Shown here: piece after piece, positions 1-64,000 of the stretch
How the letters are laid out: each line of letters opens with the position of its first letter
Position numbering within the stretch: position 1 is the stretch's first letter
NCBI GenBank assembly: GCA_024641705.1
Contig: JAHECO010000002.1
Span: forward strand, 134,282 to 198,281
Direction of reading: 5' to 3'
Origin: Candidatus Kryptoniota bacterium
GTDB taxonomy: Bacteria; Bacteroidota; Ignavibacteria; Kryptoniales; JAKASW01
DNA length: 64,000 nt
Program-made: the position numbers and the translations under genes
The notes under the pieces: generated by a model
What the model saw: the letters and a program-made list of their open reading frames with translations, nothing else
What the model was told of the DNA's origin: nothing
Databases searched by the model: none

Positions 1-390
1 GGACGGCATCAACGCAAATTCATTCAGTCTCTTCCCGTCAAATACCTGCTTGTCGACGATGAACGCCTTCGTCGCAGGCTTCTGACTCTTGTCGAAGAAT
101 TTCTTCAGTACTTTCGCCGGCGCGATAGGGTCTTCCGACCCGAAGGCAATTCCCGTCGGCCCGACCAGGTAGCCATACGCGGCTTCGTCGGACGAGTAAG
201 TCTTCATTGCCTTCTTGATCAGGGTGTTCTTCACAACCTGATACTTCACGCCGGTCTTCTGGAACTCTCGCCGCAACTCATTGCTTTCGGCGACGGTCAT
301 TCCTGCAAAGTCCGTGAAGAAAAGACTGCTTGAATTGGACATCAGCTCCGCCACATCAGCGACGACCTGTTCCTTTTCATCCTTTTTCAT
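1..390 (-). CDS. rplJ: 50S ribosomal protein L10, C-terminus cut by window edge
   Basis: The minus-strand frame from ATG at 390 stays open to the window edge (130 codons of a usual ~170-180). It begins MKKDEKEQVVADVAELM and carries the L10 hallmarks FFTDFAGMTVAESNELRR and YQVVKNTLIKKAM near residues 24-65. L10 forms the base of the L7/L12 stalk of the large ribosomal subunit. It follows rplK and rplA in the standard order secE-nusG-rplK-rplA-rplJ. A GAGG ribosome binding site lies just before the start. The missing end and rplL should lie left of the window. Confidence 0.95.
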   Translation of the reverse strand, partial: MKKDEKEQVVADVAELMSNSSSLFFTDFAGMTVAESNELRREFQKTGVKYQVVKNTLIKKAMKTYSSDEAAYGYLVGPTGIAFGSEDPIAPAKVLKKFFDKSQKPATKAFIVDKQVFDGKRLNEFALMPS

Positions 391-469
391 CTTTTCCTCA
401 GATGTTTGACATTAGTGCTGTTCCGGGGGTAGGACCCCGTACAGGCTTAGAAGCATTCGGTGCGTAAAC
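391..469 (-). promoter_or_regulatory. rplA-rplJ spacer, possible L10 leader
   Basis: The 79-base gap before rplJ holds a GC hairpin on the minus strand (arms CGGGG and CCCCG at 424-439, six-base loop). In many bacteria the transcript ahead of rplJ folds into an L10 leader bound by L10(L12)4 for autoregulation. The position fits that role, but I could not confirm the kink-turn by eye. Confidence 0.3.
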
Positions 470-1171
470 TCAGTGTATGCTCGCGGCGAGCGACTTGTCG
501 ATCTTGACCGAAGGGCCCATCGTCGACGATATCGCGACGGTCTTGATATACTGCCCTTTTGCGGATGCCGGTTTCAACCTGTTGACCGCAGCCAGGAAGG
601 ATTTCACATTGTCGACGAGTTTATCCTTGTCGAAAGAAGCCTTCCCCACGACCGCGTGGAGGTTGCCTGCCTTATCGACTCTGAACTCGATCTTGCCGGC
701 CTTGATCTCCGTGACAGCTTTGGCGACATCCGGTGTCACTGTGCCGCTCTTCGGGTTGGGCATCAGCCCTTTCGGCCCGAGAACTTTGCCGAGCTTTCCG
801 ACATCAGCCATGACGTCGGGAGTGGCTACTATAACATCTATATCCGACCAGCCTTCCTGAAGTTTCTTGAGGTAATCGTCGAACCCGACATGATCCGCTC
901 CAGCCTGCTTGGCATCTTCCTGCCTCTGGGCCTGTTTGGCGATAACGAGGACCCGGACGGTCTTGCCGATCCCGTGCGGAAGAGAGACAGTGCCTCTGAC
1001 CGCCTGATCGGCGTGTCGCGGATCGACGCCGAGGCGGACGGCTATGTCGACGGTCTCGTCAAACTTTGCTTTCGCCGTCTCTTTGATCTTATCCACGGCT
1101 TCTTCGACGGTGTATTCCTTGTTCTTTTCAACCAGCTTGGTCAGTTCTCTAGTTCGCTTGCTTTGTTTCAT
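470..1171 (-). CDS. rplA: 50S ribosomal protein L1
   Basis: The 233-residue product matches L1 in full length. It has the N-terminal RNA-binding stretch ([20 protein letters not shown]), the [11 protein letters not shown] segment and the diagnostic [20 protein letters not shown] near residues 127-146. L1 binds 23S rRNA at the E-site stalk and in many bacteria represses translation of its own rplK-rplA message. The gene lies 19 bases after rplK, so the two are surely cotranscribed. The long frames on the opposite strand are shadows. Confidence 0.98.
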
Positions 1172-1190
1172 TTTTATAAACTCTTCTTTT

Positions 1191-1616
1191 TTAGCCTTCG
1201 ATTACGATGCCCATGCTGCGCGCCGTGCCGGCGACCATGCTTGCAGCAGCTTCGACGTCCGTCGTGTTCAAATCCGGCATCTTCATTTCCGCGATCTTTT
1301 TCACCTGTTCGTACGTGACCTTTGCGACTTTCACGCGGTTCGGCTCACCCGAACCCTTCTCGATCTTTGCCTCTTTGACGAGGAGGACTGCGGCGGGCGG
1401 GGTCTTAGTTATGAACGCAAACGACTTGTCCGAATAGACCGTGATCACGACGGGGATAATCAATCCCTGTTTGTCCTGCGTACGGGCGTTGAACTGTTTG
1501 CAGAACTCCATAATATTGACGCCCTTCTGGCCGAGGGCAGGACCCACCGGCGGTGCCGGAGTCGCCTGTCCGGCCGGTATCTGCAACTTTACAAAACCGA
1601 CAACTTTCTTAGCCAT
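1191..1616 (-). CDS. rplK: 50S ribosomal protein L11
   Basis: The 141-residue product has the L11 N-terminal signature [20 protein letters not shown] with the following [12 protein letters not shown], and the C-terminal rRNA-binding part with [11 protein letters not shown] and a GTARSMGI near the end. L11 binds the GTPase-associated centre of 23S rRNA and is needed for the stringent response through RelA. It sits 12 bases after nusG within the secE-nusG-rplK-rplA-rplJ operon. Length is standard for the family. Confidence 0.98.
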
Positions 1617-1628
1617 TGTTCACCTGGG

Positions 1629-2216
1629 TTATCTCTCTAGTTCAACTTCAGTAAAACTCAATTCGACGGGGGTCGGGCGACCGAATATGGTCACGGTTAC
1701 CTTCAGTTTCATGCGGTCCTGGTTCACTTCCGACACTTCTCCTTTGAAAGTCGAGAAGGGACCGCTCGTCACCTTCACCTTGTCTCCCGTCTTGAACGGC
1801 ACTTCCATGACTTGCCGTTCTTCGTGCTCGTCGATCCGCCCTTTCATCCTCACGACCTCATCGGGTCGAAGCGGGCTCGGGTCTCCCTTGGGTCCGACAA
1901 AGCTTATAATGGACGGCACACTGAGTATGAAACCCTTCACCCTGTCGTCCATTTCGGTTTCGATCATCACGTATCCCGGCATGAAGTTCCGGGTTTTCAC
2001 TTTCCTCTTGCCGCTTTCACTGATCGTCGGCACCTTCTCGGTCGGGATCACTATCTCGCCGAATCTTTCGCGGATGTCGGATTCTTTGAGCTGACTCTCC
2101 AGATATGCCACAGCCTTATTCTCCTGTCCGGAGTAAGTGCGCACGACATACCACCGTTTCGTGGACACCTTTGCGGGTTCGACTGCTTCTTTCTTCTCGA
2201 CGGGTTCGTCGCTCAT
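1629..2216 (-). CDS. nusG: Transcription termination/antitermination factor NusG
   Basis: The 195-residue protein has a short Glu/Lys-rich extension, then the NGN domain (KRWYVVRTYSGQENKAVAYL near residues 21-40, GYVMIE) and a C-terminal KOW domain (FKTGDKVKVTSGPFSTFKGE). NusG binds the RNA polymerase clamp, reduces pausing and couples to Rho or ribosomal S10. Its ATG overlaps the secE stop codon (CTATGA), so translation is probably coupled. It heads the ribosomal stalk genes as in most bacteria. Confidence 0.97.
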   Translation of the reverse strand: MSDEPVEKKEAVEPAKVSTKRWYVVRTYSGQENKAVAYLESQLKESDIRERFGEIVIPTEKVPTISESGKRKVKTRNFMPGYVMIETEMDDRVKGFILSVPSIISFVGPKGDPSPLRPDEVVRMKGRIDEHEERQVMEVPFKTGDKVKVTSGPFSTFKGEVSEVNQDRMKLKVTVTIFGRPTPVELSFTEVELER

Positions 2217-2395
2217 AGTATATACCTTAACGCAAGATTCACGATCGTATCGACGGCATATATGAATACTGCCATGATCAGTGTCGCAACAAGGACGACA
2301 GCTGTGAAATCCTTCAGCTCATCCTTGGTGGGCCAAGTAACCTTCTTCATTTCCTTGACAACATCGTCGAAGAAACCGATAATCTTTTCTCTCAT
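2213..2395 (-). CDS. secE: Preprotein translocase subunit SecE
   Basis: This small 60-residue gene begins at ATG 2395 (MREKIIGFFDDVVKEMKKVT). The frame is open further upstream, but that part overlaps tRNA-Trp and is not protein-like. It shows the SecE pattern: an amphipathic helix with KKVTWPTKDEL followed by a single membrane segment (VVLVATLIMAVFIYAVDTI). SecE clamps the SecY channel at the inner membrane. The short single-span form is usual outside gammaproteobacteria. It overlaps nusG by four bases. Confidence 0.95.
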   Translation of the reverse strand: MREKIIGFFDDVVKEMKKVTWPTKDELKDFTAVVLVATLIMAVFIYAVDTIVNLALRYIL

Positions 2396-2483
2396 CACAT
2401 TACCTCTGTTGTGCACGCCTGCGTGCTGAAACTTTCGTGTTCGTTTTTTCGCGCCGCGAAGGCAGGCTCTTCGGCGTGCAAGC

Positions 2484-2555
<72 letters not shown>

Positions 2556-2559
2556 ATCT

Positions 2560-2622
2560 CACTCTTGGAATTCTCAATTCCAAATTCTTAGTTCCCAATT
2601 CAAAATTCAGAATTCAGAATTG
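2560..2622. repeat. AT-rich AATTC-type spacer repeat
   Basis: Between tRNA-Trp and rpmG the DNA is a run of short degenerate units (GGAATTCTCAATTCC, AATTCAAAATTCAGAATTC). The same kind of AATTC/AATTCAAAATT blocks recurs in the nuo operon gaps at 20943-21140 and 22406-22459. No function is evident. Confidence 0.5.
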
Positions 2623-2772
2623 TTATTTCGTCTCCTTGTGCGATGTGTGCTTGTTGCAGAAGCGGCAATACTTCTTGTATTCGACCCTACCTGTCTGCTT
2701 TTTCTTGTTCTTCGTCGTCGTGTAGTTGCGGTGTTTACAGACTGTGCACTCGAGCGTGACTATGTCTCTCAT
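2623..2772 (-). CDS. rpmG: 50S ribosomal protein L33
   Basis: A 49-residue frame from ATG 2772 reads [20 protein letters not shown] and later [18 protein letters not shown]. It has the L33 core with two CxxC pairs (C+ zinc-binding form). L33 sits near the E site of the large subunit. It lies between tRNA-Thr and tRNA-Trp, where rpmG is found in many bacteria between tuf and secE. Here tuf itself is missing from the cluster. No clear alternative start exists. Confidence 0.95.
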
Positions 2773-2827
2773 AATTCATCCTTAGTTAAGCACCGGCCGC
2801 GGCGGATTCTCCGCAGTGGATGGTGCG

Positions 2828-2900
2828 AGCTCACGACGGGACTTGAACCCGTGACCTACGCCTTACCAAGGCGTTGCTCTACCAGCTGAGCTACGTGAGC
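2828..2900 (-). tRNA. tRNA-Thr (GGT anticodon)
   Basis: Acceptor GCTCACG/CGTGAGC, D-arm TAGCTCAGCTGGTAGAGC, anticodon stem-loop CGCCTTGGTAAGGCG with anticodon GGT, and T-loop GGTTCAAGTCC. All stems pair. It is last of the Thr-Tyr-Gly-Thr set in transcription order. Confidence 0.96.
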
Positions 2901-3024
2901 GGACACAACATTTATAAAGAATACTGACGTGTTCGGTACGCCGGCGTATCCCGTGCATCGTTCATCATATATGAACCGAAAAGATGCTCAGCAACGCCTC
3001 CCCGAATCTGTAAGTTCGGGTGAG

Positions 3025-3097
3025 AGCGGGAGACGGGACTCGAACCCGCGACCAACAGCTTGGAAGGCTGTGACTCTGCCAACTGAGTTACTCCCGC
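3025..3097 (-). tRNA. tRNA-Gly (TCC anticodon)
   Basis: Acceptor GCGGGAG/CTCCCGC, D-arm TAACTCAGTTGGCAGAGT, anticodon stem-loop ACAGCCTTCCAAGCTGT with anticodon TCC, and T-loop GGTTCGAGTCC. Third in the tRNA run that matches the conserved Thr-Tyr-Gly-Thr order. Confidence 0.96.
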
Positions 3098-3250
3098 GTT
3101 CAGACTTCACACTTGAAAGAGCTTCCCGCGCAGAGATAAGACATCGGTACACAATGCAAGAAAGACCCTGCCTCGGGGGAGACCTGAGTGCTCCCTTATA
3201 TGTCAAAACAAACTTTTGTTCCAGGACCACAACGATCAACGAACAGGCGG

Positions 3251-3334
3251 TGGGCGGCGGGGGATTCGAACCCTCTAAGGCGTAAGCCAACGGATTTACA
3301 GTCCGCCCCGGCTCTCCAACTCCGGCGTCCGCCC
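3251..3334 (-). tRNA. tRNA-Tyr (GTA anticodon)
   Basis: A class II tRNA of 84 bases with a long variable arm. D-stem CCGG/CCGG pairs, and the anticodon loop in GGACTGTAAATCC gives GTA. The acceptor GGGCGGA pairs with GCCGCCC except for an A-G at its seventh position. The T-stem GAGGG/CCCCC has one A-C pair, and position 8 is C instead of the usual T. It is still very likely functional given its place in the cluster. Confidence 0.9.
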
Positions 3335-3415
3335 AAATGCATGCCTGCGTGCCGCGACGCCTACCTTCCGTATGAACAAGTCGGGAAGGTTATTCGGCGT
3401 ACAGGCTCGCAACCG

Positions 3416-3488
3416 AGCTGGCGAAGGGATTTGAACCCCCGACCTGCTGATTACAAGTCAGCTGCTCTACCAACTGAGCTACGCCAGC
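3416..3488 (-). tRNA. tRNA-Thr (TGT anticodon)
   Basis: Acceptor GCTGGCG/CGCCAGC, D-arm TAGCTCAGTTGGTAGAGC, anticodon stem-loop CTGACTTGTAATCAG with anticodon TGT, and T-loop GGTTCAAATCC. First gene of the tRNA/ribosomal run, about 20 bases after the predicted promoter. Confidence 0.96.
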
Positions 3489-3509
3489 ATTTTGCATTTT
3501 GAGCTAATA

Positions 3510-3537
3510 AATTTAACAAAAAAAGCGACAAAGTCAA
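3510..3537 (-). promoter_or_regulatory. Promoter of the tRNA/secE-nusG-rpl cluster
   Basis: On the minus strand TTGACT (3537-3532) and TAAATT (3515-3510) are 16 bases apart, a near-consensus housekeeping promoter. Transcription would start near 3503, just before tRNA-Thr at 3488. No other strong promoter is seen downstream, so it may drive the whole tRNA-rpmG-secE-rpl run. Confidence 0.65.
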
Positions 3538-3687
3538 GGTCAAAAACGGAGCGCCGAACCCACCAAATATCAGCAACTTAAGCCATATTCAGCCCACCTC
3601 AGCCATAGCCTTTCGGACTTCGGCTCACATTTTGCACCTGAGCACGGAAATAGCCCCAACATCCTCCCCCGATCCTGCGCCGTGTCT

Positions 3688-3714
3688 GCCCCTCCCCGGA
3701 GGTCGGGGAGGGGC
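3688..3714. terminator. Strong GC hairpin after the cohesin-like T9SS gene
   Basis: Ten-base arms GCCCCTCCCC and GGGGAGGGGC face a seven-base loop just past the stop of the gene ending at 3731. It also lies upstream of the tRNA promoter. There is no T-run on either strand, so it is not a canonical intrinsic terminator. It may stabilise the 3' end or stop transcription by another route. Confidence 0.4.
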
Positions 3715-3730
3715 AAAGCACGCGCACCGC

Positions 3731-6700
3731 TTACTTCATGAGTACCATCTTCCTGATTTCAACGAATGTGTTCACGTTGATCCGCACAAAGTACACGCCG
3801 CTCGGCAGGGACGATGCATCGAACCTCAGAGAATAATATCCCGCATTCTGCTGCTGCGCTACCAGCGTCCTAACGAGGCGTCCGGCGACATCGTACACCT
3901 TCAACTCAGTATACCCACTGGACGGTAGCTGGTAGTCGATCGTCGTGGATGGGTTGAAGGGGTTCGGATAGTTCTGCGAGATGCCATACTTGTCCGGGAC
4001 GGCAGGCCGGTCGCCCGCCACTGCCGTGATGACGAGGTTGGCCTCATTTGAGTACGCCGAAGAGACGTGCGAGTTGTATCCTCTCACCCGGTAGAAATAC
4101 GTGGAGCCTCCTGCGACCGTCGAGTCGGTGAAGGTTGTCACGCCTGCTCCTACCGAATCTATCTGCGCATAGGTTCCGCCCGAACCCGTCTTGCGTTCAA
4201 TCCGGAAACCGTCCTCGCTTGCCGAACTGTCCTGCCAGGTGAGAACCGCCTTCGGCCCGGGTGCCAGGGCCGCAGCCAATCCTGACGGAGGGCGCATTTG
4301 CGTCACGGCATTCCTCACGTTTGAGAACCCGGAATTGCCTCCGTCGTTGTACGCGTACACCCGGTAGAAGTACCGAACACCGTCGGTCAACCCGGTATCG
4401 GGGTAAGACGTCGAGTTGGCGGCAAGTGTCGCGACCACCGACCAGGCTGCTGTAGTGTCGAGTGCCCTCTGGATCTTGAATCCCGTTTCATTGCCCGAGT
4501 TATCGGTCCAACTTAAATTTATTAGAGAAAAACCTGCTGCCGTCGCGACCAACCCGGTCGGCGACGAAGGCACGGCCACTATCGTAGTAAAGTTCCAGAC
4601 GAGCGACCATGCACTTGTACCTCCTGGGTTCGAAGCGTTCACACGCCAGTAACACTTCGTTCCATGTGCCAATCCGACGACGCTCTTTGTGGTGGACGTT
4701 ATCCCCGAGCTGTCAATCGTCGTCGTACCGAACGAAGAATCCGTCGATATCTGGAGCCGGTAACTCACGGCACCCGCCGAGCTGTTCCATGCCATGGAAG
4801 GAGTGACCGATACCGAAGTTGCTCCGTTTGCCGGCGTCGCGAGTGTCGGAGCTGCCGGCGGGGCGACAGTCGTGGTGAAATTCCAAACGGAAGACCATGC
4901 ACCTGTTCCGCCGACATTACTTGCATCCACCCTCCAGTAGTATACGGTCGAGTTAGTGAGTCCGCTCAAGGCTACAGATGTTACTGCAAGGCCGCTCGAA
5001 TCAAGCACTGTAGTCCCGAATCCGGAAGACGTCGAAACCTGAAGCCTGTAAGTGGCAGCCCCGCTCGCAGCGTTCCATGTAATCGTCGGATTCAACGCCA
5101 CACCCGTTGCACCGTTCGCCGGTGCTGACGGCACCGGTGCCGGAGGAGGCGCAATGATTGTGGTAAAATTCCAGACCGACGACCATGAGCTGGTCCCGGC
5201 GGAATTGCTCGCGTTTACTCTCCAGAAATACTTCGTCAGATTTGCCAGTCCGCTCACAGTGACTGATGTCGTCGCAAGGCCTCCGGTATTGTACGCGGAC
5301 GTGGCAAAAGTCGAATCAGTCGAAACCTGCAGCCTGTACGTGGCGGCACCTGTTGAGCTGTTCCACGCGATCAGCGGACTTGTGCTTACACCCGTAGCGG
5401 CATTCGCGGGGCTTGAAAGTACGGGCACAAGCGGCAAGGCAACCGTAGTGCTTGTGACGCCGCCGCTTACCAGATAGCCCCTCGGGCTCCCTTCGTTCAG
5501 GAGGAACTGCTGAACCGTGAGAGAAGATCTCCATCCGGGAGTAACCCACGGTACGACCCGGAAGCGGATGGAGAAGATTACACCCGTCGTGGTGATGTTA
5601 GTGGTACCGGCGGCCGCGACGGTGATCGTATTGCCGGAAATGTTTGGCACATAAATCCAACCGTTCGTGAGAGTTCCCGTGCTTATGATCTCCAGCGGGT
5701 GTATGACCGATGAGTCGTATGTGATCGTCGCCTGCAAGCTGGAGACAGGGTTGCCCGGATCGACGGGTGCAATGTATACGGGAACATCTACCGTATCGCC
5801 GATCACTCCGACGGTATCCGGCACCCTAATCCTCGTATCGTAGATCTGGATCTGGCCCGAAGTCCCTCTGCCGCCATACACGTCCGTGGCTTTCACATTC
5901 ACAGTTCCACCTTTGACAGGACCCAAGAGGCCCGAACCACTGATAACCGCTATCGAAGAGTCCGTCGTCGACCACGAATAGGGCGGCGTTCCTCCCGAGG
6001 CTGTGAAAAGGAGCGTCTCGCCCTTCACGACGTTGCCTGAGTAAGGGCTTATGTTCAGATTTGCCAGATTGATTGTCGAGAAGTATCCGCTCTTCGCATT
6101 GCCGGACATGCTTTCGTTGAAGAGCGCATTAGCCGGCGTAATGTTGAATGACCCGTAGGACGTAGAGGAGACCTTGAACCGGACATAGATAAGCACGCCC
6201 CCTCCCGAGAGCGCGCTGCTTCCGGCAAACGAGATACTCACTTTACCCGCTGTCCCCGAGTTCACCGCCGCGGGATTGTACGATGACAGGACGGTACCGG
6301 TTTGCACGACACCCTGCACGCTCAGTATGTTTTGATTGAACGTTAGATCGAACGACCCCGCGGTCACGTTCAGACCTGTCAGATCCGTCACGTATACGGG
6401 AAGATCAAATGTCTGGCCCTGTATGATCGATGTATCAGGCGCCGTCAAGCGGAAGGCTCTGATCTCGATTTGGCTGTCCGTCGTGTCGACCGTTCCGATC
6501 GAGTCGGAAGCTATCACCTTCGTGAACCCTGCATGGAGTGCCCGGAGCTTTCCGGATGAATCGATGCTCGCGACGGTGCCGTTTGAAAGGGACCAGTGGT
6601 ACGGAGCAGTGCCACCGTAGACGGTGAACTGAAGACTGTCTCCCACTGTAAGGCTTCCCGATGAAGGGTAGACCGTTATAGTCGGGGCGGGTTGCAGGTA

Positions 6701-7156
6701 CATACTGCCGTTATGCCAAGAGATCGCAGGCGATCCCTCGTTGAAGAAGTTGTGTGCAGCATCGGTAAAGGACAGCGAGTAATAGCCTGTCCCAACGACC
6801 TTCATCCGGACGTAGAAAAGAATCCCAGTCCCGGTGAGTGCGGTTGTCCCCGCAGCGGCAACTGTGATCTTTCCCGGTGTGCCGGCATTGTAGGTGACAG
6901 TGCCGAGGGACTCGGTCATCGTTCCCGCCGTGATTATGGTGTCGGGTGCGAAGCCGTATGTGCTGTAACTGAGCTGCAGCTGGAAGGCGGTGACGTTCTG
7001 CCCGGTGAGGCTGCTGTCCACATAAACCGGAAAGCTGACCGTATTGCCCTGCACGACGGTAGAGTCATGTACGGAAATGCCGATAGCAGCGGCAGCCAGC
7101 CCGTTGAATGCCGGGAGAAGCAGGAGCGCGACCAGATATTTTAATGATTTAACCAT
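3731..7156 (-). CDS. Secreted T9SS cargo with cohesin-like, Ig-like and FN3 modules
   Basis: The 1141-residue protein starts with a signal peptide (MVKSLKYLVALLLLPAFNG). Three cohesin-like beta modules follow (about 25-155, 234-375, 441-575; each with a VPVYV-type strand, a GTAGKVSI/GKITVAAAGT strand and an ILFYVRMKV-type strand). Ig-like/BIG-type segments (TITVYPSSGSLTVGDSLQF) lie between them. Three near-identical FN3-like repeats follow (about 577-870, each ending WSSVWNFTT or similar), then two more FN3 units. The C-terminal ~80 residues are a type A T9SS sorting domain with NYPNPFNPSTTI. The protein should cross the outer membrane by T9SS and be held on or shed from the surface. No enzyme domain is visible. 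It pairs with the dockerin-bearing gene 78 bases upstream. Confidence 0.85.
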   Translation of the reverse strand: MVKSLKYLVALLLLPAFNGLAAAAIGISVHDSTVVQGNTVSFPVYVDSSLTGQNVTAFQLQLSYSTYGFAPDTIITAGTMTESLGTVTYNAGTPGKITVAAAGTTALTGTGILFYVRMKVVGTGYYSLSFTDAAHNFFNEGSPAISWHNGSMYLQPAPTITVYPSSGSLTVGDSLQFTVYGGTAPYHWSLSNGTVASIDSSGKLRALHAGFTKVIASDSIGTVDTTDSQIEIRAFRLTAPDTSIIQGQTFDLPVYVTDLTGLNVTAGSFDLTFNQNILSVQGVVQTGTVLSSYNPAAVNSGTAGKVSISFAGSSALSGGGVLIYVRFKVSSTSYGSFNITPANALFNESMSGNAKSGYFSTINLANLNISPYSGNVVKGETLLFTASGGTPPYSWSTTDSSIAVISGSGLLGPVKGGTVNVKATDVYGGRGTSGQIQIYDTRIRVPDTVGVIGDTVDVPVYIAPVDPGNPVSSLQATITYDSSVIHPLEIISTGTLTNGWIYVPNISGNTITVAAAGTTNITTTGVIFSIRFRVVPWVTPGWRSSLTVQQFLLNEGSPRGYLVSGGVTSTTVALPLVPVLSSPANAATGVSTSPLIAWNSSTGAATYRLQVSTDSTFATSAYNTGGLATTSVTVSGLANLTKYFWRVNASNSAGTSSWSSVWNFTTIIAPPPAPVPSAPANGATGVALNPTITWNAASGAATYRLQVSTSSGFGTTVLDSSGLAVTSVALSGLTNSTVYYWRVDASNVGGTGAWSSVWNFTTTVAPPAAPTLATPANGATSVSVTPSMAWNSSAGAVSYRLQISTDSSFGTTTIDSSGITSTTKSVVGLAHGTKCYWRVNASNPGGTSAWSLVWNFTTIVAVPSSPTGLVATAAGFSLINLSWTDNSGNETGFKIQRALDTTAAWSVVATLAANSTSYPDTGLTDGVRYFYRVYAYNDGGNSGFSNVRNAVTQMRPPSGLAAALAPGPKAVLTWQDSSASEDGFRIERKTGSGGTYAQIDSVGAGVTTFTDSTVAGGSTYFYRVRGYNSHVSSAYSNEANLVITAVAGDRPAVPDKYGISQNYPNPFNPSTTIDYQLPSSGYTELKVYDVAGRLVRTLVAQQQNAGYYSLRFDASSLPSGVYFVRINVNTFVEIRKMVLMK

Positions 7157-7234
7157 GCTTCACCTGTAGTTATCGGCGGAACCGCGGCGCGGACATATAG
7201 CCTGTTCGCGTCGCGCTCTGTTCCACCGGCGTGA

Positions 7235-10200
7235 TTACCTGATCAACACCAGTTTCTTTGTCTGCACGAACTTCCCCGCCTCGATGCGGTAGAAGTATGT
7301 TCCGCTGCTTACCTGGATGCCGTGGTCGTTCGTACCGTTCCAGACCGCCTTGTACACGCCCGCTCTCTTTGTATCGTTCACGAGCGTCTTGACTGTCTGT
7401 CCCAGAATATTGTAGATGACCACGCGTACCCTGGTATTGTCATCGGGCAGTTGATACTGGATCGTCGTCGAGGGGTTGAACGGGTTCGGGTAGTTCTGTT
7501 CGAGCGCAAAGGATGTAGGCCTCCCGAGTACTTCAACCTGTCCCGCCGAGGTTAGCTTCGTTAAATCACTTTCATTGGCCATGAACCTGACGATGGTTAT
7601 CGGTGAGTTGACCTTTCCGCTGACATCGTCGGACGCTCTAAACTGCATGAGAGCGACTGCGCCGTCCGTATTGAGTACGCGCGCGCCCGCCATGGCCACG
7701 TTCAGGATTCCCCTTTCTTTGTCGTTTGAAAATGCCATCGAGAATCCTTCGTTTATTTCTCCGGTCGTCACCTTCTCGAAGGCGAATATCTTAGGATCGT
7801 ACTTCACCGTAACCTGCACTGAGGTCACGCCGTCGACATTCATAAGGTTCACCGGAACGACGACGGAATCGCCTCTATCCACCGAAGCGCTGGCGAGGGC
7901 TAGCCGTACTCCCGACACTTTCTGGAGTACAAGCTGGTCTCTCGTTGCAGGGCTAAGTTGTTTCATATTGCCGCTGGCTTCAGCCGGGAACCCCGAGATG
8001 AGACCGACCACGTACTGCAGGACAAGCGACGCATCATAGGCTGTCACGCCGCTGGCTCCGCTGACATCGGCCACGCGCAACTGGATCTCGTTCAGCGAAT
8101 CGGGGCCGGTCGGATTCACGACATATTTAAGTATGAGTGATCCGTCGTATGCCTGGACGGCACCGTTGAGGCTCACATCTCCTTCGATCGGGTTCGACGC
8201 ACCGGATCCCAGGTACGGGCTGTACCTGACCGAATCGGTGATGCTCTGCCCCGTCCCGCCGGGGTTCGACGCATGAGTGGGTCCGGTGTTGCTTCCCCAC
8301 CAGTTCCAGCGTGCGTCGATATTGAACGACTTGTTCACGTTGTTCACGCCGTCCCCGGAATTGCCGTAAATATCGGAATAGTTCACGACCGGGTTCGAAG
8401 CGCCGCCGGCCTTGATGCCGTCGTAATTGTTTGTGATGCTGCAATAGGTAATTGTCGGGCTTGCGTTAGTGGTCGTGATCGCCGCCCCTGAGTAATTCAG
8501 CCCCGCATACCTTATGATACAGTGGCTGAGCTGGCAGAGGTTGTCCAACGATTGATCGGCAAAGGAAATGCCCGACCAGCCCGGGTACCAGTACTGCGGG
8601 TACGTAAACACTGTAGGAGTCGAGTTCGCACTGTCAGCATTTGTATCGCCGCCATAGAAATCATCGCGCAAATCAGTGAATACGATTGTACTGTCCGGAG
8701 TCGGTCCGCCGACCGCTATTAAGCCTTTATTCACAGTCATGCCGTTACCGGGGAAGAACTTCAACACTACGCCGGGCGCGACGGTAAGGACCGCGTTGCT
8801 CGCAACCGTGTAGTTGGCAAAAACATACGGAATGTTTGTCCTGCCGGCGAAATTCCGCTTCGGCAGAGTGACATCCTGGACAAGCGTTTCGCTGATCACA
8901 CCGATTGCCCTGTAAGTCGTCCCCGTTATTGAATCGGCAAGCGTGCTCCTGGGATAAGAGACAAGCGACGTTTCAAATGGACCGTAAGTGAGATCCCTGA
9001 AGAGACATGAATCGAGTGCGGGGTTCGAGACGCCGTTCAGGAACAGCCCCCAATTCGTGTGATCGAAGGTACAGTTATTAACATTGGGTCCTGCCTGCTG
9101 GAGATATATGCCGATGTCGGTGTATCTGAATAGTGCGTGCCGGACCGTACTCAGACTGTCCGTACTAACATCGTCGAAATAGAACCTATTCCCGCTTGCG
9201 ATGCCGGGCTGGGTTGCGGATCCGTCACCGTTGGTATCGCCGGGATTTCCGTAGTTGTCATCACGAGGATCGGTAAACACAACCGGTTGACCGGATGTAC
9301 CGGCAACCGCAATCGCACCGTCGATCGTCCAGCCTCCTCCCTTGAACACCACTCCGGCAGGTATGGTAATGACGGTCCCGGTGTTTATCGTGCAGGTGGA
9401 GTACATGTAATATGTGATGTTCGTGTAACCCGCGAAATCCCTGATCGGGACCGTCGCGTTCACGGAATACGTCTCGGGTACTATGCCCAGTGCCATGTAC
9501 CCGACATTCTGTGCGGAGTTGTTCGTGAACGTCGGCGTCGAGAACATGCTCATCGAGACGGGCGTCGAGTTGACGTTGTTGATCTGGGAATTGGAGATCG
9601 TCGGGTGCGCGCTCCCGAACGAGCCTATGCCCGCCGTATTTGACTGCTCAAAGATGCAGCTGTCGGCTTTCAGGGCCGCGTTGAAGACCCGCATTTCTCC
9701 GTAGCGGTAGTAATATTCATAATAATTGCTGCCGCCGTACCTGAAGTCGCAGTGCTTGAGGGAGTTCAGCGAGTCGAGACTTGAGGCATTGAAATCCGCC
9801 GTGTTCCAGTCTCCCCTATTGGGAGTACTTGAATTGCCGTCGTTATTCGTATCGCCGCCATTGGAGTCATCTTTGAAGGATGTGAAGACGATTGGAGCGG
9901 TTGCAGTTCCGTCGGCCACAAGGGCGCCGTTCACCGTGATCGAGGCATAGTAACTGGAGAACTTCATGACCACGCCGGGATTGATCGTCAGGACCGCGCT
10001 CGACGCGATCGTGAGATTATCGATGATGTACGCAATGTTGGCAATGCCCGCCATGCTGCGGGTGATCAGGCTTGCATTGGAGGAGAGTGTACCCTCGAGT
10101 ATCCTGATTCCGTTGCTCCCGTTCGCGCTGAAGGTAATGTTCGTGAATGTCGGGTTCGAAAGAAGCGACATCGCGATCGGGTCGAGCCGGCAGTTAGCTA

Positions 10201-12598
10201 TTGTGACGTTATTTACGAGCGGAGTCGAACTGTTCTCGCATCTCACTCCGTAGTTGTATGAATCCGAGAGTGTCGAATTGGATACAACCCCTCCTGCATC
10301 CGTAAACGTCACGGCTCCCCAGCTGCTGCTGCCGCCGAATTTCACGAGGCAGCTGTCCAGGAGGCAGAACCCATCGTCGCTCGTTGCCTGGTATCTTATG
10401 GTGCTCCAGTTCCCGGCCGCCGGGGACGTTGCGGCACCGTCGCCGTTAGTATCTCCGGGATTGCCGAAATTGTCATCCTTCAGCGAAGTAAAGACGACCT
10501 GGCCTCCGGCCATAGTGCCCTTGGCCTTGAAACCGCCGTTGACGTATAACCCTGGACCGTTGGATTTTATGACAATTCCCGCGTCGACGGTCACGTTAGT
10601 GCCGGAATTAATCGTCGCGTCGGCAAGCAGGACATACGTGATGTTCGCGTAACCCGCCACAGTCCTCTGCTTCACGGTGCCGGTTGAAGCTACGTATTCT
10701 CCGATCAAACCGAGTGCAACCCAACCCGCGTTGGTGAAGGTGTTGCCGGTAAAGGTTGGATCAGCGGAAAAGGACATCGCAATCGGTGTATACTGGCTGT
10801 TGAAGATCGAGTTGTTCAGTATCTTCGGCTTCGAGCTCAGGGCGGCATATATACCGTAGACCGAGTTTCCGATCTGGCAGTTCGAAATGGTCGGACTGGC
10901 ATTGATCGTCGTGATCTCGCCCTGATAGTAGTAGGTCGAGTTATAATAGTATAGGTAATACGGACTCAGGCTGGCGTAGGTAACGCGGCAGTAATTCATT
11001 ACGGATGCCGTGTCGCTTCCAGGCTCGAACACGATCCCGGCCCAGTCGCCGACCTGCGGAGTAGTGGCATTCCCATCCTTGTTCGAGTCCCCGGGGTTGC
11101 CGAAGTTGTCGTCCTTTGCCGAAGTGAATACGATCATGCTGTCTGCAGAAGCATTGGCGACAAGTTTACCCTGGACCACGATCCGCTGGTAGTACTGATA
11201 TCCTTTTATGACTATACCCTTGTTGATCGTCATAGTCTTACCGACGGGGACGACGACGTAATCGAGCAGCAAGTACGTGACGTTTGGAATGCTTGTCACC
11301 GACCTGATTGGAAGTGTCGCGTCGGTAGTCAGTGTCCCGCCGAGGAGTCCTATGGCATCATACGTATTGTCCGAGAACGAAAAGCTGTTGTTGCTGAATA
11401 CAGGGTTCGCATCGAACGACATAGCTATGGGAACGAGCTCGCTCGATCCGATGGTGTTATTGGTGAATACCGGATTGGAGGCTCCCTGCATCATGGCGCC
11501 AAAATGGTTGTTCGCCATACTGCAGCTGTCTATCATCGGGCTGGCGTTGTACATCGTTATGCCGCCAGTACTCCCAGCGCCCGCGAATGTAACGGTGCAC
11601 CTTCTCATCACCGATATAGAATCCATACTGATGTCGTTGAAGGCCACTCCGTACCAGTTGTTGGTCTGTGGCTGCGTCCCCGACCCGTCGCCGTTCGTGT
11701 CTCCGCCGAGGTTGTCGTCTTTGTACGAAGTGAAGTAAATACTCTCTCCAACCCCGGCGATTGCCACGAGCGCGCCGTTGACGACGAGATGGCCGCCGTT
11801 AAACTTCAGAATATTGGTTGAAGCGATCTGCAGCGTCTGGCCGGCATTCACCGTGAAATCACCCGGGAAAACGTAAGGGATCGAAACCGTATCCAATACC
11901 ATCGAGTTCGTGGAATAGTAATTCATATAAATGCCGTTATGCGTGTTCCCGCTGAAAGTATTGACTCCGTTGAATACCAGAGAGGCGTTCCCGTTTTCCT
12001 GTATCGGCCAGGGACAGGATGAGATCGAAGAACTGCTGAAGGTTATCGTTGTCCCCGTTGTGAACTCGAGACCGTTGCCGGTACAGTTCGAGATAACAGC
12101 ATTGCCCATTGACAACGATCCACTCCCCACGTATACACCCCGCGTGCTGGAAGTCGTCACCGCCGCGCCGTTGCCGTTTATCGTGACGTTGCCGCTGTAG
12201 ATATAGAGCGATGCATTTCCGTTGGAACCTCCGAAACTTATCAGGCAGCTGTCGAAGGTGGCATTAGGGCTTGCGCTGTAGGAACCTATCTGGATCCCGC
12301 TCCAGTCGCCCTTTTGCGGAGTTCCGCCGGCTGTATCCTTATTTGAAGTGAAAGTCGCCCAGCGTGCCACGATATTGCCGTTGGCGGTCAATGCCACACC
12401 GGTCATGAACCGGATGACTACCCCCGAGTCGACGGTCAGCGTATAACCCGGCTGAATAGTCAGGGTGCTGACGACAACGTACGGGCTGTTCGCCAGAGTA
12501 AGAGTTGAGTCTGTTGCGATCGTGCCCGAAAGATTTGTCTGCCCCATGGCAAGTCCCCCGAAGAGGGAGACAAAGACTGCGGTAAAGAAAAAGCGCAT
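7235..12598 (-). CDS. Giant secreted beta-helix protein with dockerin, cohesin and T9SS sorting domain
   Basis: The 1787-residue protein has a signal peptide (MRFFFTAVFVSLFGGLAMG). The next ~1450 residues are a parallel beta-helix of about seven cassettes, each with a KDDN(F/Y)G..GDTNGDG..P..(G/N)W block, a CxxxF/Y(G/A)G strand and an ASPTI..C.. strand; the helix ends in WNWWGSNTGPTHASNPGG. A type I dockerin-like pair follows at about 1471-1540 (GDVSLNGAVQAYDGSLILKY and ADVSGASGVTAYDASLVLQY). Then come a cohesin-like domain (about 1564-1690) and a T9SS type A sorting domain (last 94 residues, NYPNPFNPSTTI). It is likely surface-displayed and structural or polysaccharide-binding; catalytic residues of a polysaccharide lyase could not be assigned. 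An AAAGGAG ribosome binding site precedes ATG 12598. Confidence 0.85.
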   Translation of the reverse strand: MRFFFTAVFVSLFGGLAMGQTNLSGTIATDSTLTLANSPYVVVSTLTIQPGYTLTVDSGVVIRFMTGVALTANGNIVARWATFTSNKDTAGGTPQKGDWSGIQIGSYSASPNATFDSCLISFGGSNGNASLYIYSGNVTINGNGAAVTTSSTRGVYVGSGSLSMGNAVISNCTGNGLEFTTGTTITFSSSSISSCPWPIQENGNASLVFNGVNTFSGNTHNGIYMNYYSTNSMVLDTVSIPYVFPGDFTVNAGQTLQIASTNILKFNGGHLVVNGALVAIAGVGESIYFTSYKDDNLGGDTNGDGSGTQPQTNNWYGVAFNDISMDSISVMRRCTVTFAGAGSTGGITMYNASPMIDSCSMANNHFGAMMQGASNPVFTNNTIGSSELVPIAMSFDANPVFSNNSFSFSDNTYDAIGLLGGTLTTDATLPIRSVTSIPNVTYLLLDYVVVPVGKTMTINKGIVIKGYQYYQRIVVQGKLVANASADSMIVFTSAKDDNFGNPGDSNKDGNATTPQVGDWAGIVFEPGSDTASVMNYCRVTYASLSPYYLYYYNSTYYYQGEITTINASPTISNCQIGNSVYGIYAALSSKPKILNNSIFNSQYTPIAMSFSADPTFTGNTFTNAGWVALGLIGEYVASTGTVKQRTVAGYANITYVLLADATINSGTNVTVDAGIVIKSNGPGLYVNGGFKAKGTMAGGQVVFTSLKDDNFGNPGDTNGDGAATSPAAGNWSTIRYQATSDDGFCLLDSCLVKFGGSSSWGAVTFTDAGGVVSNSTLSDSYNYGVRCENSSTPLVNNVTIANCRLDPIAMSLLSNPTFTNITFSANGSNGIRILEGTLSSNASLITRSMAGIANIAYIIDNLTIASSAVLTINPGVVMKFSSYYASITVNGALVADGTATAPIVFTSFKDDSNGGDTNNDGNSSTPNRGDWNTADFNASSLDSLNSLKHCDFRYGGSNYYEYYYRYGEMRVFNAALKADSCIFEQSNTAGIGSFGSAHPTISNSQINNVNSTPVSMSMFSTPTFTNNSAQNVGYMALGIVPETYSVNATVPIRDFAGYTNITYYMYSTCTINTGTVITIPAGVVFKGGGWTIDGAIAVAGTSGQPVVFTDPRDDNYGNPGDTNGDGSATQPGIASGNRFYFDDVSTDSLSTVRHALFRYTDIGIYLQQAGPNVNNCTFDHTNWGLFLNGVSNPALDSCLFRDLTYGPFETSLVSYPRSTLADSITGTTYRAIGVISETLVQDVTLPKRNFAGRTNIPYVFANYTVASNAVLTVAPGVVLKFFPGNGMTVNKGLIAVGGPTPDSTIVFTDLRDDFYGGDTNADSANSTPTVFTYPQYWYPGWSGISFADQSLDNLCQLSHCIIRYAGLNYSGAAITTTNASPTITYCSITNNYDGIKAGGASNPVVNYSDIYGNSGDGVNNVNKSFNIDARWNWWGSNTGPTHASNPGGTGQSITDSVRYSPYLGSGASNPIEGDVSLNGAVQAYDGSLILKYVVNPTGPDSLNEIQLRVADVSGASGVTAYDASLVLQYVVGLISGFPAEASGNMKQLSPATRDQLVLQKVSGVRLALASASVDRGDSVVVPVNLMNVDGVTSVQVTVKYDPKIFAFEKVTTGEINEGFSMAFSNDKERGILNVAMAGARVLNTDGAVALMQFRASDDVSGKVNSPITIVRFMANESDLTKLTSAGQVEVLGRPTSFALEQNYPNPFNPSTTIQYQLPDDNTRVRVVIYNILGQTVKTLVNDTKRAGVYKAVWNGTNDHGIQVSSGTYFYRIEAGKFVQTKKLVLIR

Positions 12599-12976
12599 TG
12601 CCTGCTCCTTTCTTATGTATGTACTATCAACTTTGAAATGCCGACCTGACGCTCCCGGGAAGGATTACCATACCCGGTTAAGACTACGGTGGAGATCTCC
12701 GGCTAAATCGCCGAAGGGAAAACAATGTAAACTAATTAACTCTCTGCTAAGGAAAGATATTTCTAGCCAACGTATAACCCTGACATCACCAGACAAGAGA
12801 GGGATGACCTGATGACTCGCAAAGTTACACTACGGATCAGAAATACAGCTATGACATTTCTCACAAGCTGAGCACATTTGATTTCACGAAGCACCGTACC
12901 GCTTGGGAGCGCTCGTTTATTCAGATTTGGCATATGCCGAGTTCGGTATTTGGGCATGGAATATTAAATTTCACGC
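12599..12976. other. Divergent intergenic region between T9SS gene and recQ
   Basis: This 378-base region separates two diverging genes and must hold both promoters. Close to recQ a TAAATT (12965-12970) with a weak TTCGGT 17 bases upstream would start transcription almost on the recQ ATG. On the other side only the AAAGGAG ribosome binding site is clear. I see no ORF, repeat or RNA gene in it. Confidence 0.4.
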
Positions 12977-15574
12977 ATGGTTCCGGCAGAGCGTTTGCAG
13001 AAGGCATTGGAAAAATTCTTCGGTTTGAAGGAATTCAGGCTTGGACAGAGGGAAATAATAAACTCCGTAATGAACGGCTTTGACACGCTTGCGGTCATGC
13101 CGACCGGCGGGGGCAAATCCGTGTGTTACCAGCTTCCCGCCGTCCTTTCGGACGGACTGACGGTCGTGATCACACCGCTCGTCAGTCTCATGAAGGACCA
13201 GGTGGCACAGATCAACAAGAACGAACAGATTGCGACGCAGCTGGACAGCGCACTGGAACTCGATGAAATTCAAAGGCGCCTTCACCTGGTGAAATCGGGG
13301 AAGGTGAAGCTGCTTTACGTCGCGCCGGAACGTCTTGAAAGCAAGAGATTCGTCGAAGTGCTTTCCAGGATCAGAGTCTCCATGATCGCAATCGACGAGG
13401 CTCACTGCATCAGCCAGTGGGGCCATGATTTTCGTCCACACTACACCAGGATTTCAGATTTCGCGGCGGCGGTCGGAAACCCCGTGCTCCTCGCGCTTAC
13501 CGCAACGGCCACACCGGATGTGCAGGACGACATAGTGGCACAGCTCAGGATGCGGTCGCCGCGCGTTTACATCCGGGGATTCTCAAGAGAAAATCTCTCT
13601 TTCCTCGTTCTTGTTGAGAAAGCAAAAACGCAGACGATACTTGATTATGTCACCCGCACCGGCGGGACCGGCATTGTTTACGCCGCTACGCGGAAGAGCG
13701 TCGATGAAATACATGACTTCCTGAAATCGCGCGGCGTCAATCCCCTTAGGTACCATGCCGGCCTGGCAGAGTCGGAACGAAGCCGGTCTCAGGCGGAGTT
13801 TCTGAATACAAATCGGGTTATGATCGCAACGAACGCGTTCGGGATGGGGATCAACAAGCCTGACGTGCGATATGTTATTCACTATGAGATCCCCGGAACC
13901 CTCGAGGCATATTATCAGGAGGCGGGCAGAGCCGGACGGGACGGCAGGCTGGCAGAATGCGTGCTCCTCTTCCACAAGAGAGATCTCGGTGTTCAGGCAT
14001 ATTTCATAGACACGCTTTACCCCACTCGTGAGGAATTTGTCCGGGCGTACAACTCGATCTTCGATTCGCTGTCCGTTCAAGTGGGAATCTTGCGCGACGA
14101 TTACCTGACCACTTCAGCCCGGAGAATCGCCGAACTCACATCTTTGAATGTACGGACGATCGACTCGGTCCTCCGGATCCTGTCGCAGAGAGAGCTGATC
14201 CAATTGCTGCCGAGCATTTCTGCCAACGCATATGTCCGCTCGAAGGTAGACATAGACTCTTACAGAAGGGCCATCGAAAAGACCGCTTCCAACGACTCGA
14301 GGTCGGTCCTGGAGACACTCCTCAGGATTCACGGAAACGCAATTTTCTCCGAGGAGAAGGTTATCAGGATAGACGAGCTTGGTAGAAAAGCGGAAATCGG
14401 TCCGTCCAATGTGAGCCGCACGCTGGCGGTTCTGCAGCGTTCGGGGATTATCGAGTACAAGCCGCCTTCGGAGGGAATAACGTTCAAGATGCTTTCCAGA
14501 CGTGACGACCCGGAGAGACTCCCGGTCAACTTGCAGCAGATTTCGCTCCTGCGCGAGCGGGCACATCAGCGCCTCGAAAGTATGGTGGCGTACGCACTGA
14601 CAACCGGCTGCAGGACGAACTACATCCTCGATTATTTCGGTGCGGACGAAGTGGAAGGCGGCTGCGGGAACTGCGACAACTGCACCGTCACATTCCCATA
14701 CAGGCTACCCGACCAGGAAGCCGACAGCGCGAGAAGTCCGAAGGCAATCCACAGGACGGTTCTTTCTTTGGTGAAGGACACTTCCGGGAGATACGGGCGG
14801 ACCACTTACTGCAAGATCCTGCTGGGCAATGCCGGGAAGAAAGAAAGCGACGCCGGCCCGGCTTCCGACTACTCGGGCATGCTGAGCGACGTTCCGCCCC
14901 AGGCGGTCTATTCCGCATTCGATTTTCTCCTGGCACGCAAGTACCTGTCGAGGAGCGGGGTAGTCTACCCGACCGTGGCGATAACGGAGGAGGGCGAGAA
15001 GTACCTCGAGACCGGCATAGCGACAGCCGCGGCAAAACCATTCATCCTGAGGAAGGCTCTTTACAAAGCATTAAGAGACGAACGACGTGAACTTGCCGCG
15101 GAACTCGGCATCCCCGTCTTCAATGTCTGCACCGACGAGAAGCTGATCGAAATTTCTAATGAACACCCGGTTGACGAAAAGAGTGTCGCGGCGTTCCTGC
15201 CGCAAGACGCAGCCAATACCGGACTCGTGGCGAGACGGCTGCTGCAGGTATGTCTCGATTTCGCGGAGGAGCTGCCGCTCGAATTGACTGCCGCCGAACG
15301 AAGCGTTTACGAGCTCTTCCGTGAAAAGCTTACAGCTGCGGAGATCGCAGCGGCCCTGACTCTGAGCGTTCAGAGTGTCATCGAAATGCTCGAAGGTTTG
15401 AAGGAAAGGGGACTGGAGATGGACCTGAAGACGCTCGTCGACAAACGGACGTTCTCACTCGTGAAGACGGAGCTGGAGAAGACGAAGGACATCGTGGCTG
15501 TGCACGGGATCGTGCGAGACTGCGAGCTGGCCGAGGTAGCGCTCGTCGCCAGGCTTACCGGCGCGGCGTCCTGA
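12977..15574 (+). CDS. recQ: ATP-dependent DNA helicase RecQ, long form
   Basis: The 865-residue protein unwinds DNA 3' to 5' in recombination and fork repair. It has Walker A (MPTGGGKSVCYQLPA, about 36-50), DEAH with the RecQ loop (DEAHCISQWGHDFRP, about 140), and motif VI (QEAGRAGRDGR). An extra winged-helix insertion follows (about 370-520), as in many Bacteroidota RecQ proteins. Then come the zinc-binding Cys set (YFGADEVEGGCGNCDNC), an RQC-like winged helix, an HRDC-like region (about 690-760) and a C-terminal helix-turn-helix tail. E. coli RecQ is only ~610 residues, so this is an extended version. The gene is alone on the plus strand and its 3' end overlaps the convergent lipoprotein gene by 20 bases. 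Confidence 0.95.
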   Translation: MVPAERLQKALEKFFGLKEFRLGQREIINSVMNGFDTLAVMPTGGGKSVCYQLPAVLSDGLTVVITPLVSLMKDQVAQINKNEQIATQLDSALELDEIQRRLHLVKSGKVKLLYVAPERLESKRFVEVLSRIRVSMIAIDEAHCISQWGHDFRPHYTRISDFAAAVGNPVLLALTATATPDVQDDIVAQLRMRSPRVYIRGFSRENLSFLVLVEKAKTQTILDYVTRTGGTGIVYAATRKSVDEIHDFLKSRGVNPLRYHAGLAESERSRSQAEFLNTNRVMIATNAFGMGINKPDVRYVIHYEIPGTLEAYYQEAGRAGRDGRLAECVLLFHKRDLGVQAYFIDTLYPTREEFVRAYNSIFDSLSVQVGILRDDYLTTSARRIAELTSLNVRTIDSVLRILSQRELIQLLPSISANAYVRSKVDIDSYRRAIEKTASNDSRSVLETLLRIHGNAIFSEEKVIRIDELGRKAEIGPSNVSRTLAVLQRSGIIEYKPPSEGITFKMLSRRDDPERLPVNLQQISLLRERAHQRLESMVAYALTTGCRTNYILDYFGADEVEGGCGNCDNCTVTFPYRLPDQEADSARSPKAIHRTVLSLVKDTSGRYGRTTYCKILLGNAGKKESDAGPASDYSGMLSDVPPQAVYSAFDFLLARKYLSRSGVVYPTVAITEEGEKYLETGIATAAAKPFILRKALYKALRDERRELAAELGIPVFNVCTDEKLIEISNEHPVDEKSVAAFLPQDAANTGLVARRLLQVCLDFAEELPLELTAAERSVYELFREKLTAAEIAAALTLSVQSVIEMLEGLKERGLEMDLKTLVDKRTFSLVKTELEKTKDIVAVHGIVRDCELAEVALVARLTGAAS

Positions 15575-15878
15575 CGTAGTCAGGCTTCATTTCCGCAAGC
15601 CGCTGCTTGACCTGCGCGAAGAAGTTGTCCCACCGTTCGGGTTTCTTACCGTACCAGGCGATCGTGGAATCGAATAAGGTTTTCTTTATTTCGAACGCAT
15701 TCATCAGAGAATCCACCTTCTGTTTCTGAACGGCGGAGTCCTTCCCATACTGTGCATCCAGCATCTGGAGCTGGATGTAGAATTCGACGAATTTCGACTC
15801 GGGGATCGGGGGCTTGTCAGCGCACGCCGGGAACAGCAGTGCCAGCATGAGAAGCAGGCTAATTCTTCTTCGGACCAT
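15555..15878 (-). CDS. Small lipoprotein, DUF4296-like
   Basis: The 107-residue protein begins with a lipoprotein signal (LLLMLALLFPAC, lipidated Cys near 19). A helical region follows with IPESKFVEFYIQLQMLDAQY and ALFDSTI-type segments (actually KKTLFDSTIAWY). This resembles the DUF4296 lipoproteins common in Bacteroidota, whose function is unknown. Its start overlaps the end of rsmI by 20 bases, so the two are cotranscribed, and its 3' end overlaps recQ on the other strand. The family assignment is by eye. Confidence 0.7.
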   Translation of the reverse strand: MVRRRISLLLMLALLFPACADKPPIPESKFVEFYIQLQMLDAQYGKDSAVQKQKVDSLMNAFEIKKTLFDSTIAWYGKKPERWDNFFAQVKQRLAEMKPDYVRTPRR

Positions 15879-16542
15879 CGATCACCATCACGAATTCCGC
15901 CTTGAAAGGGGCAACGGCAAAATTCTTGTTGATCTCCCCGAGAGTACCCCGTATGACCTTTTCCTTCGGCGTGGTCATGTCGACGGCCACCACTGCCCTG
16001 CGGTTATGCCCGAAAGCGGCGAGACAGTCTTCGATAAGCGGCTTGAACCTGTAAGGGGCTTCCATTATGACACAGACACACCCGAGAGACGACAGCCTGT
16101 TAAGGGCCTGAACGCGTTCATCTTTCTTCCTCGGAAGAAAGCCGGCGTAATGGAAAGATCCGATGTCGAAATCGCAGACGACCAGCGCAGACAGGATCGA
16201 GGATGCACCGGGCACAGGAACAACCTTGACACCTTTCTTCAGGGCAGCGTGGACGAGCTTGGCCCCAGGGTCTGCGAAGACGGGAGTCCCCGCATCCGAA
16301 ATCAATGCCGCATCGGCACCCGACCTAATGCGGTCGACCGTGACCTCCGCGTCGCGGGCCTCGTTGTGTTCGTTGAGCGCTTCAAGGGGCTTGTCGAGCC
16401 CGTAGTACCTGAGGAGCCGGTTTCCCTCCTTGAACTCCTCGCAGATTATGAAGTCGACTTCCTTCAGGACGTTCAGCGCCCTCAGGGTGATATCGTCGTA
16501 GTTACCGATCGGTGTGGATACAATGTAGAGCGTCGAGCTCAA
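15859..16542 (-). CDS. rsmI: 16S rRNA (cytidine-2'-O)-methyltransferase, RsmI family, short form
   Basis: The 227-residue protein has the tetrapyrrole-methylase fold signatures of RsmI: TLYIVSTPIGNYDDITLRAL at the start, ISDAGTPVFADPG near 95-107 and VPVPGASSILSAL near 120. RsmI methylates the ribose of C1402 in the decoding centre of 16S rRNA. The family is usually ~270-290 residues with a C-terminal tail, and that tail is absent here, so this may be the shorter RsmI paralogue type. It overlaps the AI-2E gene start region by four bases. Confidence 0.85.
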   Translation of the reverse strand: MSSTLYIVSTPIGNYDDITLRALNVLKEVDFIICEEFKEGNRLLRYYGLDKPLEALNEHNEARDAEVTVDRIRSGADAALISDAGTPVFADPGAKLVHAALKKGVKVVPVPGASSILSALVVCDFDIGSFHYAGFLPRKKDERVQALNRLSSLGCVCVIMEAPYRFKPLIEDCLAAFGHNRRAVVAVDMTTPKEKVIRGTLGEINKNFAVAPFKAEFVMVIDGPKKN

Positions 16543-17795
16543 TGTGCGGGCCTGATATTTCTCTCGTAATATTTTCTGAGTCCGATCAGGATTGCAGTCG
16601 TAGGTACCGCAATGAGGAGTCCGAGGAATCCCATGAAGTACCCGAACACCAGCAGGGCCAGTATAAGCAGGACCGGATGTACTCCGATCTTGGATCCTAT
16701 TATTCTCGGGTAGAGGACGGCTGTCTCGGTGAGGTTCATACCGAGGAACGAGATTATGACCATCGCGACCTGGAAACCGGGGCTATCGCCGAACAGCGCG
16801 ATCAATATCGCCACCGACATACTGATGATAATTCCGAAGTAAGGTATCATATCCAGAAGTCCCGATATCAACCCTATCACGAGGGGATATTTAACTCCCC
16901 AAATCGACATCAGCGATGAGATCACTATCGAGTTTATGAACGCAACCGTCAAAGCACCGCGGAGGTAGCTCCCGAGTATCTCGTCGACGATGCCGTAGAT
17001 ATCGGACGCACGCTGCCTGTACCGACGCGGGAAAATCATCTTCACTCTGTGCTTGATAAGCTCGAAGTCTTTCATCACGTAAAAGCTCAGGAACGGTACG
17101 AGCACAAGGTTGAGCATCTTCGTCAGTGCCGATGCAGCCTGTGCCACGAAGCTGAGTATGCCGTTCGGTATTGCACGAGTGACGTCTTCGATCCGCGCAG
17201 AGATCTCACCGATAATAGCCTGCTGCAGGTTTTGATTCTCCGGAGTAAATCCGAGGAAGCCTTTGTTGATCAGGCTGTTCAGCGAATTGCTCACCTCGCT
17301 TGTGAGCGTCGGTATCGATGTCAGAAAGTTCTGGAATTGCTGGAACACCATGGGCAGAAGCACTATCGACAACGTCACGACCGCGCCGAGAAGCGTGAGA
17401 AGTATTACGATGATCGATAGCGGCCGCGGGATTTTCTTGTGTGCCAGCGATTCCACAACGGGAGAAAAGATGAAGCTGATGAGAAATGCGATGACGAACG
17501 GGAGCACCGCCCCTGAGACTTCGACGAAGAACCACACCCCGAACACCAGCGTCGCTACAAGGATAAGGTGGCGTACTATCGACTCATGCCTGAGGGGATA
17601 AGTCGCAACGAGAAAGACGATGTAAACGAGGATCGGGCTAAACACTTCGCGGACAGTGTAACCCATGACTACAAGCAGGATGAGGGCGACGGCCAGGAGA
17701 AGCCATTCCCTCCGCCCCGTAAGCAGTTCGGACAGGTGGCTTACCTGCGGCTTGCGTTCATGTTCGGATTTTACCTCTTCCTCCTGGAGCGACAT
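16539..17795 (-). CDS. AI-2E family (PerM/YdiK-like) membrane transporter
   Basis: The 418-residue protein has about eight membrane segments. These include an N-terminal pair (LLLAVALILLVVMGYTVREV, ILVYIVFLVATYPL), a soluble middle region and a C-terminal half with IGLISGLLDMIPYFG and VLYPRIIGSKIGVHPVLLIL, all typical of the AI-2 exporter superfamily. Members export autoinducer-2 or act as Na+(Li+)/H+ antiporters, so the substrate here is unknown. A charged Glu-rich N-terminus precedes the first segment. It lies 13 bases after the polysaccharide deacetylase gene in the dut run. Confidence 0.9.
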   Translation of the reverse strand: MSLQEEEVKSEHERKPQVSHLSELLTGRREWLLLAVALILLVVMGYTVREVFSPILVYIVFLVATYPLRHESIVRHLILVATLVFGVWFFVEVSGAVLPFVIAFLISFIFSPVVESLAHKKIPRPLSIIVILLTLLGAVVTLSIVLLPMVFQQFQNFLTSIPTLTSEVSNSLNSLINKGFLGFTPENQNLQQAIIGEISARIEDVTRAIPNGILSFVAQAASALTKMLNLVLVPFLSFYVMKDFELIKHRVKMIFPRRYRQRASDIYGIVDEILGSYLRGALTVAFINSIVISSLMSIWGVKYPLVIGLISGLLDMIPYFGIIISMSVAILIALFGDSPGFQVAMVIISFLGMNLTETAVLYPRIIGSKIGVHPVLLILALLVFGYFMGFLGLLIAVPTTAILIGLRKYYERNIRPAH

Positions 17796-17808
17796 CTATT
17801 CTTCTCTT

Positions 17809-18585
17809 CTAATTCAGGCCTTTTTCGCTGCGGCCCGGAGCGTTTGCCTGGCCGGTCCGGGATTTTCTCATAGATAATAACGCCGAAATGTTTGCAAAGG
17901 AATGAATAAAATCACTTTTCATGACTTCCACCTTGTTCAGGTCGAGTCTTCTCAGGACGGCTCCCGCCGAATCGATACTGTAGACGGGCATCCTCGCGAT
18001 GACGCCCTCGCGCGAAACCGAACCCAACCCGAACAGTCTCCTGTAGCCGGCGGCAAAAGCCGCTTCCGCGGTAATCCGGTTATACCGTCCGAACGGGAAA
18101 GAAAAGGCATCCACCTCGTTTCCGGTAAGGTCTTCGAGGAACTTCTTGGACGACGTGAGCTCATTTTTCAAGATGTCAGGCTCCAGTCTTGTCAGATCAC
18201 GGTGTGAGCAGGAGTGACTCCCTACTTCGAAACCTAGGCCGGCCACTTCCCTGATCTGCTCCGCAGTCATATGCCTGAAAGGACGGTACGATAAACGGAC
18301 GTCCCAGCTGTTAGTCTTCCCGACAAAATCCGTAATCACAAAGACTATGGCTTTGGCCCCGAATGAAGCCAGCGTCGGCACCACGTTTCTATGGAAGCAG
18401 TCGTAACCGTCGTCGAAGGTGAGGCATACGCTCTTTCCCGACCCGGGCGGCTCCAGACCGGATGTTATCCTGTAGCCTTGTCCGACGATACTCCCGATCT
18501 GCCTCTCGAAGGACTTCGGTCTGACGTTCGTGAGCCCGAGCTCGAACCTGTCGTCGACTTTATGGTAAGCAAGCACCGCAGTCAT
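17809..18585 (-). CDS. Polysaccharide deacetylase family protein (CE4)
   Basis: The NodB-type deacetylase fold is clear: [19 protein letters not shown] (metal-binding Asp pair), [17 protein letters not shown] (the two zinc His) and FSFPFGRYN. Such enzymes remove N- or O-acetyl groups from peptidoglycan, chitin-like or exopolysaccharides. I start it at ATG 18585 ([12 protein letters not shown], 258 residues), because that ATG overlaps the dut stop (AAATGA). The frame upstream only runs into dut. No signal peptide is seen, so it may act in the cytoplasm or on lipid-linked sugars. Confidence 0.88.
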
Positions 18586-19034
18586 TTTCCGGTCGATCCG
18601 AACCCGCCTTCGCCTCTGGATGTATCGGCAAGCGAATCGGATTCCTGCCATGTTACGCGGCTGTATCTGGATATCACCATCTGCGCGATCCTGTCGCCGC
18701 GGTTGACTGCGAAAGGCTCCGTCCCGAGGTTGAGCATGATGACCTTGATCTCGCCGCGGTAGTCGGAGTCGATTGTACCAGGAGAATTTGGAAGAGTGAT
18801 CTTGTCCCGGAACGCGAGTCCGCTTCTCGGTCTGATCTGGGCTTCGAAACCGGGCGGGAGCTCGATCTTGAGATTTGTGGGGACGAGCGACGGTCGCATC
18901 GGTTCGAGGACAAGAGTATCCCTTACCGCGGCATAGAGGTCCATGCCTGCGGACCCTTCCGTCATATAGGAAGGAAGCGGGAGGTCGTCGAACTCGTCGG
19001 AAATCCTGAAGATCCTTACGGATATATTATCCAC
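18582..19034 (-). CDS. dut: Deoxyuridine 5'-triphosphate nucleotidohydrolase
   Basis: The 150-residue protein shows the five trimeric dUTPase motifs: [43 protein letters not shown] and the C-terminal [10 protein letters not shown]. It hydrolyses dUTP to dUMP, protecting DNA and feeding thymidylate synthesis. It starts at GTG 19034 behind a GGGAG site and overlaps the downstream deacetylase by four bases. It is first of the run dut, deacetylase, AI-2E protein, rsmI, lipoprotein. Confidence 0.97.
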
Positions 19035-19154
19035 ACCGGCTCCCTGATAAAGAGAAGTTATTCGAAAGAATCAAAAGGGACTTAACGCAGCCAGAACCAG
19101 TACTCACATTCTCACCGGCGGCAAAGAGCTAAGCCAGGCTTGTGAGAGGAAGAA

Positions 19155-20456
19155 TCAGGCGGCGCTCTTCGCCTGTCTCAGCAGTTCCTCTTCAAGCTCC
19201 TTCCTGAAACGCTGGACGGTGAACTTGACCGGCCACGCGGCGGCATCGCCGAGCGCGCAGATCGTGTTGCCCTCGATATTGTTTGCGACACGGACCAGAA
19301 GATCGAGGTCCTCGGGTTTACCGCCGTCATCGCTCATTCGCTGCAATATCTTCTTCATCCATCCGGTGCCTTCGCGGCACGGCGTGCACTGGCCGCATGA
19401 CTCATGCCAGTAAAACTTCGCTATCCTGAGAAGGACTTTTGTCAGATCGGTATCTTCATCCACGACTATAACGCCGCCGGTACCGATCGCGCTTCCGACC
19501 GCCTTCAGCGAATCGGCATCCATCTTCACCCCTTCCAGCTGGTCGCCTCTCAGCGGCGGCATCGAGCTGCCGCCCGGAATAACCATCTTAATCTTCTTGC
19601 CGCCGGGAACACCGCCGGCGTATTTAAAAATTATGTCCGTCAGCAAGGTACCGGAGGGAAGTTCAAAGACGCCGGGTTTGTTCACGTGCCCACTGACTCC
19701 GAACAGCAGAGTACCGGGATGCTTCTCCGCTCCGATCTTTGCGAACCATTCCGCACCGTTCCAGATTATCGCCGGCACGTTAGCTATGGTCTCGACATTG
19801 TTAATCGTCGTCGGGTTTCCCCAGAGTCCGTTCTGCGCCGGGAAGGGCGGCTTCACTCTCGGGTATCCGCGCTTCCCTTCGATGGACTCCATCAAACCCG
19901 ATTCTTCTCCGCAGATGTAAGCTCCGGCACCGCGGTGCACGTAGAGATTCACGGAGTAGTTAGAACCGCCTATGTTTTCTCCCACATATCCGCGCGAATA
20001 GGCTTCGGCAATGGCCTTTTCGAGTATCATATACCATTTATAGTATTCGCCGCGGATATAGATATACGCCGTCTTGACGCCCATCGCGTAGGATGCGATT
20101 AGAATCCCCTCGATGAGCTGGTGCGGATTGAATTCGATTATCTGCCTGTCCTTGAAGGAACCCGGCTCACTCTCGTCCGCGTTGACGGCGAGGTACTTCG
20201 GCTTCTCGTTGCCTTTGGGCATGAAGGTCCACTTGAGTCCCGTCGGGAACGCCGCGCCGCCGCGACCGCGGAGACTCGACTTCTTTACCACATCCGTGAC
20301 GGCTTCGGGCTGCATCCCGAGCGCCTTCTTGAGCGCCCCGTAGCCGCCGTGACTCTCATAGACATCGATTTGTGCCAGGTTAGGAATTTCCGGTAGAACG
20401 ATCTTCGGAAAAGCGGGATCGCCGTTCTGCGCGTAGAGTTTGGTCGGTTCGGACAT
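19155..20456 (-). CDS. nuoF: NADH-quinone oxidoreductase subunit F
   Basis: This 433-residue subunit of the complex I NADH module binds FMN, NADH and the N3 cluster. The NADH/FMN motif GRGGAAFPTGLKW and the GGSNYSVNLYVHRGAGAYICG stretch (here split for reading) are present. The 4Fe-4S ligands lie in ESCGQCTPCREGTG with the distant Cys in GNTICALG. I place the start at ATG 20456 (MSEPTKLYAQNG), one base into the nuoE stop (TAATG); the open frame upstream is nuoE in another phase. nuoG and later genes do not follow; dut begins 120 bases on. Confidence 0.96.
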   Translation of the reverse strand: MSEPTKLYAQNGDPAFPKIVLPEIPNLAQIDVYESHGGYGALKKALGMQPEAVTDVVKKSSLRGRGGAAFPTGLKWTFMPKGNEKPKYLAVNADESEPGSFKDRQIIEFNPHQLIEGILIASYAMGVKTAYIYIRGEYYKWYMILEKAIAEAYSRGYVGENIGGSNYSVNLYVHRGAGAYICGEESGLMESIEGKRGYPRVKPPFPAQNGLWGNPTTINNVETIANVPAIIWNGAEWFAKIGAEKHPGTLLFGVSGHVNKPGVFELPSGTLLTDIIFKYAGGVPGGKKIKMVIPGGSSMPPLRGDQLEGVKMDADSLKAVGSAIGTGGVIVVDEDTDLTKVLLRIAKFYWHESCGQCTPCREGTGWMKKILQRMSDDGGKPEDLDLLVRVANNIEGNTICALGDAAAWPVKFTVQRFRKELEEELLRQAKSAA

Positions 20457-20944
20457 TATCGTTGAGCCTGTTTCCTGAATTCTTCTATTAAGTTGTCTAG
20501 TTTCTCCGCGGAGAGATCTTCGTAATAATCGTTGTTCACCTGCATCATTGGAGCCGTTCCACAAGACCCCAGGCATTCGACTTCGCTCAGGGTAAAGAGT
20601 TTGTCCGGCGTGGTCTCGCCGACTTTGACGCCGAGCTTATGCTCGAGGTGCTCGATCAGGTTGTCCGAGCCGCGCAGCATGCACGAGACGTTCGCGCAAA
20701 ACTGGATGTGGTACTTGCCGACCGGCTTCTTGTTGTACATCGTGTAGAACGTCACGACGCCGAGCACATGATTGTAAGGCAGGTCGAGCAGCCCCGCGAC
20801 GTAATGCATCACTTCTTCGGATATCCACCCGAACTGTTCCTGGGCAAGCCACAATACCGGGAGCAGCGCCGCCATCGGCTTCTGATAGCGCTTCTTGATT
20901 TCTTCTACTTTGCGGAGGTTTTCTTCAGTAAACACGTTTGTCAA
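20456..20944 (-). CDS. nuoE: NADH-quinone oxidoreductase subunit E
   Basis: The 162-residue protein is the thioredoxin-like 24-kDa subunit of complex I and carries the N1a [2Fe-2S] cluster. The ligands are visible as FCANVSCML and, about 40 residues on, ECLGSCGTAP. It begins at ATG 20944 with MTNVFTEENLRKVEEIKKRY. It overlaps nuoF by one base. The gap before it (to nuoD) is unusually long, ~200 bases, and holds a repeat element. Confidence 0.96.
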   Translation of the reverse strand: MTNVFTEENLRKVEEIKKRYQKPMAALLPVLWLAQEQFGWISEEVMHYVAGLLDLPYNHVLGVVTFYTMYNKKPVGKYHIQFCANVSCMLRGSDNLIEHLEHKLGVKVGETTPDKLFTLSEVECLGSCGTAPMMQVNNDYYEDLSAEKLDNLIEEFRKQAQR

Positions 20945-20998
20945 TTCTCAATTCTTGATTCCTGACCTAAGGTCAGGACAGGTTTTGATTTTGAATTC
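20943..20998. repeat. Palindromic intergenic element, copy 1 (nuoD-nuoE gap)
   Basis: AATTCTCAATTC, then CCTGACCTAAGGTCAGG (8-base arms, one-base centre, 20961-20977), then GACAGGTTTTGATTTTGAATTC. A second copy lies between nuoC and nuoD (22406-22459). The next 140 bases to nuoD contain more AATTCAAAATT blocks and no gene that I can support. Confidence 0.75.
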
Positions 20999-21141
20999 AT
21001 CGACCGAATTATGAATCTCGTTAATGCAACCGGAAGGAAATCGTTCAACTTGCTTTCCCAATTCAAAATTTACAATTTCCCGCTCAATTATTTCAAATGT
21101 AAGTGCGGGATGGCGCAAGGCGCTCACATAATTCAAAATTC

Positions 21142-22398
21142 TTATTTGTCCGCCTCGCCCATAATCGGATCGATGCTGCCTATGATGGCTACGACGTCGG
21201 AGATCATCTGCCCTTTCAGAAGCGTCGGCAGGGCCTGCAGGTTGCTGAATGAAGGGGAGCGTATCTTCAGCCTCCACGGGTGGCCGCTTCCGTCGCTGAT
21301 GATGTAGAAACCGAGTTCGCCTTTGGAGCCTTCGGTCGCGACATAGGACTCGCCGACGTCGGGATGGACTCCGTCGTTCACGATAACGAAGTCGTGGATA
21401 AGCTCTTCCATCTTCCCGTAGACGCGTTCTTTCTTGGGAAGTACCTTCTTCGGCATGTCCGCCTTCGTCGGTCCCTGCGGCATTTTCTCGAGCGCCTGCC
21501 GGATAATCTTCACGGATTCGAGCATCTCCCGCATCCTGACCATGTAGCGCGCGAAGCAGTCGCCGCCTTTTTCGGTAATCACGTCGAATGAAAGCCGGTC
21601 GTACACGAGGTATGGAGCGAAGGTGCGTATGTCGTGTTCGACACCGCTGGCACGGAGATTTGCCCCGCTGAAGCTCAGGCTTACGGCGGTCTCCGCATCG
21701 ATTGCGCCCACGCCGACGACGCGGTCGAGGAAGATGCGGTTCTTGTTCAGCATCTTCATGATGTCGCTGTGATGTTTCGGAAATTCATCTATAAACTTCG
21801 TGATGGCCTGCTTCGTCTCGTCGGTCATGTCCTGCGCGACTCCGCCGATCCTCGTGTAGCTGGTCGTGAAGCGGACTCCCGTCAGGAGATCGAACACGTC
21901 GTAGAGCTTCTCCCTCTCCCTGAAAGCCCACAGGAAGACGGTCATCGCGCCGACGTCCATCGCCATCGCGCCGATCGCCATAAGGTGAGAGGAGATCCTG
22001 GCGAGTTCCGCGCCGATGACTCTTATGTACTGTGCGCGCGGAGGAGCTTCGACACCGGCAACCTTCTCGACTGCAAGCGCGTAGGCGACGTTGTTCGCGA
22101 CGGGAGAAATATAGTCAAGCCTGTCGGTATGGGGTATGAACTCCATGTACGTCGAGGCCTCCGCGATCTTTTCGTAACCGCGGTGGAGATAACCGAGCTC
22201 CGGTACGCAGTCGACCACCGTTTCGCCGTCGAGCTTGACAAGGAGCCGAAGCACGCCGTGAGTCGCGGGATGCTGAGGCCCCATGTTGAGGACCATGTAG
22301 TTCTCGAGCGGGTCCTCGAGAGTTATGCTGGTGTCTCTATCTTCGAGCGCCCTTACGATACCGGCTACGTTGTCTTTGTCATGGGATGAATTAGCCAT
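21142..22398 (-). CDS. nuoD: NADH-quinone oxidoreductase subunit D
   Basis: The 418-residue 49-kDa-type subunit lines the quinone cavity of complex I. Typical stretches include MVLNMGPQHPATHGVLRLLV near residue 30, CVPELGYLHRGYEKIAE, and the C-terminal PSFSNLQALP and IGSIDPIMGEADK. Those are conserved NuoD signatures next to the quinone site. I use ATG 22398 (MANSSHDKDN), one codon inside the open frame. It follows nuoC after a 72-base gap that carries the palindromic repeat. Confidence 0.97.
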   Translation of the reverse strand: MANSSHDKDNVAGIVRALEDRDTSITLEDPLENYMVLNMGPQHPATHGVLRLLVKLDGETVVDCVPELGYLHRGYEKIAEASTYMEFIPHTDRLDYISPVANNVAYALAVEKVAGVEAPPRAQYIRVIGAELARISSHLMAIGAMAMDVGAMTVFLWAFREREKLYDVFDLLTGVRFTTSYTRIGGVAQDMTDETKQAITKFIDEFPKHHSDIMKMLNKNRIFLDRVVGVGAIDAETAVSLSFSGANLRASGVEHDIRTFAPYLVYDRLSFDVITEKGGDCFARYMVRMREMLESVKIIRQALEKMPQGPTKADMPKKVLPKKERVYGKMEELIHDFVIVNDGVHPDVGESYVATEGSKGELGFYIISDGSGHPWRLKIRSPSFSNLQALPTLLKGQMISDVVAIIGSIDPIMGEADK

Positions 22399-22405
22399 CA
22401 AAAAT

Positions 22406-22459
22406 TTCTCAATTCTAAATCCCTGACCTTACGTCAGGACAGGTTTTAATTTTGAATTC
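22406..22459. repeat. Palindromic intergenic element, copy 2 (nuoC-nuoD gap)
   Basis: CTCAATTCTAAATC, then CCTGACCTTACGTCAGG (arms CCTGAC/GTCAGG at 22422-22438), then ACAGGTTTTAATTTTGAATTC. It matches copy 1 at 20943 over about 50 bases in the same orientation. Read on the minus strand, both copies would encode the same short peptide (FKIKTCPD[L/V]RSGI). Confidence 0.75.
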
Positions 22460-22470
22460 GATGCCGGCCT

Positions 22471-23022
22471 TCATTTGCGCGGCAGAGGAATAGAACCGGG
22501 TATTCCCATCAACGGGAAATCTTTCCGCAGCGGATAGTACTCATATTCTTCCGGCATGTACATCCTTCTCAAATCCGGATGACCTTCGAAAGTAATCCCG
22601 AACATGTCGAATGTCTCCCGTTCGTACCAGTTCGCGGCCGGATAGACCGAAGTGACACTTGGACACACGGGGTTTTCGCCGTCGACCTTTACTTTGATTC
22701 TCAACCTCGTCTTGTTCTTCAGAGAGATCATATTGTAGATTACGCGAAATCTCTCCTCGATAGGCACTTGAGCCGGGCGAAAATCGTGCTCGATGGCAAG
22801 ATAGGCCTTCCTCGCGGAAGCATCCTCGAAATCGAGCATGTCCGCACCACAGACGTCTGAGAGGAAGTCGAACCAGAGCTCCGGGTCTTCCTTCACGAAC
22901 CTGCAGACTTCCACGATGCTTTCTCTCTTTACTTCGGCCGTCACCTCGCCTTTGAATTCGGACACGGAGATTACACTCTCTCCGAATGCGGCCCGGAGTT
23001 TCTCTTCAATTTTTTCTCTCAT
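22471..23022 (-). CDS. nuoC: NADH-quinone oxidoreductase subunit C
   Basis: The 183-residue 30-kDa subunit of complex I contains the family signature in the stretch with SVYPAANWYERETFDMFGI and GHPDLRRMYMPEEYEYYPL, followed by PLRKDFPLMG at the C-terminus. NuoC packs against NuoD in the connecting arm. It is a stand-alone gene, not fused to nuoD as in E. coli. It starts six bases after nuoB. Confidence 0.96.
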   Translation of the reverse strand: MREKIEEKLRAAFGESVISVSEFKGEVTAEVKRESIVEVCRFVKEDPELWFDFLSDVCGADMLDFEDASARKAYLAIEHDFRPAQVPIEERFRVIYNMISLKNKTRLRIKVKVDGENPVCPSVTSVYPAANWYERETFDMFGITFEGHPDLRRMYMPEEYEYYPLRKDFPLMGIPGSIPLPRK

Positions 23023-23028
23023 CTGGCT

Positions 23029-23538
23029 TTATTCCACCAATATTTTTTCGGGCTGGCGCTGCTGGGTCCTGGTCTCGCCCGCCTGGATCTTCTTCTGAAT
23101 TTCCATCAGCGCCTTCAGAAGCGAATCCGGGCGCGGGGGACAGCCGCCGACGTAAACATCGACTGGTACAAACTGGTCTATTCCCTGAACCACCGGGTAG
23201 GAGCGGTACATCCCTCCGCTCGAGGCACAGACGCCCATCGAAATAACCCACTTCGGATCGGGCATCTGATCGTATATCTTCCGAACTACCTTCGCCATTT
23301 TATATGTAGTCGTTCCCGCAACGATCAGGAGGTCGCTCTGGCGCGGGGAAAACCTGAACACTTCCGCACCAAAACGGCTCACGTCGAAGCGAGGACCGGC
23401 AAACGCCATCATTTCTATTGCACAACAGGAGATGCCTAGCGGCATCGGCCAAAGAGAATTCTTCAGCGACCAATTGAAGAGCGCATCAACAGTGCTGGTC
23501 AGGAAGCCTTCATTCTCATTCGTTCTATTTATTGCCAC
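23029..23538 (-). CDS. nuoB: NADH-quinone oxidoreductase subunit B
   Basis: The 169-residue subunit binds cluster N2, the last iron-sulfur centre before quinone. The four Cys ligands appear in [25 protein letters not shown] and [11 protein letters not shown]. The start is GTG 23538, inside the last codons of nuoA (a 10-base overlap); no ATG fits because the next Met lies too far in. A ~25-residue C-terminal tail rich in Gln and Arg follows the conserved core. Confidence 0.96.
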
Positions 23539-23885
23539 TGCAAGGCTCCTTTCTTAATCACGTAATAATATCCGATCAAGAGTATGACAATGAATACCAA
23601 CATCTCTATAAATCCGAACCATCCTAATGACAAAAAGTTCACCGCCCAGGGGTACATGAACACAACTTCAACATCGAACAGGATGAAGAGAATCGCAACG
23701 AGGTAGAATCGTACCGAGAACCTTTCCCTGGCAGTTCTGATCGGCTCCATTCCGCTTTCGTACGTGGAGAGTTTTTCGGAGGTGGGTCGTTTGGGGCCAA
23801 GAATGCGATTTATGTTGCCCATTACGATTCCGAGGGCGGCACCGACTGCAAGCATCAGGAAAATGGGGATGTAATCACTCAGCAT
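23529..23885 (-). CDS. nuoA: NADH-quinone oxidoreductase subunit A
   Basis: The 118-residue membrane subunit has three hydrophobic segments ([55 protein letters not shown]). The conserved loop [20 protein letters not shown] is also present. It forms part of the membrane/peripheral arm junction near the quinone site. It is the first gene of the nuoABCDEF run and has a good promoter 20 bases upstream. Confidence 0.97.
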
Positions 23886-23903
23886 TTCATTCTCGTTTTA
23901 AAA

Positions 23904-23932
23904 AATCTACGCAACGGGGGCGTAAAAATCAA
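23904..23932 (-). promoter_or_regulatory. nuo operon promoter
   Basis: Minus-strand TTGATT (23932-23927) and TAGATT (23909-23904) are separated by 17 bases. The expected transcription start is about 10-12 bases before the nuoA ATG, leaving a very short leader. Confidence 0.6.
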
Positions 23933-23935
23933 AGG

Positions 23936-24072
23936 ATTGAGAGGGAGAAGGGGGATGGATGGAATGATGGAAGATTGGAATGGTGGAATATTTGGAATGA
24001 TGGGGTAACAAAGAGAGGGAGTGATGGAGTTTTGTGGTGGTGGAGGGATTAATGGATTTATGGGGATGGGGT
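23936..24072. repeat. Purine-rich GGAAT/TGATGG repeat block 1
   Basis: The plus strand is almost pure purine plus T, built from degenerate 7-9-base units (GGATGGAATGATGG, GATTGGAATGGTGGAATATT, TTGGAATGATGGGG). Similar text recurs at 24497-24605 and 63498-63540. It fills the divergent gap between nuoA and the EthD gene and has no coding features. Confidence 0.65.
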
Positions 24073-24123
24073 ACGGTCAAATAATGTAGTAGTAAGGAGA
24101 GGGAGGGCAATCAATCTCAACTT

Positions 24124-24151
24124 TTGAGTTTTGAAGTCCGGGGACTATATT
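24124..24151 (+). promoter_or_regulatory. Promoter of the EthD-family gene
   Basis: TTGAGT (24124-24129) and TATATT (24146-24151) with a 16-base spacer lie 27 bases ahead of ATG 24178, which has its own GAGGAGGAG ribosome binding site. This also argues that the TTG at 24124 is not the start codon. Confidence 0.6.
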
Positions 24152-24177
24152 CTCAAAACCCAATCGAGGAGGAGCCC

Positions 24178-24480
24178 ATGGTGAAACTGGTTGCGATGTT
24201 CAAGAGACCCGCCGATACGGCATCGTTCGATGAGCACTACGAAGCCGTCCACATCCCTCTTGTCAGGAAAATGCCGGGGATGAAGAGAATCGAGATATCC
24301 AGGGTCACCGGGGCGCCGATGTCCGCTCCGCAGTACTACAGGATGACCGAGATGTACTTCGACAACCAGGACGCACTTAATAAGGCGATAATGTCGCCCG
24401 AAGGAACGGCGGCTGCCAAGGACCTGATGGGTTTCGCCAGAGAAGTCGTCCAGATGTTCTATGCGGAAGTCAGCGAGTAA
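24178..24480 (+). CDS. EthD family protein
   Basis: The 100-residue dimeric ferredoxin-like (alpha-beta barrel) protein begins MVKLVAMFKRPADTASFDEH at ATG 24178, directly behind a strong GAGGAGGAG site. The EthD core HYEAVHIPLVRKMPGM and the later YYRMTEMYFD and VVQMFYAEV segments are clear. EthD proteins are small accessory proteins, some needed for P450 or polyketide aromatic chemistry and many of unknown role. It is flanked on both sides by GGAAT-type repeats and precedes a crotonase gene. Confidence 0.85.
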   Translation: MVKLVAMFKRPADTASFDEHYEAVHIPLVRKMPGMKRIEISRVTGAPMSAPQYYRMTEMYFDNQDALNKAIMSPEGTAAAKDLMGFAREVVQMFYAEVSE

Positions 24481-24496
24481 ATGAACGAAGGCGGGG

Positions 24497-24605
24497 AAGA
24501 ATGGAATATTGGAATTGCGGAATGATGTGGAGAGGGAGTATTGGAGTAATTGATTGACAGGGATGGGCCGGGAATGGTGGAATGGCGGAAAATTAGAATG
24601 TCGAA
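24497..24605. repeat. Purine-rich GGAAT repeat block 2
   Basis: Units such as AATGGAATATTGGAATTGCGG, GGGAATGGTGGAATGGCGG and GGAGTATTGGAG repeat irregularly between the EthD gene and the crotonase gene. It is the same family as the blocks at 23936 and 63498. Confidence 0.6.
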
Positions 24606-24620
24606 CTAATTGGGAGCAGA

Positions 24621-25541
24621 GTGAAAGAACTTAAAGGAAGACCGGCGGGAAGTTTCGGATTCAAGGATATCCTCTACGACAAGAGTGGTTATCGCGCGAC
24701 CGTCACGATCAACCGTCCCGAGGTACTTAATGCGCTCAATTTCAACGTCCTCCGTGAGTTGAGCACGGCATTCGAGGACGCCGCCTTCGACGACAACATA
24801 GCCGTCATGGTGGTGACGGGCGCCGGGAAGAAGGCGTTCTGTACCGGGGCTGATATAAAAGAGTGGAACGACGAGCTACTCGAGAGCCCGAACGACTTAT
24901 ACAAATGGATGGCCGCATTCACCGAAATGCACGACCGCCTGCGCAACATCGGAAAGGTGACCGTGGCCAGACTCAACGGGATGGTGGTGGGAGGAGGCAA
25001 CGAACTCAACCTCTCCTGCGATCTTGCGGTAGCGGCTTCGGACATCGAGCTCCGCCATGTCGGCACCTCGCGCGGCAGCGTACCGGCAGCCGGCGCGACG
25101 CAGTGGCTCCCGATAGTGATCGGAGAGCGGAGAGCACGGGAAATGCTGCTCCTCGGCAAGACCCTTACGGCGAAGGAAGCAAAAGAGTGGGGGCTCGTCA
25201 ACTTTGTGGTTCCGAGGAAGAACCTCGACAAGGAAGTGGACAGGCTCTGCAAAGAGCTCTACAACAAACTCCCCGATTGTACGCGATACACGCGCGAGCA
25301 TCTCAGCTTCTGGAAAAATCTTTCCTGGTCGCTGACCGTGGGACATCTTCGGGATTGGCTTACCGTGCACACACCTGCGGCGGAAATACAAGAAGGGATA
25401 AAAGCCTTCAACGAACGGCGGCCGATAGACTATGCGATGCTTCGGGACCTCCCGAAGTCCGCGCCGAGAAAGTGCCGGAAATGCGGCAGCTCAGTCGCGC
25501 CGGAATTTGAGTACTGCGGACATTGCGGCACAAAATTCTGA
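24621..25541 (+). CDS. Crotonase-family (enoyl-CoA hydratase/isomerase) protein with C-terminal zinc ribbon
   Basis: The 306-residue protein starts at GTG 24621 behind GGGAG. The crotonase core is clear: TINRPEVLNALNFNV (near 29-43), oxyanion-hole segments FCTGADIKEW and GMVVGGGNELNLSCDLAVA. The first acid (Glu in GGGNEL) is kept. In the second acid region the classical PEILLG is replaced by HVGTSRGSVPAAG, so the usual second Glu is Gly. This resembles ring-opening hydrolases of the Oah/BamA type, but I cannot assign the substrate. The last 22 residues form a CxxC-x10-CxxC zinc ribbon (Cys 285, 288, 299, 302), which crotonases normally lack. Confidence 0.88.
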   Translation: MKELKGRPAGSFGFKDILYDKSGYRATVTINRPEVLNALNFNVLRELSTAFEDAAFDDNIAVMVVTGAGKKAFCTGADIKEWNDELLESPNDLYKWMAAFTEMHDRLRNIGKVTVARLNGMVVGGGNELNLSCDLAVAASDIELRHVGTSRGSVPAAGATQWLPIVIGERRAREMLLLGKTLTAKEAKEWGLVNFVVPRKNLDKEVDRLCKELYNKLPDCTRYTREHLSFWKNLSWSLTVGHLRDWLTVHTPAAEIQEGIKAFNERRPIDYAMLRDLPKSAPRKCRKCGSSVAPEFEYCGHCGTKF

Positions 25542-25650
25542 CCCCGCATTTGAACGAGTTAATCCGGCCGTATGTTACCATTTTCAGTGGAACTCTGCAC
25601 GTCAGAAAATTGATCCCGCACACAGACCACAATACTCAGGAGACTTTGCC

Positions 25651-27066
25651 TTGACCGACCCGGACGGAACAACGCGACTGAAGGAAGCCGAACGACCGTC
25701 GCTCGCCCAGCGGCTCGGCCTCCCCACGGCAATCGCGGTAGTCATCGGTTCGATCATCGGGTCGGGCATTTTTCTTGTCCCCCAAAAAATCGCGTTGACG
25801 CTCGGGGATGCCGGATGGATACTGGCGGTCTGGATATTCGGCGGGCTCCTTTCGCTTGCCGGCGCACTCACCAATGCCGAGATCGCGGGGATGATCCCTG
25901 CGGCCGGAGGACAATACGTCTACTTCCGTGAAATCTACGGCGACTTCCCCGCCTTCCTCTACGGCTGGACTACATTTATTGTCTACCAGACAGGTTCGAT
26001 AGCCGCGATCGCCGTTGCCTTCGCCAAGTACCTCGGTTTCTTCTTCCCCGGTCTGAACGCGCTTCAGATTAATTTCGGACTCTTCGTCATGCCCGAAGTC
26101 GGGGTCAAACTGGTGGCTATCGGTGCGATCCTGTTTGTTACCGGGGTAAATTATTTCGGCGTGCAGTTCGGCGGATTTGTGCAGCAGCTTTTCACCGGGC
26201 TTAAGGTCTTTGCGATAGCGGGGATCGTTTTCGCCTGCTTCGTGTTCGGGACACACACGGGGAATCTGTACACTCCGTTTTTCTCGGCAGCTTCCTACCA
26301 CGGCACTTCCCTTCTCAGCGCGTTCGGCATCGCGCTTGTCGCGGTACTTTGGGCATATGACGGGTGGAACAGCGTCACGTATCTGGCCGGTGAAGTCAAG
26401 GAGGCGCAGCGGAATATCCCGATAGCGCTTGTCGCCGGGACGTCGGCGGTCATCGTTATATACGTTCTTGCCAACCTCGCGTACATGTACGTCCTCCCGG
26501 TTTCCCACATAGCGCATTCCCAGCTTGTGGCATCCGATGCGATATCGCAATTCTTCGGGACGAACGGTGCAGCGCTTATCGCAATCGCCGTAATGATTTC
26601 GACTTTCGGCACGGTAAACGCCACGACCATGACCACTGCGCGGGTGTACTTCGCCATGGCGAAAGATAAGTTGTTCTTCAAAGGGATCTCGAGGGTCCAT
26701 CCGAGGTACAAGACACCGCACGTTTCACTCCTCGTCCAGGGAGCGTGGGCGTCGATTCTCACCCTCACCGGCACCTACGACCAGCTTTTCACGTATGTGA
26801 TTTTTGCTTCCTGGCTTTTCTACGCGCTCGGTACATTCGGCATTTTCGTTCTCCGGAAGAAGCGCCCCGACGCGCCCCGCCCTTACCGGACGGTCGGGTA
26901 TCCTATCGTGCCGGCAGTGTTCGTTATCGTCGCTGTATGGTTCGTTTTCAACACGATTATCACCGACCCCCGCGATTCGCTCATCGGACTGGGACTGGTA
27001 CTGCTTGGGGTTCCAGCTTACCTGTACTGGCACAGGACCAGGACTCGGACTGCCGCCGGTAACTAG
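25651..27066 (+). CDS. APC superfamily amino acid permease
   Basis: About 471 residues and roughly twelve membrane segments. The first has the APC signature VVIGSIIGSGIFLVPQKIA, followed by GALTNAEIAGMIPAAGGQYV and, mid-protein, LWAYDGWNSVTYLAGEVK. These are typical of LAT-like/APC amino acid exchangers. I choose TTG 25651 (MTDPDGTTRLKEAER) because AGGAG lies 10 bases before it; the frame is open further upstream into the crotonase gene but reads as non-protein there. The substrate is unknown. It is probably cotranscribed with the crotonase. Confidence 0.92.
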   Translation: MTDPDGTTRLKEAERPSLAQRLGLPTAIAVVIGSIIGSGIFLVPQKIALTLGDAGWILAVWIFGGLLSLAGALTNAEIAGMIPAAGGQYVYFREIYGDFPAFLYGWTTFIVYQTGSIAAIAVAFAKYLGFFFPGLNALQINFGLFVMPEVGVKLVAIGAILFVTGVNYFGVQFGGFVQQLFTGLKVFAIAGIVFACFVFGTHTGNLYTPFFSAASYHGTSLLSAFGIALVAVLWAYDGWNSVTYLAGEVKEAQRNIPIALVAGTSAVIVIYVLANLAYMYVLPVSHIAHSQLVASDAISQFFGTNGAALIAIAVMISTFGTVNATTMTTARVYFAMAKDKLFFKGISRVHPRYKTPHVSLLVQGAWASILTLTGTYDQLFTYVIFASWLFYALGTFGIFVLRKKRPDAPRPYRTVGYPIVPAVFVIVAVWFVFNTIITDPRDSLIGLGLVLLGVPAYLYWHRTRTRTAAGN

Positions 27067-27227
27067 CTGCGTCCCTGCCAACCGCTCCACCGGCAATCGC
27101 CGCCGTCCCGGCCGACTTGAGCAACCGACAATCCATTCAAATCAACCGAGCAACTAGATACTTGGATTAAACCTCCACCCGACTTTATGTGTCGATTTGA
27201 ATATTGCGATTACCTTACATTGTTCTG

Positions 27228-28805
27228 ATGCGATTCGGAAACCTTAAGCCGTTCGTGCTGACGCTAGTCTTCCTTTTGATCCCCCTGATTTCATTCGGGC
27301 AGCAGCTGAAGGAAGAACACCCGAACAGTGCGGTATACAGGGATTACAAGCCGCCGGACAGGCCCGACCTAATCCGGCCCGGCGATGTGGCATACCAGCT
27401 CTGGGAGGGATTAATGCTCATGCGACGTGCGAACAACGGCGACCCTGCTGCGCAGGAGGAGCTGGGTTTCCGGTACTTTCTGGGCAAGGGATTCACGCCG
27501 GACACTGTGAAGGCCGCCTACTGGATTGAGAAGGCTGCAGACCAGAACATGTCCATCGCTCAATACAATTTCGGAGTGTTCCTCAACAACGGATGGGGCG
27601 TTCAGTGGAATCCATTCAAGGCCTACGATAGGTTTAAGGCCGCAGCGAAAGACAGTCTTCCCGAGGGAGAGTTCGCTTACGGCCTCTTTTACACAGACAA
27701 TCTGGTCGTCCCGCGCGACTGGGCGACGGCCTACCACTGGCTGAAGATAGCCGAGGATGCGAAATACGAGCCCGCGAAGAAAGTCATCGACGAATTCATA
27801 AAGAGGGGAATACCGATAGCCCCGGACAGTGCCAGATCTCACGCTGCCGTGCACGACACATCTTCCCGGGCGTCGGGTCAGCCGATCGAGCCGCTGTATC
27901 TCGATTATGGTCCCGATACATCTTCACATGTCGACGACCTCACGCTTCTCAACGAAGCCTTCAGGGAAGGCAACGAGAAATTCAGGGAGGCGCTCGGCAT
28001 CTCGAAGATATTCGACAAGGGAGCGGAAAGCGACACGACGGCGATGAGCGTTATCGAGTCGGCTGCTTCGGTGGGAAGCCCGGAGGCACTTGCCGTTCTC
28101 GGCCGGTGTTACGAGCGGGGGACCGGCGTCCCGCGCGACAGGATACTTGCCGCCGAGCAATATCTCCGCGCCGCAAGGATGGACTCACGGCACGGGCTGG
28201 CATTGCTTCTCAAGGTGGTTCGCGAGAAAGGTTTTGCCCAGGAAGTTGAGACTCGTACCAAAGCCGGGGACGACGATGCGGCGTTCGTGTGGGCAGGGCT
28301 GACGGAACTCGGCCTGGACAACCGCCTTCTCGACAGTCAGGCGTTCAACCTTCTCCAGGTCGCTGCCAACCACGGACACATCCCGTCGCTGATCGAGCTC
28401 GGTCGCTGCTACTACACCGGTCAATGGACCCCCCGCGACCCTGCCCTCGGTGCAAAATGCTGGGAGCGCGCGGCGGAGTACGGAAGCAGGGATGCAACAA
28501 TCAGACTCGCCGCTGCTGCCGTCATAGCAGACAGCAACGCAACCGATTCGTCGCTCGCCGACACCATCCGCGTGCTGACGAGCGGTTCGGGAGACGGCTC
28601 CTCGATAGCACAGCTCGCACTCGGCTACTGTTACGAGCACGGCGTCGGCGTAGCTCAGAACACGCCGCGTGCCGTGAGGCTGTACAGGGAATGCGCTCAA
28701 CGAGGGAGTGAAAGTGCTTACAATTCACTGAAGAGGATGTACGACCGGCTGAGGCCGAAGGGCGCTGAGTTCAACGTCGATTCCGTCAGCAACGCCGGCA
28801 GCTGA
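27228..28805 (+). CDS. Secreted Sel1-repeat protein
   Basis: The product (525 residues from ATG 27228) opens with a signal peptide (MRFGNLKPFVLTLVFLLIPLISFGQ). It then carries several Sel1-like TPR units with the consensus A...LG..Y..G.GV..D...A..(Y/W)...AA. Clear examples are AQEELGFRYFLGKGFTPDTV, AVLGRCYERGTGVPRDRILA, ELGRCYYTGQWTPRDPALG and ALGYCYEHGVGVAQNTPRAV. A linker without repeats lies near 200-270. Such proteins act as periplasmic or surface adaptors. A TTG 24 bases upstream is an alternative start. Confidence 0.88.
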   Translation: MRFGNLKPFVLTLVFLLIPLISFGQQLKEEHPNSAVYRDYKPPDRPDLIRPGDVAYQLWEGLMLMRRANNGDPAAQEELGFRYFLGKGFTPDTVKAAYWIEKAADQNMSIAQYNFGVFLNNGWGVQWNPFKAYDRFKAAAKDSLPEGEFAYGLFYTDNLVVPRDWATAYHWLKIAEDAKYEPAKKVIDEFIKRGIPIAPDSARSHAAVHDTSSRASGQPIEPLYLDYGPDTSSHVDDLTLLNEAFREGNEKFREALGISKIFDKGAESDTTAMSVIESAASVGSPEALAVLGRCYERGTGVPRDRILAAEQYLRAARMDSRHGLALLLKVVREKGFAQEVETRTKAGDDDAAFVWAGLTELGLDNRLLDSQAFNLLQVAANHGHIPSLIELGRCYYTGQWTPRDPALGAKCWERAAEYGSRDATIRLAAAAVIADSNATDSSLADTIRVLTSGSGDGSSIAQLALGYCYEHGVGVAQNTPRAVRLYRECAQRGSESAYNSLKRMYDRLRPKGAEFNVDSVSNAGS

Positions 28806-28930
28806 TCCCCCCGGAGATAGTACACAGTTTAGGCGGATGGTACAGATTCACACGGAGAAGTAACGAAACGAATATAACCAATTGGAATCCGTCTTATCCG
28901 CTTCACCCTCGTTCTATCCTCCGAAGGCTC

Positions 28931-31900
28931 TTAGAAGTCGTAGCCGAGTGAGAAGTAATACTTCGGCGGCGAGAAATTCTGCAGGTTGTAGCTCCACGCT
29001 ATGTCGAGCCTGACCAGGAAATAGAGTATCACCATCCTCGCACCGACACCGGTCCCGATCAGCAAGTCCCTGGTCTTAAGGTTTCCGCCCGGATCACGGT
29101 CGAACGCCTGGAACTTCACGTACCTGTTGTACCAGTCCCACCCCCATGCCGAGCCTACATCCAGGAATGTAGTTCCGAAGAACGTCTGGAAAAGAGGCAC
29201 GGGTCCGGCGGATAGGAAGCCAAGCATCGGGAACCTGAACTCCATGTTGAGCAGGGCGAAATTGTTCCCGAACTTCGCGTTGTAGTCGTAGCCGCGCATC
29301 GGCACGACGGGAGTGAGGAACTCCAGGTCCTCCGCGTTCCTTATCGGCAGGAAGTCCCCCTGGAAATTCACGTTTATCCAGTTCTCCGTGCCGCCGATGA
29401 AGAATTTCTGGGGGTTGGAGCCGATCGAAGAGCCGGCAAACACCCGCCATGCGAACGTATAAAATGTCCCGAACAGTCTTATGTAGTTCCTGTAATCGAT
29501 CATGCCCGTCATGAAGCTGATCCCGTCGCTGCCGGTTTTCGGGGTGCCGAAGAGGTAGGCATAGTACCTCGACCCGTTGATCGGAGCTATGTAACCGAAG
29601 AACGAGTTGTCGTGGACGTAGCGGAGCGCCGGCACAAAGAGGACTCTGTCCTGCTCGGGCTCATACGTCTCCAGCAGGTTCTCGCGCGTCAGGCTAAGCC
29701 AGCTCAGTCCGCCCTCGAGCCTGCTGTACCTGTCGAACGGATACTCGGCAAAGAGCGAAATGCCGTACGACTGGAAACGGTAGAGATCATAAAAACCGGT
29801 ATAGGGAGACGTCATGTAAAAGAACCTCGCGACGTGCGATCCCACGATAGAGTAGTTCGTTCTCGACGGGAGATATGTGTAACCGAACGCGTAGTCGCTG
29901 TTCTTCAAATCCACAACGAGGTCTGTCAACAGGAAGATCTGGTGGTTCCCGAGCATGTCGCTAAACGCCATCACCGTACTTCCCTGCACGCCGAAAAATG
30001 TGTTGTAGCCCGCGTTGCCGTATATGATGTCCGGAGTGAAATTAACCTTGTACTTCTGTGCTATGAAGTTGCCGGAGCTGTCAAGGTTGTCTTTCACATT
30101 GAAGTTGTCGTTGAAGTTAGGTGCGGTGAACAGCGTGTCGGTCGCGGGTTTGCTTCCGCCGAACACGTAGTTGCTCAGATCGACTTGTATGTCTTTTCCG
30201 TACAGGTCCTTCACCTGCGTAGTATCGGGACCTTTCAGGGAATCGGCTGCCGCACTTATTGACGGCTTCGTGACAATCAGCGCAGCGGCCAGTTCAGACT
30301 TCCTCTGCCTGGCAAATACCGTCAGCGGTACTTCGTCCTCTTTGAGGAGGTGGTCGGCAGGAGATTTCAGGAGAAATATATCGAAGCCTCCGTTCTCCAG
30401 GCTCGAGAAGGCAAGTCTGGAACCGTCCTTTGAGATGGAGAATTGATAAATGCCGCTCAGCGAATTAGACACGGGCCGGCTTTCCCCCGTCTCAAGATCC
30501 ATATAGTAGAGGTTGGCGACCCCGCTCCGGTCTGAGATATAGAAGAGATGCTTTCCGTCCGGAGCCGCGATGGGATAGGAGTCTTCGCTCGAATCCGTGC
30601 GGGACACACGCTCGACAAGCCGCGATGCCACAGAAATGGAATAGATGTGGGTCTGATTGAAATTATACTTCCACATCTTGAAGCCCTTGGCTGCCTGCCG
30701 GCGACCGACAAAGCTGCCGCGGTCGCTCGCGAAAAATACCGTCCTGCCGTCGGGCGACCATGACGGATCGGAATCGCTGAAGAGATCGTCGGTCATGTTC
30801 GCGAGGCTGCCGTTCTTCAGATCATAGATGTATATATCGGATTGCGGTCCCTTCTGCCCGACGAATGCGAGCCGGTCTCCATCGGGGGACCATGACACCG
30901 AATACACCCCGGCAAGTCCGTCAAACTCTATCTTTTCCATGTCGCCCGACCGGACGTCTATCATGAATATCGCGTCATGCGCGCCGCTCTTGACGGCGAT
31001 GGCGACCCTCTTTCCGTCCGGCGACCAGGTCAGTCCCGGCGTCAGGAGATGAAGCTCCTCGAAATTCTTCGTCGTCTGACCGTCCACCAGCTTCTTTATC
31101 TCCTTCCCGTCGCTGGCACTTATGAGATAGATGCTCATATAATCTTCGCGGTCAGATATGCAGGCGATCTTGTCTCCCTGCGGGGAGATCGCCGGGCTTG
31201 TGTTATAGAAGTCCCCGATATCCTTGTGGTCGGTGAGACGCTTGGCAAAATCCTCCGGGCGCTTCCTTGCGGCTATTTCAGGCCAGTACAGGACTTTTTG
31301 CTCGTGGTCCCAGCGCTTCGACAATTCCTTTGTACCTATCCCGAGTGCGCTCCTGAAACCCTGTTCCACGCTGCGCGTGGTTCTTATCCTTCCGAGTATC
31401 TCGCCGATCTTCTCTTCGCCGTACTTGCTGGCGATATAGTACCATACCGACTGCCCGCCGCGGTAGGCAAAATAGCCGTACAGCTCGTCGATCGGGACAA
31501 GGTACTCGTTCACCGTGGCATCCAGCATGAACATGTCGGAATTGGCATCCCATCCCAGCGATTCGTATTCCGCGAGCCCTTCGTTGAACCACATCGGGAG
31601 CTGAAGAGTGATGTTATTGGCTATAACCGATTGGATCGAACCGCCGTAATACATGTCGTTCAGAACCGCATGGACGAGCTCGTGGTGAATGACGTGACGG
31701 TACAGCCTGTACGATCCCTCGAACGGAACGACGACGCGGTTCTTGAAGAGTTCGGTCACCCCGCCCACTCCCTCCTCGAGATACTCCGAGACGACGTTGG
31801 TCTGCTGCCAGTCGTTGTGCGAGTCGTAGATAACCAGCGGTATGCGGTTCGTGATATCGTAATGGAAATGCGAGCTTATGGATGTGTAGGCCGCCTCTGC

Positions 31901-32083
31901 CGCTTCGGCGGTGAATTCGGCCAGGTAGTATTCCTTCGGGTAGAAGTAAACGTCGAAGTGTTTCGACTGTATAAAATACCAGTCGAAATTTTTGTACTGG
32001 ACTTTGTTTTTACCGAAGTCACCGACCTGGGCGTAAGCACTCCCGACGACGAGAAGCACACCCAGAAGTGAGAGTTTGCGCAT
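28931..32083 (-). CDS. Gluzincin protease-like / beta-propeller / Omp85-like barrel fusion protein
   Basis: About 1050 residues. A signal peptide (MRKLSLLGVLLVVGSAYAQ) is followed by a peptidase-MA-like domain with HHELVHAVLND (HExxH, about 134-138) and FNEGLAEYE (third ligand Glu). A TolB/WD40-like propeller follows, with repeats such as SWSPDGDRLAFVGQ and SWSPDGRTVFFASDRGS. The C-terminal ~370 residues are a beta-barrel, with MRGYDYNAKFGNNFALLNME similar to the Omp85 RGF region and a final aromatic residue (GYDF). The ATG at 32083 has AAGGGA before it; a GTG at 32101 is the alternative. It is probably an outer-membrane protein with its protease and propeller in the periplasm. Function unknown. 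Confidence 0.85.
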   Translation of the reverse strand: MRKLSLLGVLLVVGSAYAQVGDFGKNKVQYKNFDWYFIQSKHFDVYFYPKEYYLAEFTAEAAEAAYTSISSHFHYDITNRIPLVIYDSHNDWQQTNVVSEYLEEGVGGVTELFKNRVVVPFEGSYRLYRHVIHHELVHAVLNDMYYGGSIQSVIANNITLQLPMWFNEGLAEYESLGWDANSDMFMLDATVNEYLVPIDELYGYFAYRGGQSVWYYIASKYGEEKIGEILGRIRTTRSVEQGFRSALGIGTKELSKRWDHEQKVLYWPEIAARKRPEDFAKRLTDHKDIGDFYNTSPAISPQGDKIACISDREDYMSIYLISASDGKEIKKLVDGQTTKNFEELHLLTPGLTWSPDGKRVAIAVKSGAHDAIFMIDVRSGDMEKIEFDGLAGVYSVSWSPDGDRLAFVGQKGPQSDIYIYDLKNGSLANMTDDLFSDSDPSWSPDGRTVFFASDRGSFVGRRQAAKGFKMWKYNFNQTHIYSISVASRLVERVSRTDSSEDSYPIAAPDGKHLFYISDRSGVANLYYMDLETGESRPVSNSLSGIYQFSISKDGSRLAFSSLENGGFDIFLLKSPADHLLKEDEVPLTVFARQRKSELAAALIVTKPSISAAADSLKGPDTTQVKDLYGKDIQVDLSNYVFGGSKPATDTLFTAPNFNDNFNVKDNLDSSGNFIAQKYKVNFTPDIIYGNAGYNTFFGVQGSTVMAFSDMLGNHQIFLLTDLVVDLKNSDYAFGYTYLPSRTNYSIVGSHVARFFYMTSPYTGFYDLYRFQSYGISLFAEYPFDRYSRLEGGLSWLSLTRENLLETYEPEQDRVLFVPALRYVHDNSFFGYIAPINGSRYYAYLFGTPKTGSDGISFMTGMIDYRNYIRLFGTFYTFAWRVFAGSSIGSNPQKFFIGGTENWINVNFQGDFLPIRNAEDLEFLTPVVPMRGYDYNAKFGNNFALLNMEFRFPMLGFLSAGPVPLFQTFFGTTFLDVGSAWGWDWYNRYVKFQAFDRDPGGNLKTRDLLIGTGVGARMVILYFLVRLDIAWSYNLQNFSPPKYYFSLGYDF

Positions 32084-32183
32084 GCCCGAGATCCCTTTCA
32101 CGAAAACATACCAATGATTTTGACGAAATACAAGGATAGAGGCAACACGGCACTTCTATTTCATCCGGGCAGCGCGCGGGCCC

Positions 32184-33080
32184 TTAGAAGCGGAACCCTT
32201 CCCCCTCTTTTGCAGCACAGAGCTCGAAAGAGTATTTCAGCTTCTTCATCTCCTTCCTGCATTTCTTGACGACTTCATCGAGAGCATCGTCGTCGAGGAC
32301 GGGATCGTAGTGGAAAAGGCAGAGTTTCTTCACGCCCGCTTCGGCGGCGACCCTGAGAGTATAAAGGTAGTGCGAGTGCCCCCATCCGATGTGGTCGCTG
32401 TATTGCTCCGGCGTGTATGTCGAATCGTGTATCAAAACGTCGGCGCCGCGGATGAAATCAATTATACGGTTGTTCGGATCCCCCTTGTAGTTCTCGAACA
32501 GTCTGAGGACATCCGGTTCTCCGTTCGTGAAGAGTTGCGCGTTCTCTCTCGAATATGGCTCGTTGTCGCTGATGTAAGCCAGGGTCTTGTTGTTGAAACT
32601 GATCCTGTAACCGAGTGTGAAGCCTGGGTGGTTGACGAAGATCGAATCCAGGCGCGCGTCGAAAACTTTTATCGAATCCTCTTTGAGAGGGATGAAGTTT
32701 ATTCGCGCCTGGAGCTCCGACAGTTTGACCGGGAAATAAACCTTGTTCATCTGTTCGGCAATGAGCTTGGCGAGCGAGACGCCGCGCACTTCCGGTCCGA
32801 CTATGGTGATCTCGTTGCCTTCAACGAACGCGGGTTTGAAGAAGGGAAATCCCTGTATGTGATCCCAGTGAGGATGGGTTATCAGGATATAAGCTTTAAT
32901 CCGGTTGTTCGCGTCAGCCAGCTTGTTGCCGAGGTTTCTGATTCCCGTTCCGGCGTCCAGAATTACCAGATTACCGTCGTCGAGGTATACCTCGGTGCAC
33001 GCCGTGTTCCCACCGTAACCCGTTGTCAATTTGCCCGGCGTCGCGATCGAGCCTCGAACTCCCCAGAACTTTACTTTCAT
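32184..33080 (-). CDS. Metallo-beta-lactamase fold hydrolase
   Basis: The 298-residue protein belongs to the MBL-fold phosphodiesterase group close to RNase Z and cAMP phosphodiesterases. It begins KVKFWGVRGSIATPG, has the metal motif THPHWDHIQGFPFF (HxHxDH, about 88-95), ISDNEPY, a LIHDSTYTPEQY segment with metal-ligand Asp, and GHSHYLYTLRVA. The substrate cannot be told from sequence. It follows the gamma carbonic anhydrase gene by 33 bases. It has no signal peptide and is cytoplasmic. Confidence 0.9.
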   Translation of the reverse strand: MKVKFWGVRGSIATPGKLTTGYGGNTACTEVYLDDGNLVILDAGTGIRNLGNKLADANNRIKAYILITHPHWDHIQGFPFFKPAFVEGNEITIVGPEVRGVSLAKLIAEQMNKVYFPVKLSELQARINFIPLKEDSIKVFDARLDSIFVNHPGFTLGYRISFNNKTLAYISDNEPYSRENAQLFTNGEPDVLRLFENYKGDPNNRIIDFIRGADVLIHDSTYTPEQYSDHIGWGHSHYLYTLRVAAEAGVKKLCLFHYDPVLDDDALDEVVKKCRKEMKKLKYSFELCAAKEGEGFRF

Positions 33081-33113
33081 CCGGTCTCCTTTCCTCAGGA
33101 CCCTTTTGACATT

Positions 33114-33632
33114 TCAGGAAGCTGAACGCAAACGGTAATTCGAAACATAATCCACGTAATGCTGTGCTGATTCTTCCAACCGACCCAACTCTTCGTCCTT
33201 TAATTCCCTGATCACTCTTGCGGGGACGCCTGCCACGAGGCTCCTCGCCGGCACCGCGAATCCTTCCCTGACGAGCGAACCCGCCGCGACGAGACTGTGC
33301 TCGCCGATCTCGCAGCCGTCAAGGAGTATCGATCCCATCCCTACGAGACAGGAATCCGCGATGGTGCAACCGTGAATTATCGCCGCGTGTCCTACGGTAA
33401 CATTGGAAGCTATAACAGCCGGGAATTTTTCGTGCGTAACGTGTATCACACTATTGTCCTGGATGTTCGTTCGGTCGCCAATTCTGATGAAACTGACGTC
33501 TCCCCGGACGACCGTGTTGAACCACAGGCTCGAATCCACGCCGATCACGACGTCTCCTATGACCCTGGCCCCCTCGGCGAGGAACACGCTCGGATGCAGC
33601 TTCGGTTTCTTCCCCAGGTATTCGATCAGCAT
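33114..33632 (-). CDS. Gamma carbonic anhydrase-like protein
   Basis: The 172-residue protein is a left-handed beta-helix of hexapeptide repeats. The three zinc His are in place: VIHVTHEKFP and VGHAAIIHGC, with the RGDVSFIRIGDRTNIQDN stretch shared with gamma carbonic anhydrases and their YrdA/PaaY-like relatives. Activity is uncertain, since many relatives lack it. I use ATG 33632 (MLIEYLGKKPKLHPS) because it overlaps the upstream DUF3108 stop (TGATG). A start four codons earlier is possible. Confidence 0.9.
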   Translation of the reverse strand: MLIEYLGKKPKLHPSVFLAEGARVIGDVVIGVDSSLWFNTVVRGDVSFIRIGDRTNIQDNSVIHVTHEKFPAVIASNVTVGHAAIIHGCTIADSCLVGMGSILLDGCEIGEHSLVAAGSLVREGFAVPARSLVAGVPARVIRELKDEELGRLEESAQHYVDYVSNYRLRSAS

Positions 33633-34522
33633 CAGTCGTTCCACTTCGGAGGGATCCAGCCGGCGCGCCTCGCATCCATCAGCTTCACAACTACGCTGCC
33701 GATGATCACGCTGACGTTTGCCCTGAGGGGGACCTCTGCCGAATCGGCGCTTATCCAGCCGGTAAAATTTCCCGTCACCCCGAAGAAGCCGGTAAAGAAT
33801 ATGTGCCCCGACATCTTGTAGGCTGTCAGCGGATAGTCGAACGCCGTAACGTCGCAGTCCTCTTTCTTTTCGTTAAGCGTAAGGTCAACCTTCGATCGGA
33901 CCGTATCTACGACGATCGGGATCGAAATTGATGTCCTGACTCCGTCGGCCACCCGGCTCGCCGCGCGGATGTAGTAGAAGAAACTCAGTCCGTCGGTATA
34001 CTCCTTGTCCAACGGCACCTGCGCCTGCTGAGTCACTTTCCCGTTCTCCGTCCGTTTCCAATCGATGACCCTCTTCTCAAAATCGAACTTGCACGACGTA
34101 TAGGACGAGTCGCCGCCGTCCCTCTGTATGTTCGAAGTGAAGAGACAGGTGAAGGTCCGCGCATTCTGGTAGGTATCGTAGGCTGCATGGAGGTTGACGA
34201 ACGGTATGCCGCTGTAGGAGTCGATGTAGGCTCTAACATGGTATGCGGGAATGCTGTCGTAGACGGTTCTGCCGAGGACCTGCATCCTCACCTTCCCTAT
34301 CTTGAAGAACAGATAGCTCGCTTCGTATGTCAGTTCCTCGCCTCCCTGCATAACGGAATCGGATTCTACCCAGCCGCTTTGCTTCATCCCTGATGTCAGC
34401 TCGTTGAAAATAGAAATTGCGTAGACGCTTCTCAGAACAAGGAGAGAGACGAGTACCGTCGCGACAGCGGCCGCAGCGATCCTTGCGATCTTCATTGCAA
34501 GCTTTCTTGAATCGAAACTCAT
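33632..34522 (-). CDS. DUF3108 family exported protein
   Basis: From ATG 34522 (MSFDSRKLAMKIARIAAAAV) the 296-residue product has an N-terminal membrane anchor or signal (VATVLVSLLVLRSVYAIS). A beta-rich domain follows: GEELTYEASYLFFKIGKVRM, DKEYTDGLSFFYYIR and a C-terminal GWISADSAEVPLRANV. This is the pattern of DUF3108 proteins, periplasmic proteins of unknown role found widely in Gram-negative bacteria. Its stop overlaps the carbonic anhydrase gene, so they form an operon with the MBL-fold gene. Confidence 0.8.
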   Translation of the reverse strand: MSFDSRKLAMKIARIAAAAVATVLVSLLVLRSVYAISIFNELTSGMKQSGWVESDSVMQGGEELTYEASYLFFKIGKVRMQVLGRTVYDSIPAYHVRAYIDSYSGIPFVNLHAAYDTYQNARTFTCLFTSNIQRDGGDSSYTSCKFDFEKRVIDWKRTENGKVTQQAQVPLDKEYTDGLSFFYYIRAASRVADGVRTSISIPIVVDTVRSKVDLTLNEKKEDCDVTAFDYPLTAYKMSGHIFFTGFFGVTGNFTGWISADSAEVPLRANVSVIIGSVVVKLMDARRAGWIPPKWND

Positions 34523-34792
34523 TTTGCTTTCACTTGGTCTGCTAACTTTCACGGGAATCGATTGCCTATGCGCCCTGCCGGACAATCTGAACGGGAAGGA
34601 TGCCGTTGGAATACCCGCATCACAACTGATGTCAAATGGGCCCCGGGCCTGATTTCCGAAATACTCGCATTGCTAATTTGACCGGCTTGCCCGCCTCTGC
34701 CGCAGAGTCCCGGCGCATACTCATGAAAACCTCGCGGCCCTGCAACAGGCCGGCTGCGGGACGCCGGCAGACAAACCGTATCCCTGCTACAT
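34523..34792. other. Gap between ctpA and DUF3108 genes
   Basis: These 270 bases separate two codirectional minus-strand genes. I see no ORF with coding character, no clear promoter and no terminator hairpin with a T-run. A promoter for the DUF3108 operon is expected here but not recognisable by eye. Confidence 0.3.
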
Positions 34793-36406
34793 TTATTCCA
34801 GGCCGGCTATCTGTTTCGCTTCCGGGAAAAGTGTCACGGCCTTCTGAAACTGGTTGTCGAGCGTCAGCACGACGCGGTACCAGCCGTCATTTCCCCAGAT
34901 GTTTCGGGCAATCTGCGCTTTCAAGAGCATCGAGACATACTTGGTGTTCTTGTCGTACTCTTCCCGGGTGATCTTGATACCGGCCTTTTCCGCCCGCGAA
35001 TAAATCTCGTCGAGCAGTTTATCGGTTACCTGGAATTCGCGGTTGAAGTTCTCCGCGCTCCCGTATTCCTTGCGAATCTTGTCCTGGTGCTGGCTGACAT
35101 GGTTGTCAACATATTCCAGGAATATCCTTTTCACCTGGAACTGGTAGATGAAGCCGGGGACTTTGCCCATCTTCACGATATAGTCGGGAGTTATCCCTCC
35201 GCCGCCGTAGACTTTCCTTCCGTCGGCGGTCTTGAATACCGGTCTGCCGGAGTCGCTTTCCAGTGTGTGCTCGAGGTTGGCCCCGGATTTTTCGCTGCTG
35301 TCAACCTCCATCGGTTCCATGAAATATTTCGCACGGTTCTTGCCGTAAGGACGTTGTATCAGCCGCCCGCTGGGCGTGTAGTAGCGCGCTATCGTGATCC
35401 TGACGGCCGAGCCGTCGTCCAGGCTGAACTGTCTCTGCACCAGCCCCTTTCCGAAAGTGGTTTCACCCACGACCAGTCCTCTGTCGAGATCCTGAATGGC
35501 GCCGGTGACTATCTCGCTTGCAGAGGCGGATCCGCCGTTCGCCAGAACGATCAGCGGTATCTTGTTGTAACTCCCGCCGCTGGACGTGAAGTATTCGTTC
35601 GATTCCGGGATCCGTCCTTTCGTATACACGATGGTCTTGCCTTTGGGAAGGAAGTCACTCGCTACATTGACGGCCTGGTCGAGCAGTCCGCCGGGATTAT
35701 CGCGCAGATCGAGGACAAGCTCCTTCATCCCCTGGGCTTTCAGCTTCGCCAGTGCATCTTCAAGCTCTTTTCCGGTCGTCTCGGAAAACCGGTTGACATA
35801 GACATAACCGACCTCACCGTTCACTATGAACGACGCGGTGACGGAGTACAGCGGTATCTTGTCGCGGATTATCTCAAACTCGAGAGGCTTATCCAGCCCG
35901 GCACGCACAACCGTAACGGTGACCTTTGTTCCCTTCGGGCCGCGAAGTTTCTTCTGCACCTCGTCGCGCGTGATCCCGACCGCAGACTTACTGTCTATGG
36001 CGATTATCTTGTCGCCGGCCTGAATCCCGACCAGCTCGCTGGGTCCGCCCGCGATCGGGGAGACAACGAGCAGCGTGTCGTTCACGACGTCGTATTCTAT
36101 TCCAACCCCGTCGAAAGATCCGCGGAAGTCCTCAGAAATCTGTCGCACATCTTTGGCCGGTATGTAAACCGAGTGCGGGTCGAGCTGACCCAGCAGACCG
36201 TTGATAGCCGCATCGACCAGCTTCTGCGTGTCGACGTTGTCGACGTAGTATTTGTCCGCAAGGCTGAGGACATCCTTAAACTTCTCTATCTGTTCATATA
36301 TGTTGTCGCCGCTGAAGACATTCTGTATCTGCGTACCGATCAGGATGCCGACCGCCATCAGGAGGATCGCGGCAGCCGTGGACAGCTTGCTCTTAAACAA
36401 CTTCAT
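34793..36406 (-). CDS. C-terminal processing peptidase, S41 family
   Basis: The 537-residue protein starts at ATG 36406 (MKLFKSKLSTAAAILLMAVG) with a signal-anchor. A PDZ domain follows (about 85-165; GGPSELVGIQAGDKIIAIDS), then the S41 protease domain with DLRDNPGGLLDQAVNVAS, the catalytic Ser in GGSASASEIVTGA and the Lys in GETTFGKGLVQ. CtpA-type proteases act in the periplasm on membrane and cell-wall enzymes. An extra ~150-residue C-terminal tail with helical segments (ITREEYDKNTKYVSMLLKAQ) is as in Bacteroidota homologues. A good promoter lies 100 bases upstream. Confidence 0.93.
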   Translation of the reverse strand: MKLFKSKLSTAAAILLMAVGILIGTQIQNVFSGDNIYEQIEKFKDVLSLADKYYVDNVDTQKLVDAAINGLLGQLDPHSVYIPAKDVRQISEDFRGSFDGVGIEYDVVNDTLLVVSPIAGGPSELVGIQAGDKIIAIDSKSAVGITRDEVQKKLRGPKGTKVTVTVVRAGLDKPLEFEIIRDKIPLYSVTASFIVNGEVGYVYVNRFSETTGKELEDALAKLKAQGMKELVLDLRDNPGGLLDQAVNVASDFLPKGKTIVYTKGRIPESNEYFTSSGGSYNKIPLIVLANGGSASASEIVTGAIQDLDRGLVVGETTFGKGLVQRQFSLDDGSAVRITIARYYTPSGRLIQRPYGKNRAKYFMEPMEVDSSEKSGANLEHTLESDSGRPVFKTADGRKVYGGGGITPDYIVKMGKVPGFIYQFQVKRIFLEYVDNHVSQHQDKIRKEYGSAENFNREFQVTDKLLDEIYSRAEKAGIKITREEYDKNTKYVSMLLKAQIARNIWGNDGWYRVVLTLDNQFQKAVTLFPEAKQIAGLE

Positions 36407-36506
36407 TTCTGTTCCTTTCAAGGATTGCCACCGCCTTTCTGAAGACTTCGAGCTCATTCATTCTAAGGCCAATTTTCCGGTGAGGGGCGATACCGACAAC
36501 CAAATG

Positions 36507-36535
36507 AATATAAAACAACCTATTTCCCACAACAA
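36507..36535 (-). promoter_or_regulatory. Promoter of the S41 peptidase gene
   Basis: Minus-strand TTGTTG (36535-36530) and TATATT (36512-36507) with a 17-base spacer, about 100 bases before ATG 36406 and in the only intergenic gap on that side. Confidence 0.55.
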
Positions 36536-36600
36536 GGAACACGTGACAGAAGGCACAAATTTCACACCCTTACTAAACTGATGAGGATGAAGAGGACCGC

Positions 36601-38727
36601 CTACCCCTGCCTTACCCTTCCGAGGGTCAGCTTGAACTCCAGCCCGAATTCCTTCTCGAGCTCGAACCTGGAATGAAGGAAGATGACAGAGCTCTGATAT
36701 ACTCTTTCAAAACCGGCTTCCGAGAGGGAAACTGTCTCGATTGGGAACCTCCACAGAGTAAGCGGTTTGTCGACTTCGACAGTAGCCTGCAGGCCCTGCC
36801 ATTCGTCCGATACAGAAACGAAGGTGACCTCATCCGTCGAACCCGTGCTTCTCAGCCGGGGATCCGCCGGCTTCGAGTCGTTGATCCTGTAATACCTGTC
36901 GTGCGCATCTCCCGCCATGAGGCCGAAGTTGAACTCGACACCGAAGTCCACTCCAACGGGCGAGGTTCCGAGATTGACGACCTTATAGCCGCACATTATC
37001 GTTCCGGAGCTTTCTTTGAACTCGAATGTCTTCGTTACCCTGACGGGGGCGGGTCTGTCGCCGCCGATCTTTCCGTCCCTCGTGAACTGAAGGATGGCCC
37101 TGCCGTTCTTGTGAGATATCTTTTTCAGGTAAGGTTGATCCACGAAATCGCCGAGCTCCGGGTATTTGGCGGCGGCAAACTCATCGAGCGTCGTATCGCC
37201 GATGAAATGGTCAATGAAAGAGGCGTGCCTGTACCAGTCGTAGTTGAGAAGCTTCTCCAGCCCCGCCTCCTTGGAAGCCACAATGTCGTGGATGCTGAGA
37301 ACCTCGCGGTCCTTCGAGTCCGCTCCCGACGCGCGTCTCAGCTTGTCGTGGTAGCCTTCGGGACGCCTGCTGAGGATATCGAGGAAGTTGAAGGGTATAG
37401 GTTTGTAATCCAGCTCGAACATCGCCGCGCCGACCTCCGGCATGAAATAGGCGTCGAGTGTGTTAGTCTCGACAAGGACTTCATTCGAGCCGTCCATATC
37501 GAAATCTTCCGGCGTAACGGTAAGCTTCGGTTTGCGCTCGATCTTGTCCAGAGCAGTTTCGGCCTGGACGAGGCTCTTGTACACCGGGTAGCGCAGGTTC
37601 GGAAGGTATAGTCCGCCAAAAACCCCGTGCCAGTACGGGTCGTTGCATTGCGCTGCCCACACCTTGTCGAGCGCACTATCCAGCGCGGCGCTCTTGTGCT
37701 TGACCGAGTGTGCCCGTTCGGAAAGCCTTATCATTTTCTTGTGAATGTTGTTCACTTCGGGATATTTCGCCAGGAAATTTCTCCAATAACCGCCGCGCAC
37801 GAACTCTTCGTAGTTCTCGAACAGGTCGGCGGCTTTTAACTTCTTTTCAAATTCCTCGTACTTCCTGAAAAGTTCTTCCGGCAGAGCCCATTGGAGCATC
37901 TCCGCGTACGAAGCGTTCTGCAGGTAGACGCGGCCGATAGGTTTCACTTTGTCGAGCACTTCCGAGAAGTGAACGATGTTAATCCAGTCCGAATTATCCT
38001 CCAGGGCCTTCAGGAAATCCGCCAGCCAGCCGTCTTCGTACACGTGCTTGTGAGTGTGCGGCCAAACTCCGAATTTTTCGCCGTCGTCGGCGTATACCGC
38101 GATTCTCGAACCGTCTTCGCTGGCGATTGACCGGAGATACTCGACAGTTTTCCCGACAGGCTGGAAAGGGATCGTATACCTCATCGTTTTGCTGATCGGG
38201 AATACGTTGAGCATCTTTCCCTGTTCCTCGGTGACATAGTATCCGAGAAGGTTCTCGTCCTTGAGCCCGACGTACTTGAAATGAGTATCGTCTATCGTCA
38301 CCCACCTCACGCCGCACTCGGCTATCGGCTTCACGATATGCTGTTCCCAGACCCGCTCGGCGAGCCACATCCCGGTGGGGACCGTGCGGAAGTTCTTCCT
38401 TATATAGTCGTTAAGCTTCTGAATCTGCCCTACCTTGTCCTTGTCCGGAATCACGGCGAGGATCGGCTCATAGAAACCGCCCGTCATCATCTGGAGCTGT
38501 CCGGACTTGACAAGCGCCCTGAGCTGCACGAAGATCTCGGCGTGGTGCTTCTTGAGCCATTCGAGGAGGTACCCGGTGTAGTGCTGCGAGACCTTCACCT
38601 TCGGAAACCTGGCAAGCACGTCGAGAAACGGCTTGTACGATTTCCGGTAGGCTTCTTCCAGCACATGGTCGAAGTTGCCGATGGGCTGGTGGTTGTGGAT
38701 ACCCAGGACAAGGTTGATCGTCTTCAA
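36601..38727 (-). CDS. GH57 glycoside hydrolase (4-alpha-glucanotransferase/alpha-amylase type)
   Basis: The 708-residue cytoplasmic enzyme has GH57 motifs in order: GIHNHQPIGNF (motif 1, about 9-19), GGFYEPILAVIP (motif 2, about 83), WLAERVWEQ with the nucleophile Glu near 124, and YADDGEKFGVWPHT with the acid Asp near 214-215. The C-terminal half has the DUF1925/DUF1926-like beta regions typical of the T. litoralis glucanotransferase group. It should rearrange or hydrolyse alpha-1,4-glucan (starch or glycogen). It follows lysS by 17 bases, which suggests cotranscription without a functional link. No signal peptide is seen. Confidence 0.92.
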   Translation of the reverse strand: MKTINLVLGIHNHQPIGNFDHVLEEAYRKSYKPFLDVLARFPKVKVSQHYTGYLLEWLKKHHAEIFVQLRALVKSGQLQMMTGGFYEPILAVIPDKDKVGQIQKLNDYIRKNFRTVPTGMWLAERVWEQHIVKPIAECGVRWVTIDDTHFKYVGLKDENLLGYYVTEEQGKMLNVFPISKTMRYTIPFQPVGKTVEYLRSIASEDGSRIAVYADDGEKFGVWPHTHKHVYEDGWLADFLKALEDNSDWINIVHFSEVLDKVKPIGRVYLQNASYAEMLQWALPEELFRKYEEFEKKLKAADLFENYEEFVRGGYWRNFLAKYPEVNNIHKKMIRLSERAHSVKHKSAALDSALDKVWAAQCNDPYWHGVFGGLYLPNLRYPVYKSLVQAETALDKIERKPKLTVTPEDFDMDGSNEVLVETNTLDAYFMPEVGAAMFELDYKPIPFNFLDILSRRPEGYHDKLRRASGADSKDREVLSIHDIVASKEAGLEKLLNYDWYRHASFIDHFIGDTTLDEFAAAKYPELGDFVDQPYLKKISHKNGRAILQFTRDGKIGGDRPAPVRVTKTFEFKESSGTIMCGYKVVNLGTSPVGVDFGVEFNFGLMAGDAHDRYYRINDSKPADPRLRSTGSTDEVTFVSVSDEWQGLQATVEVDKPLTLWRFPIETVSLSEAGFERVYQSSVIFLHSRFELEKEFGLEFKLTLGRVRQG

Positions 38728-38744
38728 TTGGTGTTTTCTTTCTG

Positions 38745-40280
38745 CTATTTTTCCGGTTTCATTTGTGGGAAGAAGATGACATCGCGTATGGAATCACGGT
38801 CTGTAAGGACCATAGTGAGGCGATCGATCCCGACACCGAGTCCGGCCGTCGGGGGCATACCGTATTCGAGGGCGCGCAGGAAGTCCTCGTCGACGACCAT
38901 CGCTTCCTCGTCGCCGCGGGCCTTGAGCCGTGCCTGATCCTCGAACCGAGATCTCTGGTCGAGCGGATCGTTCAGCTCGCTGAAGGCGTTCGCAAGCTCG
39001 TGTCCGTTGCACATCAGCTCGAATCTCTCCACCAGCCCGGGCTTCGAGCGGTGCCGCTTGGCCAGGGGAGACATCTCGACCGGGTAATCGGTAATGAAGG
39101 TGGGCTGGATAAGCTTGGGCTCCACGAGCTCCGAGAATATCGCATCTATGATCTTGCCGGCGCCCATAGACAGATCGACTTCCACGTGATGCTTCTTGGC
39201 GATCGCGGATAGGTCTCCTTCGGACTTCCCGGCGAGTTCCTCACCCGTCACCTCTCTTATCGAGTCGAGCATCGTGATCCTCTTCCAAGGCGGGGTGAAG
39301 TCGATTTCGTTTTTCCCGACCTTAACTTTCGCACCGCCCGTCACGGCGAGAGCAACGAAGTGGATGAGGCGCTCCACGAGTTCCATCATCCAGTTGTAAT
39401 CCTTGTACGGGACATAAAGCTCCAGCATCGTGAACTCGGGGTTGTGCGACTTGTCCATCCCCTCGTTTCTGAAATCCTTCCCGATTTCATAGACACCCTC
39501 GAAGCCGCCGACTATAAGCCGCTTGAGATACAGCTCGTCCGAGATGCGGAGATAAAAATCGAAGTCGAGCGCGTTATGGTGGGTCGTGAAAGGCCTGGCC
39601 GCGGCGCCGCCGTAAATCGGTTGAAGCGCCGGCGTTTCGACTTCCAGGTACCCCTTCTCGTCGAGGAATTTTCTGACCGAGCTGACGACCTTCGCTCTCT
39701 TGACAAACACTTCGCGGACATCCGGGTTTACTACGAGGTCGACGTACCGCTGGCGGTATCTCAGCTCTTTGTCGGAAAAAGGATCGTAGACGGTTTTGTT
39801 GCCCTGTTCATCCACCTTCTCCTTCACGACCGGAAGCGGGCGCACCGATTTCGAGAGCAGCTCAAGACTCTTCGCATGGATCGATACCTCGCCGGTCTTC
39901 GTCCGGAAGACCGTCCCTTTCACCCCCACGATGTCGCCGATGTCCATCAGTTTGAACTGGTCGTATGCGCTCCCTATGTCGTCGCGCTTCAGGTAGATCT
40001 GCATCTTCCCCTTCGAGTCTCTGATGTGACAGAAGGAGGCCTTTCCCATCCGGCGGAGCGATACTATTCTTCCGGCGACGGAAGCGTCCGAGGGAGGAGC
40101 ATCGTCCTTGAACGACGCCAGTATGTCCGACGAATAGCTGTCCACGTCGAAGCTGTAGGCGTAAGGATTGACGCCGAGCTTCTTGAGCTCTTCCAGTTCC
40201 TCCAGCCGGCGTTTTATCAGTTCGTTCTGTTCCTGCTCGAACGACTCTCTTTTGGAGAGACGGTCTTCGTGTTCGTTCAA
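38745..40280 (-). CDS. lysS: Lysyl-tRNA synthetase, class II
   Basis: The 511-residue enzyme attaches lysine to tRNA-Lys. It has an N-terminal OB-fold anticodon-binding domain ([20 protein letters not shown], about 70-90). The class II core has motif 2 [18 protein letters not shown] (about 270) and motif 3 [20 protein letters not shown] near the end. The N-terminus carries a charged extension ([20 protein letters not shown]). It starts four bases inside the end of rsmG. Confidence 0.97.
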
Positions 40281-40993
40281 TTCTTTCTCCCGAGCGGTAC
40301 TTCTTTATAGCTTATCAATACCAATTTCTTTTCTTTGTTATAGATTTCATCCATACCCTGGAAGGTCATCTCGGACACCGACACGAAATCGACAGATTTC
40401 AGATTTCGTGTGTGCCTCAGCTCGACTTCGAACTCGCCGCCCTTCAGAACGATCAGCGTTCCCGAGGGGATTGTATCGCCTTCAGCGGTCTGTCCACTTT
40501 TCAAGAATCCGTGCGACCATTTGACAACCTCATCCAACTTCCCTGCCGCACGACTCACAACATAATCAAAATGCCCCTTAAATTCATCTCTTTTCGACAA
40601 TTCCTCGGCTCTGCCGGTGAGAACCCTGGCAGAATCGAATTGCATTTCCTTCAAAATAGATGATACTGCCGCAGTCTTCTTGGCAATCGAGTCAAGTAGC
40701 GTAAGCCTCATCTCTTCATATATAATAAGGATCGGTATACCAGGTAAACCCCCTCCCGTGCCGAGGTCAAGCATCGAGGCATCGCTATTCAGCCTCCTTG
40801 TGAAGAGAAAAGATATCGAGTTAAGTGCGTGATTGGGATAGAAGTTCTCTTCGTCTTTCCGTGATATGAGGTTGAGCTGCCTGTTCGCCGCAAGGAGCAG
40901 CCGGCGGTAAGTCTCGAACCTTGACGCCTGGTCGTCCCGAAGCTTCAGACCGTTTGCGGCACAGATTTCGACGAACCAGTCTATGCCCTTCAT
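40277..40993 (-). CDS. rsmG: 16S rRNA (guanine-527 N7)-methyltransferase
   Basis: The 238-residue Rossmann methyltransferase shows the RsmG N-terminus ([20 protein letters not shown]), the SAM-binding motif [20 protein letters not shown] (about 83-102) and [20 protein letters not shown]. It methylates G527 in the 530 loop of 16S rRNA; loss gives low-level streptomycin resistance in other bacteria. In many genomes it sits near gidA or parA, but here it leads lysS and the GH57 gene. Confidence 0.95.
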
Positions 40994-41144
40994 TCTATCG
41001 AATGGAGAATGTGAATGTGCGCGCGTGCCAGGCTAATCCGGTCGGCCGGGACTGCCGGCCCGCGGTGTGGTTTGATGAAGACTTCTGTAAATCGGCACTG
41101 AGTGCAGGTTATGGCTCGTGGCCCCGCCAGTTCCGCCTCGCTCA

Positions 41145-41900
41145 TCAGGCATCGGTCAACCCGACGAGCTTTCGCAGGCCCGACACTTCCTTCCTTGTCA
41201 GGTTGCGCCAGCCGCCGCGCTGAAGTCCGTGGTGGTTCAATCCGGCGTAAGAGTATCTGTCCAGCTGGAGGACTCTTATCTCTATCGACTCGAAGATGCG
41301 CTTGACGAGATGGTGCTTCCCCTCGTGGACCGAGATGCCCACTTCCATCCCGCTGCTTTCGGGAAGGACGTAGATGTCGTCCGGAACGGTGACCGAGCTG
41401 TCGATCATAACTCCCTTTTTCAGCTTTGCCAGCTCGCGTTCTCTGATCGGCCGATCGAGCGTCGCCTTGTACACCTTCAGGACCCCGTGTTTCGGGTGCA
41501 TCAGGCGGTTGGCGAGTTCACCGTCGTTGGTCAGAAGAAGCACGCCGGTCGTGTTGCGGTCCAGCCTTCCCACCGGGTAAACACGTTCGCGCACCTTGAC
41601 TACGTCGAGGACACCCCGTCTTCCTTTTTCATCATGGACCGTCGTAACGGCATCCTTCGGTTTGTTCAGGATTATGTACACCAAGCGCGCTACGGTTCTC
41701 ACCCCGCGGCCGTCGACATCCACCTTATCTTTTGTCGGATCGATCTTCGTACCGAGTTCCCTGATGACCCTGCCGTTCACTTTGACTCTTCCTGCCGAGA
41801 TCATCTCGTCCGCCTTGCGCCTCGAGGCGACGCCGGACGCCGACAGATGTTTGTTGAGCCTTACGAGTCCCCGATCCACGCGCGTATTATTCTTTTCCAT
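41145..41900 (-). CDS. rRNA pseudouridine synthase, RluB/RsuA family
   Basis: From ATG 41900 (MEKNNTRVDRGLVRLNKHLS) the 251-residue protein has an S4 RNA-binding domain (VRLNKHLSASGVASRRKADE). The catalytic domain follows with the active-site Asp in VYPVGRLDRNTTGVLLLTND and the later VHEGKHHLVKRIFESI. The pattern fits RluB/RsuA-type enzymes acting on 23S or 16S rRNA. rluB commonly follows scpA-scpB, as here. The start lies 14 bases inside scpB. Confidence 0.93.
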   Translation of the reverse strand: MEKNNTRVDRGLVRLNKHLSASGVASRRKADEMISAGRVKVNGRVIRELGTKIDPTKDKVDVDGRGVRTVARLVYIILNKPKDAVTTVHDEKGRRGVLDVVKVRERVYPVGRLDRNTTGVLLLTNDGELANRLMHPKHGVLKVYKATLDRPIRERELAKLKKGVMIDSSVTVPDDIYVLPESSGMEVGISVHEGKHHLVKRIFESIEIRVLQLDRYSYAGLNHHGLQRGGWRNLTRKEVSGLRKLVGLTDA

Positions 41901-42945
41901 TGTCTGAAGGCGTCTCTGGGTTTGGTTCGGGGCCTGACGCGGGTTCTGCGGATAACGACTCGCCGAGGGCCGTGATCTCGAGCTGGATGGATTCCTCGGC
42001 ACCCCTGCTCTTTATTTCCTTTATGATCTCTTCGATCTCGCGAAGTTTCGGCAGGTCTTCGAGATTCTTCAGCGTAAATATCTTCAGAAATTTCTGCGTG
42101 GTACCGTACAGCAGCGGGCGTCCGACCGTTTCCGCGCGGCCGACAACCGTCACGATTTCCTTCTCGAGGAGGTTGTGAAGAACGTAGTCCACGTTGACTC
42201 CACGTATCGATTCGATCTCCGGCTTGGTGATAGGCTGCTTGTACGCGATTATTGCCACCGTCTCCAGTGCCGAATTCGTGAGCTTGCGCTTCGACCTCTC
42301 CTTGAACAGGTTTGAAACCCACTGTGCCATGTCCTTCCGGGTGGCATACTGAAACCCGTTGGCAATCTCGACTATATGGAATCCGCTGTTGTCCGAGTCG
42401 TACTTCGCGTTCAGAGCACTGATGCGGGCCGTTATCATGTCGGGATTGACGCGGCCAAATGTGTGAGCAGCGTCGAGCACGGACTTTATAGCGGCTACCG
42501 GCAACGGTTCATCCGAGGCAAATACTATAGACTCTATGATATGAGCGAGGTCGTCGACAACCTCTTCCCTGGCAGGGTTTTCCACTTCAGAACCGTTTTC
42601 TCCCTCGCCGACAATTTCTTCCAGATCGTCAAGCGGGAAATCGGAAGACGTACCGTTCTCCGGCGCCCCCTCGGCCCGGATCGACTCTTCTTCACCTGCG
42701 GGCTCACCCACATCCGGGTCTCCTGAAGAGACACTTCCCTCTTCACCTGAACGGGAGACATTGTCGTCTGAAACCCCGGAGAACTCCCCGGAAGGCTCTT
42801 CATGCGCGTCTTCCGGCGTCACCGGATTCTCCGCATCGGGATGGCGCCCGGCTTCCCCGGACATCTCCGTCCCGTTCTCTTCGGGATTGTTTTTCTCCTC
42901 GAAATCCTCTTTATCTTCAGGGGAGTTCTGATCCTGCTCCGACAT
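41887..42945 (-). CDS. scpB: Segregation and condensation protein B with long acidic N-terminal extension
   Basis: The 352-residue protein has a normal ScpB core of two winged helices from about residue 130 (DDLAHIIESIVFASDEPLPV, then NSALETVAIIAYKQPITKPE and VNVDYVLHNLLEKEIVTVVG). It is the kleisin-associated part of the SMC-ScpAB complex. Before the core lie ~130 residues very rich in Glu, Asp, Ser, Gly and Pro, and a short Pro/Glu tail ends the protein. ScpB is usually ~180-250 residues. The acidic stretch overlaps the end of scpA by 29 bases. The ATG at 42945 is the first in frame. Confidence 0.92.
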   Translation of the reverse strand: MSEQDQNSPEDKEDFEEKNNPEENGTEMSGEAGRHPDAENPVTPEDAHEEPSGEFSGVSDDNVSRSGEEGSVSSGDPDVGEPAGEEESIRAEGAPENGTSSDFPLDDLEEIVGEGENGSEVENPAREEVVDDLAHIIESIVFASDEPLPVAAIKSVLDAAHTFGRVNPDMITARISALNAKYDSDNSGFHIVEIANGFQYATRKDMAQWVSNLFKERSKRKLTNSALETVAIIAYKQPITKPEIESIRGVNVDYVLHNLLEKEIVTVVGRAETVGRPLLYGTTQKFLKIFTLKNLEDLPKLREIEEIIKEIKSRGAEESIQLEITALGESLSAEPASGPEPNPETPSDNGKE

Positions 42946-43678
42946 TATCCTCCTCTACTGTTTCGTATTTTGAGATTATAAAATCGTTGAATCCGCCGCC
43001 TGTCTTCACGCGCAGGATATTTCGCTTGATCAGCTCGAGCAGCGCTATAAATGTAACGACAAGCCTGATCCTTTCGTGGATCCCCACGGCAATTTCGAGA
43101 AAATGCAGGGCCGGCTTGTCTTCCACAGCGGCGACGAGGAAATCGATCTGCTCCTCGATCGTGACGTTCAATCGCTGAATGTTGTGGTACGGCGTCGTTT
43201 CGAGCCTGTCCATGGCGTGCTTGAATGCGGTTATGAGGTCGATGAGCGTCGCGTTCTTCAGCTGATCGTCTTCGGGAGTGACAAACTGTCTCTCGTCTTG
43301 TTTGAAGTAAGTGCGGTAGAACAGCTTGCTCCCATCTTCCTCGAGGTGCCCGAAGTTCCGCGAAGCTTCTTTGAACCTCGCGTACTCAGCGAGTCTGTCG
43401 GCAAGCTCTTTGCGGGGATCGTCCTCGATGAGCTCCTCTATTCCCTCCTCGTGAGGGAGAAGCATTCTCACCTTGATCTGCATGAGCGTCGCGGCCATGA
43501 CGATGAACTCGCCCGCGATCTCAAGGTCGAGCATCTCGATATAATGCACGTAGTCCAGGAATTCCCGTGTGATCCGGGCTATCGGGATATCATATATATC
43601 GAGCTGGTCACGCTTGATGAAGAAAAGGAGGAGGTCGAGAGGACCTTCGAAATCGTTAAGCTTTACCCTGTAAGTCAT
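42917..43678 (-). CDS. scpA: Segregation and condensation protein A
   Basis: The 253-residue kleisin of the bacterial condensin begins MTYRVKLNDFEGPLDLLLFF, the ScpA hallmark. It continues with YDIPIARITREFLDYVH and, at the C-terminus, IRLVVTFIALLELIKRN (winged helix that binds the SMC head). It bridges SMC heads and recruits ScpB for chromosome compaction. It starts four bases inside trpS (ATGA) and overlaps scpB by 29 bases. Confidence 0.95.
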   Translation of the reverse strand: MTYRVKLNDFEGPLDLLLFFIKRDQLDIYDIPIARITREFLDYVHYIEMLDLEIAGEFIVMAATLMQIKVRMLLPHEEGIEELIEDDPRKELADRLAEYARFKEASRNFGHLEEDGSKLFYRTYFKQDERQFVTPEDDQLKNATLIDLITAFKHAMDRLETTPYHNIQRLNVTIEEQIDFLVAAVEDKPALHFLEIAVGIHERIRLVVTFIALLELIKRNILRVKTGGGFNDFIISKYETVEEDNVGAGSELP

Positions 43679-44661
43679 CCCATCTTCATCGCTTTGTGGA
43701 CGTCGTCCATCGTCCGTCGGGCAACCGACCGGGCCTTTTCCTCGCCTGCTTCCAGGATTTTCTCCAGGCGCGCAGGATCGTTTTCGTAACTCTTACGCCT
43801 CTCCCTGAAGGGATCGAGGAACGTGTTAATCCTTTCGGCCACTCTCATCTTGCAGTCGACGCAGCCGAGCTCACCGCTCTCGCAGCCGCGTCTGATCTGG
43901 TCTTCTTCGGAGGCGTTAAATTTCTGGTGATATGTGAAGACGAGGCAAATGTCGGGTCTACCCGGATCGCCCTTGCGTATTTTCTTCGGGTCGGTAACTG
44001 CCTTCTTCATTTTCTTTTTTACTTCGTCCGCAGCGTCCGAAAGCAAAATCGTATTGCCGAGCGATTTGCTCATCCTCTTTCCGTCAAGACCGGGCAGGCG
44101 CGAGAATTTTGTCAGCTTTCCTTCCGGTTCAGGGAACACATTTCCATATTGCCGGTTGAAATCTCTCGCAATTTCCCGGGTAATCTCGATATGCGGCATC
44201 TGGTCCTCTCCGACCGGAACAACTTCACCTTTATAGAGAAGTATGTCCGCCGCCTGCAGGACCGGGTAACCGAGGTGACCGTAACTTGTCGGGCCAAGAT
44301 CCAGATCGCGCACCTGTTCTTTCAGAACCGGATTTCTTTCGAGTCTCGATTTCGTAATGAGCATGGAAAAAATCAGATGAAGTTCCGTGTGCTCTTTTAT
44401 CTGGGACTGCCTGAATACAGGGCTGTGTTCGGGATCTATTCCTGCAGACAACCAATCCAGCAGCATGTCGATCGAATACTCGTAGACATGCGAAGTATCG
44501 AGGTTCGTTGTTAAAGCGTGGTAATCGGCGATCAAATGGTAGTTCGAATAACCGCCGTCGTTTTGGAGAGCAACCCAATTTTCCAGCGCACCGGTCCAGT
44601 GACCGAGATGCAACTTACCTGTTGGGCGCATCCCACTCAGAATGATCTTTCTATTAGGCAT
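43675..44661 (-). CDS. trpS: Tryptophanyl-tRNA synthetase with Fe-S-type Cys cluster
   Basis: The 328-residue class I synthetase has the HIGH-like GMRPTGKLHLGHWTGALENW (about 10-30) and the KMSKS-type GKRMSKSLGNTI (about 194-205), with standard length. Near the C-terminus four Cys (239, 260, 267, 270) form C-x20-C-x6-C-x2-C. This is close to the [4Fe-4S] motif known from Thermotoga TrpRS (C-x22-C-x6-C-x2-C). It is followed with a four-base overlap by scpA and preceded by the HNH gene (25-base gap). Confidence 0.95.
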   Translation of the reverse strand: MPNRKIILSGMRPTGKLHLGHWTGALENWVALQNDGGYSNYHLIADYHALTTNLDTSHVYEYSIDMLLDWLSAGIDPEHSPVFRQSQIKEHTELHLIFSMLITKSRLERNPVLKEQVRDLDLGPTSYGHLGYPVLQAADILLYKGEVVPVGEDQMPHIEITREIARDFNRQYGNVFPEPEGKLTKFSRLPGLDGKRMSKSLGNTILLSDAADEVKKKMKKAVTDPKKIRKGDPGRPDICLVFTYHQKFNASEEDQIRRGCESGELGCVDCKMRVAERINTFLDPFRERRKSYENDPARLEKILEAGEEKARSVARRTMDDVHKAMKMG

Positions 44662-44686
44662 TGTGCGCCTAATTTACGAAATATTT

Positions 44687-45190
44687 TTACTTCATAAAAA
44701 GGTATGGCTTCCACTTTTCGTCGATTCTTCCGACGAAATGCCTTATGAAAGCCACATGGTTCGGCCTGCGCGGAACGGACAGGAGTCTCATTCCGGCTTC
44801 TTCGGGGGTGCGATCGCCTTTCTTGTTGTTGCATCTCATGCAGGCGCACACGAGGTTCTCCCACGTATCTTCGCCGCCTCGCGTCCTCGGAATCACATGG
44901 TCCACAGTCAGCGGCTGGTCTCCGTGTCCGCAGTACTGGCACCGATTACTGTCACGGCGCAGGATGTTTCTCCTCGACAGTATTACGCGCTTGTGGGGGA
45001 CACGGTAGTAAACGGAGAGTCTGAGGATGCTCGGCATCGGCAATGAAGTCGACACTGAGCGCAAGATTCTTCCGTCGTAGCGTTCGATTAGTTCCGCTTT
45101 CCCAAGATAAAGCAGGATGACCGCTTTCTTCCAGCTGCAGATTGTCAGCGGTTCGTAGTTCTGATTTAGAAGTAATACCTTTCCGTAGAT
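44687..45190 (-). CDS. HNH endonuclease family protein, start codon uncertain
   Basis: The C-terminal 125 residues contain a treble-clef HNH domain: CQYCG, VDHVIPRTRGGEDTWENLV and CACMRCNNKKGDRTP. The first usual start codon in frame is TTG 45064. The preceding frame, however, encodes the conserved family N-terminus (KVLLLNQNYEPLTICSWKKA and VILLYLGKAELIERYDG) with no ATG, GTG or TTG. Likely non-standard starts are ATC 45190 or ATT 45214; I give 45190. The same frame continues without another stop back to the NlpC/P60 TGA at 45259-45257. HNH proteins of this type are chromosomal and of unknown role. Confidence 0.75.
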   Translation of the reverse strand: MYGKVLLLNQNYEPLTICSWKKAVILLYLGKAELIERYDGRILRSVSTSLPMPSILRLSVYYRVPHKRVILSRRNILRRDSNRCQYCGHGDQPLTVDHVIPRTRGGEDTWENLVCACMRCNNKKGDRTPEEAGMRLLSVPRRPNHVAFIRHFVGRIDEKWKPYLFMK

Positions 45191-45256
45191 CCTGTCGTGA
45201 TCTTCTCTCTCAATCGCATACTCACGGTAACTGAAGACGACTCCACCTCGCTTTCG

Positions 45257-46303
45257 TCAGATTACTCTGCACGCGCCGACAAAACTTGATGATAGTTTCT
45301 TGCTGAAATTCTTCCTCTTCCGGTCGAAGCTGTTGATACGCACAAAACCGGAAGAATGGATGAACTCTTTCCTTTTTCCAGTGTAAATAGCAACATGGTT
45401 AATTTTATCGCCATTTGTCGAGAAAAACAATAAATCTCCCTTTCTCAGTTTATTCAGATCCCTTCCGACCCGTATCCCCGATGAAAACTGCATGTCCGAG
45501 TCGCGAGGGATATCGATACCGTTCAGCCTGAAAACGGTCTGGACAAACCCTGAACAGTCGAACCCCTTGGCGCTGCGCCCTCCCCAAACGTATGAAATTC
45601 CTCGAAAATCAAGGGCTGTCTCGATTACCTTGTCCACCGACAGCTCGGCCGGGTGAATGGAATCACACACAAGCGACTTCTCGACCCATCCCGAGCCGCC
45701 GTCGGGAAGTTTTATCGACAGGAATTTCCCGTGGCGACCTGCAATGCTTAACGCCGCACCATAGACCGCCTCCCTGATCGCCGGGGCGGTACGGGCAGGG
45801 CTTTCGAGAATCTCGACCACACTTGCTGCCGCATGCGCCTTCGGCAGGAACTGATAGTCATAGAAGGCTTCTTCATTATACAGCGTGACCTGGTCGTAGG
45901 AGACCCAGCCGATGTACCCGTCGGCGTGGAGCCTGACTCTAATCCATCCGCCTTCGACTTGCAGCGTGTCGAAGCTTTCGCCATACAGGACCTGCGTAAC
46001 CTGCTCGCCCGACGAAGCGGCCGACCTCCGAACGGGGGCGACACCTACGTGACAGACCCCCTTGGTGTTACTTCCTACGCTCTTATCCGGCAGAAGCACG
46101 ACCTTGATTCTGAGTGCAGATCCGCTTCTCTGGTATGTCTCCGAAATGTGGATCGCATTTGAGATTGAGTCGGTGAAGATGTGGAGATAGCCCATCGCAA
46201 ATTTCAGATCCAGTACCGAATATCGCGTGTCGACACGGAGAGATTTTCGCAATCTCCGTTCGAAATCAGAGCGAGAGTTCTTTTCTTGTGTGTGCAGCAT
46301 CAT
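45257..46303 (-). CDS. NlpC/P60 family cell-wall peptidase with SH3 domains
   Basis: The protein has two bacterial SH3-type regions (VTQVLYGESFDTLQVEGGWI and the region ending DGGSGWVEKSL). A C-terminal NlpC/P60 cysteine peptidase follows: VWGGRSAKGFDCSGFVQTVF (catalytic Cys), KINHVAIYTGK (His) and FIHSSG. It should cut D-Glu-diaminopimelate bonds in peptidoglycan. A TTG at 46336 lies inside the predicted -35 box, so I start at ATG 46303 (MMLHTQEKNS). The transcript would then be nearly leaderless, and a later start such as Met at 46195 is possible. No signal peptide is obvious. Confidence 0.88.
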   Translation of the reverse strand: MMLHTQEKNSRSDFERRLRKSLRVDTRYSVLDLKFAMGYLHIFTDSISNAIHISETYQRSGSALRIKVVLLPDKSVGSNTKGVCHVGVAPVRRSAASSGEQVTQVLYGESFDTLQVEGGWIRVRLHADGYIGWVSYDQVTLYNEEAFYDYQFLPKAHAAASVVEILESPARTAPAIREAVYGAALSIAGRHGKFLSIKLPDGGSGWVEKSLVCDSIHPAELSVDKVIETALDFRGISYVWGGRSAKGFDCSGFVQTVFRLNGIDIPRDSDMQFSSGIRVGRDLNKLRKGDLLFFSTNGDKINHVAIYTGKRKEFIHSSGFVRINSFDRKRKNFSKKLSSSFVGACRVI

Positions 46304-46307
46304 CAAA

Positions 46308-46336
46308 AATATATCTACCGCGGGATTATCAGTCAA
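46308..46336 (-). promoter_or_regulatory. Promoter of the NlpC-HNH-trpS-scpAB run
   Basis: Minus-strand TTGACT (46336-46331) and TATATT (46313-46308) with exactly 17 bases between, the best promoter match in the window. The expected start near 46301 falls on the ATGATG of the peptidase gene, suggesting a leaderless message. Confidence 0.65.
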
Positions 46337-46523
46337 CGTCCCGCGGTTGCATACCGATGTAAGACTGAACTACATAAGCACATAGAACACATACGATAGA
46401 TCCCACATTCTTCGGTTTGCCCTTGCGTTTCAGCGGTTATGCCAACCTTGACATTCTGCAGGGAGCCGATTAACATTCTTAAGGTCATAGAAAAACAATT
46501 CGCTGCAGGATTGGGATTTCGGA

Positions 46524-46997
46524 ATGACAAGGCTCTTCACAATTGTGGTCTTGCTTCTCGCGGTGACGATGCCGGCGGTCTCACAGGAAGATAGTACCCA
46601 GGCACCCGCTGATTCCGGCCTTCCGCTGGTGGAGCCTCTCCCTCCGCTTTCTCTCGCAGCCCCGCGCGACGACTCGCTGGATCTCCTCTCGGGCGGTTCC
46701 CTGACATCTCCGGAGTTCAACTCGTGGATGTCGATTCCCTCCCCGGGCGGACTCCCATCCGCTCCGTCAGAGTTCATCCCACAGAACTCCCGGATCAATC
46801 TCTCACAACAACGCGGCGCCCCTTTTCAATCGGACCTGTGGCTGCTGGAATCGAGGGCAAACCTCCTGTCGCCTCTCAGGCTCGAGCTGAAGAGCCAGGA
46901 GAAATATCAGATCTGGCGGACGATTCTTGGGTCGGTGCAGGTCGGCGGCATGGCTTATCTTCTCTATCTGCATTTCAAGAAATACGGCCTCAGGTAA
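46524..46997 (+). CDS. Hypothetical exported protein with C-terminal membrane segment
   Basis: A 157-residue frame with a signal peptide (MTRLFTIVVLLLAVTMPAVS). The middle is rich in Pro, Ser and Leu with low complexity (LPLVEPLPPLSLAAPRDDSL). The C-terminus has one likely membrane or hydrophobic segment (GSVQVGGMAYLLYLHFKKYG). I recognise no family. It is probably real given its codon pattern and signal peptide, and it stands alone between the NlpC promoter and etfB. Confidence 0.6.
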   Translation: MTRLFTIVVLLLAVTMPAVSQEDSTQAPADSGLPLVEPLPPLSLAAPRDDSLDLLSGGSLTSPEFNSWMSIPSPGGLPSAPSEFIPQNSRINLSQQRGAPFQSDLWLLESRANLLSPLRLELKSQEKYQIWRTILGSVQVGGMAYLLYLHFKKYGLR

Positions 46998-47076
46998 AAC
47001 AAACGCCCTGGATTTGAAATACTTGTAGGACGCGGCGGTCCACACCACTGAACATCGGCCGGGTGCGGCTCTTGCC

Positions 47077-47105
47077 TTGAAGTTCTTCACCTACGGGCCT
47101 AAATT
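47077..47105 (+). promoter_or_regulatory. etfBA promoter
   Basis: TTGAAG (47077-47082) and TAAATT (47100-47105) with a 17-base spacer, 37 bases before etfB ATG 47143, which has a GAGGTG ribosome binding site. Confidence 0.65.
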
Positions 47106-47142
47106 TTCCTACACTTACCACAAATCCCGAAAGAGGTGACGA

Positions 47143-47895
47143 ATGAAACTCTTCGTTTGTGTCAACCAGGTCCCGGATACCGAAACGAAAGTGAAAGTCG
47201 GTCAAGACGGCAAAACCATTGACCGATCCGAGATCAACCTTATTCTCAACCCGTACGATGAATTTGCGGTGGAGGCCGCGCTCCAGCTTAAAGACAAGAA
47301 CGGCGGCGAGGTAACCTATGTATCGGCCGGCGGCGACTCGAACAAGGAGGTAATCCGCAAGACCCTCGCGATGGGCGGCGACAAGGGAATCCACATAAAG
47401 ACCGACAATACCGGCGACTCATATTCCGTCGCATCCATGATAGCTGCCGCTCTCAAAGATGCCGGTGCCGATATGATCTTCTTCGGGAAACAGTCGATAG
47501 ATTATGACGACTCCGCCGTGGGGACGATGGTCGCAGAGATACTCGAGCTGCCCTCCGCTTCGGTCGTCGTGAAACTCGACGTCGATGAAGGCGCAAAGAA
47601 AGTCGTGTGTGAAAGAGAAATCGAAGGGGGAAAAGAGACCGTTGAACTCAGTATGCCGTGCGTGATAACTGCCCAGAAGGGGCTGAACGAACCGAGATAT
47701 CCCTCATTGAAGGGAATAATGGCCGCGAAGTCGAAGCCGATCCAGGAAGTGACTCCACCGGCCGCCGAACCGCTTACCGAAGTCGTGGGAATGAGAAAGC
47801 CTTCCGGTAAGCAAGCCGGGAAGATACTCGGCAGCGACAAGAGCGCGGTTCCCGAACTCGTCAGGCTCCTTCACGAAGAGGCAAAAATCATTTAA
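47143..47895 (+). CDS. etfB: Electron transfer flavoprotein subunit beta
   Basis: The 250-residue protein begins MKLFVCVNQVPDTETKVKVG, the ETF-beta hallmark. It continues with NPYDEFAVEAALQLKDKNGG, GKQSIDYDDSAVGTMVAEIL and ITAQKGLNEPRYPSLKGIMA. With EtfA it carries electrons from acyl-CoA and other dehydrogenases to the quinone pool through FAD and AMP. The linked etfA starts 16 bases on. Whether it is of the bifurcating type cannot be told by eye. Confidence 0.96.
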   Translation: MKLFVCVNQVPDTETKVKVGQDGKTIDRSEINLILNPYDEFAVEAALQLKDKNGGEVTYVSAGGDSNKEVIRKTLAMGGDKGIHIKTDNTGDSYSVASMIAAALKDAGADMIFFGKQSIDYDDSAVGTMVAEILELPSASVVVKLDVDEGAKKVVCEREIEGGKETVELSMPCVITAQKGLNEPRYPSLKGIMAAKSKPIQEVTPPAAEPLTEVVGMRKPSGKQAGKILGSDKSAVPELVRLLHEEAKII

Positions 47896-47911
47896 CTACT
47901 GAGGAATTGAA

Positions 47912-48910
47912 ATGAAAATCATAGCATTTGCGGAATCTGTTCACGACTCACAAACGGGCAGTGGCAAGTTTAAGAAAGTTGCATTCGAAGCAGCACACGC
48001 CGCCTCAAAACTCGCGGGAGAACTGGGGGGCGAGGCAGTTGCTCTCGCAATCGGGAAAGGCGTTGGGGCGATAGCCCAGGAATTGGGCGGCTACGGGATC
48101 AGGAACGCCTACACGGTCGAAGACGACAGGCTCAGCCTGTACTCGACGACGGCTTTCGCAAAGGTAATAGCGGCGGCTGTCGAGAAGTTGTCGGCAGACG
48201 TAGTCATCATGCCTGCGAGCGCAATGGGTAAAGACCTGGCCCCCAGGGTCGCAGCGAAGCTCAAGGCGGGCCTCGCAGCCGACTGCACCGCGCTCAAAGG
48301 CGAAGGCGGCGCTATACTCGCTACCCGCCCGGTCTATGCCGGGAAAGGCCTGATAGATCTGAAAATAAATTCGCCGAAGAAGATTTTTACGCTCCGGCCA
48401 AACGTTTTCAGCCCGGGCGCTGCGAACGGCTCCCCCGCCGCGGTCGAGAAACTCGGCGTTGATCTTCAGGATTCCGATTTCTCTTCGCACGTCACGGCAG
48501 TTACGGTGGCGAAAGCCGGCAGGCCAGATCTGACGGAAGCGAACATAATTGTGTCCGGAGGAAGAGGCCTTGGCGGGCCGGAGAATTTCGGCATGATCGA
48601 GAAGCTTGCGGACGTGCTCGGCGCAGCAGTCGGCGCATCGAGGGCAGTAGTCGACGCCGGGTGGAGGCCTCACGACGACCAGGTCGGCCAGACAGGCAAG
48701 ACCGTGTCGCCGTCGCTCTACGTCGCCGTCGCGATCTCGGGTGCGATACAGCACCTGGCCGGGATGTCGTCGTCGAAATATATTGTTGCCATAAACAAGG
48801 ACAAGGACGCGCCGATCTTCCAGGTGGCGGATTACGGCATTACGGGCGACGCGTTCGAAGTTGTTCCTGAATTTACAAACGAGCTCAAAAAGGCTCTTGG
48901 AAAAGAATAG
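47912..48910 (+). CDS. etfA: Electron transfer flavoprotein subunit alpha
   Basis: The 332-residue partner of EtfB has the FAD-binding C-terminal domain: [20 protein letters not shown] (about 209-228), [40 protein letters not shown] and [20 protein letters not shown]. These are diagnostic for ETF-alpha. The N-terminal domain starts [14 protein letters not shown]. It forms an operon with etfB and is followed after 39 bases by the BFN gene. Confidence 0.96.
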
Positions 48911-48949
48911 TCGATTCCGCAAATTGAGCTTGAATGAGGAGGACGATAG

Positions 48950-49552
48950 TTGGATAAGGTGTTGGTAGACATACTCGGGCTTTCGCCGAGTCCGTCAAGC
49001 CCGGGAGCGTACGCGCTGATATTGAAAGAGAGCGAGGGAGAACGAAGGCTTCCGATCATAATCGGGCAGTTCGAGGCGCAGGCGATCGCACTCGAGCTTG
49101 AAGGGATCAAGCCGCCGCGACCTCTCACGCACGACCTGGTGAAGAACGTCCTCGATTCGCTGGGCAACTCACTCTCGGACGTGCTGATCAGCGAACTCCG
49201 CGAAGGAACTTTTTACGCCCGCCTGAATGTGGAAGGTAATTCAGCAAGCCATGAAATAGATGCCAGACCGAGCGACGCGATCGCGATAGCGATAAGGTTC
49301 GGCGCCCCGATCTATGTCGCGGAATCGGTTATGGAAGAAGCTGCGGCCGTCCCGGAGACCGACGACGGCGACGAAGAGATTGAGTCCAAGAGTGAACGGC
49401 CGAAGAAAGGCCGCGAGCGCTCGCCCGCCTACACGAAGGAGTCCAAGATGGAGCAGCTTCAAAAGGAACTGAACGACGCAATAAGCCGAGAGGACTACGA
49501 AAGAGCCGCCAAGCTCCGAGACGAGATCAGGCGGCTGCAACTCGGCGACTGA
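48950..49552 (+). CDS. BFN-domain (bifunctional nuclease) protein with UVR tail
   Basis: The 200-residue protein starts at TTG 48950 behind GAGGAGG. The BFN domain occupies the first ~140 residues (LSPSPSSPGAYALILKESEG, RRLPIIIGQFEAQAIALEL, DARPSDAIAIAIRFGAPIYV). An acidic/Lys linker leads to a UVR motif of ~35 residues (QLQKELNDAISREDYERAAK, LRDEIRRLQ), the helical pair that binds UvrA/UvrB in UvrB and UvrC. BFN proteins in plants and Thermotoga are linked to nuclease activity. This fused form is common in this lineage, its role unknown. Confidence 0.9.
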   Translation: MDKVLVDILGLSPSPSSPGAYALILKESEGERRLPIIIGQFEAQAIALELEGIKPPRPLTHDLVKNVLDSLGNSLSDVLISELREGTFYARLNVEGNSASHEIDARPSDAIAIAIRFGAPIYVAESVMEEAAAVPETDDGDEEIESKSERPKKGRERSPAYTKESKMEQLQKELNDAISREDYERAAKLRDEIRRLQLGD

Positions 49553-49579
49553 TCCGCACACAAAAGGACGGAGGCCCGG

Positions 49580-50335
49580 ATGAAATTTCTCGCACTGGCT
49601 TTCGCGGCTCTATCGATTGCCGCTTTTTCCTCACCCACCCTTCAGGACATGCTCAAGCTGAGCGACGAGCTTTTCAATAAGTTCGACAATAAGGGCGCAC
49701 TGCAGCTCCTGCTCAACGCCGACAAGGAATTCCCCCACGACGCCGAGGTACTCTGGAGACTCGCCAGGGTCGAGACTCACCTCGCCGACCATATGCCGGC
49801 CGCCACCGGCGATGAGAAGGATGCCCAGCTTGAAGTTTACAAGACAGCACTCGGTTATGCGGACAGCGCGGTTACTGTGGATCCGAAAAGCTCCATGGCT
49901 TACACGTACAGGGCTGTCGCCAACGGGAAAATCGCCCTCTTCAAAGGTGTCTTCAGCGTCGGCGGGATAGTGAAGCAGGTCAGGAATGACTGCGAGAGCG
50001 CCATAGCCCTGGACCCAAACAACGCGATAGCCTATTATATCCTGGGCAGGACGCATGCAAAATTGGCGGAAAAGCCGAAGATGTTCCGCTGGCCGCTCGG
50101 GCTGGCATGGGGAAACATCGACGATGCCATCAAGTTCTACAAGAAGGCAATTTCCCTCGACCCGAACTTCGTGATGTACCAGGTCGACCTCGCCAAGGCT
50201 TACGAAGAAAACGACGAGGACGAAAAGGCGAAGGAACAGCTTACCGCGATACCTCCGATCCCGAAGCGGGATGAGGACGACGACTCGCTCAAGACTGTCG
50301 CGGCGAATATGCTTCAGGAGCTCGAGAAGAAGTAG
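49580..50335 (+). CDS. Secreted TPR protein
   Basis: The 251-residue protein has a weak signal peptide (MKFLALAFAALSIAAFSS). TPR-like helices follow: DKEFPHDAEVLWRLARVETH, ESAIALDPNNAIAYYILGRT and KKAISLDPNFVMYQVDLAKA. The part with GKIALFKGVFSVGGIVKQVR and FRWPLGLAWGNIDDAIKF recalls the RMD/TRAP-associated TPR proteins, but I would not name it so. It ends three bases before the convergent DUF2851 gene. Confidence 0.8.
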   Translation: MKFLALAFAALSIAAFSSPTLQDMLKLSDELFNKFDNKGALQLLLNADKEFPHDAEVLWRLARVETHLADHMPAATGDEKDAQLEVYKTALGYADSAVTVDPKSSMAYTYRAVANGKIALFKGVFSVGGIVKQVRNDCESAIALDPNNAIAYYILGRTHAKLAEKPKMFRWPLGLAWGNIDDAIKFYKKAISLDPNFVMYQVDLAKAYEENDEDEKAKEQLTAIPPIPKRDEDDDSLKTVAANMLQELEKK

Positions 50336-50338
50336 GCG

Positions 50339-51814
50339 CTAAGCAGCCGTCTTCCCGTATAGCGCCTTCCCGATCTTACACCTTTCGCAGCGCTTCTCCG
50401 AACAAAGTGTGCGGTAGAGGTGGAGCGCCCCCTGCTGCTCCGCGACGGTCCCGACGACGTTGTCGCCGCCGAAAAGGCCCTCCTTTACCGTCAGGGTGAT
50501 CGTGTTGTCCGCGGTCGGCGAAAGGTCGCCGAAGATTCGCGACGCGCGCTCGATCAGACCGGTGTCGTGAAAGATCCTCCCGCGCAGGTAGGTCACCGGC
50601 AACGAGACGTTGACCATTATCTCCTCTGCCCTTCCGGCCCCGATCAGCATCCTTACTTCAGTTGCCGCGGGAGTGCCGAAGGTGAAGTGCCTTGTCCAGT
50701 AGCCCTGTGAATGGACAACCAGCACATCTCTCCACATTTCAACGAAACCACGGTCCCCCTTCTCCGATGATCGCCGTATGAGTTCAGCGGCCGAGCCCCC
50801 GACAAGCTGCCGAGCAAGGAGGACTGCGACGCCGGCGATGCGCACGGTGGGGAAATTCTGAGGGCGGAGCTTGAAGAAGAGCCACTCGGATTGATCCACG
50901 TATTCCCGTTTATATTTCTTCTTCACACCCTGCCATGCCGATTCCAGCTTCGAACAGAACTCCTTCGACTCGTCGTCGAAATTTCGCGTGTCATGAGGCA
51001 GAAGATTCGCCGCACCGAACAGTACGGCCTGGATGACCTGCTCATCACCCGCGGCATGCTCGCGGAGAAAGTCGAGGGAGACGTTGCGTGCAAGCGTCCT
51101 GAACGGGAGCGTATTCTTGCTGTACCCCAGGCCTTCCATTATTCCCTCATATAGAAGCTGATCCCAGTAGCTTTCCGTCTGAAGCTCCGACTCTTCGAAC
51201 TTCCTGTGCTCTATGTGAAGGTCGGCAAAATCTCTGAAGTATTTCTGCTTTGCCTCGAAGACCGCCGGCCGGTTCTCCTCGATGATATCCTTGAGTCTCT
51301 CTTCGAACTTGTTGACTTTGTGGATGAATCTCTTTTCGCCGAGGAGCCTGAGGTATTCGATCCTGACCGGAAGAGGCAGCTTACGGCTATCCTGCGTGCA
51401 GCGAAGCTGGCTCACATGTTCATCGGGTTCGAACCCCGCGAGGAATGAGGCGGCATCCCCGGAAAGAAACTTCGACAGCTCCAGTGTGTCGATCTTCCTC
51501 CCCGCCTGCGTCACGCACTCGCGGTTGTCGTCGTACTCCGCGACCACATGGAGAATTACGGAATTATAGTTCCGGTCTCGATGGTGGTTGTGCATGAACC
51601 AGTCGGAGCTTATCCTGTGGAGTTCGATGTCCCCGCGCATCGTCACGCCGTTTATTTTCACGAGGCTGTGCCTGAAATCCGGACCCGTATCGGAATTCAG
51701 CTCCCCGGCCTGGATAATCTCGACGATCTTCCCCGATACTGCTCTCAGTCCGGAATCGAATTTACGGTTCCTGAAGAGCTCCTTGAGCTGAAACTCGGAG
51801 AACTTCCCGGACAT
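50339..51814 (-). CDS. DUF2851 family protein
   Basis: The 491-residue protein begins MSGKFSEFQLKELFRNRKFD and has the stretch LNSDTGPDFRHSLVKINGVT, then RGDIELHRISSDWFMHNHHRD and VILHVVAEYDD. The C-terminus holds RCERCKIGKALYG, a small Cys cluster. This fits DUF2851, a family of unknown function common in Bacteroidota and related phyla. It is last in the long mre/pur run, two bases from the small hypothetical gene. The nuclease-like His/Asp pattern in the N-terminal third is suggestive only. Confidence 0.8.
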   Translation of the reverse strand: MSGKFSEFQLKELFRNRKFDSGLRAVSGKIVEIIQAGELNSDTGPDFRHSLVKINGVTMRGDIELHRISSDWFMHNHHRDRNYNSVILHVVAEYDDNRECVTQAGRKIDTLELSKFLSGDAASFLAGFEPDEHVSQLRCTQDSRKLPLPVRIEYLRLLGEKRFIHKVNKFEERLKDIIEENRPAVFEAKQKYFRDFADLHIEHRKFEESELQTESYWDQLLYEGIMEGLGYSKNTLPFRTLARNVSLDFLREHAAGDEQVIQAVLFGAANLLPHDTRNFDDESKEFCSKLESAWQGVKKKYKREYVDQSEWLFFKLRPQNFPTVRIAGVAVLLARQLVGGSAAELIRRSSEKGDRGFVEMWRDVLVVHSQGYWTRHFTFGTPAATEVRMLIGAGRAEEIMVNVSLPVTYLRGRIFHDTGLIERASRIFGDLSPTADNTITLTVKEGLFGGDNVVGTVAEQQGALHLYRTLCSEKRCERCKIGKALYGKTAA

Positions 51815-51815
51815 T

Positions 51816-52259
51816 TCACATCCTTTTCGACGAAAAGATCCTCGCCTTCCGTATTGAGAGTGCCCTGCCGTCCGCTCCGCTGAGGACCGCCGTAATCTCG
51901 TTTTCTCCCGGACTGAGGTAAACCCTCGTGAAGACTGCCGGCAAAGAATCGGAAACCACGGCCATGTCCTGCTTCACCCCGTTCACGTAAAGGAGCACGA
52001 GCTTGCGCGACGAATCGGTGTTCGTGATCAGTCTTACTGAGGTCGAATCGCCGGCGACTTCTCTATTGACCGACGCGGAATCAAACTCGAAAAAGATTCC
52101 GCCGGCAACAATAGCAGCCACGGAGTCGACTACCATCTGTCCGCGGTCGGATTTCCCGGCGTTGCCGCAGTCCTCAATGATTACCGGCAGCGAGAAGAAG
52201 AGCACCGTCACCGCCAGATAGACCGTCCATTGAAGTGCTTTTTTCAAAAAATACTTCAT
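51816..52259 (-). CDS. Hypothetical membrane-anchored protein
   Basis: A 147-residue frame with a signal-anchor (ALQWTVYLAVTVLFFSLPVI). A beta-rich domain follows: FFEFDSASVNREVAGDSTSV, LVLLYVNGVKQDMAVVS and RVYLSPGENEITAVLSGADG, which looks like an Ig-like fold. I recognise no family. Its ATG overlaps the pyrF stop (TAATG), and DUF2851 follows at once, so it is part of the operon and probably real. Confidence 0.7.
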   Translation of the reverse strand: MKYFLKKALQWTVYLAVTVLFFSLPVIIEDCGNAGKSDRGQMVVDSVAAIVAGGIFFEFDSASVNREVAGDSTSVRLITNTDSSRKLVLLYVNGVKQDMAVVSDSLPAVFTRVYLSPGENEITAVLSGADGRALSIRKARIFSSKRM

Positions 52260-53053
52260 TACCCTCTCAACAGCGCGCTGTAGTAAAACGCTTTTTCCCT
52301 GACCTTCACTGCAAAATCCTCGTCGAACCCGGCGAATATAATATCGCGGCTCACATTCACGATGACGGGAGCTCCTTCGCCGGCCACCGCCTCTGCGACG
52401 GCTTCAACAGATCCACCCTGAGCACCGACTCCCGGCACGAGAAGCGGCAGCTGCGGATAGCTCTTGCGTATCCGCGCAAGGTGATCTCCCTGGGTCGCGC
52501 CGACCACCGCACCGATGTTGCCGTTCGTGTTCCATGATGCCAGCTTCTCCAGTACAATCTCGTAGAATTTCCTGCCGTTGACTTCAACGAGCTGAAAATC
52601 TTCGGCTCCCTTGTTCGACGTAACGGTCAGCGCAAAGGCATCCTTCCCTTTGTAACTCAGGAAAGGCTCGAGCGAATCATAGCCCATGTAGGGGTTGACC
52701 GTCACGGCATCGACTTCGAAAAAATCGAAGAAAGTCTGCGCGTACTGCTTCGCGCTGTTGCCTACGTCGCTGCGTTTGCAATCCGCAATCACGTAGATAT
52801 CGTCCGGTATGCGGGCGACCGTCTCGCCGAATGTAAGCCAGCCTTTTTCGCCGAGGGCCTCGTAGAAGGCAGTGTTCAGCTTGTACGTGCATGCAACATC
52901 CTGCGTCGCTTCGATGATCCGCGTGTTGAATTCGAGGACCGGGTCATCGTACTCGGACAGAAACTCAGGGAGTTTCTCCACTGCCGGATCGAGTCCGACA
53001 CAGAGGTTGCTGTTCCGCTTCTCGATCGACGCCGCAAGTTTGCTGAAGCTCAT
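52259..53053 (-). CDS. pyrF: Orotidine 5'-phosphate decarboxylase, type 2
   Basis: From ATG 53053 (MSFSKLAASIEKRNSNLCVG) the 264-residue protein is the group 2 OMP decarboxylase. LCVGLDPAVEKLPEFLSEY, the catalytic IADCKRSDVGNSAKQYAQTF, DAVTVNPYMGYDSLEPFL and VPGVGAQGGSVEAVAEAV are visible. It makes UMP from OMP in de novo pyrimidine synthesis. The start overlaps the dcd stop (ATGA); the open frame further upstream is dcd. No other pyr genes are in the window. Confidence 0.95.
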   Translation of the reverse strand: MSFSKLAASIEKRNSNLCVGLDPAVEKLPEFLSEYDDPVLEFNTRIIEATQDVACTYKLNTAFYEALGEKGWLTFGETVARIPDDIYVIADCKRSDVGNSAKQYAQTFFDFFEVDAVTVNPYMGYDSLEPFLSYKGKDAFALTVTSNKGAEDFQLVEVNGRKFYEIVLEKLASWNTNGNIGAVVGATQGDHLARIRKSYPQLPLLVPGVGAQGGSVEAVAEAVAGEGAPVIVNVSRDIIFAGFDEDFAVKVREKAFYYSALLRG

Positions 53054-53610
53054 TTCTGTCCCAGGAGTTTCGAGTTGAAATTCTTCCACATCATCGATTC
53101 GACAGGCCTCTTCGTTTTCCTGTTATACTTCGCAGTCTGTTTCCTGTTATACGGGACGAGCACCTCACCGCTTATCTCGAAATAGATGAGCTGACCGATC
53201 GGCATTCCGGGGTAAATCCTGACCGGCTGCTTCACGCTTATTTCCAGCGTCCAGGTATTGCAGTATCCGACATCGCCTTTCCCGGCCGTGGAATGTATGT
53301 CGATGCCCAGCCTGCCGATGCTCGACTTCCCTTCGAGGAACGGAACAAACGCATGTGTCTCGGTATATTCCTGCGTGACGCCGAGGTAGAGCCTCCCCGG
53401 GAGGAGGAGGAAACCCTGGTGGTCGTGCATCCTGAAATATTCGAGCTCGTTGTGCTTCCGCGCATCGAGGATGTCGTCTCTGTAGACCGCCATGGTGTCG
53501 GCAAGGTGGACATCGTAGGAGTTGGAGCCCAGATACTTCCTCTCGAACGGCTTGATTACGATGTTGCCTTTCCGGATCTCCTCGAGTATGCGCTTGTCCG
53601 TAAGAATCAT
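53050..53610 (-). CDS. dcd: dCTP deaminase
   Basis: The 186-residue protein has the dUTPase-like fold of Dcd: MILTDKRILEEIRKGNIVIK at the start, LGSNSYDVHLADTMAVY, the substrate/catalytic region GKSSIGRLGIDIHSTAGKGD with WTLEISVKQPVRIYPGMPIG (catalytic Glu in LEI). It converts dCTP to dUTP, feeding dut (18.6 kb) and thymidylate synthesis. It lies three bases after rodA and overlaps pyrF by four bases. Confidence 0.94.
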   Translation of the reverse strand: MILTDKRILEEIRKGNIVIKPFERKYLGSNSYDVHLADTMAVYRDDILDARKHNELEYFRMHDHQGFLLLPGRLYLGVTQEYTETHAFVPFLEGKSSIGRLGIDIHSTAGKGDVGYCNTWTLEISVKQPVRIYPGMPIGQLIYFEISGEVLVPYNRKQTAKYNRKTKRPVESMMWKNFNSKLLGQK

Positions 53611-53613
53611 GCT

Positions 53614-54834
53614 CTAATGTTCCTTCCTGTGTGCATAGAAATTTAGGAGAATCCCGATCATCATCCAATCGGACAGTATGGAAGACCCCCCGTAACTTAT
53701 GAACGGCAGAGGTATGCCGACTATCGGCGCGAGGTTGATGTTCATGCCGACGTTTATGAAGACGTGGAAAAGAAGGACCGAAGTTATCCCCACCGAAGCG
53801 AGGCTCGCGAATTTCGTTTTGACCAGCTCGGCTATCCTGATCCCCCTGAAGAAAAGGGCTCCGAAAACGAGGAGCGTGAAGGCGGCGCCGGCGAACCCGA
53901 ATTCTTCACCGATAACGGTAAATATGAAATCCGTCCATCGCGCCGGCACGAAGCGGAGCTGCGTCTGGGCACCGTGAAGGTAACCTTTTCCGAACAGGCC
54001 CCCGCTCCCGATGGCAACCCGGGCCTGGAGCGCGTTGTATCCGGCACCCTGCGGGTCGAGGTTGGGGTTCAGGAAGATCTGGATGCGTTTCTGCTGGTGA
54101 GGCTGCAGAAGCTTGCGGTAGAAATACTCCATGAAGAGCCCGAACGAGACCGCCACGAAGCTGAGCGTCACCGCGAAAAGCTTCTTCCTGCTGAGGACAA
54201 AGAAGAGCACGCCGAACACCACGACGGTAATAAGAAGAGTCGCAGTGCCGGTAAATTCCGCGAACACGATGGCGACAGGTGCGATCAGTCCGACCACCAC
54301 GATCGGCGGAAGCCCGGCCCAGAAGAGTATCGGGAAGAATATCGCCATGTATACGATCATCGTTCCGAGATCGGGTTGAAGCATGGTGAGAAGCATCGGC
54401 AGCCCCACGATACCGATCGAAATAGCAATCACCTGCCACTGCGGCCTTTCGTTGGATTTCTCGGAGATGAACTTGGAAAGGGTGAGGATGCAGGCGACTT
54501 TGGCAAGCTCGGAAGGCTGTCCGCCGCCGCCGAGGATTCCGAGCCAGCTCGTATGACTTGCCACCTTTTTGCCGGCTACGAGGACGAAGATGAGAAGAAG
54601 AACGGTTACCGCGTAAAAGAAATAGGCGCTGTTCTCGACAAACCGGTTGGATGAAAACATAATCCCGAAGGCGACGACTATTCCTATACTCTGCCACAAC
54701 AGGTCTTTAGAGAAATAGTTGTGCATCCCGGAATTGTAAGTGGCACTGTTGACCGCGAGGAGTCCGATGCCCGCGAGGATGAGGGCGAGTAAGAACGTCT
54801 TGTAGTCGAAGGAATCCTTGAAGAAGTCGAACAT
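53614..54834 (-). CDS. rodA: Rod-shape SEDS glycosyltransferase RodA
   Basis: The 406-residue SEDS protein has about ten membrane segments. It polymerises lipid II glycan strands for cell elongation together with PBP2. Family stretches include GGGGQPSELAKVACILTLSK, LTMLQPDLGTMIVYMAIFFP, ALQARVAIGSGGLFGKGYLH and the C-terminal GIPLPFISYGGSSILSDWMM. Its ATG overlaps the mrdA stop by one base, so the pair is coupled. Start MFDFFKDSFDYKTFLLALIL fits. Confidence 0.95.
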   Translation of the reverse strand: MFDFFKDSFDYKTFLLALILAGIGLLAVNSATYNSGMHNYFSKDLLWQSIGIVVAFGIMFSSNRFVENSAYFFYAVTVLLLIFVLVAGKKVASHTSWLGILGGGGQPSELAKVACILTLSKFISEKSNERPQWQVIAISIGIVGLPMLLTMLQPDLGTMIVYMAIFFPILFWAGLPPIVVVGLIAPVAIVFAEFTGTATLLITVVVFGVLFFVLSRKKLFAVTLSFVAVSFGLFMEYFYRKLLQPHQQKRIQIFLNPNLDPQGAGYNALQARVAIGSGGLFGKGYLHGAQTQLRFVPARWTDFIFTVIGEEFGFAGAAFTLLVFGALFFRGIRIAELVKTKFASLASVGITSVLLFHVFINVGMNINLAPIVGIPLPFISYGGSSILSDWMMIGILLNFYAHRKEH

Positions 54835-56645
54835 CAGTGCTGCGCGACGGTTGCCACGATCCGGTTAGGTACCTTCGGATTGAGCATGCCATTCTTGTCA
54901 AGGTAATATTGTATGAGATCCCCGGCTATCGGCGCGGCATGCGATCCACCCCAGCCGACGTTCTCCACAAGAACGGCAAGCGCAATCTTGGGATGATCAA
55001 AGGGGGCAAAAGCGACGAACCAGGCGTGAGATTTGCCGTGCGGATTCTGCGCGGTACCTGTCTTGCCCGCCACCACCACTCCCGGCACCTGTGCCGCCCG
55101 GCCTGTTCCGTTCGGGCCGTTTACCACTAAATACATGCCCTCCCTAATCTGGTCAAACACGCTCGTGCTGATTGGAATCGTTCGTTCGCTGTACTGCGTG
55201 TAATAAATCTTTCCGGTCTTCCTGTCGCGGATGTACCTCACGAGATGAGGCTGGAAATATTTTCCGTAGTTCGAGATCGCCATTGTATATGCTGCCAGTT
55301 GCAGGGGGGTGACGCTGACCTCGCCCTGGCCGATTCCCAGACTCAGCAGATAACCGCTCGTCCATCTATTCTTTCCGAAGATCCTGTCGTAGTATTCCTT
55401 TGACGGCATAATGCCCGGGCTCTCTTCCCGCAAGTCTATCCCGGTTTTCGATCCGAACCCGAACATCCTGCCGAATTTCGTCCACGTATCGAAGCCGACT
55501 TTCAGCATGAGGTTGTAGAAGAACACGTCGCATGACATTTCGATGGCTTTGTCGACGTTCACGGTCCCGTGGACGGCGTCGTCCCCGAATATTCTTCCGC
55601 CGTAATAGAAGGACCCCGTACAATGCACTGTCCAGTCGGTATTGATAATGCTGTCCTCAAGCGCCGCAGTTGCGAGAACCATCTTGAAAGTGGAACCCGG
55701 AGGCAATGCCGCCATCGTGGCCCTGTTGAAGAGCGGATGATCGGGATTGTTTACAAGCTTGTCCCATTCGGCTTTGGAGGTATATCCGGAAAAGATTGCC
55801 GGGTCAAAGTCCGGCGCGCTGGCCATCGCCAGCACTTCACCGTCGTTCGGATCGAGCGCGACCACGGCGCCGCGTTTACCGACGAGCAAAGATTCGGCTT
55901 TCGCCTGCAGTCCCTCGTCGATAGACAGGTACAGGTCCGAGCCGTCCTGAGCGGGAACGTCTATTTTCCCGTCGTCGTACGGTCCCATCACCTGTCCCCG
56001 CGCGTTCACCGCCAGATACTTGTAGCCCTTCTGTCCGCGCAGGATCGTTTCGTAGCTCGCTTCGAGGCCGGTATAACCCACTATGTCCCCGGGCTTGTAG
56101 TAGTCTCCGAGGGTCGCAAGCTGGTTTTCAGAGATCTCTTTGGTGAACCCGAGGATGTGGGCGGCGCGCGCCTCGCCGACATACACCCTTTTCGGTTCTA
56201 TGTCGAAGTACACGCCTTTGAAATCCTTCAGATGTTCCTCGATGGAATAGAGTGTCGCGACCGGGATATCCCGTTTCAATCTTACCGGGAAGAACGGGGA
56301 AATGGTCTCGCCTATCTGAATGCGTCTTACGATGTCGACGCTGTCCATCTGGAGGAGAGACGCGAGCGCGGGGATTTGCTCCGCCTTGAATTCGTACGGG
56401 ATAACCGAGACCTCGTAAGCGGGATCGTTCTCGACCATGACTTTCCCGTTCCGGTCGAATATTTCGCCGCGGAGCGGTTGCTGTACGAACACGCGGGTGG
56501 TGATGTCTTCCGACTTCTTCCCGTATACGACCTCGTTCACGAGCTGCATATCGCCGAGTTTGGCCATTATGGCAAACAGGGCCAGGATGATTACCCCTCT
56601 CATCATTATCGATCTCGCCCGTGAGCCGAAATCGGCGTCAAACAT
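54834..56645 (-). CDS. mrdA: Penicillin-binding protein 2 (elongation transpeptidase)
   Basis: The 603-residue class B PBP has an N-terminal membrane anchor (MRGVIILALFAIMAKLGDMQ). The dimerisation domain has RGEIFDRNGKVMVENDPAYE. The transpeptidase domain shows the active-site Ser in ALPPGSTFKMVLATAALEDS (SxxK), SCDVFFYN and the KTG box in AGKTGTAQNPHGKSHAWFVA. It crosslinks peptidoglycan for elongation as the partner of RodA. It overlaps mreD by eight bases. Confidence 0.96.
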   Translation of the reverse strand: MFDADFGSRARSIMMRGVIILALFAIMAKLGDMQLVNEVVYGKKSEDITTRVFVQQPLRGEIFDRNGKVMVENDPAYEVSVIPYEFKAEQIPALASLLQMDSVDIVRRIQIGETISPFFPVRLKRDIPVATLYSIEEHLKDFKGVYFDIEPKRVYVGEARAAHILGFTKEISENQLATLGDYYKPGDIVGYTGLEASYETILRGQKGYKYLAVNARGQVMGPYDDGKIDVPAQDGSDLYLSIDEGLQAKAESLLVGKRGAVVALDPNDGEVLAMASAPDFDPAIFSGYTSKAEWDKLVNNPDHPLFNRATMAALPPGSTFKMVLATAALEDSIINTDWTVHCTGSFYYGGRIFGDDAVHGTVNVDKAIEMSCDVFFYNLMLKVGFDTWTKFGRMFGFGSKTGIDLREESPGIMPSKEYYDRIFGKNRWTSGYLLSLGIGQGEVSVTPLQLAAYTMAISNYGKYFQPHLVRYIRDRKTGKIYYTQYSERTIPISTSVFDQIREGMYLVVNGPNGTGRAAQVPGVVVAGKTGTAQNPHGKSHAWFVAFAPFDHPKIALAVLVENVGWGGSHAAPIAGDLIQYYLDKNGMLNPKVPNRIVATVAQH

Positions 56646-57126
56646 AATGACTTTTTCTCCCGTTCACAAAGACTATGATCATCGCAAATACCGAGGTGTA
56701 GACAGTCGTTCCAACTGTGAATTTCAGAAAGACATAGAAGTAATTCAATTCTCCCGATGCGATAATCGGAAGCGCGGCAAGCTCGGAGATGGCGAGCGTG
56801 ATCGCGGAAATCCAGGCGAAATTGAAAGTCTTCGCGGCCAATTCAACGTCGCTCTCCTTGAAGAAGAAGCCGGCGACGAAACCTGCCACGACGCCGACGA
56901 ACGAAGTATAGCCGATGAAATGTGTCGCGAAAGAATCGTTCAGCAGTCCGACGAGGAACCCTCCGCCCATTCCGAAGAGCTGTCCCTCCCTCAGCGACAG
57001 GTAAACGACAAAGAGGATTATCAGCTGGGGAGAGACCATGTCTATGGCCGCGAAATCGTCGAGGAACTTCTGGATCAGGATGGCTGCTATCCCGAGCGTG
57101 ACATAAACAAGTACCCGCTTGGTCAT
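56638..57126 (-). CDS. mreD: Rod shape-determining protein MreD
   Basis: The 162-residue protein has about five hydrophobic helices (VYVTLGIAAILIQKFLDDFA, PQLIILFVVYLSLREGQLFG, GYTSFVGVVAGFVAGFFF). GMGGGFLVGLLNDSFATHFI is a typical MreD stretch. It couples MreBC to RodA-PBP2 in the inner membrane. Sequence identity in this family is low, so the call relies on topology and on lying between mreC and mrdA, overlapping both. Confidence 0.92.
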   Translation of the reverse strand: MTKRVLVYVTLGIAAILIQKFLDDFAAIDMVSPQLIILFVVYLSLREGQLFGMGGGFLVGLLNDSFATHFIGYTSFVGVVAGFVAGFFFKESDVELAAKTFNFAWISAITLAISELAALPIIASGELNYFYVFLKFTVGTTVYTSVFAMIIVFVNGRKSHYV

Positions 57127-57962
57127 TTTCTGCTTCTGCCCTTCTCGTGTTCGAGCCGTGATGCTCCGGGTGGGTAAACGTACTGCATGACGAATGCCGC
57201 CGAGATAGAGGTGTAGTCGACCGCCGGCTGCACGTCGATCCTCTTGAAGATGTTCCCGGGCTCGTCGGTGGCCTTGGTTACCATCCCGACGGCTATGCCC
57301 GGCGGAACGAGACTGCTGAGCGAAGATGTTTCCACAATGTCACCCGGGTTTACGACATAGCGCCTCGAGACGTTCTTCATCGCGAGTTGTCCGAAGTCGC
57401 CCGACACTATCAAGCCGTCGGCCGACGCGTTGACGAGCTTCGCCGCAATCCTGCTATCCCCGTCGAGAAGTGTCCTCACCAGAGAGAAATCCTCGCTTAC
57501 GGCGAAGACGATTCCGACCAGCCCCGTTCCTGTGACGACCGGGTCGCCCACGCGTACGCCGCTGCTGGACCCGGCATCGAGCGTCACGGAATACTTTCCC
57601 CCTTCGGAGGAGCGCCCGATGACGTCGGCCGGGATGAGTATCGTGCGGGTTTGCTGGCGCAACTTGAGCATCTCACGCAGCTGCTGGTTCTCCGCCATTG
57701 CCGCCCGGATCCTTGCGGTCAGATCGACGAGGCGTGCGTTCTCATTCTGCAGCTCGCTGTTCTTCGAGGCGAGCGTAAAATAACCTATCACGTCGTGGAT
57801 CCCCGCCTCCAGGTAAGAAGTGGTGAACAGGCCGAGCACCTGCAGACCCCTGGTATGTACGTTGTTGTTTGTCGAGATCAGGAAGAAGGACAGAGAGATG
57901 AGGAGTGCAAAAACGATGTAATTCTTCGCCAGCCTAAAGAATTCATTCAGCCACTTAAGCAT
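57123..57962 (-). CDS. mreC: Rod shape-determining protein MreC
   Basis: The 279-residue protein has one N-terminal membrane segment (YIVFALLISLSFFLISTNNN). A coiled coil follows (about 65-100; NSELQNENARLVDLTARIRA), then the beta domain with VTLDAGSSSGVRVGDPVVTG, GLVGIVFAVSEDFSLVRTLL and GDIVETSSLSSLVPPGIAVG. MreC is the periplasmic scaffold that activates PBP2. It is followed by mreD with a four-base overlap and preceded by mreB. Confidence 0.95.
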   Translation of the reverse strand: MLKWLNEFFRLAKNYIVFALLISLSFFLISTNNNVHTRGLQVLGLFTTSYLEAGIHDVIGYFTLASKNSELQNENARLVDLTARIRAAMAENQQLREMLKLRQQTRTILIPADVIGRSSEGGKYSVTLDAGSSSGVRVGDPVVTGTGLVGIVFAVSEDFSLVRTLLDGDSRIAAKLVNASADGLIVSGDFGQLAMKNVSRRYVVNPGDIVETSSLSSLVPPGIAVGMVTKATDEPGNIFKRIDVQPAVDYTSISAAFVMQYVYPPGASRLEHEKGRSRK

Positions 57963-57974
57963 TCCATACGACCA

Positions 57975-59000
57975 TCAATAGCGTCTGCTCTTTATGAGTA
58001 CCTTGTTATATTCTGCGATCTTGTCGAGCACTTTGCCGACGCCGCGGACGACGGCGGTCAGCGGATCTTCGGCGACATGGACGGGGAGGTTCGTCTCCAT
58101 CCTTATCCTCTCGTCGAGCCCCTTGAGCAGCCCGCCGCCTCCCGAGAGCATAATGCCGCGGTCGAGGATGTCCGCAGACAGCTCGGGCGGCGTCCGCTCG
58201 AGCGAAATCTTCACCGCGTCGACGATCGCGCCGACCGGTTCGTTGAGCGCCTCGCGGATTTCCGCGGAGCTGACCTCCGTCGTCTTCGGTATGCCGGCCA
58301 CAAGGTCGCGCCCCTTGACCTGTATGGTGATCTCCTCTTTCAGCGGCATCGCCGAGCCGACCTCGCACTTGATTGCCTCGGCCGTGCGTTCGCCGATTAG
58401 TATGTTATGGTTCTTCTTGAAGAACTGTATGATCGAATTGTTCATCTCGTCGCCGGCGATGCGGATGGATTCTTCGTTCACTATGCCGGAGAGGGCGATG
58501 ACCGCGATCTCCGTCGTACCGCCGCCGATGTCGATAACCATGTTGCCGACCGGCGCGTCGACGTCGAGCCCTATGCCAATGGCTGCGGCCATCGGCTCGG
58601 CTATGAGGTGAACTTCCTTGGCGCCCGCGTGTTCCGAGGCGTCGCGGACGGCACGCTTCTCGACTTCCGTTATGCCGCTCGGGACGCTGATGACGATCCT
58701 CCGGCTCGGTATCATGCCGGCGTGGACTTTCTTGATGAAGGCGCGGAGCATTCCCTCCGCGATCTCGAAGTCGGCTATCACGCCGTCGCGCATCGGGCGA
58801 ATAACCTGTATGTCGCGGTGGGTCCTGCCGAGCATTTCCCTCGCCTCATGGCCGATCGCGACGATGCGTTTCGTGTTCTTGTCGAATGCCACGATAGAAG
58901 GCTCTCTGAGGACCACTCCTTTGTTGCGCATCCAGATGAGCGTGTTCGCCGTTCCCAGGTCGATTGCCAGATCGTTCGATAGAAGTCCGAAGAATCCCAT
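57975..59000 (-). CDS. mreB: Actin-like rod shape-determining protein MreB
   Basis: The 341-residue protein has the actin-fold signatures DLAIDLGTANTLIWMRNKGV (phosphate 1, about 9-28), GNMVIDIGGGTTEIAVIALS (phosphate 2), LSGGGGLLKGLDERI (adenosine loop) and IAEPMAAAIGIGL. It forms membrane-bound filaments that steer the elongation machinery. It starts with MGFFGLLSNDLA at ATG 59000, 13 bases after purH, so it is cotranscribed with the purine genes instead of having its own clear promoter. Confidence 0.97.
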   Translation of the reverse strand: MGFFGLLSNDLAIDLGTANTLIWMRNKGVVLREPSIVAFDKNTKRIVAIGHEAREMLGRTHRDIQVIRPMRDGVIADFEIAEGMLRAFIKKVHAGMIPSRRIVISVPSGITEVEKRAVRDASEHAGAKEVHLIAEPMAAAIGIGLDVDAPVGNMVIDIGGGTTEIAVIALSGIVNEESIRIAGDEMNNSIIQFFKKNHNILIGERTAEAIKCEVGSAMPLKEEITIQVKGRDLVAGIPKTTEVSSAEIREALNEPVGAIVDAVKISLERTPPELSADILDRGIMLSGGGGLLKGLDERIRMETNLPVHVAEDPLTAVVRGVGKVLDKIAEYNKVLIKSRRY

Positions 59001-59012
59001 TATTCTGCTCTT

Positions 59013-60539
59013 CTAATGTTTAAAGTGTCTGATTCCGGTAAAAACCATTGAAATGCCGAGCCTGTCGGCGGCCTCAATGGATTCGGCATCTCTCACGGAG
59101 CCGCCCGGTTGGATAATCGCGGTGGCCCCCGCCTTCGCGATCTCTTCGACGTTGTCCGAAAACGGGAAAAAGGCGTCCGAAGCAGCGACGCTCCCGTGCA
59201 GATCGAGTCCCGCCTCCGCCGCCTTCATCCGCGCAAGCTTCACGGAATCAACCCGGGACATCTGTCCTGCACCGGAACCGAGGGTCATTCCCTTCGCGGC
59301 AAATACCACGGCGTTCGACTTGACATGCTTGCAAACTATGTATGCGAATTTCATATCCGCCAGTTCGCTTTCGGTAGGCTTCTTCTTCGTCACTACCTTC
59401 AGGTCGCTCTCGTTCAACACAACATCGTCGGCAGTCTGCGCCAGCACACCGCCGCAGGAAGTGCGCATCTGGATGTCGTTCGGCAGAGGAGCTTTGCTGA
59501 TAAGGAGCCTCCTGTCCTTTTTCTTCTTCAAGACTTCCATGGCCTCGCCGGAAAATTCCGGGGCGATAATGACTTCCAGGAAAATCTCGTTGAGCTGCGC
59601 AGCGAAAGCCGCATCGACTTTCCCGTTGAGCGCGACTATTCCGCCGAAGGCGCTCTTGGAGTCGGTCTTCAGCGCTCTGGTGTAAGCCTCCTGCACGCTG
59701 GCTCCGACCGCTGCGCCGCACGGGTTGGTGTGTTTTATAATTACCGCGGTGGGCCCTTTGAACTCCTGGAGCAGCCTTTGCGCCGCATCTATATCGACCA
59801 GGTTGTTGTAGGACAATTCCTTCCCGTGCAGTTTCTCGAAATACCTGGAAAAATCTCCGTAGTACCCGGCCTGCTGGTGCGGGTTTTCGCCGTAGCGCAT
59901 ATCCATGCTCTTGGATCCGGCGTACATCACGCTGCCGCGCATCGCTCCATCCTGAACAAACCTCTCGCTGAAAAATTTTGAGATCGCCGCATCGTAGAGA
60001 GCAACCTTCTCAAACGCCGCCGCGGCAAGTTTTGAGAGGATCGCAGTGTTGAGTTCACCGGTCTTTCCCAGTTCGGAAGTGATCTCCGGGTATTGCGAAG
60101 GATCCACAACGACTGCACAGCCCTCATAGTTTTTTGCCGCCGCCCTGATCAACGACGGTCCGCCGATATCTATGTTCTCAACGATCTCGTCCAGCGGTGC
60201 CCCTGACGCGACTGTTTCCTCGAAGCGGTAAAGGTTCACAACAACCATGTCGAATGTCGACAGCTTCATCTTCTCGAGCTGGGCCATATGATCCTTCACG
60301 TCACGCCTGGCGAGTATTCCCGCAAAAATTGCAGGATGGAGCGTCTTAACCCTGCCATCCAGGATTTCTGGAAAATCAGTGACTTCGCTAATACTCTTTG
60401 CCCGGATTTCTCCCGCCTGCAACGCCTTGAGCGTCCCGCCGGTGCTGAAAATTTCCGCGCCGGACTTCTCCAGAAACCCCGCAAACTCCACGACTCCCGT
60501 TTTGTCCGTTACGCTTATTAATACACGCTTGACCTTCAC
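59013..60539 (-). CDS. purH: Bifunctional AICAR transformylase/IMP cyclohydrolase
   Basis: The 508-residue protein carries out the last two steps of IMP synthesis. The N-terminal cyclohydrolase (MGS-like) domain has RVLISVTDKTGVVEFAGFLE, EIFSTGGTLKALQAG and HPAIFAGILARRDV. The C-terminal AICARFT domain has KELSYNNLVDIDAAQRLLQE, KHTNPCGAAVGASVQEAYTR and GMTLGSGAGQMSRVDSVKLA near its end. It starts four bases inside purN. Confidence 0.97.
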   Translation of the reverse strand: MKVKRVLISVTDKTGVVEFAGFLEKSGAEIFSTGGTLKALQAGEIRAKSISEVTDFPEILDGRVKTLHPAIFAGILARRDVKDHMAQLEKMKLSTFDMVVVNLYRFEETVASGAPLDEIVENIDIGGPSLIRAAAKNYEGCAVVVDPSQYPEITSELGKTGELNTAILSKLAAAAFEKVALYDAAISKFFSERFVQDGAMRGSVMYAGSKSMDMRYGENPHQQAGYYGDFSRYFEKLHGKELSYNNLVDIDAAQRLLQEFKGPTAVIIKHTNPCGAAVGASVQEAYTRALKTDSKSAFGGIVALNGKVDAAFAAQLNEIFLEVIIAPEFSGEAMEVLKKKKDRRLLISKAPLPNDIQMRTSCGGVLAQTADDVVLNESDLKVVTKKKPTESELADMKFAYIVCKHVKSNAVVFAAKGMTLGSGAGQMSRVDSVKLARMKAAEAGLDLHGSVAASDAFFPFSDNVEEIAKAGATAIIQPGGSVRDAESIEAADRLGISMVFTGIRHFKH

Positions 60540-61168
60540 GTCCTGTTGAATCCCTCCGCGGAGATGACCACCTTTCTCCCTTTTATGGTTACCTGGTTGT
60601 TTTCAAAAAGCCTGACCGCCTCCGGCAGTAGCTCGTACTCCAGCTGATGGATCTTTGAGGCGAGACTATCCGGCGTGTCGTTTTCGGATACCGGCACACA
60701 TTTCTGCAGAACCACAGGGCCATGATCATATTCGGTGTCGACGATGTGGACGGTCGCTCCGCTTACCTTGCAGCCGTAATCCAGAACCGATTGATGCACC
60801 CTCATGCCGTACATTCCCTTTCCTCCGAACGAAGGGAGGAGGGCGGGATGCACGTTGATGATTCGGTTCGCATAACTCTTAATCACTACATCCGGGATCT
60901 TTTTCAGGAAGCCTGCCAGCACAATAAAATCGATCTCGTTTTTTTTCAGAACCTCGAGCAGTACATCGCCGAATTCCCGCTCACCCGCATAACTCTTGGG
61001 GTCGGCAATCTTGGTGCGGATGCCGGCGCGCTCAGAGTTCTCAATAGCCTCACAATCACGATCGGAAATCACGAGCCTGACTTCCGACCTGATAAAACCA
61101 TCTTTGTTTCTTCTAATAATATTGAGAAGGTTTGTGCCTCTGCCGGACACAAATACCGCAAGTTTCAT
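60536..61168 (-). CDS. purN: Phosphoribosylglycinamide formyltransferase
   Basis: The 210-residue folate-dependent GAR transformylase has KLAVFVSGRGTNLLNIIRRN at the start and the active-site stretch AGFLKKIPDVVIKSYANRII, NVHPALLPSFGGKGMYG and SGATVHIVDTEYDHGPVV. These match PurN Asn-His-Asp catalytic residues. It makes formyl-GAR in purine synthesis. It opens the eleven-gene run to DUF2851. A promoter lies so close that the message may be leaderless. Confidence 0.95.
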   Translation of the reverse strand: MKLAVFVSGRGTNLLNIIRRNKDGFIRSEVRLVISDRDCEAIENSERAGIRTKIADPKSYAGEREFGDVLLEVLKKNEIDFIVLAGFLKKIPDVVIKSYANRIINVHPALLPSFGGKGMYGMRVHQSVLDYGCKVSGATVHIVDTEYDHGPVVLQKCVPVSENDTPDSLASKIHQLEYELLPEAVRLFENNQVTIKGRKVVISAEGFNRT

Positions 61169-61176
61169 TCAACGAA

Positions 61177-61205
61177 AAGTTACGATTCAAGTGGACAAAT
61201 AGCAA
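61177..61205 (-). promoter_or_regulatory. Promoter of the purN-purH-mre run
   Basis: Minus-strand TTGCTA (61205-61200) and TAACTT (61182-61177) with a 17-base spacer. Transcription would begin about two bases before purN ATG 61168. There is no ribosome binding site in the short space, which fits a leaderless message. Confidence 0.45.
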
Positions 61206-61506
61206 TTTTTTTCTTGGTGAAATCCCCATCCTTGCTGGAGTTAGGTGAGATTGGTTGAGAAGAAAATTCCGGAGAGCCGACGGAACCGCTTGAGTTTCTA
61301 TGACTCTCGGAGAAAATCGGAAGTTCCGGCGGCCGTGATAAGGTGGACCGATTTCTGACAGTTTGTTCCCTGACTTGGCCGGTCGATAGCCATTCACCCC
61401 CGCCATATTCCGGAGGCGTCCTGCGGGATGAACATCCGCACCAATGTCCGCCCCTCATCTCACCCGTTGATATCACCGCACCGCTGATGCTTACCCTCTC
61501 AGTTCG
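61206..61506. other. Divergent gap between purN and ybbR-like gene
   Basis: These ~300 bases between two divergent promoters hold no ORF with coding character, no repeat and no RNA gene that I recognise. Confidence 0.35.
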
Positions 61507-61535
61507 TTGTAATTTCGCCACCTCTGCGGTATATT
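61507..61535 (+). promoter_or_regulatory. Promoter of the ybbR-like gene
   Basis: TTGTAA (61507-61512) and TATATT (61530-61535) with a 17-base spacer, about 100 bases before ATG 61636. Confidence 0.5.
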
Positions 61536-61635
61536 TTTTAAAGGATTGACGGTATACCTCCCCGGCAGAAAGCGGAACCGTCCCAAGCTAACGCACATGA
61601 ATCCGGCCCGTGAATGCAGGTCGACTAAACGATAG

Positions 61636-62550
61636 ATGGAAAAGAAGACACACGTAATCATCGCCTCGATAATTCTTTCGATACTAACCTGGCTGTCGGT
61701 ATCGATGAACAACCAATACTCCGTGCCTGTGCGTATACCGTTCAGGGTCAGTAATCTATCCAACGGCATTTCACTGGCAAGCCCGGTTCCACGGTTTATA
61801 GTTGTGAGGGTCCGCGGTACGGGCTGGCAGGTCGCGTCGTCGTACCTTTCTACGACTGCGAGCATCGATTTCGACGCCTCAACCCTCACCAAGAAACAGG
61901 TCATCCTCACGAGTCGCGATCTCGGCTATTCGCTTGACGTAGGCTCCTCCGCTGAAGTTCTGGGATTTGAACCCGACACTGTCCTTATCACCATCGACTC
62001 GACGATATCCAAGAAGGTGCCAGTAATAGCAAACATCGACATCTTGCCGCGTGACGGGTTCATGATCGTCGGTCCCCCCACCGTCGATCCGGACTCGGTG
62101 ACCGTGACCGGAGCAAGGAGGCTTCTCAACGGAATCCATGGCTGGACCACGCAGTTGCGCAAGTTCGAAAAGATCATAAATGAGGTCAATACCACTATCC
62201 CGCTTTCCGACACTCTCAGCGGGATAGTTTCCGTCGATGCGAGAGAGGCGGATGTCAGGGTGGATGTCGAGCAGGTGGCCGACAACACATACAAGGGAAT
62301 ACCTGTCAGCGTAATCGACAACTTCGATTCCACCAGGATCATCCTTCTCCCGCCGACCGTCGACGTTACCGTCAGGGGCGGGATAAACGACATGGCGGAT
62401 GTTACACCCGATTCGTTCAACGTACACATAAACTTTCATCGTCTTACCCGATCAGGCTCCAATTATTTCCGCCCGACCGTCGTGGCCCCGGCACAGCTGC
62501 AGGTCATATCGGTGAAGCCGGACAGCATAGAGTTTATCATCCGGAAGTAG
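61636..62550 (+). CDS. YbbR-domain protein
   Basis: The 304-residue protein has an N-terminal membrane anchor (HVIIASIILSILTWLSVSMN) and a beta-rich exterior with YbbR-type repeats: PVRIPFRVSNLSNGISLASP, TISKKVPVIANIDILPRDGF and IVGPPTVDPDSVTVTGARRL. In Firmicutes, CdaR with YbbR repeats regulates the diadenylate cyclase CdaA. No cdaA is in this window, so its partner is unknown. It starts at ATG 61636, upstream of hisG by ~50 bases. Confidence 0.88.
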   Translation: MEKKTHVIIASIILSILTWLSVSMNNQYSVPVRIPFRVSNLSNGISLASPVPRFIVVRVRGTGWQVASSYLSTTASIDFDASTLTKKQVILTSRDLGYSLDVGSSAEVLGFEPDTVLITIDSTISKKVPVIANIDILPRDGFMIVGPPTVDPDSVTVTGARRLLNGIHGWTTQLRKFEKIINEVNTTIPLSDTLSGIVSVDAREADVRVDVEQVADNTYKGIPVSVIDNFDSTRIILLPPTVDVTVRGGINDMADVTPDSFNVHINFHRLTRSGSNYFRPTVVAPAQLQVISVKPDSIEFIIRK

Positions 62551-62601
62551 CGGCACAACTCTTCCGACCATCCAAAAGCACTCATTCAGGAGCAATACCA
62601 G

Positions 62602-63483
62602 ATGCCCAACAATAAAGTTTTGAAACTCGGATTGCCGAAGGGCAGTCTTCAGGAATCGACCCTTTCACTGTTTCAAAAGGCCGGATACAACATCTCCGTG
62701 TCGTCCAGAAGCTACTTCCCAAACGTTGAGGACGACGAGTTGAAGATCATGCTTGTCCGTGCGCAGGAGATGGCCAGGTACGTAGAGCTCGGAACGTTCG
62801 ATGCCGGACTGACGGGAAAGGACTGGATAATCGAAACCAACAGCGATGTCACTGAAATTGCCGAGCTGGTGTACGCCAAGCAGAGCATGCGCCCGGTGAG
62901 ATGGGTACTGGCGGTCCAGGAAGATTCGCCTTTCAAGACGGTGAAGGACCTCCAGGGGAAACGAATTTCCACCGAGGTCGTGAATATTACGAAGCAGTAC
63001 TTGCAACGACATGGTGTCGATGCATCGGTAGAGTTTTCCTGGGGCGCGACCGAGGTCAAAGTGCCGGAGCTTGCGGACGCTATCGTGGAGGTCACCGAGA
63101 CGGGGAGCTCACTGCGCGCCAACCACCTCCGGATCATCGACACGGTTCTCCAGTCTTCGACGCGATTCATCGCCAACAATGAATCGTACAAGGACAAATG
63201 GAAGAAAGAGAAGATCGACACGATCGCGCTTCTCCTGAAAGGTGCGATCGCCGCGGAGGGCAAAGTCGGACTCAAGATGAACATCAGGAAAGCCGACTTG
63301 CCGAAGGTTATCGGGATAATCCCCGCCCTGAGGAAACCTACCGTCTCCCCGCTCTATGACGACGAGTGGGTGGCGATCGAGACTATCATCGAGGAGAAGA
63401 TCGTCAGGATAATCGTCCCAGAACTCAAGCGCAACGGCGCGGAGGGGATAATAGAGTATCCGTTGAATAAGATTGTGCAGTGA
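62602..63483 (+). CDS. hisG: ATP phosphoribosyltransferase, long form
   Basis: The 293-residue enzyme does the first step of histidine synthesis. It has [20 protein letters not shown], the [20 protein letters not shown] segment (about 68-90), the PRPP-loop-like stretch ending [17 protein letters not shown] and a C-terminal regulatory domain (about 215-293). This is the long, hexameric type inhibited by histidine, which needs no HisZ. It begins [10 protein letters not shown] behind an AGGAG site. No other his gene is in the window. Confidence 0.96.
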
Positions 63484-63497
63484 TTGAGACTACGAAA

Positions 63498-63540
63498 CGA
63501 TGGAGTGGAGGATGGAATATTGGAATGATGGATTCTTGGG
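63498..63540. repeat. Purine-rich GGAAT repeat block 3
   Basis: ATGGAGTGGAGGATGGAATATTGGAATGATGG-like text (shown in parts: GGATGGAATATTGG, AATGATGGATTC) recurs between hisG and dus. It matches the blocks at 23936 and 24497. Confidence 0.6.
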
Positions 63541-63546
63541 TTGCCG

Positions 63547-63588
63547 AAGCTGTGAGGGAGTTCGTGCAAGCTGTGAGGGAGTTGCGCT
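63547..63588. repeat. 21-base tandem repeat
   Basis: AAGCTGTGAGGGAGTT at 63547-63562 is repeated at 63568-63583 (period 21) in the hisG-dus gap, directly after the GGAAT block. The unit is a multiple of three, but no gene is apparent. Confidence 0.6.
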
Positions 63589-63663
63589 CCCGAACGCATC
63601 AGGCCCACACGACGAACCATGAGGCAGGATTGCATTCTCAACTATCTGAAGCCAAATTAACGC

Positions 63664-64000
63664 ATGAAGATCAATCTCGGTAAATATGAGCTGGAAAAGC
63701 CGGTCGCGCTGGCTCCGATGGAGGACGTTACCGATCTGGGGTTCCGGCTCGTCTGCAAGGAGTTCGGCGCGGACGTGGTATATACCGAGTTCATCAGCTC
63801 CGAAGGGCTTATCAGGTCGGCAAGGAAGAGCACGCAGAAACTTGTGACAGACGAGAAAGAGCGGCCGGTCGGGATACAGATATTCGGCGGGGATCCGAAC
63901 GTGATGGCGGAGGCTGCAAGGATGGCGGAAGATGCGGGGCCCGATTTTATCGACATAAACGCCGGCTGCTGGGTGCCGAAAGTTGCGCAGCGCGGAGCGG
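63664..64000 (+). CDS. tRNA-dihydrouridine synthase, C-terminus cut by window edge
   Basis: The frame from ATG 63664 runs off the right edge after 112 codons. It opens MKINLGKYELEKPVALAPME and shows the Dus FMN-binding TIM-barrel signatures APMEDVTDLGFRLVCKEFGA, ERPVGIQIFGGDPNVMAEAA and FIDINAGCWVPKVAQRGA (catalytic Cys region NAGC). It reduces uridine to dihydrouridine in tRNA D-loops. DusB type is likely, but the clade cannot be fixed without the rest. Confidence 0.93.
   Translation, partial: MKINLGKYELEKPVALAPMEDVTDLGFRLVCKEFGADVVYTEFISSEGLIRSARKSTQKLVTDEKERPVGIQIFGGDPNVMAEAARMAEDAGPDFIDINAGCWVPKVAQRGA

Follow-up and report, generated by a model that had tools for sequence, protein, structure and literature searches.

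A conserved dockerin and cohesin gene pair of predicted T9SS cargo and its possible role as an enzyme-free surface adhesin or coat

Introduction

Cohesin-dockerin coupling is known mainly from the degradation of plant cell walls. In Archaeoglobus fulgidus, the cohesin and dockerin proteins come from adjacent genes. These archaeal modules are non-cellulosomal, and their strong mutual affinity has led to their use as a binding pair (PMC9705933). One study describes archaea with cohesin or dockerin domains as lacking large multi-cohesin scaffoldins (PMC9012536). For the consortia or biofilm that ANME archaea form with syntrophic sulfate-reducing bacteria, cohesin/dockerin proteins have been proposed as adhesins (PMC9012536, PMC10553843).

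Among bacteria, a scaffoldin of Candidatus Stygibacter (Cloacimonadota) was reported with CBMs in the scaffold and with dockerins on GH18, GH57 and peptidases (PMC8542988), and the cellulases of Melioribacter roseus were reported to carry no dockerin or scaffoldin domains (PMC3534657). In type I dockerins, symmetrical repeats allow dual binding modes (PMC12484212).

Here we describe two adjacent genes, A and B, encoded in the window, which is the whole 64,000-nucleotide stretch of Candidatus Kryptoniota DNA that was analysed. A literature search, mostly of non-subscription papers, turned up no account of paired T9SS dockerin and cohesin genes from this group. We conclude that A and B constitute a conserved two-gene unit and that they are probably a binding pair.

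The gene pair and its surroundings

The features of the two genes are summarised in Table 1. The product of A matches the Pfam families Beta_helix (E 7.6e-43), Cohesin (E 1.9e-14), Dockerin_1 and Por_Secre_tail, with only Beta_helix/NosD found by Pfam in its N-terminal part, while the product of B, which begins 78 bp downstream of A on the same strand, matches Cohesin in three stretches (E 3.1e-25) and also Por_Secre_tail. The dockerin and cohesin of A are separated by about 20-30 aa. Along the beta-helix, six DxNxD-type loops recur about 200 aa apart (motif positions 300, 504, 716, 916, 1121 and 1318), a spacing that would be compatible with a long calcium-stabilised stalk. In B, the Ig-like spacers between the cohesins are two Big_2 domains and the FN3 region, judged by ortholog coverage, is mostly missing or weakly matched in several orthologs.

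Table 1. Features of the A-B locus, with positions given in the window.
Feature	Position	Strand	Basis
Gene A, 1787 aa: signal peptide, beta-helix, dockerin, cohesin, T9SS type A tail	7235..12598	-	ORF and Pfam
Right-handed beta-helix of A, ~1,450 aa	8204..12541	-	Pfam Beta_helix, 8 stretches
Dockerin of A, two repeats with AYDxSLxLxY in each	7976..8188	-	Pfam Dockerin_1 and alignments
C-terminal cohesin of A, fast-evolving	7523..7912	-	Pfam Cohesin, 58.9 bits
T9SS C-terminal sorting domain of A	7238..7501	-	TIGR04183, E 1e-9
Gene B, 1141 aa: signal peptide, Coh1-Big2-Coh2-Big2-Coh3, FN3 repeats, T9SS tail	3731..7156	-	ORF and Pfam
Cohesin 1 of B	6698..7084	-	Pfam Cohesin, 27.8 bits
Cohesin 2 of B	6101..6451	-	Pfam Cohesin, 45.5 bits
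Cohesin 3 of B	5456..5833	-	Pfam Cohesin, 42.9 bits
FN3 region of B	4022..5404	-	Pfam fn3, 5 stretches
T9SS C-terminal sorting domain of B	3734..3979	-	TIGR04183, E 5.3e-12
tRNA genes Trp, Thr, Gly, Tyr, Thr, between B and the nusG region	2482..3488	-	

The original prediction, that two adjacent genes encode large T9SS cargo, is borne out by the two open reading frames and by the presence of TIGR04183 on both products. T9SS machinery is also encoded in the genome (SprA_N, E 5.8e-45) and, on the evidence of this component and of the two tails, A and B are predicted to be T9SS type A cargo. As each protein carries its own T9SS tail, neither would need its partner for export.

A RecQ-like gene lies upstream of the pair on the opposite strand, and downstream lie five tRNA genes and a nusG-rplK-rplA region, the latter named from its translations. 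A scan for promoters and terminators gave sites that were no more numerous than in shuffled sequences. Spread by plasmids was rejected after a plasmid collection gave no match, as was a phage origin, A having no PHROGs match.

A search of the whole genome for other dockerins, which had been suggested earlier, yielded only two proteins above the cut-off, A and one further protein on contig C55. The latter, a T9SS protein of 1609 aa (G000:C55:4690-9519, locus L197), is, apart from A and B, the sole protein of the genome with cohesin or dockerin modules above the cut-off, and it is self-contained, with the layout Coh-Doc-Coh-Coh-Doc-Coh and without a separate cohesin gene adjoining. No recognised catalytic family was found in either dockerin protein of the genome, and neither A nor B has a carbohydrate-binding module that Pfam recognises.

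Identity of the cohesin and dockerin modules

Each module was cut out and scored singly. All four cohesins, the three of B and the one of A, exceed the curated cut-off of the Pfam Cohesin family (PF00963, 24.1 bits), and the dockerin of A, taken alone, reaches 30.0 bits where Dockerin_1 (PF00404) requires 22.9, and is of type I. The earlier reading of three cohesin-like modules in one gene, and of a cohesin-like domain beside a dockerin in the other, is thereby upheld, with the Cohesin, Dockerin_1 and T9SS type A profiles all matched. No rival Pfam family, Ig/BIG families included, rose above its cut-off for any single cohesin or dockerin module.

An AlphaFold2 (AF2) model of the dockerin-cohesin segment of A was obtained with a pLDDT of 89.3 and a pTM of 0.86, and the PDB matches listed by Foldseek for it were cohesins or cohesin-containing chains (E 4e-12), including the non-cellulosomal Archaeoglobus cohesin 2xdh (E 1.2e-11). 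The five-domain core of B was modelled as five beta domains with a pLDDT of 86.4 and a pTM of 0.53, values which indicate well-folded domains with a mutual arrangement that is not fixed in the model. When the whole core was used with Foldseek, multi-Ig chains dominated and a cohesin dyad appeared from rank 35, single modules not being separable in such a comparison. The cohesin assignment of the predicted B modules rests, instead, on profile matches: a profile of the B-type cohesins, compared with the PDB, matched nothing but cohesins and modules resembling them, the cohesin-like one of NagJ being among the weakest matches. On this result and the single-module Pfam scores, the reading as plain Ig/BIG domains was rejected, and the model of the A cohesin likewise returned cohesins rather than the Ig/BIG folds that would have spoken against the original prediction.

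The dockerin peptides quoted earlier are exact and correspond to residues 1473-1492 and 1510-1529 of A. The description of this dockerin as degenerate holds for only one of its loops. Loop 1 retains D1-S3-N5-D12, a complete set of ligands with Ser at position 3, while loop 2 lacks the position-5 ligand (GASG), such that a full calcium ligand set is not present in both loops. This loss is seen in the source genome and a few relatives; dockerin alignments show N or D at the position in most relatives. The calcium-loop/helix unit is duplicated, a helix following each loop in the AF2 model.

Conservation of the gene pair

Orthologs of A, at 75, 67, 65, 59 and 52% identity, were found in two more members of the genus and outside it in two other families, and a third genome of the genus carries a split copy. 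The gene order in these loci is always dockerin gene, then cohesin gene. Among 61 relatives surveyed, 19 of 39 dockerin ORFs had a cohesin-only ORF within 5 kb, with 0.19 expected by chance. Counted by genome, both kinds of ORF occurred in 19, cohesin only in 12, dockerin only in two and neither in 28 (Fisher p 7e-6, a nominal value which overstates significance given that homologous loci are non-independent).

Of 395 genomes from the phylum, 35 matched a profile of the three-cohesin core of B. The first 22 loci read that have the full core include 21 in which a dockerin-T9SS gene lies directly upstream on the same strand, with gaps of -14 to 75 nt, and in the remaining one (L257, 6595-17046) the order is dockerin gene, a gene for a 335-aa single-cohesin protein, and three-cohesin gene. 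Loci with the full three-cohesin core occur in the Ignavibacteria and, in several cases, in other classes of the phylum. In addition, named contigs of Calditrichaeota (L040), Neomarinimicrobiota (L045) and Balneola (L081) have the pair layout, the three cohesins being spaced identically in Balneola; in Zixibacteria (L080) the gene order is reversed. The pair is thus a conserved two-gene unit. A third conserved gene was sought and rejected, as any one flanking gene recurs at a few loci at most. What adjacency and co-inheritance demonstrate is that the two genes are functionally coupled, not that their products touch.

Several other arrangements were seen during the survey. One genome (G008) carries two copies of the pair, on contigs C25 (L204) and C26 (L205), and beside the L205 copy the recQ-like gene and the next gene along are both retained. 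At L203:8810-12175, a Big_1 dockerin protein ends in the dockerin and has no T9SS tail, and the single-cohesin gene downstream encodes one. A further genome (G048:C1, ~2209-2260 kb, L193) contains an array of about a dozen ORFs of ~1,050-1,150 aa whose match to Dockerin_1 is limited to its first half; in the single ORF of this array that was scanned, the T9SS tail was the sole further Pfam domain.

The domains of the pair differ in their rates of change. Over seven A orthologs, mean pairwise identity is 73% for the dockerin and 36% for the adjoining cohesin, and the dockerin value is the higher in all 21 pairs. This cohesin is the fastest-evolving domain of A, with 23-64% identity to the window sequence, and several orthologs from other classes retain the dockerin but show no detectable match to this cohesin. 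Across orthologs, loop 1 of the dockerin shows D1, S/T3, N/D5 and D12, and a helix motif, [AS]-x-D-[AG]-[SA], follows both loops with few exceptions and is kept across classes. The cohesins of B average only 28-34% identity across pairs. Mirror-distance correlations did not discriminate between candidate partners, lying at 0.58-0.74 for the dockerin against the B cohesins and at 0.72 against the A cohesin.

Some loci retain the beta-helix of A at 40-67%, and others match it only in part. The N-terminal parts of related dockerin proteins consist of a beta-helix, FG-GAP repeats, Big_1, InlB-like repeats or nothing recognised, and the dockerin-cohesin coupling is therefore more constant than its cargo. 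No recognised catalytic family was found on the dockerin or cohesin proteins scanned, comprising the window pair, the C55 protein and relatives. This, with the occurrence of a single further dockerin protein in the genome, supports the non-cellulosomal use that had been suggested for the modules.

Cohesins in cis or in trans

A further comparison employed a profile of the dockerin-cohesin segment alone, B not being used, and yielded 38 matches in the class, which were sorted by hand. Where the dockerin has no adjoining N-terminal cohesin, a cohesin gene lies immediately downstream in 23 of 25 cases; where such a cohesin is present, a downstream cohesin gene occurs in two of 13 (Fisher p 4e-6, again nominal and overstated by the non-independence of homologous loci). 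In a larger, partly selected set the corresponding counts are 33/38 and 4/14. Nearly every dockerin of this type is thus supplied with a cohesin, either fused or adjacent. Taken with the conserved gene pair, this complementarity favours the original suggestion that A and B are putative partners.

Proposed role and alternative explanations

On balance we favour, with some confidence, a scheme in which A and B are co-expressed partners exported by the T9SS, the dockerin of A docking on the cohesins of B to produce an enzyme-free surface adhesin or coat. In this scheme the B cohesins would capture the calcium-type dockerin of A extracellularly, with B acting as a trivalent receptor that could gather up to three long beta-helix A proteins, and the product would be an adhesin or a coat layer at the surface. 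In its favour are the conserved gene order, the cis/trans complementarity of the cohesin and the stronger conservation of the dockerin than of the A cohesin. The ligand loss in loop 2, the separate T9SS tails of the two proteins, the cohesin within A itself and the high pTM of the dockerin-cohesin model may count against docking of A on B and, if that segment is closed, B would need to open or bypass it.

In an alternative that we regard as unlikely though worth weighing, the dockerin of A is filled by its own cohesin in a closed, non-polymerising cis unit, or by that of the next A protein in a homopolymer, and the B cohesins bind something else or serve as spacers. The proximity of the two modules and the higher pTM of their model, relative to that of the five-domain B chain, are in its favour, as is the finding that Coh-Doc-Coh sister proteins are usually without a separate cohesin gene. 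It leaves unexplained, however, the constant adjacency of a three-cohesin gene, and the A cohesin evolves fastest and is undetected in several orthologs of other classes while the dockerin persists. It is improbable, to a greater degree, that the dockerin and cohesins no longer bind and that they persist as calcium-stabilised linkers and beta-sandwich spacers in neighbouring T9SS surface proteins; the degenerate loop 2, the divergence of the B cohesins and the Ig-like and FN3 spacers around them would suit such a role, but the dockerin helix motifs conserved across classes, the cis/trans complementarity and the conserved pairing argue against it.

A right-handed beta-helix is the fold of many polysaccharide lyases, and the pair could, in principle, form a degradative complex resembling a cellulosome, with the A beta-helix serving as a polysaccharide lyase or hydrolase that has gone unrecognised. 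A precedent has been proposed in the Cloacimonadota, where a cohesin scaffold carries a surface-attachment domain and is accompanied by dockerin enzymes (PMC8542988). We consider this very improbable for A and B, given that the Pfam search found only Beta_helix/NosD in the N-terminal part of A, no recognised catalytic family in the dockerin proteins scanned and no CBM in A or B, and that no dockerin enzyme was found in the genome. A cellulosome proper was rejected, as no dockerin-bearing catalytic subunit was found in the genome and no CBM on B.

If docking of A on B is correct, a conserved T9SS unit free of recognised enzymes and CBMs would represent cohesin-dockerin coupling used to build the cell surface. 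The pair supplies specific partners for a binding test, one dockerin and three cohesins, and the exchange of cohesins between cis and trans constitutes a natural experiment indicating which cohesin each dockerin is paired with. The modules may also supply new orthogonal binding pairs. More tentatively, and with somewhat less than even confidence, we suggest that T9SS-exported, enzyme-free cohesin-dockerin pairs could be a general surface-assembly module of the Bacteroidota and neighbouring phyla, occurring in two interchangeable layouts, a dockerin protein with a separate cohesin receptor gene or a fused self-assembling protein, and forming an adhesive layer or a coat in which beta-helix proteins are often the material.

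Comparison with known systems

The Archaeoglobus fulgidus system resembles A and B in carrying cohesin and dockerin outside a cellulosome, and its cohesin 2xdh is matched by the model of the A cohesin, but it is archaeal and without a T9SS. The clostridial type I pairs share the same module families and the symmetrical dockerin repeats; A and B differ from them in having no catalytic subunits or CBM, in their T9SS tail in place of SLH or sortase attachment, and in Ser/Thr at loop position 3. The scaffoldin of Candidatus Stygibacter is like B in its tandem cohesins and conserved C-terminal surface-attachment domain, whereas no enzyme or CBM was found with A and B. The systems of the ANME archaea and their partners are similar in being unlinked to cellulose degradation, in having several cohesins per protein and in their adjacent cohesin and dockerin domains; they belong to other phyla, and the relevant passages of the two studies make no mention of T9SS export or of a conserved two-gene unit. 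Non-cellulosomal cohesin-dockerin adhesins have thus already been proposed in other lineages, and the T9SS two-gene unit described here adds a variant to them.
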